Shown: positions 1 through 58,814 of the stretch, in pieces
How the letters are laid out: the number at the start of each line of letters is the position of its first letter
How positions within the stretch are numbered: the first letter of the stretch is position 1
Assembly: GCA_035530055.1 (NCBI GenBank)
Contig: DATKVN010000093.1
Location: forward strand, 1-58,814
Length of the DNA: 58,814 nt
Source of the DNA: a bacterium
GTDB taxonomy: Bacteria; UBA6262; WVXT01
Direction of reading: 5' to 3'
The notes under the pieces: model-generated
Databases searched by the model: none
Seen by the model: the letters and a program-made list of their open reading frames with translations, nothing else
What the model was told of the DNA's origin: nothing
Position numbers and translations under genes: made by a program

Positions 1-1
1 G

Positions 2-1207
2 CTACATTATTACTGTATAAATAAGCCCAATCATTATCATCAGAAATACTGGAAGAATCAATTCTTTACGGTAAAGCTTCAGCCAATCAGCCTGGAAATA
101 TTCTCTGGTTAATGATAGACAAAAGTGGACGGGTGTCAGCAAGACCCCGGCAAAGCCACACATAAAAGAAAAAGTCATAAGTGACAATTTACCGTCAAAA
201 AGGGGCAGAATAACAGGGAAAGTAATACCCACTGCAACCATCGTCATTCCCGTCAAAAAGCCTACAATGAAAGGGAGAAAAGAAATAACTAAGTATCGGG
301 GAATACCTGCAGTGTTAAAGAAAAGAGGCAGGCGTTCTATCATTCCTGTAGTTCCTAACATCGCCTTAAAAATCATAATACCAAAAACCATAAGAATCAT
401 CCCATACTTCCCTTTTGCCAGAGAGCGCAAAACTGTTCTAATAGAAATCTGATTGCTGATGATTGTGAACACTATTGCCACAAGGAGAGCGTATAAAACT
501 CTTAACCTGAAAACGAGGACCAGAACCATTACCAGAATAATTGGCGATAGGTTGAAGAGAAAATTCAGGATTGCCCGGCCTTTCCCGGAAAGAGCTTCTC
601 CCGAATGTTCAGGTCTCCATTTCAGTCTCCCTATACCCCAAATTATTCCTATAATAATTGCACTCGCTGTCAAAATGCTATTGCTTGCAATTATTCTATA
701 AACAGGCACGCCCAGAATGCCAGCAGCAAGTATGATTCCCGGATAGAGTGGGAAAGTATACTCCCAGATATGTCTAAACCAAAAATTGAGAAAGGTCTTT
801 CGCTCATTGGATATGCCCATCTCCTGAGTAATTTCCTTTACCACTGGAGCAGAAACGAGCGCTCCACCAAACATGGGAAGAAAACCGATCACTGCCGGGA
901 TAACGGCGATAACCCACTTTATGTCTAAAAGTATATTTTTCATGTTATTGATTATTTTCTTAAAAGTATATGCTGCACTCATAGATAGGTTGAATATAAT
1001 CACAAGAAAAAGAGTAGCAGCAATCTCCAGAGTCTCCCTTGACAGGCAAGCAGCGTAAAAAGTTTTTAAAATTTCTGTTAAGCTAAACCTGTAAGCAATA
1101 CCCAGAAAGAACGCCGCTACTATCATAGTCAGAGTCAGATTCAATTTACATTTGAAAAGAATCAGAATAATTGCCAGAGAAACAATCAAGATTATTAAGT
1201 CGTACAT
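2..1207 (-). CDS. DUF401-family membrane permease-like protein
   Basis: A very hydrophobic protein of about 401 residues with roughly ten membrane-spanning stretches and few charged residues between them. The overall pattern, including a WEYTFPLYPG segment followed by a helix and the late ITFPVILPLF stretch, matches my memory of the DUF401 family of permease-like proteins. The substrate is unknown and cannot be read from sequence. The frame is open upstream to 1243, but I use the ATG at 1207: it is preceded by a purine-rich GGGAGAAGAG, and the extra upstream residues look like translated repeat DNA. The TAG stop is at 2-4, so the gene is complete. It appears monocistronic, with its own promoter at 1323-1352 and two hairpin repeats in its leader. 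Confidence 0.72.
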   Translation of the reverse strand: MYDLIILIVSLAIILILFKCKLNLTLTMIVAAFFLGIAYRFSLTEILKTFYAACLSRETLEIAATLFLVIIFNLSMSAAYTFKKIINNMKNILLDIKWVIAVIPAVIGFLPMFGGALVSAPVVKEITQEMGISNERKTFLNFWFRHIWEYTFPLYPGIILAAGILGVPVYRIIASNSILTASAIIIGIIWGIGRLKWRPEHSGEALSGKGRAILNFLFNLSPIILVMVLVLVFRLRVLYALLVAIVFTIISNQISIRTVLRSLAKGKYGMILMVFGIMIFKAMLGTTGMIERLPLFFNTAGIPRYLVISFLPFIVGFLTGMTMVAVGITFPVILPLFDGKLSLMTFSFMCGFAGVLLTPVHFCLSLTREYFQADWLKLYRKELILPVFLMIMIGLIYTVIM

Positions 1208-1234
1208 ATTTACTCTTCTCCCAAAGAGACTGCA

Positions 1235-1257
1235 GGGGCTCAATTTATTGAGTCCGT
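1235..1257. repeat. GTAG-type hairpin repeat, GGGCTCAA family (degenerate)
   Basis: Inverted repeat GGGGCTCAAT / ATTGAGTCC around a short loop. It is a worn copy of the cleaner hairpin at 3706-3732 (GGGCTCAAT / ATTGAGCCC flanked by CTAC). It lies in the untranslated leader of the DUF401 gene. Confidence 0.7.
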
Positions 1258-1263
1258 TTCTGC

Positions 1264-1301
1264 GGGTTCACCCAGCCCCTACACAGGGGCGGGGTGAATC
1301 T
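1264..1301. repeat. Leader hairpin repeat, GCCCCT-ACAC-AGGGGC family
   Basis: Long near-perfect stem: GGTTCACCCAGCCCCT pairs with AGGGGCGGGGTGAATC around the loop ACAC. Two relatives in the same orientation lie at 13854-13886 and 56173-56206. All three sit in the transcribed leader just upstream of a gene (here DUF401). Confidence 0.75.
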
Positions 1302-1322
1302 AACCCCTACGACGCTGAAGTA

Positions 1323-1352
1323 ATTATAATAGATTTCTCGATAAAAAATCAA
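1323..1352 (-). promoter_or_regulatory. Sigma70-type promoter for the DUF401 gene
   Basis: On the minus strand, TTGATT (1347-1352) is followed after 18 bases by TATAAT (1323-1328). It sits directly downstream of the terminator of the response-regulator gene, and the resulting leader of roughly 110 bases contains two hairpin repeats. Confidence 0.6.
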
Positions 1353-1380
1353 ATAAAAAAATCTTCCCGTTTGGGAAGAT
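1352..1380 (-). terminator. Rho-independent terminator of the response-regulator gene
   Basis: On the minus strand ATCTTCCC pairs with GGGAAGAT around a four-base loop and is followed at once by a run of seven T. It lies about 40 bases after the stop of the response regulator. Confidence 0.85.
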
Positions 1381-1417
1381 CAAATTCAACACTATAAATT
1401 AAAAATATTTTCAAAAA

Positions 1418-1858
1418 TTATTCTTCAGAAGTTTCTTCACGCCTTTCCTGAAAATCCGCCTTATATTCGGCTTTTTCAATAAGCATGCTGAATTTATTCT
1501 CAATGGTATTATTAATCGTTACAACTTCGAATGGCTTCACAATATAGTCATCTGCTCCTTTCTCAAAAGCACGCTCAACATCTTCTAATCGGTCTAAAGC
1601 GGTAAATATGAAAATGGGAATATCTTTTGTCTTCTTATAAGACTTGAGTAACTCACAAACCCTGAAGCCACTCATCCCGGGCATAACCAGGTCTAAAAGG
1701 ATAAGGTCTGGCTCAAACATCCTTGCTTTTCTAATTCCATCTATTCCATTATTAGAGGTAATCACTTCGTGTCCAAACTTCCCCAGTCTGAACTTAAGAA
1801 GTGTCAGGACGCCTTCTTCATCATCTATTACTAGTATTTTTAGCACCGTTTTTTCCAT
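1418..1858 (-). CDS. Single-domain response regulator (CheY-like receiver)
   Basis: A 146-residue stand-alone receiver domain. The acidic pair D12-D13 binds Mg2+, D56 (in LLDLVMPGMSG) is the phosphoacceptor, T86 is the switch threonine and K108 (VKPF) is the conserved lysine. About 25 residues of charged tail follow, with no DNA-binding or enzymatic output domain, so it probably acts by protein-protein contact. No histidine kinase is encoded nearby, so its partner is unknown. It stands alone between its own promoter (1865-1893) and terminator (1352-1380). The start ATG is only six bases from the -10 box and has no Shine-Dalgarno sequence, which suggests a leaderless mRNA; a GTG at codon 5 is an alternative start. 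Confidence 0.9.
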   Translation of the reverse strand: MEKTVLKILVIDDEEGVLTLLKFRLGKFGHEVITSNNGIDGIRKARMFEPDLILLDLVMPGMSGFRVCELLKSYKKTKDIPIFIFTALDRLEDVERAFEKGADDYIVKPFEVVTINNTIENKFSMLIEKAEYKADFQERREETSEE

Positions 1859-1864
1859 ATTGTT

Positions 1865-1893
1865 ATTATACTACGCCCATAGAAAAAAATCAA
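1865..1893 (-). promoter_or_regulatory. Sigma70-type promoter of the response regulator, at the start codon
   Basis: Minus strand TTGATT (1888-1893), a 17-base spacer, then a perfect TATAAT (1865-1870). Only six bases separate the -10 box from the ATG, so the expected transcription start is at or next to the start codon. Confidence 0.7.
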
Positions 1894-1907
1894 GCATAAA
1901 ATTATAA

Positions 1908-2141
1908 TCAACTGTCACTAATGTTCTTTCCAATCTGCACAATTTTGTGTCTTGATTTTTCTCCCTGAACTATTTTTATCTGGTTCTTTTTCACTTTGAA
2001 TTCTTGAGAGAATAATTTAATCAAAAGTTTATTCGCCTTTCCTTTTTCCGCTGGTGCCCTCAGGTGAACTTTCCAGCAATTTTCTTCCTTTTTGATTTCG
2101 TTCTTTCTGGCATTGGGAATCACCTTGACATTTAAAATCAT
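1908..2141 (-). CDS. DUF167 / YggU-family protein
   Basis: A small 77-residue protein with the family's hallmarks: the early VKVIPNARKNEI stretch, then VHLRAPAEKGKANKLLIKLFSQEF, then KIVQGEKSRHKIVQI. The family is widespread in bacteria, archaea and eukaryotes, and its function is not established. The ATG at 2141 overlaps the end of a decayed Cys-rich gene just upstream. It starts a few bases after that open frame, so the two were probably co-transcribed. The length is normal for the family. Confidence 0.88.
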   Translation of the reverse strand: MILNVKVIPNARKNEIKKEENCWKVHLRAPAEKGKANKLLIKLFSQEFKVKKNQIKIVQGEKSRHKIVQIGKNISDS

Positions 2142-2183
2142 TCCATTACCTTTCTGCTGAATTTAAAAAGAAACTCGCAGTTA

Positions 2184-2350
2184 TCAAGTCTTCGGAAAAC
2201 CCTTTGGCGAAGGAAAATCTTCGTTGAACCGGCCTCCTTTACAACGCCGACAAAGCCCGTTAAATTCTTCATATTCTTCCTGAGATATTTCTCGATTACA
2301 CAATGTATATCTGTGTTTTTCCTCTTCAGGTTCGACCTCGCCACAACCAC
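2184..2350 (-). pseudogene. Frameshifted small double-CxxC (zinc-ribbon-like) protein
   Basis: Two overlapping frames each encode half of what looks like one protein. The upstream frame gives NTDIHCVI; the other gives CNREISQEEYEEFNGLCRRC. Joined, they would read HCVICNREIS...GLCRRC, a four-cysteine CxxC/CxxC mini-protein of a familiar kind. At the junction the minus strand carries a single TGTAATC, and a tandem second copy would restore the frame exactly. I therefore infer loss of a 7-base repeat unit, either real decay or an assembly error. It lies directly upstream of the DUF167 gene. The start is not clear because the 5' end runs into repeat-like DNA. Function is unknown. Confidence 0.38.
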
Positions 2351-2375
2351 CCTTTGGGGAGGAGTTCAAAAAGGT

Positions 2376-2445
2376 TGGGAGTCCTTGCGAATCGCGTAGG
2401 GGCGACCCTTGTGGTCGCCCGAGCCTTCCTATCGGGAGGACTCCA
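2376..2445. repeat. GGAGTCC-type BIME with a GGGCGACC hairpin nested inside
   Basis: The left end GGGAGTCCTTGCGAA and the right end ATCGGGAGGACTCCA are the two ends of the element seen intact at 41114-41168. Between them sits a complete hairpin of another family, GCGTAGGGGCGACC...GGTCGCCC (2395-2421). This looks like one repeat inserted into another. Confidence 0.7.
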
Positions 2446-2472
2446 GCTTTAGGGATGACCGGAAATAAAAAA

Positions 2473-2546
2473 TGGGCCCACTAGGATTTGAACCTAGGAC
2501 TCCCTGATTATGAGTCAGGTGCTCTAACCAGCTGAGCTATGGGCCC
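2473..2546 (-). tRNA. tRNA with CAT anticodon, most likely tRNA-Ile2 (lysidine type)
   Basis: A complete 74-base cloverleaf on the minus strand: acceptor GGGCCCA/TGGGCCC with A as discriminator base, D arm GCTC...GAGC, anticodon stem CCTGA/TCAGG with loop CTCATAA, 5-base variable loop, and T arm CTAGG-TTCAAAT-CCTAG. The CCA end is not encoded. A CAT anticodon may mean elongator Met, initiator Met or Ile2. G1-C72 pairing rules out the usual initiator, and C4-G69 plus C5-G68 match the pairs recognised by TilS in E. coli tRNA-Ile2, so I favour Ile(CAU). Elongator Met remains possible. A T-rich stretch follows the 3' end. Confidence 0.9.
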
Positions 2547-2575
2547 AATTGTGTTTTTATGCTATGAGTGAATTT

Positions 2576-2604
2576 ATTATATTAGTAAATAAATAAAACG
2601 TCAA
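2576..2604 (-). promoter_or_regulatory. Promoter of the tRNA gene
   Basis: Minus strand TTGACG (2599-2604), 17-base spacer, perfect TATAAT (2576-2581). The predicted start lies about 20 bases upstream of the mature tRNA 5' end. Confidence 0.8.
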
Positions 2605-2626
2605 GAAAATTTTATTCTACTTTCAG

Positions 2627-2666
2627 CGCCCTACCCCACCCCACCCCAAAACAGGGAGGGGATTGG
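2627..2666. repeat. Degenerate CCCTCTCCC-type repeat
   Basis: A C-rich stretch (CTACCCCACCCCACCCC) followed by GGGAGGGG. It resembles the CCCTCTCCC/GGGAGAGG hairpins at 11908, 28654 and 30743. The pairing is poor. Confidence 0.4.
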
Positions 2667-2687
2667 AAAAGGATGCTCTGACAGTGA

Positions 2688-2942
2688 TTAGATGAAAATT
2701 TTTGGTTTTTTGAGTCCTACGGTAATTAGTGTTTCTGTTGCAGTAGTACCTGGAATAGCCCTTATCTTATTAATCACAAGTGAGGCAAGTTCATCTGTAT
2801 CTCCTACTTGCACGCTAACTACGAGGTCCCACCGGCCAAAAACAGCAATAACTTTCTGGACTCCTCTAATTTGCCTTAATGCTTCCATAACAGCTTCTTC
2901 ATGTCCTGATAATAGACGGACAAAAACCAACCCAGAGACCAT
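2688..2942 (-). CDS. Stand-alone Lrp/AsnC-type ligand-binding (RAM) domain protein
   Basis: 84 residues corresponding to the C-terminal ligand-binding domain of Lrp/AsnC regulators, with no helix-turn-helix. The pattern VFVRLLSGHEEAVMEALRQI, then a central AVFGRWDLVVSV and a closing TETLITVGLKK, is typical of these small stand-alone domains. Family members form rings that bind amino acids and may act as effector-binding partners of other regulators; the ligand here is unknown. The gene is separated from its neighbours by repeat DNA on both sides, so context gives no further clue. Confidence 0.82.
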   Translation of the reverse strand: MVSGLVFVRLLSGHEEAVMEALRQIRGVQKVIAVFGRWDLVVSVQVGDTDELASLVINKIRAIPGTTATETLITVGLKKPKIFI

Positions 2943-2961
2943 TGTTTCCTCCTTCTATCAA

Positions 2962-2984
2962 CCCTCCCTTTCGGGAGGACTCCA
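2962..2984. repeat. GGAGTCC-type hairpin repeat
   Basis: CCTCCC-TTTC-GGGAGG hairpin followed by ACTCCA; on the minus strand it reads GGAGTCC then a stem with a GAAA loop. Copies at 8076, 8227 and 34966 share the same core. The following bases (AGCCGATT) also resemble the linker after the copies near 8 kb. Confidence 0.8.
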
Positions 2985-3001
2985 GAGCCGATTTCATCAA
3001 A

Positions 3002-3027
3002 GATGCAGAGCTTTGCTCTGCAGCTAC
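3002..3027. repeat. GTAG hairpin repeat, GCAGAGC family
   Basis: Stem GCAGAGC / GCTCTGC with a three-base loop, followed by AGCTAC, so the minus strand begins with GTAG. The TAG of this GTAG is the stop codon of the adjacent aldolase gene (3024-3026). Confidence 0.82.
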
Positions 3028-3578
3028 TTCCGAGAAAAAAGGTCTGCAAAATACTTCACTTTGCAAGCATGTTCGATAGAACATATCGTTACGAATGCTT
3101 CCTCGACAATCTTTCCAATAGCAATGGGTCCGTGTTCTTTTATTATCGCGCCTTTGTGGTCTTTAAGTACATTCGCTGCGTTTTGGGCAAGCTCTTTCGA
3201 CCCCACTCCTCCTGTTATGATAGGAATCTCGTGTAGGAAGTATTTGCTTTCACAGTCGGAAGGGATTAACAGGTTTGTGGAGGAAATCATCGATTGCACT
3301 ATGGCAAATGGAGAATGGGCATGGATTATGGCTAAAGCAGAAGTCTCTTTGTAGATTTGTCTGTGTACTATTGTTTCTGAGGAAGCTATGGTGTCGAAAC
3401 TACTGGGCTTATCCAGGTTTAACTCTACTACCATATTCTCATCGATCTCGTCGAGCATACTACCGCTTCTGGTAATTATGAGTTTGTTTCCTACTCTCAC
3501 GCTGATATTGCCGAAATGGGAATGGGCCAATCCACACTGAACCATCTTTTTGCCAAATTTGCTAATTTCTCTCCACAT
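3024..3578 (-). CDS. Class II aldolase / adducin-family protein
   Basis: About 184 residues, the length of small L-fuculose-phosphate-aldolase-like enzymes, which cleave or epimerise phosphorylated sugars using a bound divalent metal. Visible motifs, in order: HSHFGNISVR near the N terminus, RSGSMLDEI, the SSETIVHRQIY segment with the probable catalytic acid, the metal-binding HAHS, and a late KEHGPIAIG contributing the third histidine. An in-frame start exists at 3617, but the ATG at 3578 has a strong AAGGAG six bases upstream, so I use it. The substrate cannot be deduced, and neighbours are unrelated. The stop codon lies in a hairpin repeat, so the C terminus may have been trimmed or altered by it. 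Confidence 0.85.
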   Translation of the reverse strand: MWREISKFGKKMVQCGLAHSHFGNISVRVGNKLIITRSGSMLDEIDENMVVELNLDKPSSFDTIASSETIVHRQIYKETSALAIIHAHSPFAIVQSMISSTNLLIPSDCESKYFLHEIPIITGGVGSKELAQNAANVLKDHKGAIIKEHGPIAIGKIVEEAFVTICSIEHACKVKYFADLFSRK

Positions 3579-3610
3579 TATGACTCCTTGAAAGGCTCTT
3601 AAAGTGTCCT

Positions 3611-3634
3611 TGTGCAATTTGAAATTGTGCCTAC
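3611..3634. repeat. GTAG hairpin repeat, GCACAATTT family
   Basis: Near-perfect palindrome GCACAATTT / AAATTGTGC with CTAC on its right, that is GTAG plus stem on the minus strand. A single copy of this stem was seen. Confidence 0.6.
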
Positions 3635-3663
3635 AAATATTTTCAACCTAACCAATGTCTACC

Positions 3664-3692
3664 GGGCGACCACAGCGGGTCGCCCCTACGCG
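3664..3692. repeat. GTAG hairpin repeat, GGGCGACC family
   Basis: GGGCGACC...GGTCGCCC hairpin followed by CTACGCG; the minus strand reads CGCGTAGGGGCGACC. Seven copies occur in the window: 2395, 3664, 25759, 27653, 34868, 39002 and 42251. Confidence 0.85.
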
Positions 3693-3705
3693 TTCAAAAC
3701 CACAA

Positions 3706-3732
3706 TACGGGCTCAATGAATTGAGCCCCTAC
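3706..3732. repeat. GTAG hairpin repeat, GGGCTCAAT family
   Basis: Perfect stem GGGCTCAAT / ATTGAGCCC ending in CTAC. A degenerate relative is at 1235-1257. It lies 3 bases beyond the stop codon of the AOR gene. Confidence 0.8.
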
Positions 3733-3734
3733 AT

Positions 3735-5465
3735 TTAAATGTTGAGTTGTGCCAGTTTCTCTTTTGTGGGTATGCCCTTTTCACTCCATCCCCGGAATCG
3801 ATAGTATTCCAGAAGAGATGCCAGAAACTCGTCTTTCTTAATATTCCTGCCCTCCACTCCTCCATCCTCTTGGAAAAACCTTTCCGGGAGGGTGTCGTCT
3901 TTATTACTGAATTTCTCTTTCAGATTGAACAATTTCTCTATATTCCAGACTCGCTCTCCTATCTCAAGCAGTCTTTCTGAGACAAAATCTATTCCGGTCA
4001 CTGCACTTAGAATATTTGCCCACTCTTCTTCTCCCACGCTGAAAAGGGCAAATTTACAAACTACCAGAGAATCGACTGCGGTGAACAGATTCTGAATAAC
4101 CTGCACAAGGCCAGACTTTCCTGAGAAAGTAAGTCTGTTTACTAGTTTGGGTTTGCCGAAAATCTCTGGACCAATCATATATGCTCTCAGATGGCATCCT
4201 CCTCTATTGGAAGTGGCATATCCTAAAGCCAATCCTAAAACTCCTCTCGGGTCATAGCCGGGTAACTCGAGACCTTTAACCTGCATGCTTATATCGGGGT
4301 TTTTGTTGACTCTGGCATATCTCATCGAGCCTTCGGATAATTCTTGACCAATCTCTTTTCTCTCACCAATTAGTTCGACTAACTTTAATAATTTTTCATC
4401 TGTGAGTTGCTTTCCGTTCAGTTCCAAATAGCAGGCAATTGTGCTTCCGGCAGTAATGGTATCCATACCATAATCATTGCAGAGTCTATTTGCTTTCATT
4501 ATTGTCTGAATGTTGGAAATCCTACAGGAGGAACCGAACATACTTATGGTCTCATATTCAGGTATTTCCATTTCCGTGTCCCTGACTTCACGCTTGCAGG
4601 CTATGGGACAAGCATAGCAGGGTGTCTTTTTTATGGAAAAAGTCGAGTTTATCTTCTCTCCAGAAATTTCCTCTGCAAAATCGAACCGGGAAAACCTGAA
4701 ATTCCCCGTGGGAAGAATCCTCATATAGTTTATCAAATTGACCAGAACTGCTGTTCCATACTGGCTAAGACCTTTGGAAGATACGGGGCTGGCTACAAGG
4801 AGCCTGGTTATGTCCTGAAAATACTTTTTGTATCTATCCCTGTCAAAGATGGGTATTTTCTTATTTCCTTTCACTACAATTGCTTTTAAATTCTTGCTAC
4901 CCATCACAGCTCCCAATCCGCCACGACCACAGGCATGGCTATAGTCGTTCATTATGTTGGCAAACCTTACTCCTTTTTCTCCCGCCTTGCCTATACAGGA
5001 AACTCTCCCGAATTTCGATAATTCCCGGGTGACTTCCCGGGTATTTTTGCCCCAGAGATGCTTTGCGTCTTTTATGGAGATTTTGCCATTATGAATCTCT
5101 ATGTATACTGGTTCCTCTGCTTTCCCGAATACTACTAATCCGTCAAACCCGGCAAACTTTAATTCGGGGCCAAAGCTCCCGCCACTGTTAGAATCGAATA
5201 TGGTGCCGGTTAGTGGAGATTTAGAAACAGTGGCATATCGTCCGGAAGTGGGGCAAGTAGTACCAGTGAGGGGTCCGGCAGCAAACACGAGGATATTTTC
5301 CGAAGAGAGTGGGTCGACACCAGGCTTCACTAAATCATAGACGAGTTTCACCCCTAGACCACGGCCTCCCAGGTAGTCGGCGAGGAATTCTTCGCCTAAT
5401 GGAATGGGCTCTATTTTCTTTTCAGTTAAGTAAACTTTTGCTATTTTCCCGTTCCAACCAAACAT
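3735..5465 (-). CDS. aor: Aldehyde ferredoxin oxidoreductase (tungstopterin enzyme)
   Basis: About 576 residues, typical for the AOR family, which oxidises aldehydes to acids with ferredoxin as acceptor using a tungsten bis-pterin and one 4Fe-4S cluster. The N-terminal domain has the family's YLGGRGLGVKL and AAGPLTGTTCPTSGRYA segments. The mid-protein CYACPIACKR gives three cluster cysteines, and a late DSLVVCKF gives the fourth. The start is the ATG at 5465, not the in-frame TTG at 5480: GGAGG lies seven bases before it, inside the last codons of the moaD-like gene, and only one base separates the two genes. This implies translational coupling and a shared role. The substrate is undetermined. 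Confidence 0.93.
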   Translation of the reverse strand: MFGWNGKIAKVYLTEKKIEPIPLGEEFLADYLGGRGLGVKLVYDLVKPGVDPLSSENILVFAAGPLTGTTCPTSGRYATVSKSPLTGTIFDSNSGGSFGPELKFAGFDGLVVFGKAEEPVYIEIHNGKISIKDAKHLWGKNTREVTRELSKFGRVSCIGKAGEKGVRFANIMNDYSHACGRGGLGAVMGSKNLKAIVVKGNKKIPIFDRDRYKKYFQDITRLLVASPVSSKGLSQYGTAVLVNLINYMRILPTGNFRFSRFDFAEEISGEKINSTFSIKKTPCYACPIACKREVRDTEMEIPEYETISMFGSSCRISNIQTIMKANRLCNDYGMDTITAGSTIACYLELNGKQLTDEKLLKLVELIGERKEIGQELSEGSMRYARVNKNPDISMQVKGLELPGYDPRGVLGLALGYATSNRGGCHLRAYMIGPEIFGKPKLVNRLTFSGKSGLVQVIQNLFTAVDSLVVCKFALFSVGEEEWANILSAVTGIDFVSERLLEIGERVWNIEKLFNLKEKFSNKDDTLPERFFQEDGGVEGRNIKKDEFLASLLEYYRFRGWSEKGIPTKEKLAQLNI

Positions 5466-5466
5466 C

Positions 5467-5694
5467 TTATCCTCCAGCAATTATCGGGAAGAGACAAAGG
5501 GTGTCCCCTTCTTGAAGGGGAGTCTCTTTTCCTTGGGTAGACTCATTGACGATAACAAGAAGAGGTTCATTCTGGGGGATCCCTATTTTGGAAAGTAGAT
5601 CTTTTACGATAGAACCTTCTTCGATATCTATCTCCAGATTGTCTCTCCGGGAAAACTTACGAACACTGGCAAATAATTTTACATTTACTTTCAA
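5467..5694 (-). CDS. MoaD/ThiS-family small sulfur-carrier protein
   Basis: A beta-grasp protein of about 75 residues ending in the diagnostic IIAGG, whose terminal glycine is thiocarboxylated in MoaD/ThiS proteins. VNVKLFASVRK opens the fold, followed by EEGSIVKDLLSKIGI and the EGDTLCLFPIIAGG tail. Its position directly upstream of and coupled to the AOR gene points to sulfur transfer for the pterin cofactor of that enzyme, a pairing seen in other anaerobes. The frame is open from a TTG at 5718; I prefer the TTG at 5694, where the homologous start KVNVKLFA falls. No ATG is available near the start. Confidence 0.85.
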   Translation of the reverse strand: MKVNVKLFASVRKFSRRDNLEIDIEEGSIVKDLLSKIGIPQNEPLLVIVNESTQGKETPLQEGDTLCLFPIIAGG

Positions 5695-5742
5695 CAGGAA
5701 TTCCAAGTTATGAGTCAAACTTTCGTTTTACACGAGATCATT

Positions 5743-5792
5743 AAAAATAGACCTGACCCCTTTTTCTGAAAAATAGAGTTGACCCCATTTTT
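5743..5792. repeat. Tandem A/T-flanked TGACCCC repeats
   Basis: Two units in direct order: AAAAATAGACCTGACCCC then TTTTT, and AAAAATAGAGTTGACCCC then ATTTTTT. Related units occur near 8114, 8268 and 53156. The second unit abuts and overlaps the stop codon of the ribonucleotide reductase gene. Confidence 0.7.
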
Positions 5793-7897
5793 TAGAAGAG
5801 GCAGTAGGGGACTGGGCAACCTCCAGCATACTCTGAATCTACACTTACGTATCCAGGTGCCTCTTCCCCTGCTTCTTTAGGGATAGGACCGAGATAGAGT
5901 ACTTGTTGGGACTTGCTTCCGTACCGATATATGGTAACTCCTTTGCATCCAAGTTGATAGGCGAGTTTGTAAACTTTTCCCACTTCTTCCACTGTGGCTT
6001 CATACGGAAGATTGACTGTTTTTGATACAGCGTTGTCTGTATACTTCTGGAAAGCCGCCTGCATTCTCACATGCCATTCAGGTGAGATATCAAAAGCTGT
6101 CACGAATATCTTCCTTATCGATTGGGGAATCTTCTTCATATGTTGTATTGAACCCTTCTTTGCTATCTCCATTAGCAATTTTTTATTGTGAAATCCTTTA
6201 TCCATGGCTGCTTCTTCAAACAGACTATTGGTCTCCAGAAACTGTGTGCCTTCCAAAATCCTCCTAACATAAGATATAGCAAATAGAGGTTCTATGCCAC
6301 TGGAACAACCTGCAATTGTGCTTATTGTCCCTGTGGGTGCAATTGTGATTAAAGCGGAATTTCGCACCCTGACTTTTCTCTTAGCCCAGATACTTCCTTT
6401 GAAGTTTGGAAAGACTCCTCTCAGCTTTGCTAGTCTTTTCGATTTTTCTCTCGCTTCTCTGGCGATAAATTTCATAGTCTTTTCAGCAATACGGATTCCT
6501 TCTTGGGAATTATAGGGAATGCCCAGTTTAATTAGCATTTCAGCAAATCCCATAACACCCAGGCCAATTTTTCTGTTACCCTTTGTCATTTTCTCTATCT
6601 GGGGAAGTGGATATTTATTAACATCAATAACGTTATCTAGAAAATGGATGGCTGTTCTTATTATGTCCCTCAATTTTTGCCAGTTTATCTTCTTTTTTCC
6701 GACCATCTTTGATAAATTTATTGAACCTAAAACGCAGGATTCGTACGGCAACAAAGGTTCTTCACCACACGGGTTAGTGCTCTCTATTTTTCCAATATGG
6801 GGCGTGGGATTGTATTTGTTTATTCGGTCAATGAATACGAGACCTGGATCTCCTGTCTTCCAGGCTGTCGCTATTATCAAGTTAAATATATCTCTGACCC
6901 TTAATTTTCTGGTAGGTTTTCCTGTTCTGGGATTTATTAGCTCATACTCCTTGTCTGCCTCAAGCAATCTCGTAAACTTATCTGTAATGGCAACTGAGAG
7001 ATTGAAATTAGTAAAGGCGCCTTCCCTGATTTTGGCTGTGATGAACTCCAGGATATCGGGGTGGTCTACTCTCAAGATTCCCATATTTGCTCCTCTTCTC
7101 CTGCCTCCCTGTTTGATTATATCTGTTGCCATATTGAATACGCTCATAAACGAAACAGGACCAGAAGCAATTCCTTTAGTTGACTTGACTAAATCTCCTT
7201 TTGGTCTCAGTTTGGAAAATGAGAATCCCGTTCCTCCACCCGACTGATGAATTAAAGCCATATTTTTTACTGCTTCAAAGATTGATTTCATAGAATCTTC
7301 AACAGGCAGGACAAAGCAAGCAGATAATTGACCCATCCTGGTCCCCGCATTGATCAAAGCAGGGCTATTGGGGATGAATTCCAGACTCGACATTACCCTG
7401 TAGAATTCTCTTTCTGTCTTTTCTGCATTAAATTTTTTCCCATAGAGATAGTCGGCACTGGCTACCTTTCTGGCTACTCTCTGGAACATTTTCTTCGGAG
7501 TTTCGATTAGATTACCCGATTCGTCTTTTAATAAGTACCTCTTCTCCAGAATTCTTATGGCATTCACCGGCAATTTCAAATCATCTTCTATACCAAAGAT
7601 TCCTTTGGCTTCACGAACCTCTTTTCGCTTCTGGCGATAGAGGATGTATGCCTTTGCCACTCTGGTAAGTCCCTTTTTAATCAAAACATTCTCTACGATA
7701 TCCTGTATATCCTCAACACCTGGAATCTTTCCCACAAATTTCTGCTTGACTACCTTTATGACCTGGCGGGATAGTCGTTCTGCCAGGGCCCTGTTCTTTG
7801 CCTTTACTGCAAGAATAGATTTTTCAATAGCCCTGGTAATTTTATTCTGGTCAAAATTTACTACCCTGCCATCCCTCTTGCGAATTTTCGTTACCAT
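5792..7897 (-). CDS. nrdJ: Adenosylcobalamin-dependent (class II) ribonucleotide reductase
   Basis: 701 residues. An ATP-cone domain (about residues 1-95, starting KIRKRDGRVVNFDQNKI) is followed by the ten-stranded barrel. The three active-site cysteines are visible: one in GQLSACFVLP, the thiyl-radical one in NPCGEE, and the second redox one in ESCVLGSINLS. PTGTISTIAG is the conserved phosphate-binding loop. The enzyme reduces ribonucleotides using B12 and works with or without oxygen, so no NrdB subunit is needed. The C terminus is short, ending GGCPVPYCLF, with one CxxxxC pair that could be the swinging redox tail; the longer zinc-binding tail of many homologues is missing. The stop abuts a TGACCCC repeat. 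ATG at 7897 has GAGGAG upstream. Confidence 0.95.
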   Translation of the reverse strand: MVTKIRKRDGRVVNFDQNKITRAIEKSILAVKAKNRALAERLSRQVIKVVKQKFVGKIPGVEDIQDIVENVLIKKGLTRVAKAYILYRQKRKEVREAKGIFGIEDDLKLPVNAIRILEKRYLLKDESGNLIETPKKMFQRVARKVASADYLYGKKFNAEKTEREFYRVMSSLEFIPNSPALINAGTRMGQLSACFVLPVEDSMKSIFEAVKNMALIHQSGGGTGFSFSKLRPKGDLVKSTKGIASGPVSFMSVFNMATDIIKQGGRRRGANMGILRVDHPDILEFITAKIREGAFTNFNLSVAITDKFTRLLEADKEYELINPRTGKPTRKLRVRDIFNLIIATAWKTGDPGLVFIDRINKYNPTPHIGKIESTNPCGEEPLLPYESCVLGSINLSKMVGKKKINWQKLRDIIRTAIHFLDNVIDVNKYPLPQIEKMTKGNRKIGLGVMGFAEMLIKLGIPYNSQEGIRIAEKTMKFIAREAREKSKRLAKLRGVFPNFKGSIWAKRKVRVRNSALITIAPTGTISTIAGCSSGIEPLFAISYVRRILEGTQFLETNSLFEEAAMDKGFHNKKLLMEIAKKGSIQHMKKIPQSIRKIFVTAFDISPEWHVRMQAAFQKYTDNAVSKTVNLPYEATVEEVGKVYKLAYQLGCKGVTIYRYGSKSQQVLYLGPIPKEAGEEAPGYVSVDSEYAGGCPVPYCLF

Positions 7898-7914
7898 TAT
7901 GCTCCTCTAACGGT

Positions 7915-8066
7915 GAAGCGGAGCTTTCGAGACTGTGTGGCAATCCTGATTTGGGTAGCCGCAGGCTTTAGCCTGCGCAATTTCCCCGTCGAGAACGCAA
8001 CCTGAAGGTTGCGGCTACCAAACAAAAAATCTAATTACGACACAGCCTCTATCGCTCTGCAGCTAC
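7915..8066. repeat. Nested repeat: GCAGAGC hairpin split by a 120-base insert
   Basis: The left half GAAGCGGAGCTTTCG and right half ATCGCTCTGCAGCTAC of a GCAGAGC-family hairpin are separated by about 120 bases. The insert begins GAGACTGTGT (7929-7938) and ends ACACAGCCTC (8040-8049), a 9-of-10 inverted repeat. Inside it are two opposed GTAG hairpins: GTAGCCGCAGGC...GCCTGCG (7955-7978) and CAACC...GGTTGCGGCTAC (7998-8018). Confidence 0.6.
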
Positions 8067-8075
8067 AACTTTTTT

Positions 8076-8137
8076 CCCTCCCTTTCGGGAGGACTCCAAA
8101 GTCGATTGTTGGGCAAAAAAGTACCTGTCACTTTTTC
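8076..8137. repeat. Composite repeat: GGAGTCC hairpin + TACCTGTCAC unit (copy 1)
   Basis: CCTCCC-TTTC-GGGAGG, then ACTCCAAAGTCGATTG, then GGGCAAAAAAGTACCTGTCA and a T run. The first 48 or so bases match 8227-8275 with a single difference. Confidence 0.8.
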
Positions 8138-8166
8138 TAATTTAACTTTTTTTCAAAAAATAATCA

Positions 8167-8219
8167 ACAAAAAAATCCCCGAGTTTAGAGAAAAATGGTT
8201 TTCCTAAAACTCAGGGATT
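8167..8219 (-). terminator. Rho-independent terminator of the rpoD operon
   Basis: On the minus strand AATCCCTGAGTTT pairs with AAACTCGGGGATT (one mismatch), with a further pairable A/T stretch inside, then a run of seven T. It lies about 90 bases downstream of the rpoD stop; a repeat composite sits in between. Confidence 0.85.
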
Positions 8220-8226
8220 CTATTAA

Positions 8227-8293
8227 CCCTCCCTTTCGGGAGGACTCCAAAGTCGATTGCTGGGCAAAAAAGTAGCCTGTCCCCTTTTTTGTC
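8227..8293. repeat. Composite repeat: GGAGTCC hairpin + TAGCCTGTCCCC unit (copy 2)
   Basis: Direct repeat of 8076-8137 on the other side of the rpoD terminator. The hairpin, the linker AAGTCGATTGCTGGGC and the A-run/T-run-flanked GTAGCCTGTCCCC are all present. Confidence 0.8.
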
Positions 8294-8310
8294 ACCTTTT
8301 TCCTATGGAA

Positions 8311-10035
8311 TTATTCAACGTATTCTCTTAAATACTTACTTCTTGAGGGATGTCGCAGTTTTCTTATCGCTTTTGCCTCGATTTGTCTTACTCTTTCCCT
8401 GGTTACATTAAATATATGACCTACCTCTTCTAAAGTGCGGGGATATCCCACTCCAATTCCAAATCTCAATTTGATAATCTTTGCCTCCCGTTCAGTCAAA
8501 GTTGATAACACTTTCTCTATTTCCTTTTGGCGCAAAATATCTAAGGCGACATTGACCGGAGAAAGGGTATCGCGGTCTTCGATGAAATCTTCCAGATGGC
8601 TTTCTTCTTCTTCACCAATAGGAGTAGCTAAGGATATCGGCTCTTGCATTATCTTTAATACGGCGCGTATTCTTTCTGGTGCCATCTTCATTTCTTTAGC
8701 ATATTCTTCAATGAGAGGGTCCCGTCCATATTTCTGGCGATAGCGACGAGCAATTTTGGTCAATTTACTAATAATCTCTTTCATATGTACGGGAATTCTG
8801 ATGGTGCGAGCCTGGTCGGCTATTGCCCGATTTATAGATTGCCTAATCCACCAGGTTGCATAGGTGGAAAACTTAAACCCTCTCTTATATTCAAATTTGT
8901 CAACTGCTTTCATCAGGCCGATACTGCCTTCCTGAATTAAATCTAACAAAGAGAGGTTGGGGTTGATATGTTTTTTGGCAATACTTACCACCAGTCTTAA
9001 GTTTGCCTTAACCAGTTTCAGTTTACTGTCGAGAATTTCTGACTCGAGTTGAGTAACCTGATTGTACAGCTTCTTTATGGCTAAGAAGTCCATTCCCATG
9101 GTTCGCTGAAGCTGGAGGATGCGCTGAGAAATGTTTTTTAAATTCTTGTGTATTCCTTCAATCTCTTTTAAAGTTACTCCCGTTTTCTTCTTGAATTCTG
9201 AGCGGGAGATTTTCTTTGCCTTAGCTTTTCGCCAGAGCTTTTTAGCTTCAGCGAAGGGGAGTTTAAGTTTTCGCTGATAGTAATTGCTTTCCTTTTCCAG
9301 TTGTTTTAACTTTAGACCTGTCTGTTTTATTTTTGTAATTATTTTTTTAACTTTCTCTGATTTTAAGTTCAAATCGAGAATTTGTTGTAGAATTTTCTTC
9401 TTTTCCTGGCTCAATAATTTCTTGACCTTCTCTTTTGACTTGGGAGTAATTCTCTTTGCCGTTAATTTCTTCTCGTAGGCAAGGACTTTCTTCTCGCTTT
9501 TAGTAATTTCCCGAACTACCTTTTTCATCTTCTGTCTCATTCTGGCTAAAGCTGCGTTAGTCTTTCGACCTCGAGGCATTAACTCCTTAGGAGTAATCTC
9601 ACGTCTCTCTAGCATCTTACCCATCTGCCTTATTTCTCTCAAAGCTATGGGGGACTCTAACGCTATCTGTTTCAGCTTCTTTTCGTTGTCTTTTATGCTC
9701 TTGGCTAAATACATCTCCTGAGGCCGACTAAGAAGAGAAACCTTGCCCATTTCGTTCAGGTACATCTTTATGGAATCGCTTGTTTCTATTTCAGTGGCGG
9801 GAGTTATGGGGACTAAGCCTCCCTTTTCCTCCTCGGCTTTCTCCGGCCGTTCAATTAGGGCAATTTTATCAACTACGTCGATTCCCAGCTCATCCAGCTT
9901 GGTAAGGATATCGTCTATTTCGTCGGAATCGATTATGCTTTCAGGAAGTTGCTCGTTTATCTCTTGATAGGTCAGTTTTCCTGTCTCTTTTCCTTGTTCA
10001 ATTAACTCAGAAATTTTTTCTTTATACTCTTTCAT
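8311..10035 (-). CDS. rpoD: Primary RNA polymerase sigma factor (RpoD / sigma A)
   Basis: 574 residues. Region 1.1-like N terminus ([20 protein letters not shown]), region 1.2 ([20 protein letters not shown]), a roughly 200-residue Lys-rich, probably coiled-coil non-conserved region, then region 2 ([47 protein letters not shown]), region 3 and a region 4 helix-turn-helix ending [19 protein letters not shown]. This is the housekeeping sigma factor; the many TTGACA/TATAAT promoters in the window agree with it. It overlaps the end of dnaG by 14 bases and has AAGGAAGT before its ATG. It is the last gene of the operon, followed by a terminator at 8167-8219. Confidence 0.97.
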
Positions 10036-11851
10036 TTTTACTTCCTTTAAGTTGCTTTCTCAGTTTTTGAAACTTTTCTATCTTCTCAGATTGTACTGGC
10101 AAGCCTCTGTCTGCCAGAGAGGCAAGTTCTTCTCTCATTTTTCTTTCTTTCTTTTCTGACTTGTGCGTTTTTACTTCATTAACCAATGCGTTGACTATCC
10201 CTGGTGAGAATTCTGCTTTTTTCTCTTCGATAGCCAATGAAGCGATAATTTGATTGATATTGGCTGAAAATTGTAAATCCTCACTGTAAATCCTATCCAT
10301 AACTATTGCTGGGTCTATAGATTTCTTCTTGTCATATAATTCGTATATAACCTTCACAACCCTGGAAAGGTCGTTTATAAAGAAGTCTTCAGGTGCGACT
10401 TCTGCCCTGATTGTTTCAATTTCCTCAGGAAAATTGAGCATTACCTGCACCAGCCCCTTCTCTGCCTTGAGAACACCTTGCTGAGAAGTAGGGTCTCGAA
10501 AATCTCTGACGAGTTCCTCTCTGTAAGAGGGCTCTTGCCACTGGTAAGTCTTTCTGTTTATTCTTCCCAGCTCTAAAAGTAATGTCTCTTCATCTACGGA
10601 AATTAACCGGGATAACTTTTTAACTTCTTCTTTCTGCTCTATCAGATTCTTTATTCTGGCAATGGTGGGCAAAACCTCTTCCACTACGGCAACTTTTCCT
10701 TCAGAAGTATTCAAATCAGTAGTTTGTGAAACTAACTTAATGCGATAATCAACTAAAGAGAGTGATTGGGAAATTTCTCTTTGAAATTTTTCTGCCCCCT
10801 GAGAGCGGAGGAAATCATCAGGGTCAGTGCCTTGAGGCAATGCCACTACTTTCACTTTCAGTCCACTCCCTATCAATAGGTCTAATCCCCTTAATGCGGC
10901 CTTAACCCCGGCGGTATCAGCATCGTATACTATTACTACCTCTTCAGCATACCGCGATATTATGGAAACATGGTCTCTGGTCAAAGCAGTTCCCAGAGTG
11001 GCCACACTGTTCTCTACTCCAAATTGATGACAAGTTAGAACATCTGTATATCCCTCCAAGATTATAATCTGATTCTTTTTCTGAATAGATTCCTTAGCGA
11101 GATTGAGTGCGTAAAGAATCTTTCCTTTATAAAAAACCGCTGTCTCGGGAGAATTCAGGTATTTGGGTAATCGTTCTCCTAAAACTCTTCCACCAAATGC
11201 AATTATTCTGGACTGAACATCAGAAATCGGGAAAATAATCCGATCGAAAAGCTGGTCGCGATAATCGTTTCTCTTTTCGGAAAAAGTGATCAATCCAGCT
11301 TTTTCTAATAGCTCCTTCGAATAACCTTTATTTACAGCAGCCTCTAACAACCCCCTCCCCGAACTAGGGGCATAACCAAGTCCAAATTTGTCAATAATTT
11401 CTTCTTTCAATCCTCTCTTGTTGAGATATTCCCGTGCCTTTTGAGCGGATATGGAATTCTTTAAACACCTGTGAAAAAAGTCGGCTGCATGACGATTGAT
11501 TTCAAAGAGACTCTTTCTCTCTTGAGAGACTCTGGAGGATTCCTCCCGGCTGGCTCTATCTTTGGGAAGAGAAATCCCTGCCCGCTCAGCTAACCTTTCT
11601 ACAGCCTCTATAAAACTTATCTTCTCATGTTTCATCAGGAAATTGAAGACATTTCCTCCTTCTCCGCAACCGAAGCAATGAAATATCTCTTTTTGCGGTG
11701 AAACGATGAAAGAAGGTGTCTTTTCCTGATGGAATGGACAGAGCGCCTTAAAATTACTTCCTATTTTCTTTAGAGGCAAATATCCAGAAATGACCTCTAC
11801 AATATTATTACTCTGCCGTATTTGGTCTATTAAGTAGCCTGGAATAGCCAA
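10022..11851 (-). CDS. dnaG: DNA primase DnaG
   Basis: About 609 residues. N-terminal CHC2 zinc finger (CPFH...HCFGCGEGG), a central catalytic core with the TOPRIM motifs ([10 protein letters not shown] with the catalytic glutamate, [11 protein letters not shown] with the DxD), and a C-terminal DnaB-interaction region of the usual size. It makes RNA primers at the replication fork. The frame extends to 11872, but homologues begin at about [12 protein letters not shown], and AAGGAG lies seven bases before the TTG at 11851; I take TTG as start. It follows a NIF3-like gene and overlaps rpoD, the classical macromolecular-synthesis arrangement with two extra genes inserted after rpsU. Confidence 0.96.
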
Positions 11852-11877
11852 AGTATAACTCCTTCCTCTCATCCCTG

Positions 11878-11930
11878 GCCGTTAAGGCCCAGAATGGGCA
11901 GGCCTAACCCTCTCCTCAAAGAGGAAAGGG
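11878..11930. repeat. Cluster of three small hairpins
   Basis: GGCC-GTTAA-GGCC, GCCC-AGAAT-GGGC and CCCTCTCCTC / GAGGAAAGGG in a row between dnaG and the NIF3-like gene. The last belongs to the CCCTCTCCC family. Confidence 0.55.
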
Positions 11931-11949
11931 AACTTTCATCTTAGAAAGA

Positions 11950-12903
11950 CTATCTCTTAACACGGTAAAAACCCGAACAAGAAATAATATTTAGAGGGCT
12001 AAACTTCTTTATAGCTTGATCTAATAGGAGGTTGAGCCCTAAAGTATCGGAGGCCATATGACCGGCAATTACCACATTTATATGGAACTTTTCTGCATTC
12101 TGGTAATGTTTATCGCTCATGTGCATTCCCACTATTGTGCCGACTCCTGAATCGCTAAGTTTCTCTAAGGCTTCCTCTGACCCTTCAGTGCCACCAGTCA
12201 TATCAACGAATATCTTTCCTGCCCGCCTCTTTTCAGAACCAACTATAACCTTCGGTCCGCTGCCTCTCGCGGTAGCTTGTTTATACTCCGGTATTTCCTT
12301 TAACAGCTCAAACACCTCTTCCACTCGTTCTGGTCTCTTCTTATCTAACAATTCTTGCAGATATGTAGTTACAAAATTATCTGCTGGAGTATGCACACAA
12401 ATAAAGGAAATATCGAGCAACTCTGCTGCATCTACTGCCCGGAAGTGGTTTACCGGCATCACCTTGCGGCTAACATCCTTTATCCTCTTTGCCAGAAGGT
12501 CTTCTGCTATATTTATGGGAACACCATACTTGTTCAGGATGTCTGCTTGCATACCCATAACTTCATAGAAATTGGCATAAGCACGACCTTGGGGATGGTG
12601 GGCAAGGACTAATTCAATCTTTTTCCCCTGCAATTTTAAGCGATCAGCTAAAAGCAGTTCTGGGGTCTCGATGTCAATTCCTACAAGGATGTTTTTTATT
12701 TCTTTTTTAGTGTTGTTCAATATCCTGGTATCACTATAAGGGTTACTAAGGGTTTCCTGATCAAACTCTCTTTTTTTTGCTGCTTCCATTTTTTCAAACT
12801 CTTCTTTTTTCCTTTTTATCTCCAGTTTAACCCTTTTTACCCCACGAGGGTCGCGAGAAACTCCCTCTTCTATAACGAATTTGTAAAATTCAGTAAGGTT
12901 CAA
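11950..12903 (-). CDS. NIF3-like (DUF34 family) metal-binding protein
   Basis: 317 residues. A charged N-terminal helix region (VKLEIKRKKEEFEKMEAAKK) precedes the NIF3 core. The metal-site motifs are visible: LAHHPQGR early in the core and VIAGHMASDTLGLN near the C terminus, with VGMHMSDKH between. NIF3-family proteins bind a two-metal centre; the family includes annotated GTP cyclohydrolase I type 2, but the reaction is not established, so I name only the family. It starts with TTG at 12903 with AAGGAAATG upstream; the first ATG would cut into the conserved N-terminal helix. It sits between the DNA glycosylase and dnaG in the same operon. Confidence 0.82.
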   Translation of the reverse strand: MNLTEFYKFVIEEGVSRDPRGVKRVKLEIKRKKEEFEKMEAAKKREFDQETLSNPYSDTRILNNTKKEIKNILVGIDIETPELLLADRLKLQGKKIELVLAHHPQGRAYANFYEVMGMQADILNKYGVPINIAEDLLAKRIKDVSRKVMPVNHFRAVDAAELLDISFICVHTPADNFVTTYLQELLDKKRPERVEEVFELLKEIPEYKQATARGSGPKVIVGSEKRRAGKIFVDMTGGTEGSEEALEKLSDSGVGTIVGMHMSDKHYQNAEKFHINVVIAGHMASDTLGLNLLLDQAIKKFSPLNIISCSGFYRVKR

Positions 12904-12984
12904 TTTATCATTTCCTTTCCTGTCCTCCCCTTTAGAGCATTCATCACTACTCTTGGGGAATGGATTTTGCGCAAAGACAAATTT

Positions 12985-13617
12985 TTATCCGTAACCCTGT
13001 TTTCTAATGGGGGTGGTTCGAGATACGAATTTACTTCCCTCAATATAATAGCGATAAGGAAGGTTCCTACCTTCCTTTATTCCTATACGCCCCGTATTGA
13101 CGATGCTGAAGTCCTTAGAAGGAATTTCCTTCTTTCTGGAAGCAATCCGGGAGATAATAAATAGTTTGTTTCCCGTTAAGTCAGCCCCGTTCATCGACCC
13201 CGTAATACCTAAAGCCTTGGTCAATTTGCCAGGGCCATTGGTAAGACGAGCTAAGGGTCCATCTATTCTTCTGTGTTTTTTCATTAGTTTTATGCCTTCC
13301 TGGGGTTCTAAGGCCCTGATCAGAACAGCCCCGCTTACGCCATCCTTTTCTGTAACAACATTAAAGCAGTAATGGTTGCCATATACGAAGTAGATATACG
13401 CTTTCCCTGCTGGCCCAAACATTATCCTGTTACGTTGGGTAATTCCCCGATAAGCATGGCTTCCGGGGTCTCTCTGTCCAAGATAGGCTTCTGTTTCTAC
13501 AATTTTACCCGAAATTATACCCTCATCCATTTTATGAACGAGGGTTTTACCTAACAGTTCTTGAGCAACGATTTCTGTCTTGCGGGAATAGAATTTTTTT
13601 GACAGTTTACTTATCAA
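12985..13617 (-). CDS. DNA-3-methyladenine glycosylase (AAG/MPG family)
   Basis: 210 residues, the normal length for the AAG family, which excises alkylated purines from DNA to start base-excision repair. Motifs: FYSRKTEIVAQELLGK at the N terminus, the catalytic glutamate in IVETEAYLG, the HAYRGITQRNRIMFG segment, YIYFVYGNHYCFNVV and LTNGPGKLTKALGI. It begins with TTG immediately after the rpsU stop (TAA then TTG), with no clear Shine-Dalgarno sequence, so its translation is probably coupled to rpsU. Its presence inside a macromolecular-synthesis operon is unusual. Confidence 0.93.
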   Translation of the reverse strand: MISKLSKKFYSRKTEIVAQELLGKTLVHKMDEGIISGKIVETEAYLGQRDPGSHAYRGITQRNRIMFGPAGKAYIYFVYGNHYCFNVVTEKDGVSGAVLIRALEPQEGIKLMKKHRRIDGPLARLTNGPGKLTKALGITGSMNGADLTGNKLFIISRIASRKKEIPSKDFSIVNTGRIGIKEGRNLPYRYYIEGSKFVSRTTPIRKQGYG

Positions 13618-13833
13618 TTATCTTTTTCTGTCGAAACGACTTAAAAGCTTTAGTTGCCTTCTCTTCTGTTTCCTTTTTGACTCGGCGGCCTTTCTCTTTC
13701 TGCGAACACTGGGACTTTCATAATATTCCCTTTTCTTTATTTCCGTCATAAGTCCTGCTCTTTCGCATTCGCGTTTAAATCGCCGTAAAGCTGCATCTAT
13801 AGACTCATTTTCTCTAATCTTTACTTCAGTCAC
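13618..13833 (-). CDS. rpsU: 30S ribosomal protein S21
   Basis: 71 residues, very basic. The family signature is clear: [20 protein letters not shown], then the Arg/Lys-rich [21 protein letters not shown]21 assists initiation on the small subunit. It starts with GTG at 13833, preceded by GGTGAAGAG; a strong hairpin repeat (13854-13886) lies about 20 bases upstream in the transcript. Gene order HIT-rpsU-glycosylase-NIF3-dnaG-rpoD is an expanded version of the rpsU-dnaG-rpoD operon known from E. coli. Confidence 0.96.
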
Positions 13834-13853
13834 ATCTCTTCACCGCCTTACGT

Positions 13854-13886
13854 GAATCCAGCCCCTACACAGGGGCTGGATGAATC
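13854..13886. repeat. Leader hairpin repeat, GCCCCT-ACAC-AGGGGC family
   Basis: ATCCAGCCCCT pairs with AGGGGCTGGAT around ACAC, flanked by GAATC/TGAATC. It lies between HIT and rpsU and would be transcribed as part of the rpsU leader. Relatives at 1264 and 56173. Confidence 0.78.
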
Positions 13887-13893
13887 AACCTGT

Positions 13894-13919
13894 GTTCCCC
13901 CAGATTTACATCGGGGGAC
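13894..13919. repeat. Small inverted repeat TCCCCC...GGGGGA
   Basis: GTTCCCCC and GGGGGAC separated by about ten bases (AGATTTACATC), immediately next to the rpsU leader hairpin. It follows the HIT stop codon and could weaken transcription into rpsU, but it has no T run. Confidence 0.45.
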
Positions 13920-13939
13920 GTTCTTTGCTTCGCTACCTA

Positions 13940-14284
13940 TCAACCTGGAGGCCAGCCTAATTTTCGACCACCCAACAAGTGAAAATGTATGTGAAACACT
14001 GCCTGGCCAGCATCGGCATTGCAATTTGCTACAATACGGAAGCCACATTGGGCAATGCTCTCTTGAGAAGCCAGTTTTTGAGCAACTAAGTAAATCTCTC
14101 CTATTAAATCCTTGTCTTCTGAAGTTAAGTCCACAATTGTGGGAATGTGCTTTTTAGGCATGATTAAAAGGTGTACCGGAGCCTGGGGATTGATATCCCT
14201 GAAAGCTATAATCTTATCATCCTCATAAACGATATTTGCGGGAACCTTTTTGTTTACGATACCACAAAAGAGACACTCTTCCAT
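13940..14284 (-). CDS. HIT-family nucleotide hydrolase (HinT-like)
   Basis: 114 residues with the histidine-triad active site HIHFHLLGG near the C terminus and the opening CLFCGIVNKKVPA, whose CxxC can bind zinc with later histidines. HinT-type proteins hydrolyse AMP-lysine and other purine phosphoramidates; the cellular role is general. The frame runs up to 14332, but the ATG at 14284 is preceded by GGAAGGAAA and matches the family start, so I use it. It is the first gene of the rpsU-dnaG-rpoD operon, directly behind a consensus promoter (14339-14367). Confidence 0.93.
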   Translation of the reverse strand: MEECLFCGIVNKKVPANIVYEDDKIIAFRDINPQAPVHLLIMPKKHIPTIVDLTSEDKDLIGEIYLVAQKLASQESIAQCGFRIVANCNADAGQAVFHIHFHLLGGRKLGWPPG

Positions 14285-14338
14285 TTTCCTTCCAGAGCAT
14301 ACTTTGCCATTGTAATTAATACAAAATATCAACCTTTG

Positions 14339-14367
14339 ATTATACTACAGAAAAGTCAAATTGTCAA
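14339..14367 (-). promoter_or_regulatory. Consensus sigma70 promoter of the HIT-rpsU-dnaG-rpoD operon
   Basis: On the minus strand, perfect TTGACA (14362-14367), 17-base spacer, perfect TATAAT (14339-14344). A leader of about 50 bases precedes the HIT ATG. No stronger promoter is seen before rpoD, so it may drive the whole operon. Confidence 0.88.
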
Positions 14368-14389
14368 GCGAAAAATGCGATAATAACTA

Positions 14390-15406
14390 CTATAGCTGGG
14401 AGAGTTTCTTTTTCAATAAGTTAATCATTGGGGTGGGAATGGGGTCTACAGAACTTATCAACGCTAAATAGGTGCTGACCCAATCACTAAGATATACGAG
14501 AGAATGAAGGCGAGACAGGAGAGATTTCCCGCTGGAAGTTACATGCTGGACTCCTGCTACCTTGTCTTTTAGAATACTTTCTGTTATTATGATTCTCTGT
14601 TTAATTCTTTCGTTTTCAGCACTGTCCCTCAGGAAAATTAGGTAGAATTTCTTCGTAAATTCGCTACCACTGGCCCAAACTTCAATTTCATTATGGTTCA
14701 TTTCTGGCAATAGACTGAAGAAAGCCATGCTCTTGCTATTTTCATTGAATTGGTTCTTCCAGCGGACAGCACAGGCAGCCAGATGCTCAGGAGCATATAT
14801 GAGTAGAAAATGCCCTTTTATTCTTTCCGACAGCTCCTTTGCTAAATTGGCCTTACTCCGGGGGTTATACTGTTTACACAAGAGTTGCAAATTCTGAATT
14901 GTCTCTCGAATCTCCTCTTCTTTAGAGCCAATTAATCCCAACCTTTCCAGAAGAGTAACCATGGGAAAAAATAAATACCCAAAAGTTGCCCGTGGTGGCA
15001 TGCCTCCTATAATTTCAATTATATCGATGCCATCTTTCTGACATAGTTCTTTTAACTTTCCCCCGCTGGTAATAGCTATGATCTTTGCGGAACGAGAGAG
15101 AGCATCCTGATAGGCAGATAGAGTCTCCTCGGTATTGCCCGAATAGCTGATGGCGAAGACTAAGGTATTCTCTCCTACATACTGTGGAAGGAGATAACCC
15201 CTGTTGACTTCAATGGGAATATTTGCCTCTCTCTGGAGATAGGACTTTAACAGGTCACCACCTGCTGCTGAGCCTCCCATTCCACAGACCACCACCTGGT
15301 GGATGGAGTCGTATCTTTTCACATCAATGGGATATTTCTTGGTAATTTGCACTGCCTGTTCACATTGAACGGGAAAATCTTCCAGATATTTAAGCATTTC
15401 ATTCAT
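14390..15406 (-). CDS. Bifunctional phosphoglucose/phosphomannose isomerase
   Basis: 338 residues with two SIS sugar-isomerase domains. The first holds VVVCGMGGSAAGGDLLKSYL and the serine-rich FAISYSGNTEETLSA; the inter-domain linker carries PPRATFGYLF; the second holds the signature LLPEMNHNEIE with the catalytic Glu and His. Enzymes of this family interconvert glucose-6-P or mannose-6-P with fructose-6-P. As last gene of the PTS cluster it would feed phosphorylated sugar from the mannose-family transporter into glycolysis. The usual PGI fold is not required elsewhere if this enzyme serves both roles. Confidence 0.92.
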   Translation of the reverse strand: MNEMLKYLEDFPVQCEQAVQITKKYPIDVKRYDSIHQVVVCGMGGSAAGGDLLKSYLQREANIPIEVNRGYLLPQYVGENTLVFAISYSGNTEETLSAYQDALSRSAKIIAITSGGKLKELCQKDGIDIIEIIGGMPPRATFGYLFFPMVTLLERLGLIGSKEEEIRETIQNLQLLCKQYNPRSKANLAKELSERIKGHFLLIYAPEHLAACAVRWKNQFNENSKSMAFFSLLPEMNHNEIEVWASGSEFTKKFYLIFLRDSAENERIKQRIIITESILKDKVAGVQHVTSSGKSLLSRLHSLVYLSDWVSTYLALISSVDPIPTPMINLLKKKLSQL

Positions 15407-15438
15407 TTTGGGATTAACTCTCTAACGTTGAAATAAAA

Positions 15439-17157
15439 TTATGGTAAGGCTTCGAATTTCTCTATAATTTTGTTTACTTCTTCTTCTTTTGAAGTAGCCA
15501 AAACCTGGTTGGCCAGTTCCCGAGCTGTAGTTAAGCTCGTCGAACGAACAATTTTCTTAATCTTAGGTATGGATAATGGGGACATACTGAACTCATTGAG
15601 ACCCATACCAAGGAGAAGCTTTGTAAAAGAAGGGTCTGCAGCCATTTCCCCACACATTCCCACGTGCTTGCCCACTTGATGTCCAGCATCTATTATCCTT
15701 TTGATCAGTCGCAAAATGGATAGATGCAATGGTTTGTAAAGGTGCGCGACATTTTCGTTAACGCGGTCTACTGCTAAGGTATATTGGATTAAATCGTTTG
15801 TTCCAATGCTTAAGAAATCGGCTTCTCGGGCTAGAATATCTGCAATTAAAGCAGCGGAAGGAGTTTCAATCATTACTCCTACTTCTATATTTTCATCAAA
15901 AGAGATTTCCTCTTTTCTTAATTCATTCTTTACTTCTTCGAGCAACTCATTGGCATGTCTCAGTTCCTTTGCACAAGATATCATGGGATACATTATCTTC
16001 AAATTCCCTTCTACTGAGGCGCGAAGAATAGCCCTTAATTGGGTTTTAAAAACATAAGGATATCTAAAGCAGAGCCGAATTGCCCTCAAGCCCATAAAAG
16101 GATTACGCTCCGGAGAAATGCCAAATTCGCCCACAAACTTATCTGCTCCCAGGTCCATTGTCCTGATTATCACCGGATAAGGCATCATTTTTCGAGCTAC
16201 AGAGGCATACTGTTGATATTGTTCTTCTTCCGATGGTAGATCGGCTCGATTTAAATAGATATACTCGGTACGGAATAATCCAATTCCTGTTGCACCGTGA
16301 GCATGAACCGAGGGAATTTCTTCCGGGACTTCAATATTTGCATGTAATTCAACGTTATGCTCATCAGCTGTGACTGCTGGAAGGTCTGTCAGTTTCTTCA
16401 ATGCTTCTTCAACGTTGGAATATTTTAGCTTCTGGCGTTCATAATTCTCCACTGTCACTGAATCGGGGTCGATAATAACAATTCCTTCTATTCCGTCTAT
16501 GATTATTGTGTCACCTAGCTTGACTTTTTTAGTTACATTTTTCAAACCTACTACAGCAGGAATCTCTAAAGATTGTGCCATAATCGCGGTATGCGAAGTC
16601 CTTCCTCCAATATCTGTAGCAAATCCTATCACATTCTCTTTGCGCATAGCAATCGTGTCGGCAGGAGTAAGATTATGAGCGATTACAATTACTGGCGATG
16701 GGAGAGTAGCCAGTTCTTCCCTTTCCCGGCCAAGTAGGCGCTTCAATACTCTTTTCACCACATCCAGAATGTCACGACCACGGTCCCGTAGGTATCCGTC
16801 ATCGATTATATTGAAAGTCTTTGTTATTTTATCAAATACCGTCTGGAGAGCGTATTCGGCATTTACCCTTTGCTCTGTAACCATTTTTGTGACGTCATTT
16901 CGAATAATAGGGTCCTGCAAAACTAGGAGATAAGCATCAAAAAGACGTACGTGTCTCTTACCAAGTTGCTTCAAAGCTTTCTGCCTTATTCCGTCCATCT
17001 CCTCCCTTGTCTCAGCAACTGCTTTGCGAAAGCGAATAATTTCCTGTTTTATATCAGCAGGGTCAATTGTTCTCTTGGAAATATAGAATTCTTCTTCTTC
17101 GAGGAGGAAAGCTCGTCCAATCACAATACCAGGTGAAGCAGCAATTCCTTTTAACAT
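15439..17157 (-). CDS. ptsI: PTS enzyme I (phosphoenolpyruvate-protein phosphotransferase)
   Basis: 572 residues, the usual length. The N-terminal HPr-binding helical domain is followed by the phospho-histidine segment GGRTSHTAIMAQSLEIPAVV, then the PEP-binding barrel with GIGLFRTEYIYL, NPFMGLRAIR, and the C-terminal FLSIGTNDLIQYTLAVDR and GMCGEMAAD. It transfers phosphate from PEP to HPr at the start of sugar uptake. It lies five bases after HPr, whose stop codon region supplies AGGAG upstream of the ptsI ATG; the pair is clearly co-translated. Confidence 0.97.
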   Translation of the reverse strand: MLKGIAASPGIVIGRAFLLEEEEFYISKRTIDPADIKQEIIRFRKAVAETREEMDGIRQKALKQLGKRHVRLFDAYLLVLQDPIIRNDVTKMVTEQRVNAEYALQTVFDKITKTFNIIDDGYLRDRGRDILDVVKRVLKRLLGREREELATLPSPVIVIAHNLTPADTIAMRKENVIGFATDIGGRTSHTAIMAQSLEIPAVVGLKNVTKKVKLGDTIIIDGIEGIVIIDPDSVTVENYERQKLKYSNVEEALKKLTDLPAVTADEHNVELHANIEVPEEIPSVHAHGATGIGLFRTEYIYLNRADLPSEEEQYQQYASVARKMMPYPVIIRTMDLGADKFVGEFGISPERNPFMGLRAIRLCFRYPYVFKTQLRAILRASVEGNLKIMYPMISCAKELRHANELLEEVKNELRKEEISFDENIEVGVMIETPSAALIADILAREADFLSIGTNDLIQYTLAVDRVNENVAHLYKPLHLSILRLIKRIIDAGHQVGKHVGMCGEMAADPSFTKLLLGMGLNEFSMSPLSIPKIKKIVRSTSLTTARELANQVLATSKEEEVNKIIEKFEALP

Positions 17158-17162
17158 AACCT

Positions 17163-17429
17163 CTACTCCTCATCAAATTTTTTTGCAAATAACTCTTCTA
17201 TTTTTTTTATGGCTTCTTTTTCATCTTTTCCATTAACAATTACTGTTATCTCAGAACCGAACTCTGCTGCCAACATCATAATTCCCAAAATGCTATCTCC
17301 GTCAACTTCCTGGCCATTTTTAATTATGGCTACTTTTGATTGGAGCTTAGCGACAGTCTGGGCAAGAAGTGCCGCAGGTCTTGCATGTAGACCTAATTTA
17401 TTCTTTATTTTAAAATTTTTTTCTATCAT
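17163..17429 (-). CDS. ptsH: PTS phosphocarrier protein HPr
   Basis: 88 residues. GLHARPA carries the EI-phosphorylated histidine at exactly position 15, and GDSILGIM carries serine at position 46, the site used by HPr kinase/phosphorylase. Both sites being intact, and hprK being encoded upstream in the same cluster, indicates real dual control of this HPr rather than a regulatory remnant. The start ATG at 17429 has only a weak ribosome-binding site. Confidence 0.97.
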   Translation of the reverse strand: MIEKNFKIKNKLGLHARPAALLAQTVAKLQSKVAIIKNGQEVDGDSILGIMMLAAEFGSEITVIVNGKDEKEAIKKIEELFAKKFDEE

Positions 17430-17444
17430 TAAACATTCCCAATA

Positions 17445-18230
17445 TCAGAATATATAGGCTCCTACGCAGGAAATTCCAATAAGCAAATACAAAAGCTTTG
17501 CGGAAGAAATTCGCCAGCGATTAAGTAAGACAACCGAAAAGAAGAACGCTAAAAAGTATAGTCTTTCTATCGCTCTCCAGTCCCGAAACAGTACTACTAC
17601 AACAGTGAGTAAAACAAGAGCTAAACCAATAAGATGGCTACTCCATATTGTACGAAGATAATGCATTTTCTCAAGAAGTCTTACCACTTTAGTCTTCTTT
17701 TCATAACCTTTCATCACTCCTTTAATGCGAGTATGAAAGTGCAGAAAATTATAGAGAAATAGAAAAATTAGTGGCGCCAGCCAGGCGCCTTCCCACTTCT
17801 TTAAATATATAATCACCAGAACGCAAGCTACCAATGCAGTAAAGGGTCGCCACGCTCCCCAAAATAGTGAATCGCCAATACCTCCGAATGCTCCGCCCAT
17901 ACTCATCTTTACTGTGCTAATTTCTTCCGGTTTGACCTCTCCTCCCTTTGCCATTTCTTCTTCCAGACGCGCGACTATCCCTACTAACACATTTGCAAAG
18001 TATGGATGGGTATTGAAAAATTCTAAATGTCGCTTATAAGACTGGATCCTTTTCTCTTTTTCAGGATAGAGCTTATTCAGAACCGGTGCCAATATGTAAA
18101 GAAATCCCAAGTTTTGCATCCGCTCGAAATTCCATACAGATTGCACACAAAAGGACCTCCAGCAAAGACGATATAAATCGAGTTTCTTGATTATTCTATT
18201 GTCCATTGGATTATACATCCCGATTTTCAA
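17445..18230 (-). CDS. PTS mannose-family transporter subunit IID
   Basis: About 255-261 residues. The N-terminal half is the conserved cytoplasmic EIID domain (CWRSFCVQSVWNFERMQNLGFLYI, then MGGAFGGIGDSLFWGAWRP); the C-terminal half has four or five hydrophobic helices. With EIIC it forms the membrane channel that imports and phosphorylates hexoses. The open frame begins with TTG at 18230, overlapping the EIIC stop; ATGs at 18218 and 18206 are more likely starts. The overlap carries a hairpin TCCCGATT/AATCGGGA that could tie its translation to EIIC. Confidence 0.92.
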   Translation of the reverse strand: MKIGMYNPMDNRIIKKLDLYRLCWRSFCVQSVWNFERMQNLGFLYILAPVLNKLYPEKEKRIQSYKRHLEFFNTHPYFANVLVGIVARLEEEMAKGGEVKPEEISTVKMSMGGAFGGIGDSLFWGAWRPFTALVACVLVIIYLKKWEGAWLAPLIFLFLYNFLHFHTRIKGVMKGYEKKTKVVRLLEKMHYLRTIWSSHLIGLALVLLTVVVVLFRDWRAIERLYFLAFFFSVVLLNRWRISSAKLLYLLIGISCVGAYIF

Positions 18231-18919
18231 TCGGGAAATCTGTACCTAAAACCTCTGAAGGTGTTAAAAGCTATTGCTAAACCCAGAGCGGGTATGAGCC
18301 TATATGCAAAATTCAGACCTGTCAATACGCCATACGGTAAACAGGAAAATAATTTGGGCAGAAAATATACCCCGGCACTAATTGCAATCAGAGAGAAAAG
18401 GAATCCTTTAAGAAAAAACAGAAATAAGCTAAAATAATTAACTTTTCCCAAGGCTTTTAAATTACCTTTGGGGATTTCTCGATCTAAGTAGTGCACGAAA
18501 TGTGCATTTAGTTTTCTTTGCTTAATATCTATGCGCGTAAAAATTTCTCCCAGAGGCATCGTAAGTGCCAGGACAACCATTCTGTAAGAACCCTGAAAAT
18601 TATTACCCAGGGGAAGCATTCTCTCGGTCAACATTATCAGAGTTGTGCAAGTTACTGCTACTATTGTTGCATCAGGAGGAATAGCTGCGCCCACAGATAT
18701 CACATTTATCCAAATGAGTTCTAAAAGAACACCAATAATGAGTCCTGTCTTGAGGTCTCCTAATAATAAACCTATGAGGGGTCCACAGACAATAGGCCGG
18801 CAGACCATTATTTGTCCCCAAGCACTTACATCTAAACTTAACAATCCTCCAATAAAACTAGCTACAAAGATTTCAACAATCATTAGAACGGTCCAACGTA
18901 GATATATTGACAGGTTCAA
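18227..18919 (-). CDS. PTS mannose-family transporter subunit IIC
   Basis: 230 residues, nearly all membrane-embedded. Family features include CGPLIGLLLGDLKTGLIIGVLLELIWI and the conserved GAAIPPDATIVAV loop. EIIC forms the sugar-translocating part of the mannose-family permease together with EIID, which it overlaps by four bases. The apparent start is TTG at 18919 with AGGTG just upstream; no ATG lies nearby. It follows the GH57 gene closely, so the GH57 gene is inserted between the soluble EIIA/EIIB genes and the membrane subunits. Confidence 0.92.
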   Translation of the reverse strand: MNLSIYLRWTVLMIVEIFVASFIGGLLSLDVSAWGQIMVCRPIVCGPLIGLLLGDLKTGLIIGVLLELIWINVISVGAAIPPDATIVAVTCTTLIMLTERMLPLGNNFQGSYRMVVLALTMPLGEIFTRIDIKQRKLNAHFVHYLDREIPKGNLKALGKVNYFSLFLFFLKGFLFSLIAISAGVYFLPKLFSCLPYGVLTGLNFAYRLIPALGLAIAFNTFRGFRYRFPD

Positions 18920-18933
18920 ACACCTGGGCTAAA

Positions 18934-21144
18934 TCATATATCTGTGATTTTTAATTTCAAAGTGATAGTCTGTTTCTCTTTGGGTTTTAGATTTAATTTC
19001 CAGTGAGGAAATACAACTGATTGTTGATACATACGCTCGTAAGCTGCATCTCCTTCTGAGATTGTTTCTATGGGAAAATGCCACAAACAACAATGTGGGT
19101 TGAATTCCAAAGTTATATTTATTCCATAATGCTCGTCGTGCATACCAATTTCCTTCAAATCAGAAATTTCTCCAAATGAAGAGAAATCTTTTTTCTCCTT
19201 TCTATCGGGGACATAATAATAACATTTTTTATCTTCTGCTGAGGAAAAAGAGAAGTTAAATTCAGAACCGAACCATAATTCTGCGCGGTTCTCTCCTTTG
19301 TTGACAATTTGATAAATAATGATAATTTTCGCCGAGTTCGCTGATACTGTTATTTTCTTTTCCACTTTTATGGGTTGCTGAAAATCTCCTACCCAGACAA
19401 ATCCTTCTCTAACAAAGTTTATTCCAGTCGGTTCAGTTCTATACATGTAAGATTGGTCGACGAAATCTCCCTGTTCTCCATACTGGCAAGTTGAGAAATC
19501 AAAGATCTCTGTATCAGGATGTAAGAAATGGTCTACCAAGGAGGCCCTTTCATACCAATCATAGTGAAGATATTTCACCAAGTTCTTGTCTTTTACTTTT
19601 TCCATATTATGAATTGATTTTACACTTTTATTTTCCATATCGGATTTAGAATCAAAGAGACTGGCTCGAACAATCTCTTCGTGGTAAGCTTCTTTCCTTC
19701 GAGTCAGAGTAGTTAGCAGATTTAAGTTTTGTGGCTTATAATCTAATTCGAATAGAGATGCTCCCATAGATGGTTTAAAGTAGGCATTGAGTAAGGGGGT
19801 ACTGACCAAAACCTCTGGATTTCCATCCAGGTCGAAATCGAATTCCTCTGTTTCTATACATTTAGAACCTGTTTGGTTCTTACCATCAACAGTTTTTTCT
19901 GCATTAATCAGATGTTTATAAATCGCTTTTCTAAGATGGGGAAAGTAGAGTCCTCCGAAAACGCCATGCCAGTAAGCGCAATTGCACTGGCCTTTCCAGA
20001 GTTCATCCCTCGCTTTTTCCAACCAATCTGGAAGTTCTACATTTCCTCCCCTAAATTCCACTGAAAACTCACTTCCTTTTTTATTACTCCCTCTTTCCGA
20101 GGCGTGTATGTTCTTAGCTGCTTTGAAAATCTTGTTGCTAACTAACAGCATCTTCTTCTGCATCCAGTTACTCTCGGTGTATTTCACAAAGAAGTTTCGC
20201 CAGAAGCCTCCTTTCAGAAACCTTGCATATCGTTCGGACTGAGGCAATTTTTCAACTTTCCTCTGGATATCAGTAAATTCCTTTCTCGCCTTAGTGGGTA
20301 AAACCCATTCCATCATTTGGGAATAGGAACCTGTGGGAAGATATATTCTTCCTTTAGGTTCAAACTGGGCAATGCATTCAGAAAAAGTAACTGTTCTAAT
20401 CCATTTTTTATTTCTTTCTAATTCGGTAAAGAACTGCTCAAGCCAATTCTGTTTATAGGCTAGCTCATAGGTGCCTGGCCAGAAGCCAAACTTCTCTCCG
20501 TCATCAGCCATTACTACCAGTCTCTCTTCTTTCTCCGCTGCCTGGGATTTAAAATACTTAATGACTTCTTCTACGGGATGGAAAGGCATGAGAAATCGCA
20601 GCTTTTCACTAATTGGAAAAACTTTGAGAGGATAGCCCTGTTCCTCGGTAAGATAATACCCAAAAAGTTGTTCCTCAAAAAGCCCGGCAGATTTGAAAGG
20701 CAAATCGTCAATGACAGTATATTCTACACCTGCCTGAGAAATTGACTTTGCTAAATGTGGCTCCCAGACACGTTCTGCCAGCCACATACCTTTTGGTTCG
20801 TAATCAAACAAGTCCCTGATATATTTGTTCAATTTCATTATTTGACCAATTCTATCACGGTCGTATAACATAGCTAAAATTGGTTCATAGTAACCACCGG
20901 TCATAAGTTCAATTTGCTCGGTTTGTAAAAGATTCTTTATCATTGAAATAAATTCTGGGTGATGTTTAACAATCCACTCCAGAAGGACTCCGCTAAAATG
21001 GAAAGTCGCTTTTATGCCAGAATGTTTTATCAGAACTTCCAGAAAGGGAAGGTACGCCTTCTGGTAAGCCTCCTCAAAAATGGCTTCAAAATTACCAACT
21101 GGCTGATGGTTATGAATACCGAATGCGAAGTTTATTTTTTTCAT
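18934..21144 (-). CDS. GH57 4-alpha-glucanotransferase / amylase
   Basis: 736 residues with the complete GH57 plan: catalytic barrel beginning FAFGIHNHQPVGNFE (motif 1), YYEPIL (motif 2), WLAERVWEP with nucleophile E124, VVMADDGEKFGFWPG with acid/base D214, and the motif-5 tryptophan region. The C-terminal beta-sandwich domains follow (DUF1925/DUF1926 type). Positions 124 and 214 line up with the known Thermococcus litoralis 4-alpha-glucanotransferase residues 123 and 214. No signal peptide, so it acts in the cytoplasm on glycogen or maltodextrin. Its location inside the PTS operon links stored glucan to the same phosphosugar pool. Confidence 0.93.
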   Translation of the reverse strand: MKKINFAFGIHNHQPVGNFEAIFEEAYQKAYLPFLEVLIKHSGIKATFHFSGVLLEWIVKHHPEFISMIKNLLQTEQIELMTGGYYEPILAMLYDRDRIGQIMKLNKYIRDLFDYEPKGMWLAERVWEPHLAKSISQAGVEYTVIDDLPFKSAGLFEEQLFGYYLTEEQGYPLKVFPISEKLRFLMPFHPVEEVIKYFKSQAAEKEERLVVMADDGEKFGFWPGTYELAYKQNWLEQFFTELERNKKWIRTVTFSECIAQFEPKGRIYLPTGSYSQMMEWVLPTKARKEFTDIQRKVEKLPQSERYARFLKGGFWRNFFVKYTESNWMQKKMLLVSNKIFKAAKNIHASERGSNKKGSEFSVEFRGGNVELPDWLEKARDELWKGQCNCAYWHGVFGGLYFPHLRKAIYKHLINAEKTVDGKNQTGSKCIETEEFDFDLDGNPEVLVSTPLLNAYFKPSMGASLFELDYKPQNLNLLTTLTRRKEAYHEEIVRASLFDSKSDMENKSVKSIHNMEKVKDKNLVKYLHYDWYERASLVDHFLHPDTEIFDFSTCQYGEQGDFVDQSYMYRTEPTGINFVREGFVWVGDFQQPIKVEKKITVSANSAKIIIIYQIVNKGENRAELWFGSEFNFSFSSAEDKKCYYYVPDRKEKKDFSSFGEISDLKEIGMHDEHYGINITLEFNPHCCLWHFPIETISEGDAAYERMYQQSVVFPHWKLNLKPKEKQTITLKLKITDI

Positions 21145-21181
21145 ATTCTCAAAATTCCCGAGAGGGACTTGAAATTTGTGT

Positions 21182-21208
21182 ACGCAGACTAAAGTCTGCT
21201 ACTCCTAC
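21182..21208. repeat. GTAG hairpin repeat, GCAGACT family
   Basis: Stem GCAGACT / AGTCTGC followed by TACTCC; on the minus strand GGAGTAGCAGACT. The EIIB stop codon TAG lies at its edge. Other copies at 22123 and 33007. Confidence 0.82.
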
Positions 21209-21693
21209 GTTGCCTCTCTCTTGATAATTTCCATTATATCAATCTTTTCATCATCAGGAACCATTCTCGCTTCCAAGTGGACTCCAAGTTTATCCAGTTC
21301 CTGAAAAGCTTGAATGTCTTCTTTACTAACTGAAATAGCTTTGAGAATCTGTTTTTTATCAGGAGAATAATGCATTCCCCCCACATTTACTTCTTTTATT
21401 CTTACTCCTTTATTGATTAAATTCAGGACATCCTGGGGTGAAACGAGAAGGAGCATCGCCTTATCCCCTTCAAATTGGCCATTCAGTATCGCCTCCTTCG
21501 CTTGAGTTATAGTCAAAATGGATATCTTGGCGTGGGCTGGAACTGCCATTGAGAACAGGGTTTTTTGCGTTCGGTCACTGGCAACAAAGTCGTTGACTAC
21601 AATCACATGATTAATTTTCAGGAATTTCATCCAGTTTTCAACTACTTGACCGTGAATTAACCGGTCATCAATTCGCACTAGAACCATGCCCAT
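21205..21693 (-). CDS. PTS mannose-family transporter subunit IIB
   Basis: 162 residues, normal size. The N-terminal VRIDDRLIHGQVVENW carries the phosphorylated histidine H14; VNDFVASDRTQKTLFSMAVP and the conserved NVGGMHYS follow. EIIB takes phosphate from EIIA and gives it to the incoming sugar at the EIIC/EIID channel. Its ATG overlaps the EIIA stop by one base (TAATG), so the two soluble subunits are made in equal amounts. Its own stop codon sits at the border of a hairpin repeat. Confidence 0.95.
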   Translation of the reverse strand: MGMVLVRIDDRLIHGQVVENWMKFLKINHVIVVNDFVASDRTQKTLFSMAVPAHAKISILTITQAKEAILNGQFEGDKAMLLLVSPQDVLNLINKGVRIKEVNVGGMHYSPDKKQILKAISVSKEDIQAFQELDKLGVHLEARMVPDDEKIDIMEIIKREAT

Positions 21694-22118
21694 TATTTAT
21701 TTTTCGCCTTTGAGACTTTATCAAGAAACTTTTGCTTGACATCAAGAATGCTCTGTTCACCCTTTTGGCGGATGAGACGAGCCAATTCTTTCAGAGGGAG
21801 AGACTGGCGATAGTTCATGCCAGCAATTAGCATCGGCAAATTAACTCCACTAATAATTTCAACTTTCTCATCATTAACAAACTTGAGGCTGGCATTTGCC
21901 GGTGTACCTCCAAACATATCCACGAAAATGATTTTCCCTTCCGATTGCTCGTTCTCTTCCTTTAGTATCTTTTCTATCCTTTTACTTAATGTTTCTAACC
22001 CATCATTTTCATGTAAGGATAATGCCCATACTTCCTTCTGCTCTCCTAAAATAACCTGCGCTGCTTTAACTAACTGCCGACCAAAATCGCCGTGAGTTAT
22101 AATAATGAATCCAATCAT
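21693..22118 (-). CDS. PTS mannose-family transporter subunit IIA
   Basis: 141 residues. The opening MIGFIIITHGDFGRQLVKAA carries the phosphorylated histidine H9, and VDMFGGTPANASLKF is the family's second signature. EIIA accepts phosphate from HPr. The gene is separated from rapZ by a GTAG hairpin repeat (22123-22147) but otherwise follows it directly, so it likely belongs to the same transcript as hprK-rapZ. Confidence 0.95.
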   Translation of the reverse strand: MIGFIIITHGDFGRQLVKAAQVILGEQKEVWALSLHENDGLETLSKRIEKILKEENEQSEGKIIFVDMFGGTPANASLKFVNDEKVEIISGVNLPMLIAGMNYRQSLPLKELARLIRQKGEQSILDVKQKFLDKVSKAKNK

Positions 22119-22122
22119 TTGA

Positions 22123-22147
22123 TACGCAGACTGAAGTCTGCTACTCC
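22123..22147. repeat. GTAG hairpin repeat, GCAGACT family
   Basis: TACGCAGACT / AGTCTGC plus TACTCC, nearly identical to 21182-21208 and 33007-33028. It lies between rapZ and EIIA. Confidence 0.82.
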
Positions 22148-22160
22148 TATAATGCTTTCT

Positions 22161-23030
22161 TTATGCCGATTTTTCAATGTCACGGTACTGAGTTTTAACA
22201 GGGTACTTCTTTCCCAGAAACTTATTCAATTCATTCACAACAATTACTGAACGATGGCGCCCTCCCGTGCACCCCACAGCTATGGTCAAATAAGATTTTC
22301 CTTCTTTAATATAGTAAGGAATTAGAAATTTCAATAACCCAGAATATTTCCTCAAAAACTTCTGGGTAACAGAGGATTTCAAAACAAATCGGGAAACTTC
22401 CGGATTGTTTCCGGTTAATGGTCTCAGTTTTTCTATATAATGGGGATTAGGTAGAAAACGAGTGTCGATTACCAGATCGGCGTCAACCGGGATACCATAT
22501 TTATAGCCAAAAGCAACTAGGCTGACATTCATCGTATCCAGTTCCGGTACCTCTCTGAAACTAGAAAAGACCGCTTGCTTAAACTCCTGAGGCATGAGAG
22601 TTGTAGTATCAATGATTTTATCAGCTTGTTCTTTTATTCCCATAAGTCTCTTTCTCTCTTTGATGATAACCTCAAGTATACTTCTTCCTTCCTTATCCAG
22701 GGGATGTTTCCTGCGCGTTTCACTATATCTTCTCACCAGGACAGAATTACTGGCTTCTAAAAAGAGAATCTGGTGGCTGAATCCCATTTTACCGAGTTCT
22801 TCTAATGAACTAAAAAGGTCATCTAAAAAGTCTCCTTCTCGAATGTCAATGCCTAAAGCGACTTTCTTTATTTTATACTTCAACTGTAAACAAATTTCAG
22901 CAAATTTAGGTATCAGGGTAGTAGGTAAATTATCTACGCAGAAATATCCCAAGTCCTCAAAATTCTTTAAGGCTGTACTTTTCCCTGCTCCTGAAAGCCC
23001 TGTTATTATGACAAAGTTACCCTTGGCCAT
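22161..23030 (-). CDS. rapZ: RapZ / YvcJ-family nucleotide-binding protein
   Basis: 289 residues with an N-terminal P-loop kinase fold (Walker A GLSGAGKST) and the conserved C-terminal RapZ domain (VDTRFLPNPHYIEKLRPLTG, then VGCTGGRHRSVIVVNEL). In E. coli RapZ guides an RNase to the sRNA GlmZ and so controls glucosamine-6-P synthase. In Firmicutes YvcJ binds GTP. Here the gene lies between hprK and the EIIA gene, a PTS-linked context also common in other bacteria, which fits a role in sensing cell-wall sugar supply. Confidence 0.94.
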   Translation of the reverse strand: MAKGNFVIITGLSGAGKSTALKNFEDLGYFCVDNLPTTLIPKFAEICLQLKYKIKKVALGIDIREGDFLDDLFSSLEELGKMGFSHQILFLEASNSVLVRRYSETRRKHPLDKEGRSILEVIIKERKRLMGIKEQADKIIDTTTLMPQEFKQAVFSSFREVPELDTMNVSLVAFGYKYGIPVDADLVIDTRFLPNPHYIEKLRPLTGNNPEVSRFVLKSSVTQKFLRKYSGLLKFLIPYYIKEGKSYLTIAVGCTGGRHRSVIVVNELNKFLGKKYPVKTQYRDIEKSA

Positions 23031-23373
23031 ATATTTCTATTTTCCTTCCTTTCCCTAATGCGAAGGGATTTGGTGTGCAGCGAGCATTATAATTTTTAGC
23101 CAAAAATCGAAGATTAGAGTTTAGCCGAAACTGACCGTAGGGAATTTCGGTAAACTCCTGAGATTTTTGGCGGTGCTCAAAGAAGATATTCCCTTCGGGA
23201 ATACTTCCATAGGGGTTTCACCCCTCTGGCGTTCACCAAATGTCCACCGGACATTTGCTTCTCTGTCACCCCTTAGGGGAAATCAGATTATTTCCCCCAA
23301 ACCCCCTAATCCGCATCCCGATTGTTATCGGGATGCTTACAAAAAATTGTCAGCGAGCGAACCAAATCCCGAG
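23031..23373. repeat. 343-base spacer packed with palindromes, flanked by an 8-base direct repeat
   Basis: No gene. From left: a long two-step hairpin (outer arms GCCAAAAATC / GATTTTTGGC at 23099 and 23162; inner arms GAGTTTAGCCGAAA / TTTCGGTAAACTC). Then come five more hairpins: TATTCCC/GGGAATA (23187-23203), AGGGGT/ACCCCT (23211-23225), CAAATGTCC/GGACATTTG (23237-23257), ACCCCT/AGGGG (about 23268-23280), GCATCCCGAT/ATCGGGATGC (23313-23336). CAGCGAGC occurs on both sides (23078-23085 and 23351-23358), like a target-site duplication around a 265-base insert. Confidence 0.65.
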
Positions 23374-24318
23374 CTACTTCTTTTCTTTCTTTCGCTGGGT
23401 GATTTTTATTATTTCCTTATCCAACTCACTAATTGCGGAATATCCCTCTCTTCTTAGTCGCTGATTCATAGCTGCTACCTCAATAATCCTCGCTATGTTC
23501 CTTCCAGGACGAATCGGGATTACTAATTCCGGAACATTAACTTCCAGAATCGTTGTATATTTCTGGTCGAAACCAAGTAGTTCGTACTCTTTGATTTTGT
23601 CCCACTCTTCAAGTCTAATTACCAGATCGATTTTTGCCGAATTTCTTACCGTACTTGCTCCAAACAATTTTTCAACATCTATTATTCCCAGTCCTTGGAC
23701 TTCTAAATAGTAGCGGATCGGTTCCTTGGCAAAGCCAATAAGAATGTTGCCCCTACGCTGTTTAATTCCTACTACTTCTCCAGCAATTAAACGATGTCCT
23801 CTATCGATAAGTTCCAGGGCACACTCGCTTTTGCCAATGCCAGTCACTCCTAATATCAAAATCCCAAGACCGTAAACTTCAACCATCACTCCTTGAACAG
23901 ATTTAGTGAGTGTAAGTCTATCCTCTAAAAAAGGCGAAAGGCGATTTACGAATGTAGAAATAGAAATGGAGGTTCTAAAGACCGGAATTTTCGCTTTCTG
24001 CGCCATTTTTATAAATTCTTGAGGAGGAGCAAAATTGCTGGTAACAATAAAACATGGGATTCCCTTGGAGAAGATCCCGCTTAACACAGTGGCTTTTCCC
24101 TTGATGTCTAACTTCTTTAAATAATCTAGTTCTTCCCGGTCTAAAATCTGGAGTTGACCAGGAGGTAAAATATCTGCCTCGCCAGATAACGCAAGGCCAA
24201 GACGATGAACTTCCCAGCTGGTTATTTTCCGATTTAAACCTTCCTTTCCAGCCACAAGCTGCAAATTTAACTCTGCCTTTTTCTGTTTAAGTAATTCTTC
24301 AACCAGAAGCTTTACCAT
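23374..24318 (-). CDS. hprK: HPr kinase/phosphorylase
   Basis: 314 residues, the usual length. The N-terminal DRTGG-like domain is followed by the C-terminal kinase domain: Walker A GVTGIGKSECALELIDRGHRL and the HprK signature EVQGLGIIDVEKLFG. It phosphorylates HPr on Ser46 when glycolytic intermediates are abundant and removes the phosphate when Pi is high. HPr in this window keeps Ser46, so enzyme and substrate match. It lies between ptsN and rapZ and is separated from rapZ by a 343-base repeat-filled spacer. Confidence 0.96.
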   Translation of the reverse strand: MVKLLVEELLKQKKAELNLQLVAGKEGLNRKITSWEVHRLGLALSGEADILPPGQLQILDREELDYLKKLDIKGKATVLSGIFSKGIPCFIVTSNFAPPQEFIKMAQKAKIPVFRTSISISTFVNRLSPFLEDRLTLTKSVQGVMVEVYGLGILILGVTGIGKSECALELIDRGHRLIAGEVVGIKQRRGNILIGFAKEPIRYYLEVQGLGIIDVEKLFGASTVRNSAKIDLVIRLEEWDKIKEYELLGFDQKYTTILEVNVPELVIPIRPGRNIARIIEVAAMNQRLRREGYSAISELDKEIIKITQRKKEKK

Positions 24319-24355
24319 TGTGAACTGACCTCTTATTTGTTCACCATTGCACTAA

Positions 24356-24820
24356 CTAATATGCATCTTCTTCCTTGATAATTTTAACTACTTCACTTGG
24401 GACTTTTGCTTCTCGTAGTGCCTGGCGAAAGAACTTATCCTTAAGAAGCCGGGATATTTTTGCCAATACTTTCAGATGCATCCCTGCCGAGTCTTGGGGA
24501 GCGATCAGGAGAAAAATTATATATACCTTTTCTCCATCTAAAGCATCAAATTCTATTCCCTTTCTGGATGTAGCAAATGCACAGACGATTTCTGTTACTT
24601 TATCTGTTTTAGCATGGGGAATTGCTACCCCCTGTCCAATCCCGGTGGAACCTAATTTTTCTCTATCCAATAGAGCCTGAAGTATTTTTTCTTTTGCATT
24701 TTCTTTTATCCTCTTGGCAACCACCAACTTATCAATTAACTCTTTCAGCGTCTCTTTCTTTTTGATTGCTTGTAAATCTACTTCAATGGCCTCTTTGCAA
24801 AGAAACCCCATAATCTTCAT
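24356..24820 (-). CDS. ptsN: PTS IIA component of the fructose/nitrogen type (PtsN-like)
   Basis: 154 residues of the EIIA(Fru/Ntr) fold. The phosphorylated histidine is in GIGQGVAIPHAKTD, followed by the family's IIFLLIAPQDSAGMHLKVLAKISRLL. No EIIB or EIIC part is attached, and it sits with hprK and rapZ, which favours a regulatory PtsN-type role over transport. The ATG at 24820 has a strong GGAGGA upstream. It is the first gene of the PTS cluster, behind a promoter at 24874-24902. Confidence 0.92.
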   Translation of the reverse strand: MKIMGFLCKEAIEVDLQAIKKKETLKELIDKLVVAKRIKENAKEKILQALLDREKLGSTGIGQGVAIPHAKTDKVTEIVCAFATSRKGIEFDALDGEKVYIIFLLIAPQDSAGMHLKVLAKISRLLKDKFFRQALREAKVPSEVVKIIKEEDAY

Positions 24821-24873
24821 CTTTTTCTCCTCCTATGCAGAATGGTCTTTTTTTTCATTATTTTTGCTTTATA

Positions 24874-24902
24874 ATTAAACTACATTTTAATAATTTTGTC
24901 AA
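24874..24902 (-). promoter_or_regulatory. Promoter of the ptsN-hprK-rapZ-PTS cluster
   Basis: Minus strand perfect TTGACA (24897-24902), 17-base spacer, TTTAAT (24874-24879), giving a leader of about 45 bases to the ptsN ATG. Confidence 0.65.
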
Positions 24903-24917
24903 TTACCAGAATTTTCT

Positions 24918-25008
24918 GGAGTAGCGAAACTTGTTTCGCATTAACGCACCGCAAGCGGTGCTACTCCAATTTTCTACTCCTAAGACGCAGGCTGAAGCCT
25001 GCGACTAC
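24918..25008. repeat. Three GTAG hairpins between lptB and ptsN
   Basis: GGAGTAGCGAAACTTGTTTCGC (read in two arms, GCGAAAC / GTTTCGC, 24918-24939), GCACCGC/GCGGTGC plus TACTCC (24945-24967) and ACGCAGGCT/AGCCTGCG plus ACTAC (24985-25008). The first two face each other, a BIME-like pair. Confidence 0.75.
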
Positions 25009-25012
25009 GTTT

Positions 25013-25732
25013 TTACATCTTGAATTTTTCGCCTAAGTAAACTTTGCGCGCTTCTTCTGATTCCAACAACTCTTTAGCAGTTCCCGAGAGCAAAATTCTT
25101 CCCTCATACATAATATAGGCTCTATCGATGATTTCCAGTGTCTCTCTAACATTATGGTCTGTAATCAGCACTCCCAATCCATTATTTTTGAGCCGGGCAA
25201 CAATCTGTTGAATTTCCACGGTGGTTATGGGATCAATGCCTACAAATGGTTCATCCAAAAGAATGTATTGAGGAGTGGTTACCAGGGCTCGGGAAATCTC
25301 TACCCTTCTCTTTTCTCCTCCGGATAGTAAGCAGGCCTTATTTTCTGCTAAATGTTCCACTCCCAACTCTCGAAGTAGACTTTTCAATTTTTCTTTCTTT
25401 TCGGACTGAGTTAGTTTGGTTGTCTCCAAAATAGCCTCTATGTTTTTCCTGACTGAAAGTCGCCTGAATATGGAAGGTTCCTGGGATAAATAACCAATCC
25501 CTTGCCTGGCTCGCTTATACATCGGTAACTCTGTTATGTCCCTTCCCTCCAAGAATATCCTGCCTTTGTCGGGACGAAGGAGGCCCACAATCATATAAAA
25601 GGTAGTTGTTTTACCAGCCCCGTTTGGACCAAGCAGACCTACAATTTCACCCGGGTTTATTTCTATTTCTACATCATCAACAATTTTGCGATGTGAATAT
25701 GTTTTAACCAGACCACTTGCTAATAAGCTCAT
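25013..25732 (-). CDS. lptB: LPS export ABC transporter ATP-binding protein LptB
   Basis: 239 residues of a stand-alone ABC ATPase. Walker A GPNGAGKTTTFY, Q-loop in SQEPSIFRRLSVRKNIEAIL, signature LSGGEKRRVEI, Walker B YILLDEPFVGIDP and the switch histidine in LITDHNVRET. The FVGIDP and ITDHNVRET wording is typical of LptB. With LptF/G (not in this window) it drives lipopolysaccharide from the inner membrane onto LptC and LptA, both encoded directly upstream. Confidence 0.95.
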   Translation of the reverse strand: MSLLASGLVKTYSHRKIVDDVEIEINPGEIVGLLGPNGAGKTTTFYMIVGLLRPDKGRIFLEGRDITELPMYKRARQGIGYLSQEPSIFRRLSVRKNIEAILETTKLTQSEKKEKLKSLLRELGVEHLAENKACLLSGGEKRRVEISRALVTTPQYILLDEPFVGIDPITTVEIQQIVARLKNNGLGVLITDHNVRETLEIIDRAYIMYEGRILLSGTAKELLESEEARKVYLGEKFKM

Positions 25733-25758
25733 TTTCCACCATTCAATAGAAATATTTT

Positions 25759-25860
25759 GTCGCGTAGGGGCGACCTTTATGGTCGCCCAGGGGCTTTATG
25801 CCCGCCCCGTAAAAATCCTCATGGGGGAATTTCTAACGGAACGCCCATAAAGGGCTACAC
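25759..25860. repeat. Composite of GGGCGACC and CCCTTTATGGGC hairpins
   Basis: GTCGCGTAGGGGCGACC, TTTAT, GGTCGCCC (25759-25788), then GGGGCTTTATGCCC (25790-25803), then ACGCCCATAAAGGGCTACAC (25841-25860). A near-identical assembly in the opposite orientation lies at 34845-34990. The last hairpin's first GTAG provides the lptA stop codon. Confidence 0.78.
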
Positions 25861-26519
25861 TACCGGTTTTTGGGGTAGATAGATGCCTTTACATTTCCTT
25901 CCATAATGATTCTTTGTTCATCGATAAACATAGTAATGATTTCTGCCGAGTAGTTAGCCTTTGCTTGTTCGTTATCCTGGTAAATACAGGGAGAACCTCC
26001 GGATAGAACAATTTTTTTTATTTCATAATCGTAGTCAAGAATCTCACCTGTAGCCGTTATTTCTCCGTGTTCTACCCTGGCATCACCCTGTACATGAACT
26101 TTTTTCCCATTGTCCAATAACTTTATTACTTCTCCTTCCATTTTTATTCTGTCTTCGGGATTCTCCTCATCGATTCGGATGAGCTCTGGATTGCCAGTTA
26201 AAGTACTCTTCTTGCTGTCCACATTGTAAGTTAATCGGTCAGAAAAGGCTTCCAGTTTTATAGATTCTTCTGGATAGGCTATAAGATGGACATTCCCTTT
26301 TCCTACTATATAGTTCTTTTTCTCATAATGTTCCATTATATCGGAAGTTATTACATCTTTTTTCCTAACCAATTTTACGTTCCCAAGAAAACGGGTGATT
26401 TCCCCTCTTCCCAATACTTCCATCCTCTCTCCTGTAATATTCACTGGCTGTTTGGGCTTCTCAGCAAAAACTGCGCTTACAAAAATGAATGGCAAAAAAA
26501 GTAGAATACTCTTTTTCAT
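25860..26519 (-). CDS. lptA: LptA / OstA-like periplasmic LPS-binding protein
   Basis: 219 residues with a cleavable signal peptide (KKSILLFLPFIFVSAVFA) and the repeating beta strands of the OstA/LptA domain: ITGERMEVLGRGEITRFLGNVKLVR, then several further GNV or GDARVEHG repeats. LptA bridges the periplasm and passes lipopolysaccharide to the outer membrane. The start is one base after the lptC stop. The TAG stop at 25860-25862 is formed by the GTAG of a hairpin repeat that has a twin near 34.9 kb, so the natural C terminus may have been longer or different. Confidence 0.88.
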   Translation of the reverse strand: MKKSILLFLPFIFVSAVFAEKPKQPVNITGERMEVLGRGEITRFLGNVKLVRKKDVITSDIMEHYEKKNYIVGKGNVHLIAYPEESIKLEAFSDRLTYNVDSKKSTLTGNPELIRIDEENPEDRIKMEGEVIKLLDNGKKVHVQGDARVEHGEITATGEILDYDYEIKKIVLSGGSPCIYQDNEQAKANYSAEIITMFIDEQRIIMEGNVKASIYPKNR

Positions 26520-26520
26520 G

Positions 26521-27078
26521 TTATTCTGATGATTTATGAATTACTCTTACGTTCTTTTTTATAACAATTTTTTCCAACCCTGGATCTGACTCTAATCCCT
26601 GCCCGGTGATTATTGTGTCACCCTTTTCCTGGCGAACAAAATCATCAGTAACTATTTTCTTTCGCTGGGTATCCCACTTCAGGCTTTCTGTCTTTAGCGT
26701 TATTCCTTCTTCTTCAGAAGTAACTACTACGTCTCCCCTCACTTCCATATCGCCTGATGGAGAACGAAGTTCCCCTTCCCTGGCAGTTAGAATAGAAGTA
26801 ATTTTCCCCTGGTCATAAAACCTAATTTTGAGTTTTTGTACAATTGTCCTTTCTTCTCTCTTATAAATTTCCGCTCTATCTGCCTCCAACTCCCATTCCT
26901 TTTCTCCCTGATTTGTGTGGGTGAGGGTAAAATTTTCTATGGCCTGGTCAGGAAAAGATTTTTTGTCAGAAATTTTTGGTTTTTCTGGTTTCTCTTTTCC
27001 ACAACTTGATAAACTAATAATAATAAGAAAAGTAAATACCCAGAAAAAATTCTTCTTCGCCATAATGTTGTCGTTCAT
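26521..27078 (-). CDS. lptC: LptC-like LPS export lipoprotein
   Basis: 185 residues. The N terminus is a lipoprotein signal: a short basic start, a hydrophobic stretch and the lipobox LSSC. The rest is the beta-jellyroll LptC/YrbK-type domain with FTLTHTNQGEKEWELEADRAEIYK and repeated strands to VRVIHKSSE. It links LptB-FG to LptA. The ATG at 27078 overlaps the kdsC stop (ATGA); a second ATG at codon 6 is closer to the signal sequence. A lipid anchor instead of the usual transmembrane helix differs from E. coli LptC. Confidence 0.85.
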   Translation of the reverse strand: MNDNIMAKKNFFWVFTFLIIISLSSCGKEKPEKPKISDKKSFPDQAIENFTLTHTNQGEKEWELEADRAEIYKREERTIVQKLKIRFYDQGKITSILTAREGELRSPSGDMEVRGDVVVTSEEEGITLKTESLKWDTQRKKIVTDDFVRQEKGDTIITGQGLESDPGLEKIVIKKNVRVIHKSSE

Positions 27079-27608
27079 TTATTACAATACTCTCCAGTAG
27101 CCTTTTCCCATTTCCCTTGTAATTTCAGTATCAGCTCAACCACTTCCCGCAAGACACCCCGACCACCTTCAGTCTTGGTTACATAATCTACTGCCTGTTT
27201 TACCTCTTCTGGCGCATCTTTCGGACAGAAAGATAATCCTGCCCTCTTCAGAACCGGTATGTCCACAAGGTCGTCTCCAATATAAGCGAAGTTTTCCTTC
27301 TTAAGTTTAAATTCCTGCAAAATCTCTTCAAGGGCTTCATCTTTGTCCATTCTTTTAAGACGAACGGCTTCTATCTTTAAATCCCTTGCCGTTTCCTCAA
27401 CCTGCTTGCACCCTCTTCCTGATATCCAGGCAAACTTCAAATTTCCTGGTCGTCTGGCAAGATTAAATCCCATGCGGTCTTTAACGTTCCAGCTCTTTAT
27501 CTCCTCTCCAGACTCCATAATCACAATATCGCCCGGGGTGAGCACACCATCAATGTCCATTCCTATCATCTCTATATTTTGGGCTTTTGCTTTGATTTTT
27601 TCATCCAT
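27075..27608 (-). CDS. kdsC: 3-deoxy-D-manno-octulosonate 8-phosphate phosphatase KdsC
   Basis: 177 residues of the short HAD (C0 cap-less) phosphatase type. Motif I MDIDGVLTPGDI holds the two aspartates, motif II is AWISGRG, and motif III/IV is NFAYIGDDLVDIPVLKRAG. KdsC removes phosphate from Kdo-8-P. The frame opens at a TTG at 27623, but the ATG at 27608 has GAGGT nine bases upstream and is preferred. It sits between kdsD and lptC with an overlap to lptC, the classical kds-lpt order. Confidence 0.94.
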   Translation of the reverse strand: MDEKIKAKAQNIEMIGMDIDGVLTPGDIVIMESGEEIKSWNVKDRMGFNLARRPGNLKFAWISGRGCKQVEETARDLKIEAVRLKRMDKDEALEEILQEFKLKKENFAYIGDDLVDIPVLKRAGLSFCPKDAPEEVKQAVDYVTKTEGGRGVLREVVELILKLQGKWEKATGEYCNK

Positions 27609-27628
27609 TTCGCCATACCTCAAATTAT

Positions 27629-27684
27629 TGCGGGCATAAAGCCCCCCTTATCGGGCGACCACGGTGGGTCGCCCCTACGCGACC
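27629..27684. repeat. Paired GTAG hairpins (GGGCATAAAGCCC + GGGCGACC)
   Basis: GCGGGCATAAAGCCCCCC followed by GGGCGACCACGG-TGGGTCGCCCC and CTACGCGACC. It fills the kdsD-kdsC gap and stops right at the kdsD stop codon. Confidence 0.8.
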
Positions 27685-28695
27685 TTAAAGAATGCCTTCG
27701 GAAAGAAGGTCCCTCTCGTCTACAATTCCTATGGGATAGCCCTTTCCATCTACTACAGGTATATTATCGAACTTCTTCTCCTGCATCATTTTTGCTGCCT
27801 CTATAGCCAGTATGTCCTGGGTAATAGTCTTTGGATTTTTAGTCATTACGGTATGAATTTTTTTGTTTAGAATTTTTTCATCTTTCTGCAATCTACGTCG
27901 CAAATCCCCATCAGTGAAGAACCCCACCAATTTACCAGAATTATCAACGACGCTCGTTGCACCGAGGCGCGTTTTAGTCATTACTAATAGCGCTTCTCTA
28001 ACTATCTTTTCCTGATGGATTACAGGATTATCTTTGCCTTTTCTCATTATGTCTTTAACCTTAAGGAGTAACCTTTTGCCGATAGTTCCACCGGGATGAA
28101 GACGAGCAAAGTCCTCTTTTTTGAACTTCTTTCTTTTCAACAGGGAAATCGCTAGAGCATCGCCCATGGCTAACATCGCTGTTGTGCTTGCTGTAGGAAC
28201 GAGATTATAAGGGCAAGCTTCTTCTTTTACTTTTACATTAATGACTAAATCGCTTTTCTTTGCTAATTTCGATTTAGGTTTTCCGGTTATGGTTATTAAC
28301 TTTAAATTCATTTTCCTTATCAGCGGCAAGAGTTTCTCAATCTCTTCAGTCTCCCCACTATGTGAGAGAGCTAAAACTAAGTCTCCTTCAGTCATCATTC
28401 CTACGTCACCAAGAATCCCTTCTGCGGGGTGGAGGAAAAATGCAGGAGTGCCTGTAGAGGCCAGGGTAGCTGCAATCTTTTTCCCGATCAATCCCGACTT
28501 TCCCATGCCCATAACTATAATTCTCCCCTTACAGGAAGCTATTATTTCCACAGCCTTTTCAAAATTACGGTCAATAGTGGAGATAAGATTCTTTATAGTT
28601 CTGGCTTCAATTTTTAAGACCTTTTTTGCTTCTTCAATACTTCCCACAAGATACCCCTTCTCCCTCTCCCCCAAGGAAAGAGGGGAATTTATCAT
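27685..28695 (-). CDS. kdsD: D-arabinose 5-phosphate isomerase KdsD (KpsF/GutQ family)
   Basis: About 320-336 residues. An N-terminal SIS domain (VMGMGKSGLIGKKIAATLASTGTPAFFLHPAEG, quoted here only as the GMGKSGLIG and FLHPAEG motifs, and LSHSGETEE) is followed by two C-terminal CBS domains. It converts ribulose-5-P to arabinose-5-P, the first step to Kdo. The longest frame starts with ATG at 28695, but residues 4-15 are translated from a CCCTCTCCC repeat. The GTG at 28647 has AAGGGG before it, supplied by that repeat, and gives a protein of normal length; it may be the true start. Confidence 0.93.
   Translation of the reverse strand: MINSPLSLGEREKGYLVGSIEEAKKVLKIEARTIKNLISTIDRNFEKAVEIIASCKGRIIVMGMGKSGLIGKKIAATLASTGTPAFFLHPAEGILGDVGMMTEGDLVLALSHSGETEEIEKLLPLIRKMNLKLITITGKPKSKLAKKSDLVINVKVKEEACPYNLVPTASTTAMLAMGDALAISLLKRKKFKKEDFARLHPGGTIGKRLLLKVKDIMRKGKDNPVIHQEKIVREALLVMTKTRLGATSVVDNSGKLVGFFTDGDLRRRLQKDEKILNKKIHTVMTKNPKTITQDILAIEAAKMMQEKKFDNIPVVDGKGYPIGIVDERDLLSEGIL
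28654..28685. repeat. CCCTCTCCC-family repeat at the start of kdsD
   Basis: CCCCTTCTCCCTCTCCC on the left and GGAAAGAGGGG on the right form an imperfect hairpin. On the coding strand it is a purine-rich stretch just before the alternative GTG start of kdsD. Confidence 0.6.
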
Positions 28696-28717
28696 TAGAG
28701 CCCTACAGAATCGGAAA

Positions 28718-28903
28718 TTAATCTTTCAGGAATATCCGCAACAAAATATAAGCGATACCTAAAATAGCATAAATGATTGCTAAAACTTTTAGATGCCATT
28801 TCCAGGTTGGTTCTTCTATCAGAACAGGTCTAAGGTCTGCTTTGCATTTTACACAAAATTTGGCATTCTCTTTGTTGTCATGCCCACATTTTGGACAACG
28901 CAT
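28718..28903 (-). CDS. Small zinc-ribbon membrane protein
   Basis: 61 residues. Two CxxC pairs at the N terminus (CPKCGHDNKENAKFCVKCKADL) form a rubredoxin-like zinc ribbon, followed by a linker and one transmembrane helix (VLAIIYAILGIAYILLRIFL). The zinc domain would face the cytoplasm. Such proteins are common and of unknown function. It lies between kdsA and kdsD with only short gaps, so it is transcribed with the Kdo genes, although nothing shows that it acts with them. Confidence 0.78.
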   Translation of the reverse strand: MRCPKCGHDNKENAKFCVKCKADLRPVLIEEPTWKWHLKVLAIIYAILGIAYILLRIFLKD

Positions 28904-28919
28904 ATGTGCCTCCAGAGTC

Positions 28920-29753
28920 TTATTCTTTACAGGTTGTCTTGACTACTTTATCTATTTTTATTAGTTTTTCCAATAGCTCTTTTACTCGACTCAATCTAAT
29001 CATATTTGGGCCATCGCTTAGAGCTTTCTCTGGTTGTGGATGAACCTCTAAAAAAAGTCCATCAATGCCTGTTGCTACTGCTGCCTGAGCAAGGAAAGGA
29101 ACATATTCTCTCTCCCCGGCAGTGGTGGTTCCCTTTCCCCCTGGTTTTTGAACACTGTGGGTGGCATCGAAAACTACAGGATAACCAAAGGACCTTATTA
29201 TGGGTAAAGATTTCATGTCTACAACTAAATTATTGTAACCAAAACAACTTCCTCTTTCTGTCAACAGGATATTTTTGTTTCCAGTCGATTCTATTTTTTC
29301 TATTACATTCTGCATATCCCAGGGGGCAAGGAATTGCCCTTTCTTTACATTTATTGGTTTCCCTGTCCTGGCTATGGATATGATAAGGTCAGTCTGTCGG
29401 CATAAGAATGCCGGAACCTGTAAGATATCGGCTACCTTGCTAACCAATTTAACTTCTTCTATCTGATGAACATCGACTAGTAATGGAATATCGAATTCTC
29501 TTTTGACTTTCTCTAAAATCTCCAGTCCCTTGTCCAATCCAGGACCCCGATAGGACTTGATGGAAGTTCGATTGGCTTTATCGTAAGAAGACTTGAAAAT
29601 AAAGGGGATGTTTATTTCACCTGTAATCTCTTTTAATCCTTCTATTGTCTTTCTGACCTGGTCCTCCGATTCGATAACGCAGGGCCCAGCAATCAGAACC
29701 AGAGGTCTGTTTCCTCCGATTTCAATATGGCCGATTTTTACTATTTTTACCAT
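28920..29753 (-). CDS. kdsA: 3-deoxy-8-phosphooctulonate synthase KdsA
   Basis: 277 residues. Signature [11 protein letters not shown] near the N terminus, [57 protein letters not shown] and the late [17 protein letters not shown]. The enzyme condenses PEP with arabinose-5-P to Kdo-8-[14 protein letters not shown] keeps the Asn typical of the metal-independent class, so this is probably not the metal-dependent type. It is downstream of the Trm112-like gene and kdsB. Confidence 0.96.
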
Positions 29754-29770
29754 TTAATTTCCTTGAAAGT

Positions 29771-29792
29771 CATTACGGGCATAAAGCCCTAC
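29771..29792. repeat. GTAG hairpin repeat, GGGCATAAAGCCC family
   Basis: ATTACGGGC-ATAAA-GCCCTAC. Same family as the hairpins at 25841, 27629, 34845 and 34912. Confidence 0.75.
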
Positions 29793-29795
29793 AAA

Positions 29796-29966
29796 TTACT
29801 CTAATGGAATGGCTTCATCGATTAACATTATGGGAATGTCGTCTTTAATAGGATACATCAGTTTACAGCCATCACAGATTATCCCGTTTTCTTTTTCATT
29901 TAAATGGACGTTGCCCTTGCATTTGGGGCAGGCTAAAATATCTAATAGCTCTTTGTTAATGGCCAT
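29796..29966 (-). CDS. Trm112 / YcaR-family small zinc-binding protein
   Basis: 56 residues, too short for many gene finders. The sequence opens MAINKELLDILACPKCKG, continues with a second cysteine pair in ICDGCKLMYPIKDDIPIML and ends DEAIPLE, the standard Trm112/YcaR layout (CPxC ... CxxC, YPI, IP.ML). In bacteria this family often lies next to kdsB or lpxK, as here (nine bases after kdsB). Eukaryotic and archaeal Trm112 activates methyltransferases; the bacterial role is unclear. The ATG at 29966 has GGAGG upstream. Confidence 0.9.
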   Translation of the reverse strand: MAINKELLDILACPKCKGNVHLNEKENGIICDGCKLMYPIKDDIPIMLIDEAIPLE

Positions 29967-29975
29967 AAAACCTCC

Positions 29976-30719
29976 TTATTCAGAATTTCTAAATATTTTT
30001 CTGACTTTTTCCAGGTCTTCCCGAGTGTCCACGCCAACAGAGTCGCACTCTGTAATTACTACTTTTATTTTGTATCCATTCTCCAAAGCCCTCATTTGTT
30101 CTAAGTCCTCAATTTTCTCTAAAGGGGTTTGCTTCATCTGGACAAAATTTAGAAGAAAGTCTCTCCTGTAGGCATAGAGGCCGATGTGTTTGCAACAGAC
30201 AGAACCAAGACTTTCCAACTCTAACGAATCCCTAACATAGGGGATTTGTGCACGAGAAAAATAGAGAGCAAATCCACCATTGTCTATTACCACTTTAACT
30301 ACATTGGGATTATTGAGTTCTTCTTGTGCAATTATTTTCCGGGCAACGGTGGCTATATCGATAGTTTTATCTTCAATTAATGCTTGTGCCACTTTTGATA
30401 TAACTTCTGGAGAAATCAGAGGTTCATCCCCTTGAATGTTTACGAAGATATCTGCATTTAACCCTTTGGCTACTTCAGCTACTCTGTCAGTACCACTTCT
30501 ACAGTTAGAAGAGGTCATTATTGCTTTACCTCTAAAATTTTCAACTACTTTGAAAATTTCCTCGTTATCTGTGGCTACCAGGATGTCGTTCAGAAGTTCC
30601 GCCTTCTTTGCTTGTTCGTAGACTTTCTGAATCAAGGGTTTACCGAGGATGTCGGCTAATACTTTACCTGGAAAACGTTTCGAATCGTAGCGGGCTGGAA
30701 TGATCCCTATAATTTTCAT
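29976..30719 (-). CDS. kdsB: 3-deoxy-manno-octulosonate cytidylyltransferase KdsB
   Basis: 247 residues, normal size. The nucleotidyl-transferase opening IIPARYDSKRFPGKVLADI is followed by VATDNEEI, SSNCRSGTDRVAEV, VNIQGDEPLISPE and YFSRAQIPYVRD, all conserved in KdsB. It activates Kdo with CTP to give CMP-Kdo, the substrate of WaaA encoded at 42-43 kb. It heads the Kdo/Lpt gene group. Confidence 0.96.
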   Translation of the reverse strand: MKIIGIIPARYDSKRFPGKVLADILGKPLIQKVYEQAKKAELLNDILVATDNEEIFKVVENFRGKAIMTSSNCRSGTDRVAEVAKGLNADIFVNIQGDEPLISPEVISKVAQALIEDKTIDIATVARKIIAQEELNNPNVVKVVIDNGGFALYFSRAQIPYVRDSLELESLGSVCCKHIGLYAYRRDFLLNFVQMKQTPLEKIEDLEQMRALENGYKIKVVITECDSVGVDTREDLEKVRKIFRNSE

Positions 30720-30742
30720 TCTTCCTTTAAAAGTGCCTCATG

Positions 30743-30775
30743 CCCCCTCATCCTCTCTCCCAAGGGAGAGGAGAT
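30743..30775. repeat. CCCTCTCCC-family hairpin
   Basis: CCTCTCTCCC-AA-GGGAGAGGAG between the methyltransferase gene and kdsB. Relatives at 2627, 11908 and 28654. Confidence 0.75.
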
Positions 30776-30848
30776 AGCGAAAAGGAACATTCTTCATAAA
30801 ACTCAATCTTTTATTCTAGCATATAATTGAAATAATTGCTAATACAAA

Positions 30849-31469
30849 TTATGGCTTAAACTTTTGTAATAAAACAATATTATGAGCATGAAAGTATCTC
30901 ATCACAGGAAACAGCTTTAAGCCTTTAAATCCAATGGAACTTAATTCCTTCTCAAAAGCACCGAGGGGCAACATGCTTATCTTCTTGTTGACATTTTTAA
31001 TCCGGCATCTCACCCATCTTTCTACACTATGTAAGAGATTATAGCGATAAAATGAGAGTATGACGATTTTTTTTGCCACTCTGTGAAGTTCTTTTAAAAT
31101 CTGAAATCGGGCTCTGGAATGAAGGATGTGCTGGAATAATCTTATGGTTACGATGCAATCGAAGGAATTATCTTTTAAGGGTAAGTGCTTTATATCTCCT
31201 ACCAAGAAGTGGTGAGGGGAATTAGTAGGAGGAGAATATTTTCTGGTAGTTAGAACCATGGGAAAAGAGACATCTGCACTGGTTAAATTGAGACTTTTTT
31301 TCAGGAACAACTCGGAAAAGCGCCCATAGCCACAGGGAACGTCCAGTATTGAAATGGACTTCTCTTCTATAGACCCAAAAATTTTCTCCAGTATCTTGCG
31401 TTCCCTCTTGTTAACTACCTTCTGGTCAATACCTTTATATCTGGTCCTTTTGTATTCTTCTACATCCAT
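30849..31469 (-). CDS. SAM-dependent methyltransferase (class I)
   Basis: 206 residues. Motif I ILDVPCGYGRFSELFL binds S-adenosylmethionine, SADVSFPMV is motif II, LPLKDNSFDCIVTIRLFQHI is the post-I region of small-molecule methyltransferases (Methyltransf_11 type). The substrate cannot be inferred from sequence. As the last gene of the LPS glycosyltransferase cluster, methylation of a core sugar or lipid carrier is a reasonable guess only. Confidence 0.8.
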   Translation of the reverse strand: MDVEEYKRTRYKGIDQKVVNKRERKILEKIFGSIEEKSISILDVPCGYGRFSELFLKKSLNLTSADVSFPMVLTTRKYSPPTNSPHHFLVGDIKHLPLKDNSFDCIVTIRLFQHILHSRARFQILKELHRVAKKIVILSFYRYNLLHSVERWVRCRIKNVNKKISMLPLGAFEKELSSIGFKGLKLFPVMRYFHAHNIVLLQKFKP

Positions 31470-31486
31470 TTTTTACTTCCTGCCAT

Positions 31487-32521
31487 TTATAATTTTTTTA
31501 TTTTATCTTTTACCTGCTTTACAACTTCTTCCACTGTTATAAGCTCCATGCAATCCTGAATCTTGCATTTTCTACAACCCTTTCTGCGGCAGGAGAGTAG
31601 ACTTAAGTCTTTCTTGATGACAACATTCCCTGAACCGTAAGGGCCATTTCTTTGGGGATCGGTGGGCCCATAAAGTCCAATTGAAGGAATCGAGAAAGAT
31701 GAAGCAATATGGAGTGGTGCGCTGTCGCTCCCGATGAACAGTGTGCACCTGGAAATAAGAGAAGCTAATTCTTTGAGACCTGTCCTGGGAGCAATTAGGG
31801 GTTTTTCTTCCATTGCACTATTTATAGATTCAATTAGATTTTCTTCCCCAGGACCCCAGAGGAGTATCACTTTTGCTTTAAACTTTTTTATGAGAATATC
31901 TGCCAGGTGAGCATAGTTCTTGCTTGGCCAAATTTTGCTCTTCCAGCTTGAACCAGGATTTAAAGCAATTAGAAGTTCACCTTTATTTATCCCTTCCCCT
32001 TCTAAAAATCGTTCCACGTACTCCTTTTCAGGTTCTCCAATTTGAATTAAAAATTCTTTCGTTTCTATCTCCGCTCCTAAAAGATTGGCTAAGGCGAGGT
32101 ACCTCTCCACTGCGTGCCAATCTTCAGGAAATGGAGGAGCTTTAAAATTAATAAATAGTGAGTTGAATTCCCTGCCGTTCTTGGGATCGAAGCCGAGCCT
32201 CGTCTTTGCGCCTGTTATATAGGCAAATAGTCCACTGCGGAATTGGCCGTGGGAGTCTACTACAAGATCGAATTTCCTGTTCCTTAATTTCTTTATAAGC
32301 GGCCACAGTCTACTAATCCACCTATCCCTGTCAAAGATAATGACTTCATCCAGGTAGGGATGTCCGAGGAGGAGCTCTTCTGCCTTTTTCTGGACCAGCC
32401 AGGCAATATATGCATAGGGGTACCTTTTTCTCAAAGCTCCCAAAAGGGGAAGGGTGTGTACAACGTCACCTATCCCACTTAACCTTATAATCAAAATCCT
32501 CCGGAATTCTTGTAATATCAT
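31487..32521 (-). CDS. Glycosyltransferase family 9 (heptosyltransferase-like)
   Basis: 344 residues. N-terminal ILIIRLSGIGDVVHTLPLLGALRKRYP and the C-terminal donor-binding pocket LNPGSSWKSKIWPSKNYA and FIGSDSAPLHIASSFSIPSIGLYGPTDP are the GT9 hallmarks. It ends in a cysteine-rich tail (SCRRKGCRKCKIQDC), which the second GT9 protein at 39992 shares in the form CSPCSRVVCKEPTC. GT9 enzymes add heptose to the LPS core; whether the sugar here is heptose is not shown. It overlaps the upstream gene by four bases. Confidence 0.88.
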   Translation of the reverse strand: MILQEFRRILIIRLSGIGDVVHTLPLLGALRKRYPYAYIAWLVQKKAEELLLGHPYLDEVIIFDRDRWISRLWPLIKKLRNRKFDLVVDSHGQFRSGLFAYITGAKTRLGFDPKNGREFNSLFINFKAPPFPEDWHAVERYLALANLLGAEIETKEFLIQIGEPEKEYVERFLEGEGINKGELLIALNPGSSWKSKIWPSKNYAHLADILIKKFKAKVILLWGPGEENLIESINSAMEEKPLIAPRTGLKELASLISRCTLFIGSDSAPLHIASSFSIPSIGLYGPTDPQRNGPYGSGNVVIKKDLSLLSCRRKGCRKCKIQDCMELITVEEVVKQVKDKIKKL

Positions 32522-32985
32522 TTTGATTTCTTGACTTTTCTCTCCAGCAATTCGTCAATTCGGTCAATGAGGTCATTGCGACTTAGATTAGTGATGTCTA
32601 TTTTTCTCTTAATCCTTCCAATATAGGCGTCATTCACATCAGACCTTCTGGCTTCGTCTTCAAGATGCCAGAGCTGCATATTTTTCTGACACAGACGATC
32701 CACTAAGGCTCCCAGCGTTGCCAAAATCTTCTCTTCCACCTTGGGCTGTTTATATAGTTTCACCTTTTCATCTTTTAACTTTACTTTTCTCTTCAATGCC
32801 CGAGCTAAAAATTGATTCATTTCCTCAATCAACTCTTTGCGCTGGGACTGAACTATATCTATTTTCTTCTTACTCCCTTTTTTTCTTAAATTGTTGAGTC
32901 TAATGTTCTTGATAGTTAATTTATCAACTAAACTTCCCAATGTCTCTGCCAAGTCGACCCTCCTTTGGTAGCCGTTCCGATTCAT
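32518..32985 (-). CDS. Unknown protein with an internal duplication, in the LPS cluster
   Basis: About 155 residues, highly charged and helical. The two halves resemble each other: ETLGSLVDKLTIKNIRLNNL ... RKELIEEMNQFL and ATLGALVDRLCQKNMQLWHL ... RNDLIDRIDELL. The second half keeps QLWHLEDEAR, reminiscent of DUF4254 proteins found near glycosyltransferases, but I cannot confirm the family. No signal peptide or membrane helix. The ATG at 32985 has GGAG eight bases upstream; an earlier ATG at 33006 would begin inside repeat-derived DNA. It overlaps the downstream GT9 gene, so it is made with it. Confidence 0.7.
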   Translation of the reverse strand: MNRNGYQRRVDLAETLGSLVDKLTIKNIRLNNLRKKGSKKKIDIVQSQRKELIEEMNQFLARALKRKVKLKDEKVKLYKQPKVEEKILATLGALVDRLCQKNMQLWHLEDEARRSDVNDAYIGRIKRKIDITNLSRNDLIDRIDELLERKVKKSK

Positions 32986-33006
32986 CGGAGCTACTCCTTT
33001 TTTCAT

Positions 33007-33028
33007 GCAGACTGAAGTCTGCTACTCC
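33007..33028. repeat. GTAG hairpin repeat, GCAGACT family
   Basis: GCAGACT-GA-AGTCTGC followed by TACTCC, the same as the copies at 21182 and 22123, in the same orientation. Confidence 0.82.
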
Positions 33029-33034
33029 TCATAT

Positions 33035-33913
33035 TTATTTCATTAAGATGAAATTTTTGTACTCTCCGATCTTCCAGCCTGTCCTCCTGGCAATGAAATC
33101 TGAAATCCTATTTCTTATGTCCTTAAATGTCAATCTATGAGTGCTCTTGGAAATATCGAATTCTCCTTGCCACTCATTGATTCTTTTCCTCATTACTTTG
33201 GGGTGGTTGCCTTCATGCTTCTTGAGCATGGCGGGATCGATGTGTTTAAGATAGTCGAATTTTTCTTTCTTATATTCCTTCTCCCAACCATCACCGTGGT
33301 GGAGAGAGTCATGATAGCGTTTCTTTGCTGCCATTACTTTAGAAGGTCGTACCCAACCGTAGTGATAGACGTGGGCACCAGTATCTTTTACTCTTAATTT
33401 CTTTCCATTGAGCCTGAAGCCCTGGGCACTGCTCCAGGAGGCTATGCCCCGAAAATTCCTGATTATTCTCACTTCTCGTTGATACCAGTGGTATGAGTTT
33501 ATGAAAGTCGAGTAATCTCCGTAAAAATGTAGCCAGTTAAATATAAGCCCTTCCACTCTCTCATCGGAAAGTTCTTCTTCCATGCGTTTTAATATCCTGT
33601 CTAGATCTCGCTCATGGACTACTTCATCAGCCTGTAAGTAGAAACACCAATCGCCCGTACATTTCGCCAGGGCAATGTCTGTTTGCTGTGCCAGAATTCG
33701 GCCCTTATACTTGAAGTTTGGATCCCATTCCGACTTGATTATCTTGATTTTTTCACTCTTAATTGCACTGATCGCATCCAAAGTGCCATCATCAGACTTC
33801 CCTACATTTACTATAAGCTCATCACAGATGGGTAGTATGGATTTGATCGACTCTACTACAGGAAATGAAAATTTTATAGCGTCTTTCACAAAAGTAAATC
33901 CGCTTACCTTCAA
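33035..33913 (-). CDS. Glycosyltransferase family 2
   Basis: 292 residues. SGFTFVKDAIKFSFPVVESIKSILPICDELIVNVGKSDDGT-type opening (key motifs VESI and NVGKSDDGT) and the DQE-like ADEVVHERDLDRIL metal-binding aspartate indicate a GT-A fold enzyme. QLQADEVVH is preceded by DWCFYL, as in other GT2 members. The acceptor and donor are unknown; it lies in the core-LPS cluster. It overlaps the upstream GT4 gene by four bases. Confidence 0.85.
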   Translation of the reverse strand: MKVSGFTFVKDAIKFSFPVVESIKSILPICDELIVNVGKSDDGTLDAISAIKSEKIKIIKSEWDPNFKYKGRILAQQTDIALAKCTGDWCFYLQADEVVHERDLDRILKRMEEELSDERVEGLIFNWLHFYGDYSTFINSYHWYQREVRIIRNFRGIASWSSAQGFRLNGKKLRVKDTGAHVYHYGWVRPSKVMAAKKRYHDSLHHGDGWEKEYKKEKFDYLKHIDPAMLKKHEGNHPKVMRKRINEWQGEFDISKSTHRLTFKDIRNRISDFIARRTGWKIGEYKNFILMK

Positions 33914-34827
33914 TTTTCTTCTCCTAATCCTTCTAGGCTCCCCGTTTGAATTATTTTCTCATATGCATTTATATACTTCCCGGTCATGATTTCGGCTGTA
34001 AAATTTTCCTCTACTCTTTCTCTACATTTTCTGGGACTGATTTCATCGGCTCTGTTTATGGCTTCCTGGAATTCTTCAAAGGTATTACAGCGAAAACCAA
34101 CATCAGGAGTGACTACTTCTGGCATTGCTCCCATGTTAGTGGTAATCACAGGTGTTCCTGAGGCTAATGCTTCTATGGTCACCAGACCAAATGGTTCCTC
34201 CCAGTTTGTGGGAAAAATAAGAGCTTTTGCTCCCGCCAGAAGCTCTGCTTTCTCTTTATCATCTACCTCTCCTACAAATTTGATGTTCCTTCTAAAAGAG
34301 AACCTCCACCCTCCAGCAACGATCAGTTTGAATCCCATCATCTTCGCTAATCTTATGGCAAAATCTACATTCTTAACTTTCCAGGAGACTTTTGATAAGA
34401 AGAGAAAATAGTTTTCCTTTTTCTCATTGTACATAAAATACTCGAGTTTGATTCCATTGTAAATATAATGTCTACTCCCATGGCGAATAGCATGGTTCCT
34501 ACTTACAAATACTGTATTGGGTAGAAACTTCTCTCCCGGTTTGCCATTTCCCCCAATCGTGACTAAATAGGGTTTCGGGGGAGTCTCTTGCGGTGTGCCA
34601 TATAACTGAACAATGTCTATATTGTCAGGAATATAATCTTCAAAATTTCGTATGGGTTTCTTTATTGTGGTGACATTTACAGAAGGTAAATGCGTGCCCG
34701 CCAAGCTGAGTAGATATACCTTATGTCCCCTGTTTGCCTGTTCTTTCATTAAATTAACAACTATCCTCTGTGTTCCTCCATACTTTTTCACAGGCAAGAC
34801 CTTGGGGCAGTAGTGAAAGATGTTCAT
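33910..34827 (-). CDS. Glycosyltransferase family 4
   Basis: 305 residues, shorter than most GT4 enzymes. It opens with FHYCPKVLPVKKYGGTQRIVVNLM and has the C-terminal donor site FPTNWEEPFGLVTIEALASGTPVITTNMGAMPEVV with its ExxxxxxxE motif. The frame runs to 34902, but that extension is translated repeat DNA; the ATG at 34827 is preceded by TAGGAG and is the start. The retaining GT-B fold is clear; the sugar is not. Confidence 0.88.
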   Translation of the reverse strand: MNIFHYCPKVLPVKKYGGTQRIVVNLMKEQANRGHKVYLLSLAGTHLPSVNVTTIKKPIRNFEDYIPDNIDIVQLYGTPQETPPKPYLVTIGGNGKPGEKFLPNTVFVSRNHAIRHGSRHYIYNGIKLEYFMYNEKKENYFLFLSKVSWKVKNVDFAIRLAKMMGFKLIVAGGWRFSFRRNIKFVGEVDDKEKAELLAGAKALIFPTNWEEPFGLVTIEALASGTPVITTNMGAMPEVVTPDVGFRCNTFEEFQEAINRADEISPRKCRERVEENFTAEIMTGKYINAYEKIIQTGSLEGLGEEN

Positions 34828-34844
34828 TGGAATTCTCCTAAAAC

Positions 34845-34990
34845 CATTACGGGGATAAACCCCTGGGCGACCATAAAGGTCGCCCCTACGCGACCAAACC
34901 ATTATCCGTAGTGTAGCCCTTTATGGGCGTAGTTTTTACGGGGACAAAGCCCTGCAGTACGTTAACCCTCCCTTTCGGGAGGACTCCAAA
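34845..34990. repeat. Cluster of five or six hairpin repeats between two GT4 genes
   Basis: From left: ATTACGGGGATAAACCCC, GGGCGACC-ATAAA-GGTCGCCC plus CTACGCGACC (34868-34898), GTAGCCC-TTTAT-GGGCGTAG (34914-34932), ACGGGGACAAAGCCC, and CCTCCC-TTTC-GGGAGG-ACTCC (34966-34988). The assembly is the near mirror of 25759-25860. The stop codon of the next GT4 gene overlaps the right edge. Confidence 0.78.
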
Positions 34991-34992
34991 CC

Positions 34993-36072
34993 CTACGCGA
35001 CCAAACGGTCGTAAATCTTTCTTGTCTCCTCAACCATCCTCTCTATACTGAACTTCTCTTTTACCAGTCGAAAACCTTCTTTTGCCATTCGACCCGCAAG
35101 GTCTCTATTTTTCAGAAGAGAAATAACGGCTCCGGCTAAAGCGTCTGGATTTCCCGGGGGGACTAAAATTCCATTTACTCCGTCTCTCACAACCTCCGGG
35201 ATTCCTCCTATATTGGTAGCTACTACGGGAACTCGAGAAGCAAAGGCATCCAGGAGAGAAGTGCCTAATCCTTCCCAGCTGGAAGATAACACAAAGAGAT
35301 GGAGAATGGAAAGAATTTCCGGAATATCCTGGCGAAATCCGAACAATTTTACCTTTTCTTCTAGATTGAATTTTTTAATTAAAATCTCTATCTCTCTACG
35401 AAGAGGGCCCTCTCCTGCTATTAAAAAGATTACCTCAGGAAATTCATCTACCACAATTCTTGCTGCCTCAATAAGAGTTCTGTGGTCTTTATCCCAGGTA
35501 AGCGCGGCAATATTTCCTATGATTAACTTATCTCTATTGAGTGCCAATTCAGAAATAAGATAGTCTGCCTCTACATTCTGAAATCTCTTTATATCTACTC
35601 CGCTGTAAACAACGTCTATCTTCTCTTTTGGTAAACCATCAGCCACTAGAACCTGTCTAACTCTTTCAGAAATTGCTATTATCCTATCGACATTTGCATA
35701 CTTCGCTCGACTGAGTATATTCTTCTTAATGGGAAAGTTAACTCTCCGGGAGAGAACAACCTTGCAATTTCCACTACTTTTTGCTGCCAATAGACCCAAT
35801 GCGTGCGCGTGGGAAGAATGGAGATGAACTATATCGATAGAGTTTTTTCTTATTATCTTTTTTAATTTACATACTGCCAGGAGATCCCATTCTCCATGCA
35901 TCTGGACCGGGAAAACTTTTAACCCTATAGCTTTTGCTCTTTCTGCCAGAGGGCTTTGAGGAGGACAGGCAATTATGTTATCGTAATCTGTTAGCCTCTG
36001 GGCAAGATAGAAAACTTGCTGCTGGCCACCCCTCCAGGTTTTTGCTGAATCGATATGTAATATAGTATCCAA
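34993..36072 (-). CDS. Glycosyltransferase family 4
   Basis: 359 residues. N-terminal ILHIDSAKTWRGGQQQVFYLAQ (acceptor domain, GGQQ loop), IGNIAALTWDKDHRTLIEAA, and the donor-site LFVLSSSWEGLGTSLLDAFASRVPVVATNIGGIPEVV. Standard length for a GT-B retaining enzyme. The last residues RLVA and the TAG stop are encoded by a fragment of a GGTCGCGTAGGG repeat, so the extreme C terminus is repeat-derived. Sugar specificity unknown. Confidence 0.9.
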   Translation of the reverse strand: MDTILHIDSAKTWRGGQQQVFYLAQRLTDYDNIIACPPQSPLAERAKAIGLKVFPVQMHGEWDLLAVCKLKKIIRKNSIDIVHLHSSHAHALGLLAAKSSGNCKVVLSRRVNFPIKKNILSRAKYANVDRIIAISERVRQVLVADGLPKEKIDVVYSGVDIKRFQNVEADYLISELALNRDKLIIGNIAALTWDKDHRTLIEAARIVVDEFPEVIFLIAGEGPLRREIEILIKKFNLEEKVKLFGFRQDIPEILSILHLFVLSSSWEGLGTSLLDAFASRVPVVATNIGGIPEVVRDGVNGILVPPGNPDALAGAVISLLKNRDLAGRMAKEGFRLVKEKFSIERMVEETRKIYDRLVA

Positions 36073-36077
36073 TCTTT

Positions 36078-37169
36078 TTACACTAAAGTCTTACTTAAGA
36101 TTTCTTTTACTTGCTTGCCAATCAATTCTGAAGTAAAGTTTTCCTGAATTAATTTATATCCATTTTCAGCTATTCTTCTCCGTAATTCTTCATTATCCTT
36201 TAATAACATAATTGCATTAGCCAAAGAGTCAGCATTTGCTCCTTCGCAGAGGAAAATGTTCTCTCTATCCACAAAATATTCGAGAATAGCGGGAGTTCTT
36301 CCAGTAATTACAGGCTTTTTAAAAGATAAGCACTGAAAGACTTTGTTAGGAACTACCCTCAATGCTTTCTCCGTATTCCCGAATATTCCCAGGCAGATGT
36401 GGGCACGGGAAACTACCTCTGGTAACTCGTTAAAAGGAACCCAGTCTCGTAAAACTATATTTTTTAATCCCAGTTCTTCGGCCAACTTTTTAATCATAGG
36501 AAAGGTCTGCCCCGAGCCTATCAATTCGAAGCGAATGGCCCTATCCTTCGTCTCCACTATCCTGGCTGCTCGCACAATATGCTCTATTCCCTGCAAGGGA
36601 AGGAAGGACCCATAAAATTGAACGAGGAAATTACTTTCTTTTCTATTTTTCTCTTCCCCCCTGGCTTTGAATAGAGAAAAAAGTTCGTCAGGCACTCCTA
36701 CCGGGACCCGGCTAAATTTACTTCTATCTATTCCAAATTCCCTGGCATAATAATCTGCGTGCGCAAAGGTATCTGCCAGAACTATGTCCGCAAGTTTAAA
36801 GGACAATTTGTCTATCCTAAAATTGTGTCTTGCCTGCATGGAATATGGTGCCACTTTCTTCTGGTCGACAACTTTAGTTTCATACCTGGAAACTAATGGG
36901 TCAAAAACTACAGGCTTATTGGTTAAAAATCCAAGAAGCTTGGCCAGAGGAACATCTTTGTGCCGAAAAGCAGGAACAAAAATAAAGTCATATTTTATAA
37001 GAAAAAATTTAAGATGTTGAAAGAATAGTATGGGATATCTGAGCCAGAATTTAAATTTTGACTTTGTATGGCATTCTACTACTTCCACGCCATTTTTTAT
37101 AAGACCTTTTTTAATGATTACATTACGTATATATCCAGGATTATAACCCCCAAAAAAACAGACTCTCAT
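36078..37169 (-). CDS. Glycosyltransferase family 4
   Basis: 363 residues. VCFFGGYNPGYIRNVIIKKGL opens the acceptor domain; the donor domain has VQFYGSFLPLQGIEHIVRAA, FELIGSGQTF and HICLGIFGNTEKALRVVPNKVFQCLSFKKPVITGR (key motif PNKVFQCLSFKKPVI), the pattern of GT4 enzymes acting on lipid-linked or cell-surface glycans. It starts 20 or so bases after a pair of hairpin repeats and is followed after five bases by the next GT4 gene. Confidence 0.88.
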   Translation of the reverse strand: MRVCFFGGYNPGYIRNVIIKKGLIKNGVEVVECHTKSKFKFWLRYPILFFQHLKFFLIKYDFIFVPAFRHKDVPLAKLLGFLTNKPVVFDPLVSRYETKVVDQKKVAPYSMQARHNFRIDKLSFKLADIVLADTFAHADYYAREFGIDRSKFSRVPVGVPDELFSLFKARGEEKNRKESNFLVQFYGSFLPLQGIEHIVRAARIVETKDRAIRFELIGSGQTFPMIKKLAEELGLKNIVLRDWVPFNELPEVVSRAHICLGIFGNTEKALRVVPNKVFQCLSFKKPVITGRTPAILEYFVDRENIFLCEGANADSLANAIMLLKDNEELRRRIAENGYKLIQENFTSELIGKQVKEILSKTLV

Positions 37170-37183
37170 TGTGCCTTCCTAAT

Positions 37184-37243
37184 GTCGGGCTCGGGGACGA
37201 GCCCGACTACCAGTCATAACGCGAAGCTTTGCTTCGCTACTCC
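37184..37243. repeat. Two GTAG hairpins between GT4 genes
   Basis: GTCGGGCTCG / CGAGCCCGAC followed by TAC (37184-37210), then CGCGAAGC-TTT-GCTTCGC plus TACTCC (37219-37243). Both have GTAG at the stem foot on the minus strand; the stems are unrelated. Confidence 0.8.
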
Positions 37244-37249
37244 TTCCAA

Positions 37250-38227
37250 TCACAGAAGATTCGTAAATTCTTTTTCTAACTTGTCCACGAGATTCGACCA
37301 TGTATACTGTTGAATTTTCCTATAGCCTTGCTCTGTTATCCGCTCTCTTAGATTTTTATCTTCAATTAGTCTTCTTATCTTTTTTGCAATTAGAAAAGGA
37401 TATCTAAAACGAAAAACTAGGGCGGTTTCTCCATCGGCAGCGAAATCTCTCGTCCCCGAAGGAGAGCAGACTACGGGAACCTTGCAAGCCATGGCTTCAG
37501 CACAAGGATTGCTCCATCCCGCTCTCTTTTCAGCACTAACAAAAATATCTGCTTGAGAATAGAGCTCGGCCATTCTTTCCTGTGGTAGAGCAGTGTAAAA
37601 TGTAACGGGAACTCTGGTATGGAGCATTTGACGGGCATCGAGTCGGGGATTGCCCACAGGAGTATCGAATAGCAGAAGCCTTAAAGAAGGATATCTTTTA
37701 TTCAACAGTTCTACTGCTTTGACGACTTTTTGTATTCCTTTCCTCTTCTTGTAGATCCTCCCATAACAGAGAATTTTTATCTGGTGGTTGTCCTTCTTTG
37801 TTTCTACAGGATGGAATATTTCGGAATTTATCCCACCAATTCCCTCAATGCATTCTCTCCTATACTTGCGTCTCAGCATATCACATATTCCGGTAGAGTT
37901 TCCCATAACGAGCAATTTTCTATTGATACATACTTTTTGATTGTTTTTGTGCTCAAGAAGGCAATAGAAAATTTTCTTATTAGCTTTGGCTCTTTCTAAG
38001 TAATTAAGAACCGAGTAGTCACTGGATATTACAATGTCGTTCTCCTCCAAAGTTACCTGTTCTACGGGTCTTGTCTCACCAGAGAACTCCAGCCAGGTGG
38101 GACGACTTCCATCTGAGTGATAGATTCTGAAGGAGTGACCTCTTTTTATAAAATTGTTCCCTATCTCGATATACCTTCTAACCCCTCCAAAAACTTCCAC
38201 ATGCGGAAGTATAGCGGCTATTTTCAA
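37250..38227 (-). CDS. Glycosyltransferase family 4
   Basis: 325 residues. AAILPHVEVFGGVRRYIEIGN is the acceptor-domain start; KILCYGRIYKKRKGIQKVVKA and ADIFVSAEKRAGWSNPCAEAMACKVPVVCS form the donor site, with the E-x7-E arrangement. It overlaps the GT2 gene upstream by four bases. The donor sugar is unknown; it is one of three consecutive GT4 genes likely extending the outer core. Confidence 0.88.
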   Translation of the reverse strand: MKIAAILPHVEVFGGVRRYIEIGNNFIKRGHSFRIYHSDGSRPTWLEFSGETRPVEQVTLEENDIVISSDYSVLNYLERAKANKKIFYCLLEHKNNQKVCINRKLLVMGNSTGICDMLRRKYRRECIEGIGGINSEIFHPVETKKDNHQIKILCYGRIYKKRKGIQKVVKAVELLNKRYPSLRLLLFDTPVGNPRLDARQMLHTRVPVTFYTALPQERMAELYSQADIFVSAEKRAGWSNPCAEAMACKVPVVCSPSGTRDFAADGETALVFRFRYPFLIAKKIRRLIEDKNLRERITEQGYRKIQQYTWSNLVDKLEKEFTNLL

Positions 38228-38982
38228 TGGATTTTTCCCCTCGACAGTTCCCAGAGTTTCAGATATTTCATAAACACGTAGAAGCTACCTATAATTGAAA
38301 CAATAAGCCCGTAAATCCCATCCAGATAACCTTTTTTTATCAGGTACATTTTGACGAATTTAGCGAGTGGCCGGAACAGTAAATCGAAGACTCTCGCTCT
38401 CTTACCATCTGTAAACATCTCTTCGGCAGCCAGTGAAGTGAACTTATCAATTCTACTTAAATGGTCGGATAAATTTTTATATGAATAGTGGTTTAAACAA
38501 GATTTAAGGTAGCCTTTCCTGCCTTCTACTACTACAGACTCATGTACCATCCGCTCGTTAAATCTTCCTTTTCCTTTTCGAAAAAGTCGTAACTTATAGT
38601 CAGGATACCACCCACAATGTCTGATCCATTTCCCCAGATAATGATTTCTTCTCGGTATATAGTAACCATCGAAGGATTGGAACTGGGAATTGAGAATTAC
38701 GAGGATTTCTTTCTTCAATTCTGGCGTAACCCTTTCATCAGCATCTATATTTAATACCCACTCACTGCTTGCTTTTCCTAAGGCCAAATTCTTTTGCTGA
38801 GAAAAATTGGTCCATTTGTTCTGGAATACTTGGGAAGTGTATTCTCTGGCAATCTCTACAGTCTTGTCATTACTGAAAGAGTCGACGATTACAATCTCAT
38901 CTGACCACTTTACACTTTCCAAACAGTGCTTAATGTTTTCTTCTTCATTGTAAGTAATGATAATTATTGAAAGTCTATTCAT
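38224..38982 (-). CDS. Glycosyltransferase family 2 (WaaE/KdtX-like)
   Basis: 252 residues. Opening SIIIITYNEEENIKHCLESVKW, DEIVIVDSFSNDKTVEIA and the metal-site NIDADERVTPEL are typical of the WaaE/KdtX (LgtF-like) group, which adds glucose to heptose in some LPS cores. One or two hydrophobic segments near the C terminus may attach it to the membrane. It stands between the Kdo-kinase-like gene and the GT4 genes, separated from the former by a repeat cluster. Confidence 0.87.
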   Translation of the reverse strand: MNRLSIIIITYNEEENIKHCLESVKWSDEIVIVDSFSNDKTVEIAREYTSQVFQNKWTNFSQQKNLALGKASSEWVLNIDADERVTPELKKEILVILNSQFQSFDGYYIPRRNHYLGKWIRHCGWYPDYKLRLFRKGKGRFNERMVHESVVVEGRKGYLKSCLNHYSYKNLSDHLSRIDKFTSLAAEEMFTDGKRARVFDLLFRPLAKFVKMYLIKKGYLDGIYGLIVSIIGSFYVFMKYLKLWELSRGKIH

Positions 38983-39001
38983 TTATTTTTCTGATCCTAT
39001 T

Positions 39002-39087
39002 GGGCGACCACAGAGTGTCGTCCCTACATTGACGCGGAGCTTTGCTCCGCTACTCTATTTTGAAGCAGAGTTTCGCTCTGCTGCTAC
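39002..39087. repeat. Three GTAG hairpins in a row
   Basis: GGGCGACCACAGAGTGTCGTCCCTAC (two arms GGGCGAC / GTCGTCCC; 39002-39026), GCGGAGC-TTT-GCTCCGC plus TACT (39032-39054) and GCAGAG-TTTCG-CTCTGC plus TGCTAC (39062-39087). All have GTAG on the minus strand. Confidence 0.8.
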
Positions 39088-39125
39088 AATTTACCTTAAA
39101 GGGTGTCTCGATTAGAATCAAAAAA

Positions 39126-39983
39126 TTATCCGAAAAGCCTCCAGTAGAGCCTGTGTCCCCAATGGAAATGTGAGCATCTGCGAATATATTTTCTGAGATT
39201 CGCCTCTACTAATCTATTTCCCTTAAAATAGGAGAGGAAGAATCTGAGTTTGTCTGTAGTAGTTAGCGGCGCTTTCCATTTTTCACAAGACCTATTAAAA
39301 CGAGCCAGATTCTTAATCCTCACTCTCAGGGTGAGGTTCTTCTTAATCTTTGAGCAATCGAAATCAACGAGATAAACTCGAGTTCCTTTTCCTGTATTCT
39401 GAATCAATACATTCTTAACATTTAAATCTGCATGGTATATTCCTGAGGCGTGCATTTTCTTAATGGTTTGGGCTAAGGAGTTAATTATTTCTCTCTTTAG
39501 AGACATTTTTTCCTCCAGCGGTCTCTCATTGAGCCCCTTCAGGTATTCCAATAAATTGGCACTATCAGGAATCTCTTTATAAGCTATCTCTCCTTTATAG
39601 AATGGACCAAAAATCCTGTCGACTCTGGCAGCAAGGACTTCGGGAACAGGGATGCCTTTTTGGGACGCTGCTTCCAGGATAGCCAGTTCCCGAAATGGTC
39701 TTGAATTTCCCAAGAAGATGTCTCTTGTTACTTTACGAAATAATCCTCCATGTTCATAGCGTTTTACGAGCATCCTTTCATTGGAACCTTTAATTGGAAT
39801 ACAGGGAATTATGTTCCTGCCCTTGAGTAGACTAACCCCTGGGAACAATTCTCCTTCTTCTTTTATCTTTCTGGAAAGAGCCACTTTTTGACTTAATATC
39901 TGGTCTCTATATTTATCTTTTACCAATATAGTAGTTCTACCTATCATTACTTTCTCAAATTGTGGCGGAATTTTCTTGTCCAA
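39126..39983 (-). CDS. LPS core / Kdo kinase-like protein (WaaP/KdkA family)
   Basis: 285 residues of a protein-kinase-like fold. The catalytic loop is GIYHADLNVKNVLI (HxD...N), followed by VYLVDFDCSKI carrying the DFD metal site; an early MLVKRYEHGGLFRKV and RPFRELAILEAASQKGIPVPEVLA fit the nucleotide-binding lobe with its lysine and glutamate. Families WaaP and KdkA phosphorylate heptose or Kdo in the LPS core; with only this evidence I cannot choose. It follows the GT9 gene after nine bases. Confidence 0.87.
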   Translation of the reverse strand: MDKKIPPQFEKVMIGRTTILVKDKYRDQILSQKVALSRKIKEEGELFPGVSLLKGRNIIPCIPIKGSNERMLVKRYEHGGLFRKVTRDIFLGNSRPFRELAILEAASQKGIPVPEVLAARVDRIFGPFYKGEIAYKEIPDSANLLEYLKGLNERPLEEKMSLKREIINSLAQTIKKMHASGIYHADLNVKNVLIQNTGKGTRVYLVDFDCSKIKKNLTLRVRIKNLARFNRSCEKWKAPLTTTDKLRFFLSYFKGNRLVEANLRKYIRRCSHFHWGHRLYWRLFG

Positions 39984-39991
39984 CCTTTTTC

Positions 39992-41038
39992 TTAACCTCT
40001 GTTAATGACGAGTGCTCCCCCTTTAGACTTCTCAGTTCTCTTAAGCTGGCTTTGAACGGCCTGAAGGACATCTTCCACGGTAATCGATTTCATACAGGTC
40101 GGTTCTTTGCAAACTACCCTCGAACAGGGACTGCACGGCAGGTCTTTCTTTATTACCACATGGTTCCTGCCCCAGGGGCGGCTGCGTCGGGGGTCTGCAG
40201 GACCGAATAGAGCAATTACCGGAGTACCGCTGGCAGCAGCCACATGCATAGGACCTGTATCGTTGCCCACGAATAACTTGCATTTCCGGGAAAGCGCAGA
40301 CAGTTCTTTGATACCTGTCTTTGCTATTATCGCTTTTTCTTTCATTAAACTTATTACTTTTTCTATAATTTCATTTTCGCCCGGTCCCTGGAAAATGATA
40401 ACTTTTGTTTTGAATTCTTTAATCAGTATATCGGACAACTCGGCGTATCTTGGCTCTGGCCACCTTTTCGATTGCTTAAATGCTCCGGGATTGATACCTA
40501 TCAGTAATTCTCCTCTGTTAATTCCCTTCTCTTCTAAAAACCTGTCGGCCCAATCCTCAGCTTTTGGGCTGAAAGGCAAATAGGGTTCCTTCCTCGCCGG
40601 TGCTACTCCCAGGGAAAGGACGATGTTTAGGAACATATCTATATCGTGGACAGGAGCCCTGGGAGGCTCTACTCTTCTGGTTAGAAGTAGATTTCTCAGT
40701 GAATGACTATAGCCGATTCGCTCTGGAATTCTACTTAAATAGACAAAAAGAGCAGCTTTATAGGAACGTGGCTGCATAATTATACCCATGTCGAAATTTC
40801 TATTCCTTAATGAGCGAATAAACCTAATCTTCCCCTTTAAGGTCTTCTCCTTGCCTCTCTCATCATAAATAATGGTTTCATCTACATTCGGATTGCCATC
40901 AAATATTTCTCTCACCCAGGGATTGATTAGAAGGCTTATATGGGAATTGGGGAATCCTTTTTTTAAAGCAGCTAAAGCTGGGGTCATAAACAGTGAATCT
41001 CCAATCCAATTTACACCCTTAACTAAAATCTTAGTCAT
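39992..41038 (-). CDS. waaF: ADP-heptose--LPS heptosyltransferase II-like (GT9)
   Basis: 348 residues. ILVKGVNWIGDSLFMTPALAALKKGFP opens the protein, as in WaaF; the donor site is INPGAFKQSKRWPEPRYAEL and FVGNDTGPMHVAAASGTPVIALFGPADPRR. It has the cysteine-rich C-terminal tail CSPCSRVVCKEPTC typical of WaaF proteins outside enterobacteria. It would add a heptose to the inner core, provided ADP-heptose is made elsewhere in the genome. It resembles the GT9 protein at 31487, so two GT9 steps are likely. Confidence 0.87.
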   Translation of the reverse strand: MTKILVKGVNWIGDSLFMTPALAALKKGFPNSHISLLINPWVREIFDGNPNVDETIIYDERGKEKTLKGKIRFIRSLRNRNFDMGIIMQPRSYKAALFVYLSRIPERIGYSHSLRNLLLTRRVEPPRAPVHDIDMFLNIVLSLGVAPARKEPYLPFSPKAEDWADRFLEEKGINRGELLIGINPGAFKQSKRWPEPRYAELSDILIKEFKTKVIIFQGPGENEIIEKVISLMKEKAIIAKTGIKELSALSRKCKLFVGNDTGPMHVAAASGTPVIALFGPADPRRSRPWGRNHVVIKKDLPCSPCSRVVCKEPTCMKSITVEDVLQAVQSQLKRTEKSKGGALVINRG

Positions 41039-41113
41039 TTCCCAATCCCTTTCCTATCTTTAAAGCAGAGCTTCTCTCTGTCATTACTGACATTTAAAAG
41101 ATAGTTTGTGATA

Positions 41114-41168
41114 TGGAGTCCTTGCGAAAGCAAGGTTGATTACATCCCTCCCTTTTGGGAGGACTCCA
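41114..41168. repeat. Intact 55-base GGAGTCC element with inverted ends
   Basis: TGGAGTCC begins and GGACTCCA ends the element. The left half folds as TTGC-GAAA-GCAA, the right half as CCTCCC-TTTT-GGGAGG; ten bases (TTGATTACAT) lie between. This is the clearest complete copy of the family, and serves as reference for the partial ones. It lies 7 bases beyond the LpxL-type gene's stop. Confidence 0.85.
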
Positions 41169-41175
41169 GACCTTT

Positions 41176-42168
41176 TTAAAGGAATGGAGTAGAAGCTTCC
41201 GGTTTTTCCACTTCCTCTTCCTTCTTTGGTTTAGTTCTCCACCTGTTGTGAAACCACCACCAATGTGTGGGATACTGCCGGACAAACTCTTCAATAACTT
41301 TGGTAATCTTAGCTGTGACAGTGAGAACATCTTTCTCCTGATTACCGGATATTTCAAACTCGACCGGTGGACCGATAATAACTTTATGTTTATTCACTCC
41401 CTGACGCACGTTGAATATGGGAACTATGGGTGCACCTGTCTTTAAAGCCATGACTGCAGGTCCAACAACAGTTCCTGCTGGACGGCCAAAAAAATCGACA
41501 AATACTCCGCCTTTTGCTTTGTTTTGATCGGCAAATAGAACGAGTATCTTGTTTTGACGCAAAGCGCCGAGAGATCCACGTACGGCTGTCGACCTGGGAC
41601 GGGCAGGTATGGAATGGAACCCCAACTGGTCTCTCCATTTCTGGAAGTATTTTTCTACTCTCGACTCATCTGCTGGCCTCACCACCAATGCATATGGATA
41701 CCCCCGGGAAGTAAGTCCTGTTCCCATCAGTGTAAAATTGCCAAAGTGTGCACAAAGTCCTATTACCCCTTTCCCCCGGGATAGTGCCTGTTTCAAATTT
41801 TCTTCTCCCTCTAAGACAAACTGTTCTTTAAATTGATCGAGGCGTGAAGAATTCCCAAAAAGAGAACTCGTTGCCGAAACCAATTCATAAAAACTCTGAG
41901 TAACTTCTCGCAAGCAAGCACGATAAATATATTCGATTTCTTCCTTGCTCTTTTCCTTTCCTAAACTCAAAGTGAGGTTTTCTAGAGCTATTTTTCGGTG
42001 CTTCCTGGTAAACGGGCGAGAAATGACCTCTAAGTAGCGGGCAATAAGAGGAAATGCTTTTGCGGGCGTAACCGTAAACAACACGCGCATAATTAAGAAT
42101 GTAACCCAGGATGCGTTTTTTTCAAATCTCTTCTTGAATTTACTTTTTTTCTTTTTCTTTCTCTTCAT
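41176..42168 (-). CDS. LpxL/HtrB-type lipid A acyltransferase (motif variant)
   Basis: 330 residues. A basic N terminus and one membrane-anchoring stretch are followed by the LPLAT core: ENLTLSLGKEKSKEEIE, GLCAHFGNFTLMG, the FADQNKAKGGVFVDFFGRPAGTV block and PIVPIFNVRQG. These match lipid A late acyltransferases. The catalytic dyad normally reads H-x4-E/D; here H141 is present but position 146 is threonine, so the usual acid is missing. It may be a divergent or altered enzyme. It lies between waaA and the GT9 gene, the expected place for lipid A maturation. Confidence 0.86.
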   Translation of the reverse strand: MKRKKKKKSKFKKRFEKNASWVTFLIMRVLFTVTPAKAFPLIARYLEVISRPFTRKHRKIALENLTLSLGKEKSKEEIEYIYRACLREVTQSFYELVSATSSLFGNSSRLDQFKEQFVLEGEENLKQALSRGKGVIGLCAHFGNFTLMGTGLTSRGYPYALVVRPADESRVEKYFQKWRDQLGFHSIPARPRSTAVRGSLGALRQNKILVLFADQNKAKGGVFVDFFGRPAGTVVGPAVMALKTGAPIVPIFNVRQGVNKHKVIIGPPVEFEISGNQEKDVLTVTAKITKVIEEFVRQYPTHWWWFHNRWRTKPKKEEEVEKPEASTPFL

Positions 42169-42250
42169 TTTATTTTAATCCTCTGTTCTGGAAATTGATT
42201 CAGTCCCCACAGAAACGGGTTCGATAAATTTAATCCCTGTATTGACGTAG

Positions 42251-42278
42251 TTGGGCGACCACGGAGTGTCGCCCCTAC
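42251..42278. repeat. GTAG hairpin repeat, GGGCGACC family
   Basis: TTGGGCGACCACGGAGTG-TCGCCCCTAC, three bases beyond the waaA stop codon. A worn GCCCCT-type leader repeat may lie just upstream at about 42199-42235. Confidence 0.78.
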
Positions 42279-42281
42279 TTT

Positions 42282-43622
42282 TTATACGTAGGTGAGCAGG
42301 TTTTTTGCTAATATGGCACTCTTTTCGGCAGCTCCCTTATGCGCCTTAACTATTTCCAGAGCAGTCCTTCCCATTCTTTCTAATTCTTCGGGATTTGATA
42401 ATAACTTAAGGATACTGTTAACTAGCTCTTCTCTATTAGATACTACTCTTCCTGCTCCCCGGGAAATAAAAGATTGAGCTATTTCTTCAAAATTGTCCAT
42501 ATAGGGACCGAAGAGGACCCCCTTTCCTAAACTGGCCGGCTCGAGAATATTGTGCCCTCCCACAGGAACCAGGCTTCCACCTACAAAGACAATTTTTGCC
42601 AGAGCATAGAAATGAGTGAGCTCGCCAATGGTGTCCAGGAGAATAATCTGATTTAGATTGTTGCCATGAAATGGAGAAGAAAGTTCTGACCTTCTGGTGA
42701 ATTTAAAATTTCTGCTATTCAGCAACTTTTCCACTTCGTTTACTCTCTGCATATGGCGGGGCGCAAGAATTAAAACTATCTGAGGATAAGACTTTTTAAT
42801 TTCTCCATAAACATCAAGGATTGTCTCTTCTTCTCCCCTATGCGTGCTACCGGCAACAAAAATTACCTTGCTTTCGCCAGGACTCCAGAATTGTTTGGAG
42901 TCCTCCCGAAAGGAAGGAAGGTAGTTATCTTTTGAATCAAGAAGAATGTCAGTGCCTACATCAAACTTCAAATTTCCTGTTACAGTGACTGTTGAGGAAT
43001 TAGCTCCCAATGAGATAATCCGCTCTGCATCCATTTGACTCTGCATAATAAATAGGTCGATATTTTCCAGGACTCTGTTCATCAAGAACTTAACCATTTT
43101 ATACTTTCTAAAAGAGCCCGTAGAAATCCTTCCGTTAGCTACCATTATGGGAACTGTTCTTTTCTTTGCTTCCCTTATGAAATTCGGCCAGAGCTCTGTT
43201 TCGGTTATAATCAACAATTTTGGTTTGATGGTATCGAGAACTCTTCTCACTATGCAGGAGAAATCAAGAGGAAAGTAAATGAATGCCCGGGCATCGGGAA
43301 TTACCTTTCTAGCCATAGTTTGACCAGTAGTGGTTAATGTGGAAATAACAAAATCGTAATCAGGGCATTCCTTTTTAATGGCTCTTATTAAATTCCCCAT
43401 GGCTACTACTTCGCCCACGGAAGCGGCATGGGCCCAAATGAGGTTTTCATTTCTTGCTCTGTTTATGCTTTTATTCAAAAAACCTAATCTCTGTTTCAGC
43501 CCTTTTCTTATTTTCTGAATAAAAAATGGCCAGAAGATAGAGAAGAAGAAAACTAAAAGAATCTGGTAAAAAGTCCAGAAGAAATCGAACTTTTTAATCT
43601 TGCCTTTCACGGGTTTTTCCAT
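42282..43622 (-). CDS. waaA: Kdo transferase WaaA (KdtA) with a repeat-derived insertion
   Basis: 446 residues. One N-terminal membrane helix, then the family landmarks: IWAHAASVGEVVAMGNLI, ETELWPNFIREA, ANGRISTGSFRKY, TVTGNLKFDV, VFVAGSTHRGEEE (quoted as AGSTHRGEEE), ILAPRHMQRV, GGSLVPVGGHNILEPASLG. WaaA adds Kdo from CMP-Kdo to lipid IVA and belongs to GT30. Between LKFDV and AGSTHRGEEE it has about nine residues more than E. coli WaaA, and this stretch (LPSFREDSKQFWSPGES) is encoded by two opposed GGAGTCC repeats at 42866-42917 without breaking the frame. It is followed one base upstream by the DUF3108 gene. Confidence 0.95.
   Translation of the reverse strand: MEKPVKGKIKKFDFFWTFYQILLVFFFSIFWPFFIQKIRKGLKQRLGFLNKSINRARNENLIWAHAASVGEVVAMGNLIRAIKKECPDYDFVISTLTTTGQTMARKVIPDARAFIYFPLDFSCIVRRVLDTIKPKLLIITETELWPNFIREAKKRTVPIMVANGRISTGSFRKYKMVKFLMNRVLENIDLFIMQSQMDAERIISLGANSSTVTVTGNLKFDVGTDILLDSKDNYLPSFREDSKQFWSPGESKVIFVAGSTHRGEEETILDVYGEIKKSYPQIVLILAPRHMQRVNEVEKLLNSRNFKFTRRSELSSPFHGNNLNQIILLDTIGELTHFYALAKIVFVGGSLVPVGGHNILEPASLGKGVLFGPYMDNFEEIAQSFISRGAGRVVSNREELVNSILKLLSNPEELERMGRTALEIVKAHKGAAEKSAILAKNLLTYV
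42866..42917. repeat. Opposed GGAGTCC repeat pair inside waaA
   Basis: Plus strand: CCTTGC-TTTC-GCCAGG-ACTCCA (42866-42887), an 8-base spacer GAATTGTT, then TGGAGTCC-TCCC-GAAA-GGAAGG (42896-42917). The first arm matches the left half of 41114-41168 with one change; the second matches the copies at 2962 and 8076. Both are read as protein. Confidence 0.88.
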
Positions 43623-44381
43623 TTAGAATTTCGCTTTCTTTAGAAGCATAGTAATCTTTCCCATCTTGTTTTGCCTTTCTATTTTTACCGGAAGCTTCCT
43701 TTCGTCATTGCTGAGCCACATCTGGGAGCTCTCTGCGTGAACCTTTCCTTCGCTCTTCCATACTACTTCGGTCTTGAGTGCTTTATATTTACCAAAAGGA
43801 GTGGCAACTTTTTCAATCCCGATAACTTTTACTTCTACTGAATAGTTTTTGCCGTCATCATTAGCGTCTATAATTAGCGAGTCTCCTTCTTTGAGTTCCT
43901 GTGTTCTTAAATAATAAATAGAGGATAAAGAATCCTGAACATAAACAGGAATATCAATCTTTTTCCCTTTATATAAAGCTTGATGTTTTTCCTGGTCGTA
44001 AATTATCTCCTTATTAGAGCTATACTTGCCTCCTCTCAATTTCTTTCTTTGCTTCCAGGTAAATATACCCTGTTTATCAATATGCGATTCTATAAGGTCT
44101 CTAATCTTGTAAAAGATATCGAAAAATCCCGAGCTCCGAGTAGAAAGGGTCACGTAATAAGCATCCCTGCCAGAAATTTTCACAATCTTCTTTACTCGCA
44201 TTACCGCAGTCCCGCCAACTACCCCTTTCCACTTAACTATATAGGTTAACTTCTCTCCTACTCGGAAAGCTTTATTCTCTACTTTACGCCAGAGAGAATT
44301 TGCCAAGCAACCTATTGAACTACTGTAAAAAATGAGAAAAAGAATAAAAATCAGATATATGATTCTATTTTTCTTTGCCAT
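43623..44381 (-). CDS. DUF3108 periplasmic protein
   Basis: About 252 residues. An N-terminal signal sequence or membrane anchor (IIYLIFILFLIFYSSSIGCLA) is followed by a beta-rich domain with FRVGEKLTYIVKWKGVVGGTAVMRVKKI, VTLSTRSSGFFDIFYKIRDLIESHID and MWLSNDERKLPVKIERQNK, the DUF3108 pattern. Function unknown; the family is often found in envelope gene clusters. I start at the ATG 44381 at the head of the signal sequence, overlapping lpxK by 31 bases, rather than at 44426. It lies directly upstream of waaA. Confidence 0.85.
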   Translation of the reverse strand: MAKKNRIIYLIFILFLIFYSSSIGCLANSLWRKVENKAFRVGEKLTYIVKWKGVVGGTAVMRVKKIVKISGRDAYYVTLSTRSSGFFDIFYKIRDLIESHIDKQGIFTWKQRKKLRGGKYSSNKEIIYDQEKHQALYKGKKIDIPVYVQDSLSSIYYLRTQELKEGDSLIIDANDDGKNYSVEVKVIGIEKVATPFGKYKALKTEVVWKSEGKVHAESSQMWLSNDERKLPVKIERQNKMGKITMLLKKAKF

Positions 44382-45490
44382 TCCTCTTTGCCTCGAACAA
44401 TCTCCAGTTCTACTTTCAATATCCAAATTTCCCAGAAAACCCTGTCGGCTTCTGGAGAAATAATTCTCTCCAGTCGCACTCCATCCTTTTCAGTGGTAAC
44501 TGCGATTACTTCTCTTTTCTCCAGGTCAGTTCTGCATGCGGTTTCTATTTTCCGGAGGTCATTTCGCTGATAATCGTGGTGGTCGGGAAATTGGAAAATT
44601 TTGACGATTTCTGCGCCCAACCCTTCTAATGTCTTCTCAAAGGAATAAGGATTGCCGATACTGGAAAAAGCAACTACTCTTCTATCTTTAATAAAATCTA
44701 AATTTTTCTTCTCTCCAGAGAAAGAACCTTGTAGATATTTTGGCCGGTGAACGCTTTCCAGGATTGTCGAGTGAGAGTTGAGTCTTTCTAAATCGCCAAT
44801 TATCCTGTGTAAATCATCCCGGGAAACAAGATTTGCTCTGGTCAAAAGAAAAATGTCTGCCCTGGATAAGTGTGAGACAGGTTCTCTTAAAGACCCGCGA
44901 GGAATTAAATAGCCATTACCATAAGGATCTAAACAATCTATGGTTACAATGTCTATGTCCCTGTTCAAAGACCAGTATTGAAAACCATCATCTAAAACCA
45001 CAACTTCAGTAGCAAATTTCTCTATTGCATATTTTCCACTGTTTATTCTATTTTTTCCTACAATTATGGAAACATCGGGTAGATTTTTTGAAAGGAGATA
45101 AGGCTCATCCCCAGCCTCCCTGGAAGAGAGGATTAACCCCTTTCCGTCGGATACTATCGATATCTTGTTCTTTTTATCCTTTTCCTTCCTCCTTCCATAC
45201 CCTCGAGATAAAACGGTAACTCTCTTTCCCATTTCTTTGAGTAGTTTAGCTATCATAATTACAGCGGGAGTCTTTCCTGTGCCACCCCATGTAATATTAC
45301 CCACACTAATTACAGCACAGGGTATCCTGGTTTTAGGGATGACTCCCAGTTTGTAGATGAGCCAACGAATCTTAATCGCTAAATAGTAGAATCGAGATAA
45401 GATAAAAAATAAAGAACGAAAAAGAGAATGGATTTTCCCTCTTTCGTTATTTATGCAGGCTAGATAGAAGCCTATTATTTTCTCTCTCAT
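44351..45490 (-). CDS. lpxK: Tetraacyldisaccharide 4'-kinase LpxK
   Basis: 379 residues. An N-terminal membrane-associating helix, then the P-loop VGNITWGGTGKTPAVIMIAKLL with the second conserved motif RGYGRR, GDEPYLLSKNLPDVSIIVGKNR and VVLDDGFQYWSL with the DDGFQ catalytic aspartate. It phosphorylates the lipid A precursor at the 4' position, using ATP at the membrane. It begins the lipid A / core cluster, ten bases after secF. Confidence 0.95.
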   Translation of the reverse strand: MREKIIGFYLACINNERGKIHSLFRSLFFILSRFYYLAIKIRWLIYKLGVIPKTRIPCAVISVGNITWGGTGKTPAVIMIAKLLKEMGKRVTVLSRGYGRRKEKDKKNKISIVSDGKGLILSSREAGDEPYLLSKNLPDVSIIVGKNRINSGKYAIEKFATEVVVLDDGFQYWSLNRDIDIVTIDCLDPYGNGYLIPRGSLREPVSHLSRADIFLLTRANLVSRDDLHRIIGDLERLNSHSTILESVHRPKYLQGSFSGEKKNLDFIKDRRVVAFSSIGNPYSFEKTLEGLGAEIVKIFQFPDHHDYQRNDLRKIETACRTDLEKREVIAVTTEKDGVRLERIISPEADRVFWEIWILKVELEIVRGKEEWQRKIESYI

Positions 45491-45499
45491 TACATGTTC

Positions 45500-46393
45500 T
45501 TATCTACTCTTTTTCGCCTTCCACTCATAAACGAGGGGACTGGCTATAAATATAGACGAATATGTTCCGATAAATATCCCTATTAAAATTGCAAAAGAAA
45601 AATCGTGAATAACAGGACCACCCAGAACGAATATTGCTAAGACCACCAACAGAGTGGTCAGGGAAGTCATCGTAGTGCGGGATAATGTCTCATTAATGCT
45701 TGAGTTTATTACCTCAATCAAAGGCTTTTTATATTGCAGCTTGATATTCTCTCTTATCCTGTCGTAGACCACGATAGTATCGTTTATGGAATATCCAGCT
45801 AATGTAAGGAGGGCAGCAACAATGGGAAGAGTAATCTCTTTTCCCAATATGGCGAATATACCAAAAGTGATGAATACATCGTGAATTAAGGCTGTTACTC
45901 CAGCAAGGCCCCAGATACCTCCTATAAAGCGCCAGGCGACATAGATAATAATGCCTAAGAAGGCGAATAAGAAAGCCTTTATACCACGTTTTTTAAGATA
46001 CTCACCAACCACGGGTCCCACTACCTCGTTTCGCTCAATGGTAAATTGATTTTGAGGAAACTCTTCTTGGAAAATGGAAGTTAACTTTTGAACAATCTCT
46101 AAAGGTCCGACATCCAAACTTTTTACTCTAATGATCAGTACATTGGTATTGGGAAATTTCTGAATGGTAGCTCCGGATAGCTCGTGTCTCAACAGTGTTT
46201 CTCTCATCCCTCCTACGGCGATTTCCTGGGAGAAATTTATTTGTACGAGTGTGCCACCAGTAAAGTCTATCCCCAAATTTACTCCTTTGTGAAAGATGGC
46301 ATACCCTGAGACCAAAATCATAAGTCCCGAAAGGATAAAAGCTTTCTTTCTCTTTTCAATAAACCCGAAGTTCATTTTACCAAAAAATTGCAT
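45500..46393 (-). CDS. secF: Protein translocase subunit SecF
   Basis: 297 residues with six predicted membrane segments and the large periplasmic P1 loop after helix 1. GVNLGIDFTGGTLVQI is the SecF/SecD signature; GYSINDTIVVYDRIREN marks helix 4. SecDF uses the proton or sodium gradient to pull preproteins out on the periplasmic side. Separate from secD, with a 106-base gap containing one GTAG hairpin repeat. Confidence 0.96.
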   Translation of the reverse strand: MQFFGKMNFGFIEKRKKAFILSGLMILVSGYAIFHKGVNLGIDFTGGTLVQINFSQEIAVGGMRETLLRHELSGATIQKFPNTNVLIIRVKSLDVGPLEIVQKLTSIFQEEFPQNQFTIERNEVVGPVVGEYLKKRGIKAFLFAFLGIIIYVAWRFIGGIWGLAGVTALIHDVFITFGIFAILGKEITLPIVAALLTLAGYSINDTIVVYDRIRENIKLQYKKPLIEVINSSINETLSRTTMTSLTTLLVVLAIFVLGGPVIHDFSFAILIGIFIGTYSSIFIASPLVYEWKAKKSR

Positions 46394-46465
46394 CCCTCTC
46401 TCCTATTTAGTAATAATTGAAAGATAGTTCTAAAGACATGTCTTTTTAGCCAAAAATCGAATCCT

Positions 46466-46495
46466 GTAGCGGCAAAGCTTGCGCTTTGCTGCTAC
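46466..46495. repeat. GTAG...CTAC palindrome, CGGCAAAGC family
   Basis: GTAGCGGCAAAGC-TTGC-GCTTTGCTGCTAC: GTAG on both strands, a nearly perfect 13-base stem. Just before it (46447-46461) AGCCAAAAATCGAATCC matches the start of the long hairpin at 23098. Confidence 0.85.
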
Positions 46496-46499
46496 CTTT

Positions 46500-47882
46500 C
46501 TATATGCTTAGTTTCTCCACTTTTTTACCCACTAAAACCATATCGAAAACCATATGTGTAACCACTAAGGCAGTAAACATGCTAATTAATATACCTAAAG
46601 AAAGCGTGACCGCAAAACCTTTTACCGGGCCCGTGCCGAATTGAAACAAGAAAGCTGCTGCTATCAATGTAGTCAGGTTGGAATCGAGAATGGTCCTGAA
46701 TGCCTTCTGGTATCCTGAATCAATTGCTACTCTGACCGTTTTGCCTGCTTTTAACTCTTCTCTGATCCTCTCAAAAATCAAAACATTGGCATCTACTGAC
46801 ATGCCGATGATTAAGATGATGCCAGCGATGCCAGGCAAGGTTAGGGTTGCACGAAAATAAGCCATCATTCCCAAAAGTATAATCAAATTTAAGATGAGTG
46901 CTAAGTTGACAACCAAGCCAGATAACCTGTAGTAGATTACCATAAAGAGCATTACGCAAATAAGACCAATTCCCGCGGCCACTACTCCAGCACGAACTGA
47001 GTCTCTTCCCAGGCTGGGACCCACGGTTCTATTCTCTATGATGTTAACTGGTGCAGGCAAAGCACCCGCCCTCAATACAATAGCTAAGTTCTTGGCTTCC
47101 TCCATGGTGAAGTTTCCTTCAATTATTGCATGGCCATCAGGGATCTTACTCTTGATTACAGGAGCTGATTGCACTCGCCCGTCAAGAACAATAGCCAGGT
47201 TTCTCTCAATGTTGATTTCTGTTATCCTGGCAAATTTTTTGGCACCGTCCTTATTGAAATCGATAGCTACATAGGGCATATTATACTGGCCACCTATCTC
47301 TACTTTGGCATTGGTCAGTGCTGCCCCAGTAATTTCCGGCTCCTCTTTCAATAAAAATAATGTTTCCATCTTCCCGGGCAGGACTTCATAACCAGTGGGA
47401 ATTTTGCTGGGATCAACTTTTCCTTCAGAATCTAATACCTCGCTTATTCTGACTCCATCATTGACCAATTTGAACTCGAGTAATGCCGTCTTTCCAATAA
47501 GTTCAATCGCTCTTCCGGGGTCTTTCACTCCAGGTAATTCCACAACGAGCCACCTATCTCCCTGACGAGCAATTAATGGTTCGGCCACGCCGAATTGGTC
47601 TACACGATTGCGTATGACCTCTAATGCTCTTTCCATAGCATCGCTGGGGGAAGTTCCTTCGGGAAGTCTATTTAAATCAACTTCCAAAACCAGATGCATT
47701 CCTCCCCTTAAATCGAGGCCCAGCTTCAGGATTTTGCCCAGAATTTTATCTTTCCTCTCTTCCAGCTTTACCCTTTCCTCAGGAGATTTACTATACCATT
47801 GGTATGTCGGATATAAATATGCTAGCGCCAATATAACAATTATTGCTGTAAGGATTGCTTTCCACTGAATTGATTTCTGCAT
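46500..47882 (-). CDS. secD: Protein translocase subunit SecD
   Basis: 460 residues. One N-terminal helix, GLDLRGGMHLVLEVDL, a large periplasmic region (IRNRVDQFGVAEPLIARQG) and five C-terminal helices ending in the SecD motif GMSVDANVLIFERIREELKAGKTV. It works with SecF, YajC and SecYEG. The size, shorter than E. coli SecD (615), is typical for species with a single-P1 form. Upstream are an HD hydrolase and yajC. Confidence 0.96.
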   Translation of the reverse strand: MQKSIQWKAILTAIIVILALAYLYPTYQWYSKSPEERVKLEERKDKILGKILKLGLDLRGGMHLVLEVDLNRLPEGTSPSDAMERALEVIRNRVDQFGVAEPLIARQGDRWLVVELPGVKDPGRAIELIGKTALLEFKLVNDGVRISEVLDSEGKVDPSKIPTGYEVLPGKMETLFLLKEEPEITGAALTNAKVEIGGQYNMPYVAIDFNKDGAKKFARITEINIERNLAIVLDGRVQSAPVIKSKIPDGHAIIEGNFTMEEAKNLAIVLRAGALPAPVNIIENRTVGPSLGRDSVRAGVVAAGIGLICVMLFMVIYYRLSGLVVNLALILNLIILLGMMAYFRATLTLPGIAGIILIIGMSVDANVLIFERIREELKAGKTVRVAIDSGYQKAFRTILDSNLTTLIAAAFLFQFGTGPVKGFAVTLSLGILISMFTALVVTHMVFDMVLVGKKVEKLSI

Positions 47883-47920
47883 AAATATCTCCTAAATGCC
47901 TATTGACATATGAAAAGCGC

Positions 47921-48583
47921 CTAAAGCAGTTTAATTTTATTAATAAGCAGTTCAAAATTGCATTTTAAAAATTTTGCTGCTCGCCGACACATTATCATTC
48001 TTTTCAGAAATATCTCAAAGTACTCCATCACCTGGGAAGCTTTGGTATCAATGGTGAGTTCTAATGTAATTATCTTCTTGGCGTGGTTTACTCTCAGAAA
48101 TGATTTCTTCGATGCGTAATTTACACGGTCGTGAATATCAAATATCTTTAGATTGGGACGCACTCTCGATTGATGAACATCCGACTTGTCAGCTAGAATA
48201 ACGGCTGCAGCAATGGCATTGATGGGACCACCGGTCTCCTCTTCATGATTACCAATCGCCCCGGCAATCAAGGCAATTTCATTACTATCCATCTTCAAGC
48301 TTTCCAAAATTTCAATAGCTAACAGCGCTCCACTCTGCTCATGACGCGTCCTACCGATCATATTTCCCATGTCGTGGAGATAACCAGCAATTGCAACCAA
48401 CTCTGTTAATCGTTGATTATATTCTAAGTAGGTTAAGATATTATGAGCAATATTGGAAACCAACTTAGCGTGACGCTGCCCATGCTCAGTGTAGCCCACT
48501 GCACTCATATATTGGTCTGCCGCTCCCAGGAAAGCAATCACCCGAGGATGCTGTTTAATTTCTTCAATTGTTACTCTACTCAT
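47921..48583 (-). CDS. HD-domain phosphohydrolase-like protein
   Basis: 220 residues. The HD metal-binding set is present: H at YTEHGQRHAKLVSNIAHNIL, the HD pair in AGYLHDMGNMIGRTRHEQSG, the distal IGNHEEE and DKSDVHQSRVR. These enzymes hydrolyse nucleotides or act on cyclic nucleotides; no substrate is given by this sequence. It lies between yajC (four-base overlap) and secD, and so is transcribed in a translocation gene group. Confidence 0.85.
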   Translation of the reverse strand: MSRVTIEEIKQHPRVIAFLGAADQYMSAVGYTEHGQRHAKLVSNIAHNILTYLEYNQRLTELVAIAGYLHDMGNMIGRTRHEQSGALLAIEILESLKMDSNEIALIAGAIGNHEEETGGPINAIAAAVILADKSDVHQSRVRPNLKIFDIHDRVNYASKKSFLRVNHAKKIITLELTIDTKASQVMEYFEIFLKRMIMCRRAAKFLKCNFELLINKIKLL

Positions 48584-48930
48584 TTTTCCTCTTTTCCTTG
48601 CTCGGGACTGGCCGGTAATTTGACCACTGTGGCAATTGCACTTTTGGAAATAACTACTTTTACTCCTTCAGCAATCTTCAAATCCACAACATTGCCTTTG
48701 ATTGCACTTACTATCCCGTGAATTCCGCCAGAAGTAATGATTTCATCTCCCTTCTTTAGGGCATTGAGAAGATTCTGGTGTTCTTTAACTTTCCTCTGTT
48801 GAGGACGAATCAGAAGAAAATAGAAAACAAAAAAGATTAGAACTAGAGGCAATAAGCCTCCAAATGCACTACCTCTGGAAGCCCCTTCCGCTCCTCCTGG
48901 ACGTTGACCCAAAGCATAAACAAGATCCAT
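48580..48930 (-). CDS. yajC: Preprotein translocase accessory subunit YajC
   Basis: 116 residues. A single N-terminal membrane helix (LLPLVLIFFVFYFLLIRPQQ) followed by a basic, soluble region with KKGDEIITSGGIHGIVSAIKGN and VVISKSAIATVV. It binds SecDF. It has an extra N-terminal Gly/Ala-rich segment (RPGGAEGASRGSAFGG). It overlaps the HD gene and follows tgt by 25 bases in transcription order, the common tgt-yajC-secD-secF order. Confidence 0.94.
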   Translation of the reverse strand: MDLVYALGQRPGGAEGASRGSAFGGLLPLVLIFFVFYFLLIRPQQRKVKEHQNLLNALKKGDEIITSGGIHGIVSAIKGNVVDLKIAEGVKVVISKSAIATVVKLPASPEQGKEEK

Positions 48931-48954
48931 TAGATACCTCCATGTTTATATTAA

Positions 48955-50115
<1,161 letters not shown>

Positions 50116-51285
50116 TCAAATGATGAACATAGCATCGCCGTAACTGTAAAAATGATACTTTTCCTTTATGGCTTCTTCATATGCCTGGAAAATATTCTCC
50201 TTTCCAGCAAATGCTGCCACAAGCATTAAAAGAGTAGATTCCGGCAAGTGGAAATTGGTAATTAACCCGTCTACCACTTTAAATTTATAGCCAGGATAAA
50301 TAAATAGTTCTGTCCAGTTCTTTCCTGGTTTTACTACGACCTTCTTTTCCAATTTGGCAGAAATTGATGGTGGTTTTTCCTCTACACAACATGATTCTAA
50401 AGCTCTTACCGTGGTGGTTCCCACGGCAATGATTCGCTTTCCCTTTTCTATAGCCTGATTAATTGCTCTGGCAGTAGCCCCACTTAATTCAAAGTATTCG
50501 GCATCCAGTCTATGCCTGGTAATTTCAGCCTCTCTTACTGGCCTAAAAGTTCCCCAGCTTACGTGCAAAGTGAGGGGTACAACCTTTGCTCCTTTAGCTT
50601 CGATCCTGTTCAATAGCCTCTTGGTGAAGTGGAGCCCTGCAGTGGGAGCTGCTACTGCCCCTTCCTTTTTTGCAAATACCGTCTGATACCATTTCTTATC
50701 TTGAAGTTTAAATCTATCGTGAGAATTTCTTTTAATATAAGGAGGAAGGGGAACTTCACCAATCTTTTCCAGGTTCTCTGGGAAAGTTCCTGGAAAGTCG
50801 AATCCAAAGATAAATTTTCCTCCTCCTGTAGATAAAACCTTGCCCAGTAAACAAGGAATTCCTGGAGAACGTGAGCTTGCCCAACTGTTCTTCCAGAAGA
50901 GCACTTCAGTCTCTTCCCTTATTCTCCTTGCTGGCCTGACTATTGTCTCCCAAACTTCTTTGAAATTCTCTCTTTTTCCGCAAGAACTAGTAGTTATCTT
51001 TTCCGTCTTTGCCAACCGCCTTAACAGGAGAACTTCTACTTTTCCTTCAGTATCCTTTTTCCTTCCTAAAAGCCTGGCTCTTATTACTTTTGTATTATTA
51101 ATTACCAGTAAATCACCAGGCTCGACCAGTTTCACTATGTCAACGAACATCTTATGCTCTGTCTGACCTGTTTTTCTGGATAGTACCATCAGTCGACAGT
51201 GGTCTCTGGGTTTAGCAGGTGTCTGTGCAATAAACTCTCCAGGCAAGTGATAATCGTATTCGCGGAGTTGGGTTAATCTTCCCAT
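50116..51285 (-). CDS. queA: S-adenosylmethionine:tRNA ribosyltransferase-isomerase QueA
   Basis: 389 residues. LREYDYHLPGEFIAQTPAKPRD at the N terminus, PGDLLVINNTKVIRARLLG, AGLHFTKRLL, LHVSWGTFRPV, RIIAVGTTTVRALESC and TNFHLPESTLLMLVAAFAG are the family blocks, all present and in order. It converts preQ1 in tRNA to epoxyqueuosine. Overlaps the SpoIID gene by 13 bases at its 5' end; slightly longer than E. coli QueA because of a loop around residues 90-140. Confidence 0.96.
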   Translation of the reverse strand: MGRLTQLREYDYHLPGEFIAQTPAKPRDHCRLMVLSRKTGQTEHKMFVDIVKLVEPGDLLVINNTKVIRARLLGRKKDTEGKVEVLLLRRLAKTEKITTSSCGKRENFKEVWETIVRPARRIREETEVLFWKNSWASSRSPGIPCLLGKVLSTGGGKFIFGFDFPGTFPENLEKIGEVPLPPYIKRNSHDRFKLQDKKWYQTVFAKKEGAVAAPTAGLHFTKRLLNRIEAKGAKVVPLTLHVSWGTFRPVREAEITRHRLDAEYFELSGATARAINQAIEKGKRIIAVGTTTVRALESCCVEEKPPSISAKLEKKVVVKPGKNWTELFIYPGYKFKVVDGLITNFHLPESTLLMLVAAFAGKENIFQAYEEAIKEKYHFYSYGDAMFII

Positions 51286-52433
51286 TTCTCAATCTTTGTT
51301 TTAGGATAATAGTATCGCAAAATCTGTCGATAGTTGGCTCCCCGTTCAGCCATACCCTTAGCTCCCCATTGACACATACCTACCCCATGCCCCCACCCTC
51401 GGCCATAGAACTTTATTCTGTTACCTATATGTTCCATGGCAAATAGTGTGCTCTTGATGAGGTTGGGACCCATAACCATCCTGAAAGTGCTTGCTCTAAT
51501 TTTGAGGCGACCTCGCTGGTGATAGATTTTTAAATAAGTTACTCTACCAGAGGAACTTCTCCCTAAAATTTTAATCTTCTTGATCTCTTCGAGATTGTAT
51601 CCTTTTTCATTTAGTTTCTGTTCAAGCATTTTTTTCTTTATCGTCTTTTCCCAGTAGTACTGGTGAGTCTTTTTACAAAAAGGGCAGACTACTCCTTTCA
51701 AATAAGGAAATCGTTCTTCTCCTTCCCAGACGTTGGTTACATCTTCTGTGTATCCTCCACAATTACTGTGAAAGAAGCTCTTTATAAGCTCTCCCTTATA
51801 AGTAATTACCTCTCCTTGGGTCAGGTCGACTGCTTTAGACGTGCGCGAGTCTTCTGCTTCCCCACCACCATATACTTGAGAGGTTATTGTAGCTGAAAGG
51901 TCGAAACCTTTTTTATCGTACTTTCCCAAATTTTTCATAACGTAGGTCCGGGAAACGACTGCCTGGGCTTTAAGAGCTTCTATAGACCATTCCGGAGAGA
52001 CTTCCCGGGTCATTACCCCGTAAAGGTATCCTTCTACTCCCAGTTCGTTTATTACATTTAAGTTCCTTTTACTGTTTAACGAAATTTTAATCCCATCCCG
52101 GTATCTCCGACCATTAACCCTGAGCATCTCACCATCAGAAAGGGAATTGAACCGAAGCGATGGGCTGAATATTTCATTCCCAATTCTTATTCCTTTAGAG
52201 GTAGACAAGATTAAATAGATACTACTGCTCTTCAGTTTAACATGCCTTCCCGTTCCTAAATCGATGACTTCAAAACCATCGTCCGCACTGATATTGGCTG
52301 AATAGACATTTTCTAAAATCCCTATGCGAATAATTGTTTCCGGCAAACGGTTCCCGGCTAAAGACGGTGGGGACAGAAGTATGGGAAGGATTAAAAATAT
52401 CAATCTGAAAAATAAATTAAATTCTTTTCTCAT
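51273..52433 (-). CDS. SpoIID/LytB-domain lytic transglycosylase-like protein
   Basis: 386 residues with an N-terminal signal peptide (FFRLIFLILPILLSPPSLAG). The SpoIID core is at LGVEGYLYGVMTREVSPEWSIEALKAQAVVSRTYV (key motif SPEWSIEALKAQAVVSRTY with the catalytic glutamate) and GRGWGHGVGMCQWGAKGMA closes it. SpoIID enzymes cleave glycan strands lacking stem peptides; outside sporulating species related proteins act in envelope remodelling. A CPFCKKTHQYYW insertion may bind metal. Inserted between queH and queA, overlapping both, though it has no obvious queuosine role. Confidence 0.92.
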   Translation of the reverse strand: MRKEFNLFFRLIFLILPILLSPPSLAGNRLPETIIRIGILENVYSANISADDGFEVIDLGTGRHVKLKSSSIYLILSTSKGIRIGNEIFSPSLRFNSLSDGEMLRVNGRRYRDGIKISLNSKRNLNVINELGVEGYLYGVMTREVSPEWSIEALKAQAVVSRTYVMKNLGKYDKKGFDLSATITSQVYGGGEAEDSRTSKAVDLTQGEVITYKGELIKSFFHSNCGGYTEDVTNVWEGEERFPYLKGVVCPFCKKTHQYYWEKTIKKKMLEQKLNEKGYNLEEIKKIKILGRSSSGRVTYLKIYHQRGRLKIRASTFRMVMGPNLIKSTLFAMEHIGNRIKFYGRGWGHGVGMCQWGAKGMAERGANYRQILRYYYPKTKIEKWED

Positions 52434-53022
52434 CTATTTTCTCTTTTTCACTGAAAATGCATCCACAATAGTGCTGTCGATAAAGGTCCATCTTCTTGGA
52501 AATCTCTATGCCTTCCTTCCACCCAAGGCGAAAGTCTGCATAATAGAAATTTATATTATACTCATTTCTAAGTTTTTCGCAAATTTTTTTTATTATTTCG
52601 TGTTCCTGAAATTTGCTATATAAAAGTGTTGTGGAAAAATAGTCGTAGCCTCCTTCTTTTGCCTCTTTTGCCAGTTTCTCTAACCTTAAATCATAACACT
52701 TTTCACATCTTTTCTCTTTCTTCCAGGACACAGGAGTTCTCCCTTGGCCCGCAGAATGGACAGGCAAATCAAATTTTCCTCTGGTTGCTTCCAGCCACTC
52801 CTCTAAAGCATACTCGTCTTTCCAGATCATCGGTAGCTTTTCTTTCTGGGAAAAATAACCCATAGTCATCATCCTGTTTTGATACTCGCTATAAGGGTGT
52901 ATGTTGGGATTATACCAAAACCCGGTGATTTCTAAATCTTTTCCTTCCATTTTTACTTCGCGCAGCTTCTTTAACGGATAAAAGGCGCAACCTGCACAAC
53001 ATACATGTAATAAGAGTCTCAT
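52417..53022 (-). CDS. queH: Epoxyqueuosine reductase QueH (DUF208)
   Basis: 201 residues. Paired cysteines HVCCAGC at the N terminus, RCEKCYDLRLEKLA in the middle and HYCGCIFS at the C terminus form the iron-sulfur and metal site of QueH, the cobalamin-independent enzyme that reduces epoxyqueuosine to queuosine. It lies two genes upstream of queA and tgt, consistent with a complete final pathway. It overlaps the SpoIID start by 17 bases. Confidence 0.93.
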   Translation of the reverse strand: MRLLLHVCCAGCAFYPLKKLREVKMEGKDLEITGFWYNPNIHPYSEYQNRMMTMGYFSQKEKLPMIWKDEYALEEWLEATRGKFDLPVHSAGQGRTPVSWKKEKRCEKCYDLRLEKLAKEAKEGGYDYFSTTLLYSKFQEHEIIKKICEKLRNEYNINFYYADFRLGWKEGIEISKKMDLYRQHYCGCIFSEKEKIDEKRI

Positions 53023-53052
53023 TTAAGTTTCTCTTCTTGGGATAATTTAAAT

Positions 53053-53078
53053 AAAGCCTGTCTTAACTTACAGGCTTT
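53053..53078. terminator. Possible weak terminator between ruvB and queH
   Basis: AAAGCCTG(T) pairs with (A)CAGGCTTT around eight bases. On the minus strand the hairpin is followed only by ATTTAAATT, so termination would be weak. A degenerate GTAGCAGGTTTTAACC repeat follows at 53086-53101. Confidence 0.4.
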
Positions 53079-53155
53079 AGTGGAGTAGCAGGTTTTAACC
53101 CGCGTTATATAATAGAGTAGTCCTAATTTATCGAGACATTATTATAATGGAGTAC

Positions 53156-53186
53156 TAAAAATGACTCTGACCCCTTTTCCTCTTTT
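53156..53186. repeat. A/T-flanked TCTGACCCC repeat
   Basis: TAAAAATGACTCTGACCCC then TTTTCCTCTTTT. Same kind as the units at 5743-5792, 8114 and 8268. It ends right at the ruvB stop codon, like the unit at nrdJ. Confidence 0.6.
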
Positions 53187-53187
53187 C

Positions 53188-54213
53188 CTAAAATAGTTCT
53201 TGTTGGTCTTTAATGGAATTCTTGGGTAACTTTAGATGTTCGTAGGCTAATTTAGTGGCCATTCTTCCCCGAGGGGTGCGCTCTAGAAATCCAGATTGAA
53301 TCAGGAAAGGCTCATAAACATCGGTTATGGTTTCTGTCTCTTCGCCTACAGCTACTGCTATTGTCTCTAAACCTACCGGCCCTCCGGAAAACTTCTCCAT
53401 GATTGTAGTCAAAACTTTCCTGTCCATACTATCCAATCCCATCCCATCGACCTCGAACATCTCCAGAGCTTTCTGGGCAATCTCCTCTGAAATTCTCCCG
53501 TCTCCTTTGACCTGTGCATAGTCACGCACTCTTCTTAGAAGTCGATTAGCTACCCTGGGCGTAGCGCGACTCCTGTGGGCAATTTCCCTGGCTCCAGCCG
53601 GGTCAATAACAATATTTAAAATTCTTGCTGAACGAAGAACTATCTGTTCCAGTTCGCTATCCGTATAGAAATTGAGACGGGCTACAATACCAAATCTTTC
53701 TCTTAAAGGAGATGTCAAAGAGCCTGCCCGGGTAGTTGCGCCGACTAAGGTGAAACGGGGAAGCTGAAGTTTAATGTTTCTGGCGCTGGGGCCCTGGCCG
53801 ATTATTATATCTAAATTATATTCTTCCATTGCCGGATATAACGCTTCTTCAACCATACGGTTAAGTCGATGGATCTCGTCAATAAAGAAAATATCTCCAT
53901 CAGAAAGATCGGTTAGAAGAGCGGCCAAATCGCCAACTCGTTCCAGAATAGGACCGGAAGTTGTCTTTATATTAACTTTTAATTCTTTAGCAATTATGTA
54001 GGCAAGCGTGGTTTTCCCTAACCCCGGAGGGCTATAGAAAAGGCAATGGTCAAGAGCTTCTTTCCTCTTCTTTGCTGCTGCAAAAAATATCTTAAGATTT
54101 TCCTTTAACTTTGTCTGGCCCACGAACTCTTCTAACGTCCTGGGCCTGAGTGTATAGTCGAACTTCCTCTCTTCTTCGTTCTTTACAGTGGGTATGGTAA
54201 TCTTCTCTTGCAT
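53188..54213 (-). CDS. ruvB: Holliday junction branch-migration helicase RuvB
   Basis: 341 residues. [21 protein letters not shown], Walker [12 protein letters not shown], Walker [23 protein letters not shown], sensor [10 protein letters not shown], and the C-terminal winged helix with [14 protein letters not shown]. RuvB hexamers drive branch migration with RuvA. It lies fourteen bases after ruvA and ends in a repeat. Confidence 0.97.
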
Positions 54214-54226
54214 TTTACCCCATTTT

Positions 54227-54829
54227 TCATAAATATTTTAATGCCTGCTTAATTATTTCTTCAGCCTGAGCATCTTTATCTATGGTTTCACATACAGAAT
54301 TTACTGCTTCTTTTGCCTGGAAAACTTTATACCCTAAAGCGACCAGCCCACTTATGGCATCGGCAATTTCCTGTTCGTTTCTGGCAGCAAATCTTTCCTT
54401 TCCGGCAAAGGATAAGACTTCTATCTTGTCCTTCAAACCTATGATCAACTTCTCTGCAGTCTTTTTGGTCAGGCTAAAAATTCCTGTTAGAACTTGCGTA
54501 TCTCTGGCAATTACCGCTCTTCTGAAATCGGGAAAAGATTTGGAAATCTTGGAGAGAATTTCCAGCGCGCCCTTGGCTCCTATCTTGGAAATTGACCGCA
54601 GAATGAGAAACACTTCTCTCTCTTCCAGAGTTAGAAACCCGTAAAGTGTGTTTCCTTTGCCGTACATAGATGCTGATATCCATGTGTAAATTTTGACTTC
54701 CCCTCCTGGGGAAGGCAGTTTTTCATACGTAGACAGAGGAATGGAAATCTTGTAGCCCACTCCTTGAGCTTCCACAACAATATGGTCAGTTTCTTTGTCT
54801 TCTAATCTTCCTCTTAAAAAGTCGAACAT
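54227..54829 (-). CDS. ruvA: Holliday junction-binding protein RuvA
   Basis: 200 residues. The OB-fold start [43 protein letters not shown], helix-hairpin-helix segments [13 protein letters not shown] and [18 protein letters not shown], and the C-terminal RuvB-binding helices [14 protein letters not shown]. Some helix-hairpin-helix glycines differ from E. coli, but the order of elements is complete. Confidence 0.96.
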
Positions 54830-54879
54830 TTTTTAGTTCCCATTAGCCAGCAATTTGAACGGGAGTCTCACACTTATTC

Positions 54880-55371
54880 TCACTTTCCCAGTTTAGCCAT
54901 TTTCTGGGAATTGAGATGACAAAGAGCTACAGCCAGGGCATCTGCTGCATCGTCGGGTTGGGGTATATCTTTTAGTCCTAATAAAATCTTGAGCATCTTT
55001 TGCATCTGTTTTTTTTCTGCCCGCCCGTAGCCAACCAGAGCTTGTTTAACCTGGAGGGGAGTATATTCAGCTACAGGCAGATTTGCTTGGACTGCTGCCA
55101 GAATAGCCACTCCTCTAGCTTCTCCTACACTTATTGCTGTCTTTACATTTTTAGCAAAAAAAAGCTGCTCTATAGCAGCAATGTCTGGTTTATATTTTTT
55201 AATTATTTTACTGAGTTTTTTATGTATCTCTTCTAACCTTCTTGAGAAGAGACTCCTTTTATCAGTGTTTATACACCCATATGCCTCAACTTTATAAGTT
55301 ACTTCTTCTGTCCTGTTTATAATCCCCCAGCCTAAAGCAGCTATGCCCGGGTCGATTCCCAAAACAACCAC
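54880..55371 (-). CDS. ruvC: Holliday junction resolvase RuvC
   Basis: 163 residues. The four acidic active-site positions are visible: D in LGIDPGIAALGWGI, E in AAIEQLFFAKNVKTA, and D-D in PQPDDAADALAVALCH. RuvC cuts the junction held by RuvAB. It is transcribed after yebC with a 30-base gap, and the neighbouring order yebC-ruvC-ruvA-ruvB is common across bacteria. Confidence 0.97.
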   Translation of the reverse strand: MVVLGIDPGIAALGWGIINRTEEVTYKVEAYGCINTDKRSLFSRRLEEIHKKLSKIIKKYKPDIAAIEQLFFAKNVKTAISVGEARGVAILAAVQANLPVAEYTPLQVKQALVGYGRAEKKQMQKMLKILLGLKDIPQPDDAADALAVALCHLNSQKMAKLGK

Positions 55372-55401
55372 ATTCTTCCCCTAAAAGTTAACTTATGATT
55401 T

Positions 55402-56151
55402 TCAAGACACCTTTTCCATTATCTCCTTCGGTATATCGAAGTTGGCATATACATTCTGAACATCGTCATTATTATCTAACCCGTCCATAAGCCTCAGCAT
55501 CTGCTCAGCCTTTGCTCCCTCAAGTTTAACGTAGGTCTGTGGTAGCATAGTTACCTCTGCAGAATTTATCTCAATATTTTTTCCCTCCAGGGACTTTTTT
55601 ACCTTTTCAAAATCCTGGGGTTGAGTGATTATCTCGAAAAGGTCCTCATCATCTGCCTTTACATCCTCTGCGCCGGACTCCAGGGCTATTTCTATTAGTT
55701 CTTCTTCTTTTATCTTCTTCTTATCTACGGAAATGTATCCCTTCTTGTTAAACATCCAGCCCACACAACCCGCATCTCCTAAGTTTCCCCCGTGTCTGGA
55801 AAACGTTTTTCTTACTTCTGCAGTTACACGGTTCTTATTGTCAGTGGTTATTTCTACTAAAATTGCTGCTCCACCCGGACCATAACCTTCATAAACCAAT
55901 TCTTCATAAGTTACGCCTGGTAACTCTCCTGTACCACGTTTAATCGCTTTCTTGATATTGTCCTGGGGCATATTAACTGCCCTGGCTTTGTCAATGGCAA
56001 CTCTCAGGCGAGGATTGCCAACAGGATCACTTCCTCCTTGCCTTGCTGCCACAGTGATTTCTCTTATAATCTTGCTGAAAATCTGGCCTTTTTTAGCATC
56101 TATAGTAGCCTTTTTATGCTTTATTCCAGCCCACTTGGAATGTCCAGACAT
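55402..56151 (-). CDS. YebC/PmpR-family protein
   Basis: 249 residues. [26 protein letters not shown] at the N terminus and [23 protein letters not shown]-type core (key motif [12 protein letters not shown]) define the family. Some members are DNA-binding regulators; recent work also describes relief of ribosome stalling. The gene opens the operon containing ruvCAB. It has an excellent AAGGAGGT before the ATG at 56151, with a stem-loop repeat (56173-56206) directly upstream in the leader. Confidence 0.95.
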
Positions 56152-56172
56152 TTCTCCAGTACCTCCTTATAT

Positions 56173-56206
56173 GAATCCCGCCCCTGCATCAGGGGTTGGA
56201 TAAATC
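56173..56206. repeat. Leader hairpin repeat, GCCCCT-GCATC-AGGGG family
   Basis: ATCCCGCCCCT / AGGGGTTGGAT with loop GCATC, flanked by GA and AAATC. Same family and orientation as 1264-1301 and 13854-13886. It ends about ten bases before the Shine-Dalgarno of the YebC gene. Confidence 0.72.
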
Positions 56207-56231
56207 AGAGAGATTGGTTTTAGGTTATATT

Positions 56232-56261
56232 ATTTTATCATAAAACTTTACCTTTTGTAAA
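56232..56261 (-). promoter_or_regulatory. Promoter of the yebC-ruvCAB operon
   Basis: Minus strand TTTACA (56256-56261), 18-base spacer, TAAAAT (56232-56237). The leader of about 75 bases contains the hairpin repeat at 56173-56206. Confidence 0.55.
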
Positions 56262-56364
56262 GAGAAAACCTGGGATAAAACGTCTGTTCAAAAGCAGCTA
56301 AGGAGTTCTACATGCAATAAACTCTAACTACGCAATGTTTAAACTTTGAAGGTGGCTTCGGTGG

Positions 56365-58398
56365 TTATCTTCCTTCTTCCTTTGCCTTTTGGTAAGCTTC
56401 AATTAGAGGTTGAGTAACATTTGGCGGTACTTCTTCATAATGAGAAAACTTCACTTTATGTTCTCCACTCCCCTTGGTCAATGAGCGCAAGTCTGTAGCA
56501 TAATTGAAAAGTTCTCTCTCGGGAATTAATGCTTTTATCACCTGTTTCTTACCCTCACGGTCCATGCCTAAAACTCTGCCTCGCCGACTATTTAAATCTC
56601 CCATTACACTGCCCATGAACTCCTCAGGAACAATCGCTTCCACTTCCATAATCGGCTCTAAAATAAAAGGCTGTGCCTGTTCCACCCCTTTCTTAATGGC
56701 CATGCTACCGGCAATCTCAAAGGCTAAATTGGAAGAGTCGACATCGTGGAAACTACCATCGTAAAGAGTCACTCTGACATCCACTACAGGATACCCAGCA
56801 ATTATTCCCTTTTCCATGGATTGCTTAACTCCCTTCTCCACTGCGGGAATATATTGACTGGGAATTGCACCACCGAAAATCTTATTAACAAATTCGAACC
56901 CTTTCCCTTTCTCTAAAGGTTCGGTTTTAATCCAGCAATCGCCATATTGCCCACGACCTCCGGACTGCTTCTTATATTTTCCCTGAACATCGGCAGCAAC
57001 GCGAATGGTCTCCTTATAGGCAATCTTAGGCCTTCTCAATTCTACCTCCACGCCATATCTCGCTTTCACTCTTTTGGACATAATTTCTAACTGGAGACTG
57101 CCCATTCCTGATAAAATCATTTCTTTCGTCTCTTTATTCATCCCGGACTTCAAAGTAGGATCTCCACGCATGGCTGTAGCTAAGGCATTGGCTATCTTCT
57201 CTTCTTCACCTTTCGACGTGGGATAGACAGCCATGTTTACCACTGGTTCGGGAAAGCTTATCTTGGAGATGGAAACCCTCTTTTTTGGGTCACAAAGCAC
57301 ATCATTCGTCCCCGTATCTTTTAGTTTAACCACGGCAATGATGTCCCCTGTTTCTCCTTCCTTGGCATCAATACGCGTTTTTCCCTGCACAAAGGCAATT
57401 TGCCCTATTCTTTCAGAGGAACTTTTAGTGTTATTAATCACATCCAACCCGGTTGATGCTTTACCTGAATATATCTTTAAATAGTTTATCACTCCCAGAT
57501 GGGGCTCAGAAAAGGTCTTAAACACCAATGCTGAAAATGGGCCATTGGGATCAATCTTAACTTCTCCCTCTCTTTCCATAGGCGAAGGCGCATATTCTAC
57601 CAGAAAGTCGAGAAGTTGACCGATGCCAATATTTTGTAATCCCGAACCACAAAGAACAGGCACAATTTTGTGCTCCACAATTCCTTTCTTAAGAGCGCTT
57701 TTAGTCTCTTCCGGGCTTAATTCCTGACCTTCCAGATACTTCTCAATCAACGTGTCTTCTGAAGAAGCGATTACCTCGATCAGTTTTTCTCTATATTCTT
57801 TAGCTTTGGCTACCATTTCTTGGGGTATTTCCACTTCTTTCCCTTCTACTATAGCCTTGTTAGTAAGCAGATTAATTAATCCGGAAAATTTGTCACCAGA
57901 ACCAATGGGGATAGAAATCGGCGCAACATTGGGAGTCAATTTCTCTTTCAAACTCTTTTCTATTTTATCGAAATCGGCATTCTCCTTATCCATGCGATTA
58001 ATGAAGATTATAGATGGTTTTTCACTTTTCTGAACATATTCCCACTTCTTTTCGGTTCCCATTTCTACACCGCTGGAAGCACAAACGTTAACAATGGAAA
58101 TCTCCATAACGAAAAGAGCTCCTATCACTTCACCAACAAAATCGGCATACCCGGGAGTATCGATGATATTGATTTTTTTATCTTTCCATTCGCAGAAGGC
58201 GATCGACGAATTGATAGAAATCTTCCTCTCAATCTCATCCGCATTATAATCGCAAACTGTATTGCCAGAGTCTACTTTCCCTAACCTGTCTATAGCCTTC
58301 GCTGAAAATAAGATTGCCTCAGCCAATTGGGTCTTTCCTGTTGACCCACTACCCACTATAGAGATATTTATTAGGTCTTCTGTCTTATACTTCTTCAT
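56365..58398 (-). CDS. EF-G-like translational GTPase (FusA2 type)
   Basis: About 677 residues with all EF-G domains: GTPase (P-loop VGSGSTGKTQLAEA, switch II DTPGYADF, specificity NRMDKENADF), domain II, domain III, IV and V (QIQALIPERELFNYATDLRSLTKG near the C terminus as PERELFNYATDLRSLT). The P-loop lacks the AHIDHGKTT wording of true EF-G, as in the EF-G-like group exemplified by Thermotoga TM1651. These bind ribosomes, but their exact role is not clear; the main fusA is presumably elsewhere. I use the ATG at 58398 with GGGGAGG upstream; the frame extends to 58437. It has its own promoter. Confidence 0.93.
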   Translation of the reverse strand: MKKYKTEDLINISIVGSGSTGKTQLAEAILFSAKAIDRLGKVDSGNTVCDYNADEIERKISINSSIAFCEWKDKKINIIDTPGYADFVGEVIGALFVMEISIVNVCASSGVEMGTEKKWEYVQKSEKPSIIFINRMDKENADFDKIEKSLKEKLTPNVAPISIPIGSGDKFSGLINLLTNKAIVEGKEVEIPQEMVAKAKEYREKLIEVIASSEDTLIEKYLEGQELSPEETKSALKKGIVEHKIVPVLCGSGLQNIGIGQLLDFLVEYAPSPMEREGEVKIDPNGPFSALVFKTFSEPHLGVINYLKIYSGKASTGLDVINNTKSSSERIGQIAFVQGKTRIDAKEGETGDIIAVVKLKDTGTNDVLCDPKKRVSISKISFPEPVVNMAVYPTSKGEEEKIANALATAMRGDPTLKSGMNKETKEMILSGMGSLQLEIMSKRVKARYGVEVELRRPKIAYKETIRVAADVQGKYKKQSGGRGQYGDCWIKTEPLEKGKGFEFVNKIFGGAIPSQYIPAVEKGVKQSMEKGIIAGYPVVDVRVTLYDGSFHDVDSSNLAFEIAGSMAIKKGVEQAQPFILEPIMEVEAIVPEEFMGSVMGDLNSRRGRVLGMDREGKKQVIKALIPERELFNYATDLRSLTKGSGEHKVKFSHYEEVPPNVTQPLIEAYQKAKEEGR

Positions 58399-58442
58399 TG
58401 CATCCTCCCCGTGTAGATTTGAGCGTATACCCATCAAATTTT

Positions 58443-58471
58443 ATTTTATGATAAATTAATTTAAGTGTCAA
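58443..58471 (-). promoter_or_regulatory. Promoter of the EF-G-like gene
   Basis: Minus strand perfect TTGACA (58466-58471), 17-base spacer, TAAAAT (58443-58448), with a leader of about 40 bases. Confidence 0.75.
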
Positions 58472-58513
58472 GTTAAAAAATCCCTCAATGGTCACCACCG
58501 TGCTAAAAAAGAA

Positions 58514-58549
58514 AATAAAAAAGGAATCCGACCAAAAATCGGATTCCTT
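58514..58549 (-). terminator. Rho-independent terminator of the outer-membrane protein gene
   Basis: Minus strand AAGGAATCCGA pairs with TCGGATTCCTT around seven bases and is followed by TTTTATTTTC. It lies about 30 bases after the stop of the partial gene. Confidence 0.9.
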
Positions 58550-58579
58550 AATAGAGCTTATTCAGTCTAATCTCTGTTT

Positions 58580-58814
58580 TTACAGCCCTAAACTCAAGCT
58601 TAATCCGCCAGCATAAGTAATCTCATCTACAAAACTAATCTCACCTTTTATTGAAAGAAAAGACCAAAATGATATCTTTCCACCTAAAAAAGGACTAATG
58701 TCACCACTACTTCCCTTTCCCGTATCACCCTCTACTTCGTCCTTCCATCTTATCCAATTATGAAAGAATTTCACCCCAGCATAAGGTGTTACCATTCCTA
58801 TTTTCTTACTTGCC
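58580..58814 (-). CDS. Probable outer-membrane beta-barrel protein (3' part only)
   Basis: The last 77 or so residues of a gene that runs out of the window; the frame is open to base 58814. IGMVTPYAGVKFFHNWIRW, then SGDISPFLGGKISFWSF and a close ISFVDEITYAGGLSLSLGL alternate hydrophobic and polar residues, as in transmembrane beta strands, and end in L-S-L-G-L rather than an aromatic residue. This resembles small OmpA/porin-type barrels, but the family cannot be named from a fragment. It is followed by a strong terminator. Confidence 0.6.
   Translation of the reverse strand, partial: ASKKIGMVTPYAGVKFFHNWIRWKDEVEGDTGKGSSGDISPFLGGKISFWSFLSIKGEISFVDEITYAGGLSLSLGL

Follow-up and report, generated by a model that had tools for sequence, protein, structure and literature searches.

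The 67-base element at positions 2378-2444 of the window, the 58,814-nucleotide stretch that was analysed, has GGAGTCC ends around a GTAG-tagged GGGCGACC hairpin. It is probably (probability of roughly 0.77) a composite REPIN-like element, in which the dimer of one RAYT system carries a REP of another system inside, and which has spread as a unit. Its anatomy, a repeated junction, an orthologous plain site, a presence/absence pattern among relatives and RAYT neighbours were observed directly. The window is contig 93 of genome G000 (1.68 Mb, 106 contigs). The genomes compared are MAGs, of which G001, G002 and G003 are sisters within the genus of G000.

Anatomy of the composite element

The left end of the composite, GGAGTCCTTGCGAA (2378-2391, plus strand), consists of the GGAGT tag and the first part of a hairpin (CCTTGC-GAA), namely its 5' arm and a portion of its GAAA loop. 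Compared with plain copies, this hairpin is broken within the loop, after GCGAA, and is devoid of its 3' arm AGCAAGG. It is followed by a GTAG-tagged REP unit (2392-2422, plus strand) with the structure TCGC-GTAG-GGGCGACC-CTTGT-GGTCGCCC-GA, in which GGGCGACC and GGTCGCCC form a perfect 8-bp hairpin with the loop CTTGT (2400-2420, plus strand). The right hairpin CCTTCC-TATC-GGGAGG and the terminal GGACTCC (GCCTTCCTATCGGGAGGACTCC; 2423-2444, plus strand) complete the element. The GTAG unit stands where the AGCAAGG arm and the spacer would be, and is a replacement rather than a simple insertion. This bears out the sequence-only reading, which had described GGAGTCC ends around a complete GGGCGACC hairpin, with part of the centre replaced. 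Among 25 distinct contexts of free-standing GTAG hairpins, TCGC precedes GTAG in 18, GA follows the hairpin in 6, and both edges are found in 3. As the same edges occur in free-standing copies, the inner insert looks like a whole unit with edges of its own.

The composite lies directly downstream of the 3' end of a tRNA-Met gene (2472-2547, minus strand). Its plus strand folds better than 200 of 200 shuffled sequences, and its minus strand better than 199 of 200. Both features would suit a functional RNA or a transcription terminator, maintained by selection at 3' ends and not mobile. This is nevertheless extremely unlikely, as copies are found in many unrelated contexts and differ among sister species, and as transposases are flanked by the same repeats. 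A host role could have been acquired later.

Plain and free-standing relatives

The reference copy of the plain GGAGTCC element was found complete at 41115-41167 (plus strand), where an intact element had been noted at 41114-41168 from the letters of the window. The corresponding site is empty in G001; in G003, it holds a right arm alone, with an adjoining GGAGTGT dimer. Plain copies, most of those listed being 47-58 bases long, consist of a left hairpin CCTTGC-GAAA-GCAAGG, a short variable spacer and a right hairpin that is usually CCTCCC-TTTC-GGGAGG. The outer tag GGAGT directly precedes CCTTGC or CCTCCC. With two inverted REP hairpins and a short spacer, the outer GGAGTCC element has the layout of a REPIN.

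The exact left end GGAGTCCTTGCGAA has 56 copies in G000. The sequence-only reading would have been abandoned if every such left end held the inner hairpin; 6 of the 56 hold it and 33 are plain, that is, with a right arm at most 75 bases from the exact left end. The others contain a GGAGTGT dimer (5/56) or an ATGTAGC-type hairpin (3/56), or are of other kinds, truncated or ended by a contig border (9/56). Four of the ten composites of G000 differ by one base in their left end and are therefore outside these 56. When one mismatch was allowed, the left hairpin was present in 72 copies in G000, 9 in G003, 2 in G001 and 2 in G002, and in none of the 21 other genomes searched. A chance origin was rejected, as the reversed-pattern controls gave 0 matches.

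The inner family is represented in the window by a free-standing GTAG hairpin with the loop TTTAT (25760-25788, plus strand) and by a copy with a longer loop (42253-42278, minus strand), which is lineage-specific, being absent from the three sister genomes. The window contains 12 occurrences of GGGCGACC, for 0.67 expected, and G000 contains 36 exact occurrences of GTAGGGGCGACC. A multicopy unit with GTAG immediately 5' of a perfect hairpin conforms to the rule that defines the GTAG superfamily.

A single junction and a uniform loop

The 23-base junction TTGCGAATCGCGTAGGGGCGACC was searched in 145 genomes and occurs ten times in G000, three times in G003 and twice in G001. It is absent from the other 142, including G002 of the same genus, and the reversed control gave 0 matches. 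Allowing up to three mismatches, a search of six genomes returned 11 matches in G000, 4 in G003 and 4 in G001. The additional G000 match, the eleventh, is a decayed copy that lies close to L065, a Y1 gene.

The inner loop is CTTGT or CTTGC in all ten G000 composites. To count loops, identical 50-base contexts were merged, which reduced the 36 GTAGGGGCGACC matches to 32 contexts: CTTGT or CTTGC is found in 7/7 composite contexts and 0/25 free-standing ones. The loops of free GTAG copies vary, TTTAT being the commonest, and the closest to those of the composites is CTCGC, one base off CTTGC, in the free copy L055. The uniform loop absent from free copies, together with the repeated junction and the orthologous composites presented below, makes a single ancestral event the most likely origin of the nesting: the GTAG hairpin would have nested once in an ancestor, and the composite would then have been copied to new sites. 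The right hairpin differs in composites I and J and is shortened in composite B, which fits exchange among copies.

It could be argued that GTAG REPs repeatedly enter the left hairpin at the same breakpoint, its GAAA loop being a hot spot. The left breakpoint is identical in all exact composites, and a comparable architecture exists in a second host family (L045). However, the loops of free copies are varied and mostly TTTAT, and those of the ten G000 composites are uniformly CTTGT/C. In addition, the 3' arm and the spacer are missing identically each time. Repeated independent insertion was rejected on the uniformity of the composite loop and its absence from free copies, and a hot spot is considered unlikely.

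Orthologous loci in the sister genomes

The comparison took in ten composite loci located by means of their flanks, plus locus E (2378-2444) and loci A and D. Locus M (G003:C45), a composite without right arm that has no flank match elsewhere among the matches listed, was left out of all presence/absence statements.

Composites are common to G000, G001 and G003 at locus A, where these three genomes were compared, and at locus G, where G002 matched only the upstream flank. The G001 and G003 copies at locus G have a CCCGATATATCGGG palindrome in place of the inner loop and of one arm. Since the composites at A and G are shared by three species, the nesting must be older than their split. Conversely, loci F, I and J carry a composite in G000 and none in any of the three sisters, where the flanks match. 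By parsimony, GGAGTCC-ended units reached these three sites in G000 after the arrival of the inner family. The nesting had initially been taken to give a relative age for the two families, the inner one still moving after the GGAGTCC element had landed. This dating fails, as the composites at A and G predate the split and those at F, I and J are found only in G000. Both repeat families were active in overlapping periods.

Other loci show mixed patterns. The composite of locus K in G000 is absent from both G001 and G002, and there is no G003 match among those listed. At locus H, for which two sisters were compared, the composite of G000 is matched by a right arm only in G003 and is absent from G002. 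Locus N has a composite in G001 and other repeat clusters in G000 and G003. Locus C is occupied by a composite in both G000 and G003; G001 has a single right arm there, and G002 no composite. As one sister keeps a single right arm at both C and H, deletion between tandem arms is an alternative to gain at these two loci. At locus B, G000 and G001 carry a composite, G003 a plain element and G002 a single right arm; G003 and G002 share the downstream flank only. Locus D has a composite in G003 and in G001, where a CCCGATATATCGGG palindrome replaces the loop, and none in G000, which has kept the outer ends and flanks but contains an intact left hairpin with a cluster of other hairpins inside.

Composite-free sites of the sisters often hold other hairpins. 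Turnover at these sites is thus high, and the sisters may have lost composites at F, I and J by replacement. A plain element could also have landed at these three loci, followed by conversion; spread as a unit is what we infer.

The locus beside the tRNA-Met gene

The composite at locus E in G000 corresponds to a plain element, GGAGTCCTTGCGAAAGCAAGGTCTCTGGTCGTCAGCCTCCCTATCGGGAGGACTCC, in G003. The right-arm loop TATC is found in 1 of 102 right-arm-like stretches in the G000 loci (17 of which, with GAAA, are probably such palindromes seen from the opposite strand) and in 1 of 24 in the relatives. These two form the orthologous pair, which indicates that the outer right arm was inherited and that the interior alone changed. 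G001 yielded no stretch covering the site, and G002 is rearranged without synteny. The search for an empty site in related genomes, proposed along with the sequence-only reading, has therefore yielded a plain GGAGTCC element in G003, and an outgroup would be required to tell gain from loss. The interior may have changed either in G000 by gain or in G003 by loss, as both directions fit the sequences.

One account of this pair is that a GTAG hairpin jumped recently into a resident GGAGTCC element at E, independently of the other copies. The plain G003 site with its retained TATC loop does indicate that the interior changed in one lineage, and a separate GTAG nesting (loop TTTAT) exists in a GGAGTGT dimer (L045, G000:C28:5423). 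However, nine other loci have the identical junction and the same loop type, which is missing from free copies, so that a new jump would need the same breakpoints and the same rare donor again. A recent jump is therefore very unlikely, and a one-off local insertion at E is largely refuted by a junction repeated ten times. What stands of the initial proposal is that two families are nested, the GTAG hairpin being the inner and later-arriving one; that the nesting was a local, one-off event does not, given the junction at ten loci.

Within conserved outer ends, the interior differs at D and E and, less firmly because only one flank is shared, at B. The arms common to plain and composite forms measure 14 and about 20 bases, and arms of such lengths are short for ordinary RecA recombination. 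The GGAGTCC dimers might be docking cassettes, the outer hairpins of which are fixed and the interior of which is exchanged repeatedly. The interiors would comprise the plain spacer, the GTAG REP, the GGAGTGT dimer, the ATGTAGC hairpin and the CCCGAT palindrome, and the exchange would be transposase-assisted or hairpin-templated instead of an ordinary insertion. The footprint of docking cassettes would be the different interiors at D and E, with both flanks conserved, and at B, with one flank. Docking is regarded as unlikely.

In the G003 orthologue of window positions 2440-2560 (L103), two tRNA-like stretches occur along with the tRNA-Met gene; they have CCCGAT...ATCGGG-type palindromes in place of anticodon or T arms. 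ARAGORN called a single tRNA in this region.

RAYT transposases

Eight matches to Y1 transposases were found in G000. The RAYT gene L066 has tandem GGAGTCC dimers on both sides and a composite at one edge. It thus provides the outer element with a RAYT gene flanked by its own repeats, as expected for a REPIN. L067 has on both sides GGAGTAGC dimers, GGAGTAGC containing GTAG. L064 and L068 have GTAG hairpins of the inner type on their flanks, but not the exact GGGCGACC sequence. L064 lies between two genes of G000 that we take to be leuC- and leuD-like. All four proteins score above the NCBIfam cut-off for REP-associated tyrosine transposases, with 108.6 bits for L066 against NF047646 (cut-off of 80). 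The two that were compared by phmmer with the solved TnpAREP structure 4er8 gave E-values of 6.7e-10 (L066) and 7.1e-07 (L064), and they have HUH motifs (HYH and HLH), which places them among the RAYT/TnpAREP proteins.

A tree was built with 16 Y1 proteins, leaving out four broken G003 matches (L186, L187, L190 and L191). The proteins flanked by GGAGT tags, namely L066, L067 and L195 of G003, group in one clade with a support of 1.00. The GTAG-hairpin-associated L064, L193, L068 and L194 form a separate clade with a support of 0.96-0.98; L194 has one GTAG site in front of the gene and one within it.

The 72 left hairpins occur in G000, the genome that holds the GGAGTCC-flanked RAYT. For a 140-base piece of the L066 gene, the matches listed include none from the three sisters, and none of the 11 Y1 matches of G003 (0/11) has a GGAGTCC hairpin arm within 1 kb. 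No Y1 transposase was detected in G001, which is 92% complete, or in G002. Yet G001 carries composites, including that of locus N, which is absent from G000 and G003. Unless the gene has disappeared from G001 or escaped detection, this argues against the idea that a resident RAYT is simply required. In G001:C72 (L108), the repeat clusters in front of a dehydrogenase-like gene vary among the sister species.

Mobilisation by RAYTs is suggested by the RAYT neighbours, the copy-number pattern and the presence/absence data taken together. In the proposed scheme, the outer part would be a REP dimer made of an inverted pair of GGAGT-tagged hairpins, and a RAYT like that at G000:C43:15946-16194 would most likely move it in trans. 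The inner part would be a GTAG-tagged REP unit belonging to a second RAYT system. A single entry of this REP, in the ancestor of the three species, may have gone through the single-stranded loop of the left hairpin, and would have cost that hairpin its 3' arm and the element its spacer. The 67-base composite would afterwards have been copied to additional sites. With both GGAGT-tagged ends kept, it is probably still a substrate. At some sites, E included, the outer ends are fixed, and the composite and other forms appear to swap between them. Copies probably convert or recombine with one another; we infer this mechanism and its direction at E.

Further nesting of repeats

Several additional arrangements were observed. 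A second composite family consists of five GGAGTCC elements (L015, L016, L022, L136 and L139) that have a very similar complete GGAGTGT...ACACTCC dimer in their spacer. In L045, the TTTAT-loop GTAG hairpin lies inside a GGAGTGT dimer that has lost its left hairpin and kept the right one intact; this is a second, independent nesting. Nesting has a further level: a larger inverted-repeat element, with AAAAGATAGTTTGT at its end, contains or adjoins several GGAGTCC elements (41064-41172 in the window; L024, L027 and L146).

The palindrome CCCGAT-N(0-8)-ATCGGG has variable loops and occurs at 18219-18235 and 23317-23332 in the window and at L126, L167 and L168. There are 82 such sites in G000, 61 in G001, 80 in G002 and 219 in G003, compared with 0-3 for reversed controls, and 0 and 3 sites in two genomes of the same order. 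At two loci, the inner GTAG hairpin has this palindrome where its loop and one of its arms would be.

A head-to-head GGAGTCC pair at 42862-42907 is located in frame in a 446-residue open reading frame (42282-43622, minus strand), which presumably encodes a KDO transferase. The pair is absent from the matching stretch in the three sister genomes.

Discussion

REPINs with RAYTs (Bertels and Rainey 2011, PMC3116915; PMC8049555) resemble the present system in having two inverted hairpins separated by a short and diverse spacer, copies by the tens, a repeat-flanked RAYT gene, and presence or absence among relatives. The present element differs from those descriptions in that its tag is GGAGT and not GTAG, and in that its interior is a REP of another family, with the composite present at many sites. 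Asymmetric REPINs and REP heterodimers are already known (PMC8049555 and PMC3733652), so that the unequal arms of the composite are not new.

The inner unit, with GTAG directly 5' of a perfect hairpin, resembles the GTAG REPs described in Di Nocera 2013 (PMC3733652), and related GTAG hairpins flank the RAYTs L064 and L068, as in the REPtrons of that work. The same source reports that S. maltophilia has hybrid dimers made of different GTAG families, and that dimers lie inside palindromes in A. variabilis (GTAG-15 dimers, long palindromes) and in H. neapolitanus (CGTC-1 dimers, 41-bp palindromes). In contrast to these cases, the GTAG unit is found here within a dimer of a different tag class, whose own RAYT the genome encodes, and sister genomes have plain elements at orthologous positions.

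REP tags named in PMC6006769 are GTAG, GTGG and, for class 3, CnGA, and the tag rule given there for class 2 REPs is GTAG/GTGG. The GGAGT tag fails the GTAG/GTGG rule, and the outer element is consequently called REPIN-like and placed outside the GTAG superfamily. A search of the main texts of two REP papers gave no word that starts with GGAG. The dimers that bear the GGAGT tag have a RAYT clade of their own and may add to the known REP tags. Alternatively, GGAGT may be a variant of the GTAG tag, since the sister GGAGTAGC dimers contain GTAG.

IS elements targeting REPs were reportedly described by Tobes and Pareja in 2006. One such IS element is ISPpu9 (PMC8450116). REP hairpins serve as insertion targets in those systems, as they do here, but the insert in the present case is a REP of about 31 bases without a gene. 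A literature search with the letters of the inner hairpin returned nothing related by title or abstract opening. In the open-access literature on nested REPs and MITEs, which was the scope of the survey, the arrangement was not found among the papers listed, beyond PMC3733652.

REPINs are usually described as populations moved by a single RAYT. Here, REPs from two differently tagged RAYT systems share one 67-base element, and four closely related genomes reveal a shared origin, lineage-specific copies and replacement of the interior at fixed sites. Where a nest can itself spread, the order of nesting is not enough to date repeat families.

What the first reader, a model, noticed from the sequence alone, without database searches (positions are those of the whole stretch)
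14390..24902. Complete mannose-type PTS with HPr kinase, RapZ, PtsN and a GH57 enzyme in one operon of an LPS bacterium
Seen: ptsN-hprK-rapZ-EIIA-EIIB-GH57-EIIC-EIID-HPr-EI-sugar isomerase, all one direction with short gaps or overlaps, behind one clear promoter. HPr has both His15 and Ser46. Known: HprK/Ser46 control is best studied in Firmicutes; in diderms it is often regulatory only. The GH57 gene with intact E124/D214 is inserted between soluble and membrane PTS subunits. Inference: sugar uptake, its feedback by HprK and cytoplasmic glucan turnover are run as a single unit here. I know of no described system with this exact order.
Basis: partly seen in the sequence, partly recalled or inferred. 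Interest (0 to 1): 0.58.

Follow-up and report, generated by a model that had tools for sequence, protein, structure and literature searches.

The report
Sugar-uptake operon with glucan enzyme
A bacterial sugar-uptake operon carries a starch- or glycogen-remodelling enzyme among its transport genes, an arrangement that recurs in several distant groups of bacteria, while the operon's usual feedback kinase seems to have lost its active site here.

Summary
The operon is real (minus strand, 14390-24820): ptsN, hprK, rapZ, EIIA, EIIB, GH57, EIIC, EIID, HPr, EI, PGI/PMI. Two details fail: hprK and rapZ are 343 bp apart, and a scan finds no promoter-like site upstream of ptsN. The lpt-ptsN-hprK-rapZ-PTS block is a known ancestral cluster. 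The GH57 enzyme, nearest solved relative Thermococcus 4-alpha-glucanotransferase, is the unusual part. EIIB-GH57-EIIC recurs in Elusimicrobiota, Firestonebacteria, Eisenbacteria and Krumholzibacteria. In 149 Elusimicrobiota genomes, 72 carry this GH57 type and all 72 have a copy inside the PTS operon; nine of those have no permease genes there, and GH57 then directly precedes HPr-EI. This points to coupling with the phosphocarrier chain rather than import of a GH57 substrate. It is not universal: the sister family lacks GH57, and six distant genomes carry GH57 and EIIC apart. GH57 does not track glycogen synthase. hprK remains under purifying selection, so it may be a pseudokinase.

The parts
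24356..24820 (-). ptsN (EIIA-Ntr type)
   Evidence: ORF; conserved place between lptB and hprK in relatives; not scanned against Pfam here
23374..24318 (-). hprK, HPr kinase/phosphorylase homologue with degenerate active site (H140Q, D178G, D179E, R206Q, R245L; K161, S162, E204 kept)
   Evidence: Pfam/NCBIfam; PDB alignment; residue table; comparison; dN/dS
23031..23373 (.). 343-bp hprK-rapZ spacer with stem-loops; about 100 bp in two congeners
22161..23030 (-). rapZ
   Evidence: NF003828, above cut-off
21693..22118 (-). EIIA, mannose class (THG histidine present)
21205..21693 (-). EIIB, mannose/sorbose class (DDRLIHGQ histidine present)
18934..21144 (-). GH57 enzyme, 4-alpha-glucanotransferase type, E124 and D214 present
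   Evidence: (1k1w, E 4.7e-152)
18227..18919 (-). EIIC, mannose class
   Evidence: 7dyr/6k1h
17445..18230 (-). EIID, mannose class; C-terminal part diverged
17163..17429 (-). HPr, His15 and Ser46 present, residue 45 Asp instead of Lys; only HPr of the genome
15439..17157 (-). EI (GGRTSHT histidine and GMCGEM cysteine present)
14390..15406 (-). bifunctional phosphoglucose/phosphomannose isomerase
   Evidence: (NF006426, TIGR02128 above cut-off)

Best explanation
This is a sugar-transporting mannose-class PTS in the ancient lpt-ptsN-hprK-rapZ-EIIA...HPr-EI cluster, into which a GH57 4-alpha-glucanotransferase-type gene was inserted between EIIB and EIIC and then kept. Shown: gene content, conserved order across several phyla, and survival of the GH57-HPr-EI link when the permease genes are absent. 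Inferred: sugar enters as a 6-phosphate through EIIABCD and is passed to fructose 6-phosphate by PGI/PMI; the GH57 enzyme rearranges cytoplasmic alpha-glucan; its amount, and perhaps its activity, is set together with the phosphorylation state of HPr or EIIA, in the way that E. coli HPr controls glycogen phosphorylase. Inferred also: in this genus HprK no longer works as a normal Ser46 kinase/phosphorylase and is kept for another role, for instance as an ATP-binding partner of HPr.
For: Families. Recurrence: 21 of 80 GH57 loci have EIIB-GH57-EIIC exactly: 9 Elusimicrobiota, 3 Firestonebacteria, 2 Eisenbacteria, 4 Krumholzibacteriota, 1 unlabelled that groups with them, and 2 records of the window's genus. 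Elusimicrobiota survey of 149 genomes: EIIC in 126, this GH57 C-domain in 72, both in 62, adjacent on one strand in 62 of 62; of the other 10, nine have GH57 followed directly by HPr-EI and one ends at the contig edge with EIIA-EIIB-GH57. No EIIC elsewhere in seven genomes with such permease-less loci, while Pfam does recognise the EIIC of four linked loci. EI tree places the window's order inside the Elusimicrobiota branch (99/95 within 100/99). Some Elusimicrobia add GH57 branching enzymes to the same operon. HprK; HPr position 45; dN/dS of hprK 0.157 against 0.047-0.297 for the eight other genes compared with L030. Precedent for HPr control of glycogen phosphorylase: PMC11046441 and PMC5320558 (passages).
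Against: The link is not universal. The sister family (G004, G005) has the PTS without any such GH57. Of ten genomes with both genes in the relatives set, only the four of this genus have them together. In Elusimicrobiota 64 of 126 EIIC genomes have no such GH57. GH57 presence does not track GT5 glycogen synthase: 55 of 72 with GH57 and 61 of 77 without have it, Fisher p = 0.70. No protein contact was tested. D179E keeps a carboxylate, so some HprK activity may remain.
Confidence: 0.5

Rival explanations
1. Operon inertia: GH57 was inserted once or a few times and is simply co-transcribed with a housekeeping sugar operon; there is no control at the protein level.
For: Gene order in this block is conserved anyway; the linked groups cluster on the GH57 and EI trees.
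Against: Nine permease-less Elusimicrobiota keep GH57 next to HPr-EI, and none of the 72 genomes has the enzyme only outside the operon. The permease-less rows need several separate changes on the EI tree. None of this excludes simple co-expression.
Confidence: 0.33
2. Transport-coupled breakdown: EIIABCD imports an alpha-linked oligosaccharide and GH57 cleaves or rearranges the imported, possibly phosphorylated, product.
For: GH57 lies between the soluble and membrane subunits; PTS operons often carry the hydrolase for their substrate (general knowledge).
Against: GH57 stays with HPr-EI in genomes with no EIIC at all. The nearest solved relative acts on unphosphorylated maltodextrins (general knowledge of 1k1w).
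Confidence: 0.12
3. HprK is still a working kinase/phosphorylase with an altered active site, and the reader's Ser46 feedback is right.
For: P-loop Lys161, Ser162 and metal ligand Glu204 are kept; D179E keeps a carboxylate; hprK is under purifying selection.
Against: His140, Asp178, Arg206 and Arg245 are all replaced in four of four genomes of the genus examined, while 30 of 30 HprKs and 29 of 29, all outside the genus, keep Asp178, Asp179 and Arg206; HPr Lys45 is Asp only in this genus.
Confidence: 0.25

Closest known systems
Ancestral rpoN/ptsN/ptsK/ptsI cluster of Proteobacteria, with mannose-class IIA or IIABCD (Comas et al. 2008, PMC2405797, passages; PMC3162934 of 2011, passages)
   Same: lptABC neighbours, ptsN, hprK, rapZ (yhbJ), mannose-class EII genes, HPr and EI in one cluster
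   Different: no rpoN or hpf between lptB and ptsN here; GH57 inserted; PGI/PMI at the end; degenerate HprK
Mannose-type PTS of Endomicrobiaceae (PMC11257099, passages)
   Same: mannose-type PTS proposed as glucose uptake; Endomicrobia loci here carry EIIB-GH57-EIIC (L091, L104)
   Different: the passages read do not mention GH57; the genus here is a different lineage
E. coli HPr control of glycogen phosphorylase (PMC11046441 and PMC5320558, passages)
   Same: a PTS phosphocarrier controls an alpha-glucan enzyme
   Different: different enzyme family; genes not in one operon there (recalled); no contact tested here
Thermococcus litoralis 4-alpha-glucanotransferase (PDB 1k1w; species recalled)
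   Same: similarity over both halves of the chain and the catalytic region
   Different: bacterial, with an extra linker of about 37 residues, PTS-linked

Membership tests
Mannose-class PTS permease (EIIABCD) | EIIA, EIIB, EIIC, EIID of the mannose/sorbose families, with phosphorylatable His in EIIA and EIIB | tested here: met
   Pfam over cut-off; histidines seen; EIIC/EIID match ManYZ structures. NCBIfam full-length cut-offs are not reached by EIIA, EIIB, EIIC and EIID
Mannose-class PTS permease (EIIABCD) | transport and phosphorylation of a hexose | not testable with these tools
   needs uptake assay
HPr kinase/phosphorylase | HprK family match and P-loop GxxxxGKS | tested here: met
   TIGR00679 above cut-off
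HPr kinase/phosphorylase | active-site residues His140, Asp179, Arg245 (with Asp178 and Arg206) | tested here: not met
   Q, E, L (G, Q) in window, L028, L029, L030; residue roles from PMC9399212 passages
HPr kinase/phosphorylase | ATP-dependent phosphorylation of HPr Ser46 | not testable with these tools
   needs enzyme assay
GH57 4-alpha-glucanotransferase type | GH57 domain plus AmyA-gluTrfs middle and C-terminal domains, catalytic Glu and Asp | tested here: met
   PF03065, PF09094, PF09095 over cut-off; E124 and D214
GH57 4-alpha-glucanotransferase type | transferase rather than amylase activity | not testable with these tools
   the family holds both activities
Bifunctional phosphoglucose/phosphomannose isomerase | SIS domains, PRK08674 family | tested here: met

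The most novel reading that the evidence does not exclude
A PTS-gated glucan switch: the phosphorylation state of HPr or mannose-class EIIA directly controls a GH57 glucan enzyme encoded inside the same operon, a role old enough to outlive the permease in several Elusimicrobiota; and in this genus HprK has become a pseudokinase that senses ATP and holds HPr, or the enzyme, without phosphorylating it.
Probability: 0.25. Interest if true: 0.77.

Novelty: new variant of a known kind. Interest (0 to 1): 0.55.

Why it matters
Control of storage-glucan enzymes by the PTS is known from E. coli HPr and glycogen phosphorylase. Here many members of one phylum and several candidate phyla have built a glucan enzyme into the PTS operon itself, and some keep it where the transporter is absent, which makes the coupling directly testable with purified parts. 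A natural HprK without its catalytic residues, kept under purifying selection next to an HPr with a changed Ser46 neighbourhood, would separate the kinase's catalytic role from any binding role.

Tried and rejected
Correlation of GH57 with GT5 glycogen synthase in 149 Elusimicrobiota: no association, so I do not claim a glycogen-storage role. Glycogen genes of the window's genome: a GT5 synthase and a GT35 phosphorylase-family match exist elsewhere, as do three further GH57 genes, none near PTS genes that my profiles recognise. Repeat search for the hprK-rapZ spacer: no second full copy in the 58.8-kb window or the own-genome loci held, only a 19-base match. RNA families: only a tRNA in the window. 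Structure prediction was not run, because the folds are clear from sequence and no complex can be predicted here.

The Elusimicrobiota survey is a sample of 149 genomes whose completeness was not told. One search examined 30 and searches examined 40 of the 126 EIIC genomes: 28 of 30 and 16 of 40 have GH57 upstream. The 40 were chosen by me down the ranking of the remaining 96. The residue counts hold 37 rows, one of them the reference, and count two contigs twice: L108 and L111 repeat L028 and L029; rows shorter than 200 residues were left out by the script. The one non-genus row without Arg245 (L125) may be an alignment slip. In one search the L041 row (no full open frame found) and the truncated L030 row were dropped. 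In one search L108 and L111 were left out as duplicates of L028 and L029. In one search, 8 of 79 rows have gaps at the catalytic columns, probably because the profile match was cut.
Full report
What is there. Pfam and NCBIfam place ten of them firmly: HprK, RapZ, EIIA, EIIB, GH57 with the middle and C-terminal domains of the 4-alpha-glucanotransferase group, EIIC, EIID, HPr, EI and a bifunctional phosphoglucose/phosphomannose isomerase. PtsN was read from its sequence and its conserved place. The PTS histidines are in place in the alignments of EIIA, EIIB, HPr and EI. The gaps are short or overlapping except between hprK and rapZ, where 343 bp lie; two congeners have about 100 bp there. No promoter-like site is listed upstream of ptsN.

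A known block. The same neighbourhood, lptC-lptA-lptB, ptsN, hprK, rapZ, EIIA-EIIB-EIIC-EIID, HPr, EI, in whole or in part, appears in unrelated genomes of the relatives set without GH57. Comas et al. 2008 (PMC2405797, passages) and PMC3162934 of 2011 (passages) describe the ancestral rpoN cluster with ptsN, hprK, lptABC and mannose-class PTS genes. So the PTS-HprK-RapZ part of the finding is already known.

GH57 in the block. I searched named genomes with the GH57 protein (the best 80 of 584 confirmed loci are kept). After annotating the loci with profiles built from the window's proteins, 21 of 80 have exactly EIIB-GH57-EIIC, 9 are partial, 38 unlinked and 12 undetermined at contig ends. The 21 are 9 Elusimicrobiota, 3 Firestonebacteria, 2 Eisenbacteria, 4 Krumholzibacteriota, one unlabelled genome that groups with these, and two records of the window's genus. 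On a GH57 tree of 79 rows the linked label needs 5 changes against 19.3 in shuffles.

Elusimicrobiota survey. To avoid the bias of searching with GH57, I searched 149 Elusimicrobiota genomes with EIIC (126 have it) and, separately, with the C-terminal domain of this GH57 type (72 have it). In 62 of 62 genomes with both, GH57 lies directly upstream of EIIC on the same strand, 26-290 bp away between the matches. Of the ten with GH57 but no EIIC, nine have GH57 followed directly by HPr and EI, and one runs into a contig end after EIIA-EIIB-GH57. So 72 of 72 have a copy in the PTS operon; a second match on another contig was seen in one genome (G209). 64 genomes have EIIC without such a GH57, and 13 have neither. 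The seven genomes of loci L032, L033, L044, L101, L097, L060 and L088, whose clusters lack a permease, have no EIIC match anywhere; four linked EIIC proteins score well with the same Pfam model, so the model is sensitive enough.

Limits of the link. It is not general. In the set of 60 relatives (own genome included), 27 have this GH57 type and 20 have EIIC; ten have both, and only the four of this genus have them together. In one of these four, G001, an extra open frame of about 700 bp sits between GH57 and EIIC. The sister family (G004, G005) has the PTS block and no such GH57 at all. On the EI tree the window's genus and this sister family are together (99/95) and lie inside the Elusimicrobiota branch (100/99), with Firestonebacteria next to it (85/89). 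The simplest reading is an old insertion with loss in the sister family, but transfer of the operon is not excluded.

What it does. The GH57 protein matches a solved 4-alpha-glucanotransferase over both halves of the chain (1k1w, E 4.7e-152) and keeps Glu124 and Asp214; all 71 of 79 rows aligned at these columns keep both. No signal peptide is visible at its start, so I take it as cytoplasmic (by eye). Because GH57 stays next to HPr-EI when the permease is absent, import of a GH57 substrate by EIIABCD is unlikely to be the reason for the link. Coupling to the phosphocarrier chain is more likely, at least by co-expression and perhaps by contact. The precedent is E. coli HPr, which binds and controls glycogen phosphorylase (PMC11046441 and PMC5320558, passages). 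Some Elusimicrobia add GH57 branching enzymes to the operon (L035), which fits a glucan role. Against a storage-glycogen role: GT5 glycogen synthase is found in 55 of 72 genomes with GH57 and in 61 of 77 without.

HprK. PMC9399212 (passages) lists His140, Lys161, Asp179 and Arg245 as the active site of HPrK/P, with Ser162 and Glu204 binding magnesium. In an alignment of 37 rows, the window and its congeners (6 rows, 4 genomes) have Gln140, Gly178, Glu179, Gln206 and Leu245, while Lys161, Ser162 and Glu204 are kept. All 30 loci outside the genus keep Asp178, Asp179 and Arg206, 29 of 30 keep Arg245, and 28 of 30 keep His140; the two with Gln140 are the sister family. In 29 further Elusimicrobiota HprKs all keep Asp178, Asp179, Arg206 and Arg245. 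The neighbour of the target serine in HPr, residue 45, is Asp only in this genus; 37 of 38 HPr rows outside it have Lys and one has Arg (L091, which has no hprK beside it). In the 75 further Elusimicrobiota rows 71 have Lys and 2 Arg, and the other 2, read off register by the script, show Lys on inspection. The hprK gene is nevertheless intact in all four genomes and its dN/dS against L030 is 0.157, within the range of its neighbours (0.047-0.297). A kinase-dead but retained protein fits these facts best; a weakened or altered kinase cannot be excluded, since D179E keeps the carboxylate.

Print. Searches for GH57 with PTS or HPr kinase terms, and for Elusimicrobia with PTS or glycogen terms, listed no paper that by its listing describes this link; the two papers are reviews of glucans, of which I read passages of one. 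The library holds open-licence papers only, and the Elusimicrobium minutum genome paper is not held. PMC11257099 (passages) names a mannose-type PTS as glucose uptake in Endomicrobiaceae.

Noticed in passing
window 14367-14339 (minus): Perfect 12-of-12 sigma-70-like promoter TTGACA-17-TATAAT just before the HIT gene (13940-14332), suggesting that HIT, rpsU, a DNA glycosylase-like gene and a DHH-like gene (names by eye) form the next unit.
   Followed up: partly
window 23031-23373: The hprK-rapZ spacer carries several stem-loops and is about 250 bp longer than in two congeners.
   Followed up: partly
window 24821-25012: The lptB-ptsN gap holds a dispersed repeat; copies of up to 60 bp at 90% identity lie elsewhere in the genome, several on the locus with the glycogen synthase match (L161).
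   Followed up: no
L108 12455-13258 (same contig as L028): In one congener an open frame that looks like a small SAM methyltransferase (by eye) sits between GH57 and EIIC.
   Followed up: no
L035 5627-7267 and 8301-10004: Some Elusimicrobia carry one or two GH57 branching enzymes (BE_C domain) and a DUF4912 protein in the same PTS operon.
   Followed up: partly
L028, L029: Congeners are labelled Clostridia in their records, but the window carries lptA/lptC-like genes and a Kdo transferase (42282-43622), and its EI groups with Elusimicrobiota; the label is probably wrong.
   Followed up: partly
window 3735-5480 (minus): Aldehyde ferredoxin oxidoreductase, a sign of anaerobic metabolism.
   Followed up: no
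L060, L088: In a Sumerlaeia and a Zixibacteria genome hprK is the only PTS-block gene my searches recognise beside this GH57 type, upstream of it; neither genome has an EIIC match.
   Followed up: no

Follow-up and report, generated by a model that had tools for sequence, protein, structure and literature searches.

Probable in-frame insertion of a RAYT-associated REP doublet into waaA of an uncultured bacterium

The stretch of DNA analysed here (58,814 nucleotides, hereafter the window) carries, at positions 42866-42917, a 52-base head-to-head pair of short palindromes that lies within the reading frame of waaA, normally an essential gene in LPS bacteria. Our preferred reading, to which we assign a probability of roughly 0.88, is that a head-to-head doublet of a RAYT-associated REP family, resembling a BIME or REPIN, entered waaA after the split from the nearest sequenced congener. 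With three congener sites that lack the insert, the states before and after the event can be compared unusually clearly, and in an important gene.

The doublet, its host gene and its absence from congeners

A preliminary description of this DNA had placed the doublet inside a Kdo transferase frame, and its coordinates proved exact, the whole gene being one uninterrupted ORF of 446 amino acids. In this ORF the doublet is read on the minus strand as 17 codons, P236-K252 (PSFREDSKQFWSPGESK), plus the first base of V253. The gene and the parts of the insert are as follows.

42282..43622, minus strand: waaA (kdtA), Kdo transferase, 446 aa, the host gene; a single ORF supported by PF04413 and PF00534, Foldseek and dN/dS
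42866..42917, no strand assigned: inserted head-to-head REP doublet, coding on the minus strand; absent in G001, G002 and G003
42866..42887, minus strand: REP unit type B, consensus TGGAGTCCTTGCGAAAGCAAGG, with one substitution in the waaA copy
42888..42895, no strand assigned: 8-nt spacer between the two heads; other head-to-head doublets have similar spacers
42896..42917, plus strand: REP unit type A, consensus TGGAGTCCTCCCGAAAGGGAGG, with one substitution in the waaA copy
42918..42938, no strand assigned: flank diverging strongly from relatives, which either came with the insertion or reflects rapid linker change

The first unit reads CCTTGCTTTCGCCAGGACTCCA, the spacer GAATTGTT and the second unit TGGAGTCCTCCCGAAAGGAAGG. 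These had been taken for two opposed GGAGTCC hairpins; the opposed pair and its 8-base spacer stand, but a more fitting description is of two REP units, A and B, each with its own GAAA-loop hairpin and with their GGAG heads facing one another. The closest other copy in the genome (G000:C98:5937-5978, on contig 98) is likewise head-to-head and shares 53/58 bases with the waaA copy.

The identity of the host gene is supported by a match of the 446-aa ORF to PF04413 (Glycos_transf_N, 1.6e-63), by the additional presence of PF00534 and by a sequence match to solved WaaA, while the best structural match of its model in Foldseek is WaaA 2xci (2.4e-23); PRK05749 models also match, with scores below their NCBIfam equivalog cut-offs. 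The insert sits in the linker joining the two WaaA domains, following the GNLKFD block and preceding the VAGST block. This linker is a flexible hinge of naturally variable length, measuring 31 aa here, 18 aa in congeners and 14-28 aa (median 23) in 26 more distant WaaA proteins, and that of the insert-bearing protein is the longest among the 30 sequences compared. The AlphaFold model has a mean pLDDT of 88, and its sole segment below 50 comprises residues 230-249, although the insert's low value may be due in part to its not being covered by any other alignment row. With the linker left out, dN/dS against G001 is about 0.20, and the gene's own branch has 9 synonymous against 5 nonsynonymous changes; waaA is still under purifying selection and, with its insert, looks functional. 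The nearest named genomes (L123, L124) are MAGs labelled Clostridia, yet they encode WaaA, and this label looks doubtful given the LPS-type gene set.

WaaA is 94% identical in G001, 90-91% in G003 and 82-83% in G002, and all three of these same-genus proteins lack the segment while both flanks align, as the preliminary description had anticipated for close relatives. Relative to these congeners, waaA has a net gain of 39 nt, or 13 residues, and the frame is kept. The inserted residues were not found in any of the 26 more distant WaaA proteins, and a search for relatives that lack the repeat but share the residues, which would have spoken against an insertion, came out negative. Measured against G001, the nearest relative, dS is 0.078, and the insertion is therefore young. 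Its boundary is blurred, since about 20 nt next to the insert, on its 5' coding side, likewise depart from the relatives' sequence; in this divergent flank, ATAACTACC is similar to the tail linker of a different REP cluster (L022), and more DNA than the doublet may therefore have been inserted.

The repeat family and its RAYT gene

The window contains 16 copies of GGAGTCC where 5.1 are expected, and none of 100 shuffles reached this count. With at most one mismatch, CTTTCGNNAGGACTCC has 212 matches in the genome under study (G000), 71 in G003, 23 in G001 and 8 in G002, while the reversed-pattern control has 0; for the full head-to-head pattern the genome has 8 places and the control again 0. 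All other genomes searched gave 0 to 3 weak matches, near background, and among the genomes searched the family is therefore confined to the genus. The intergenic copies to which the preliminary description had pointed (41114, 2962, 8076, 8227 and 34966) are all real, and were delimited as follows.

41115..41167, no strand assigned: tail-to-tail doublet of the GGAGTCC family, outside waaA
2968..2983, minus strand: single type A unit
8082..8097, minus strand: single type A unit
8233..8248, minus strand: single type A unit
34972..34987, minus strand: single type A unit

A census of the listed hits, with the stretches around the repeat matches taken from the genome, collected about 213 units with a 22-nt consensus, TGGAGTCCTNNCGAAAGNNAGG. 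In each unit a GGAG head precedes a short stem that carries a GAAA loop, and the stems are of two types, A (TGGAGTCCTCCCGAAAGGGAGG, n=123) and B (TGGAGTCCTTGCGAAAGCAAGG, n=76). Close pairs among the 213 hits comprise 25 head-to-head pairs, mostly with 8-10 nt between their 16-base cores, and 59 tail-to-tail pairs. Head-to-head doublets are stop-free in all six frames in 21/25 cases, compared with 17/3000 random 52-mers from the window, which can explain why one is tolerated in waaA and implies that tolerance depends mainly on length and site.

Further palindromic families are present in the window, namely GGGCGACCAC..GTCGCCC (positions 3660, 27649, 38998 and 42249), GCAGACT..AGTCTGC (21175, 22117 and 32998) and GGGCATAAAGCCC (27622, 29767 and 34841), which suggests that the genome holds several REP families.

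On contig 43 of the same genome, a RAYT gene of the Y1 transposase group (G000:C43:15883-16404, 174 aa) matches NF047646, REP-associated tyrosine transposase, at 2.4e-31 and 108.6 bits (cut-off 80), and has arrays of A/B units on either side. Judged from sequence, the GGAG repeat and this gene together have the anatomy of a RAYT-associated REP system (REPtron): a short palindrome, one end of which is a conserved head, is present in many copies, the RAYT gene stands between arrays of the same A/B units, the units often form inverted pairs, and they are predominantly extragenic, with about 3 of roughly 100 clusters lying within a supported gene when ORFs of at least 110 aa are considered. Most published REPs are sorted by a GTAG or a CGTC tag (PMC3733652). 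We looked for GTAG in the consensus, where the head before the stem is instead GGAGT, and for CGTC, the tag of the superfamily that includes RPE-4 and RPE-6, in the A and B consensus; both are absent, and the family is accordingly filed as RAYT-associated but outside both published tag superfamilies. As the head is GGAG rather than GTAG, it is the physical association that leads us to infer that this RAYT recognises the GGAG-headed units. A similar RAYT was not found in G001 or G002, despite their few units; both genomes are incomplete.

The genome has a second RAYT gene (G000:C35:14125-14631; L067, L220), at 51% identity to the first; on its flanks lies another REP family, one whose head contains GTAG (GGAGTAGCGAAACTTGTTTCGC; GCACCGCAAGCGGTGCTACTCC). 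Doublets of this second family are nested in the spacers of head-to-head GGAGTCC doublets at L075:6948, L081:393, L084:1232, L098:1539 and L099:1677, as if one REP family used the other as a landing site.

Other in-gene copies and alternative explanations

In an in-gene screen, ORFs of 110 aa or more covered 36 hits, most of which look like 5' leaders or unsupported ORFs. Hits at N-termini (pyrH, trpA, lptF and others) were set aside as likely REPs in 5' leaders, with the start codon downstream of the repeat; REPs without stops leave the frame open in such leaders. ORFs that matched no Pfam family (L011, window 2692-3354) were left out of the in-gene count. In topA (L001:692-2695), an exact copy of the 16-base REP-like pattern was dismissed as a chance match, since the second hairpin arm is missing and the residues fit what we take to be a motif conserved in the TopA family; it serves as a caution for censuses that rely on pattern only.

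Further in-frame cases in other genes, which had been expected, do exist. One in-frame head-to-head doublet is in a TPR protein (L115:1576-5196, minus strand), where it is oppositely oriented and uses a different frame (LAIARSPELPGVLPKGRG); the 86% identical ortholog in G003 lacks it. The last codons of the TPR protein come from a further REP unit, and the G003 ortholog ends about nine codons earlier. A Wzy_C protein contains a single type A unit common to three species (G000, G001 and G003), and since an ortholog without the unit was looked for and not found, it is the sequence match that argues for an insertion there. The proposal that the family adds surface loops to proteins was not supported: the waaA residues lie in an interdomain linker, and the few clusters inside supported genes speak for a tolerated rarity rather than an established habit. 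We consider it unlikely that the GGAG RAYT/REP family is a recurrent source of in-frame linkers, as in waaA, the TPR protein and Wzy_C, with some copies kept because they are helpful.

Could the segment be ancestral, or resemble the repeat by chance? Chance matches do occur, as topA illustrates, but the waaA copy has both full units with their hairpins and the usual spacer, it agrees with another genomic copy at 53 of 58 bases, and its residues are missing from three congeners and 26 distant homologs; the sites in G001, G002 and G003 refute this explanation, which we regard as the least probable of all. A misjoined REP read, arising in assembly or binning, is a concern in a draft of 106 contigs with repeated REPs, but the waaA copy has substitutions of its own, waaA is continuous on both flanks and the net +39 nt keeps the frame, all of which makes an artefact very improbable. 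Hardly more plausible than a chance likeness is a palindromic element of the Rickettsia type, CGTC-tagged and without a dedicated transposase; it would account for the like behaviour of in-frame palindromes in functional genes, but neither consensus has the CGTC tag, and arrays of these very A/B units surround a RAYT gene.

An adaptive insertion, altering the hinge behaviour of WaaA or tuning expression through an mRNA hairpin, is unlikely, if less so than the explanations above. The linker is now the longest of the 30 compared, and the transcribed strand of the insert is predicted to form a strong hairpin (-28.1 kcal/mol, z -3.9), but such folding is expected of any head-to-head palindrome, the insert occurs in one species only, model confidence in the linker is low and selection on the insert is unreadable from one sequence. 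Returning to the insertion of a RAYT-associated doublet, we propose that the contig 43 RAYT moved it via single-stranded DNA, and that it survived because it has no stop codon, its net length change is a multiple of three and its site is an interdomain linker. The earlier suggestion that a mobile repeat is translated in frame in waaA and is compatible with function is supported by the insert-free congener sites, the further in-frame copies in the TPR and Wzy_C proteins, the kept frame and the purifying selection. Most likely the insert acts as neutral, translated filler, and a gained function finds no support here.

Relation to known intragenic repeats

REP singles and dimers within ORFs have been reported in several species, where intragenic dimers or groups encode 20-30 residues, and insertion into flexible linkers or loops was proposed to be potentially neutral (Di Nocera et al. 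2013, PMC3733652). In view of these reports the phenomenon of intragenic REPs is already known, and what is new here is a REP family in an uncultured lineage. As with the intragenic GTAG/CGTC REPs (PMC3733652), head-to-head dimers are common and units mostly intergenic, and GTAG units are RAYT-associated; in contrast to them, the head is GGAG (GGAGTCC), the host is an uncultured lineage, the target is waaA and the insert-free site is shown in three close relatives. The many inverted pairs and a RAYT gene flanked by its own units are shared with REPINs and their RAYT (Bertels and Rainey 2011, PMC3116915; TnpA_REP biochemistry, PMC8266576), but published REPs are predominantly extragenic and have a GTAG rather than a GGAG head, and the RAYT link is made here by gene association.

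The comparison with Rickettsia palindromic elements, drawn in the preliminary description, is apt for behaviour, as these too are palindromes read in frame within genes whose products are likely functional, but not for kind. Sequence and host differ; RPE-4 and RPE-6 carry the CGTC tag and their class is apparently without a dedicated transposase (PMC3733652), whereas the GGAG family has no CGTC tag and is associated with a RAYT gene as its own transposase gene.

Our findings offer a polarised, recent case (dS about 0.08, three insert-free congeners) of a transposase-linked REP doublet kept in frame in waaA. That the family is largely stop-free in every frame and that the target is a length-variable hinge suggest why it was tolerated, and the published idea that linkers tolerate intragenic REPs becomes directly testable.
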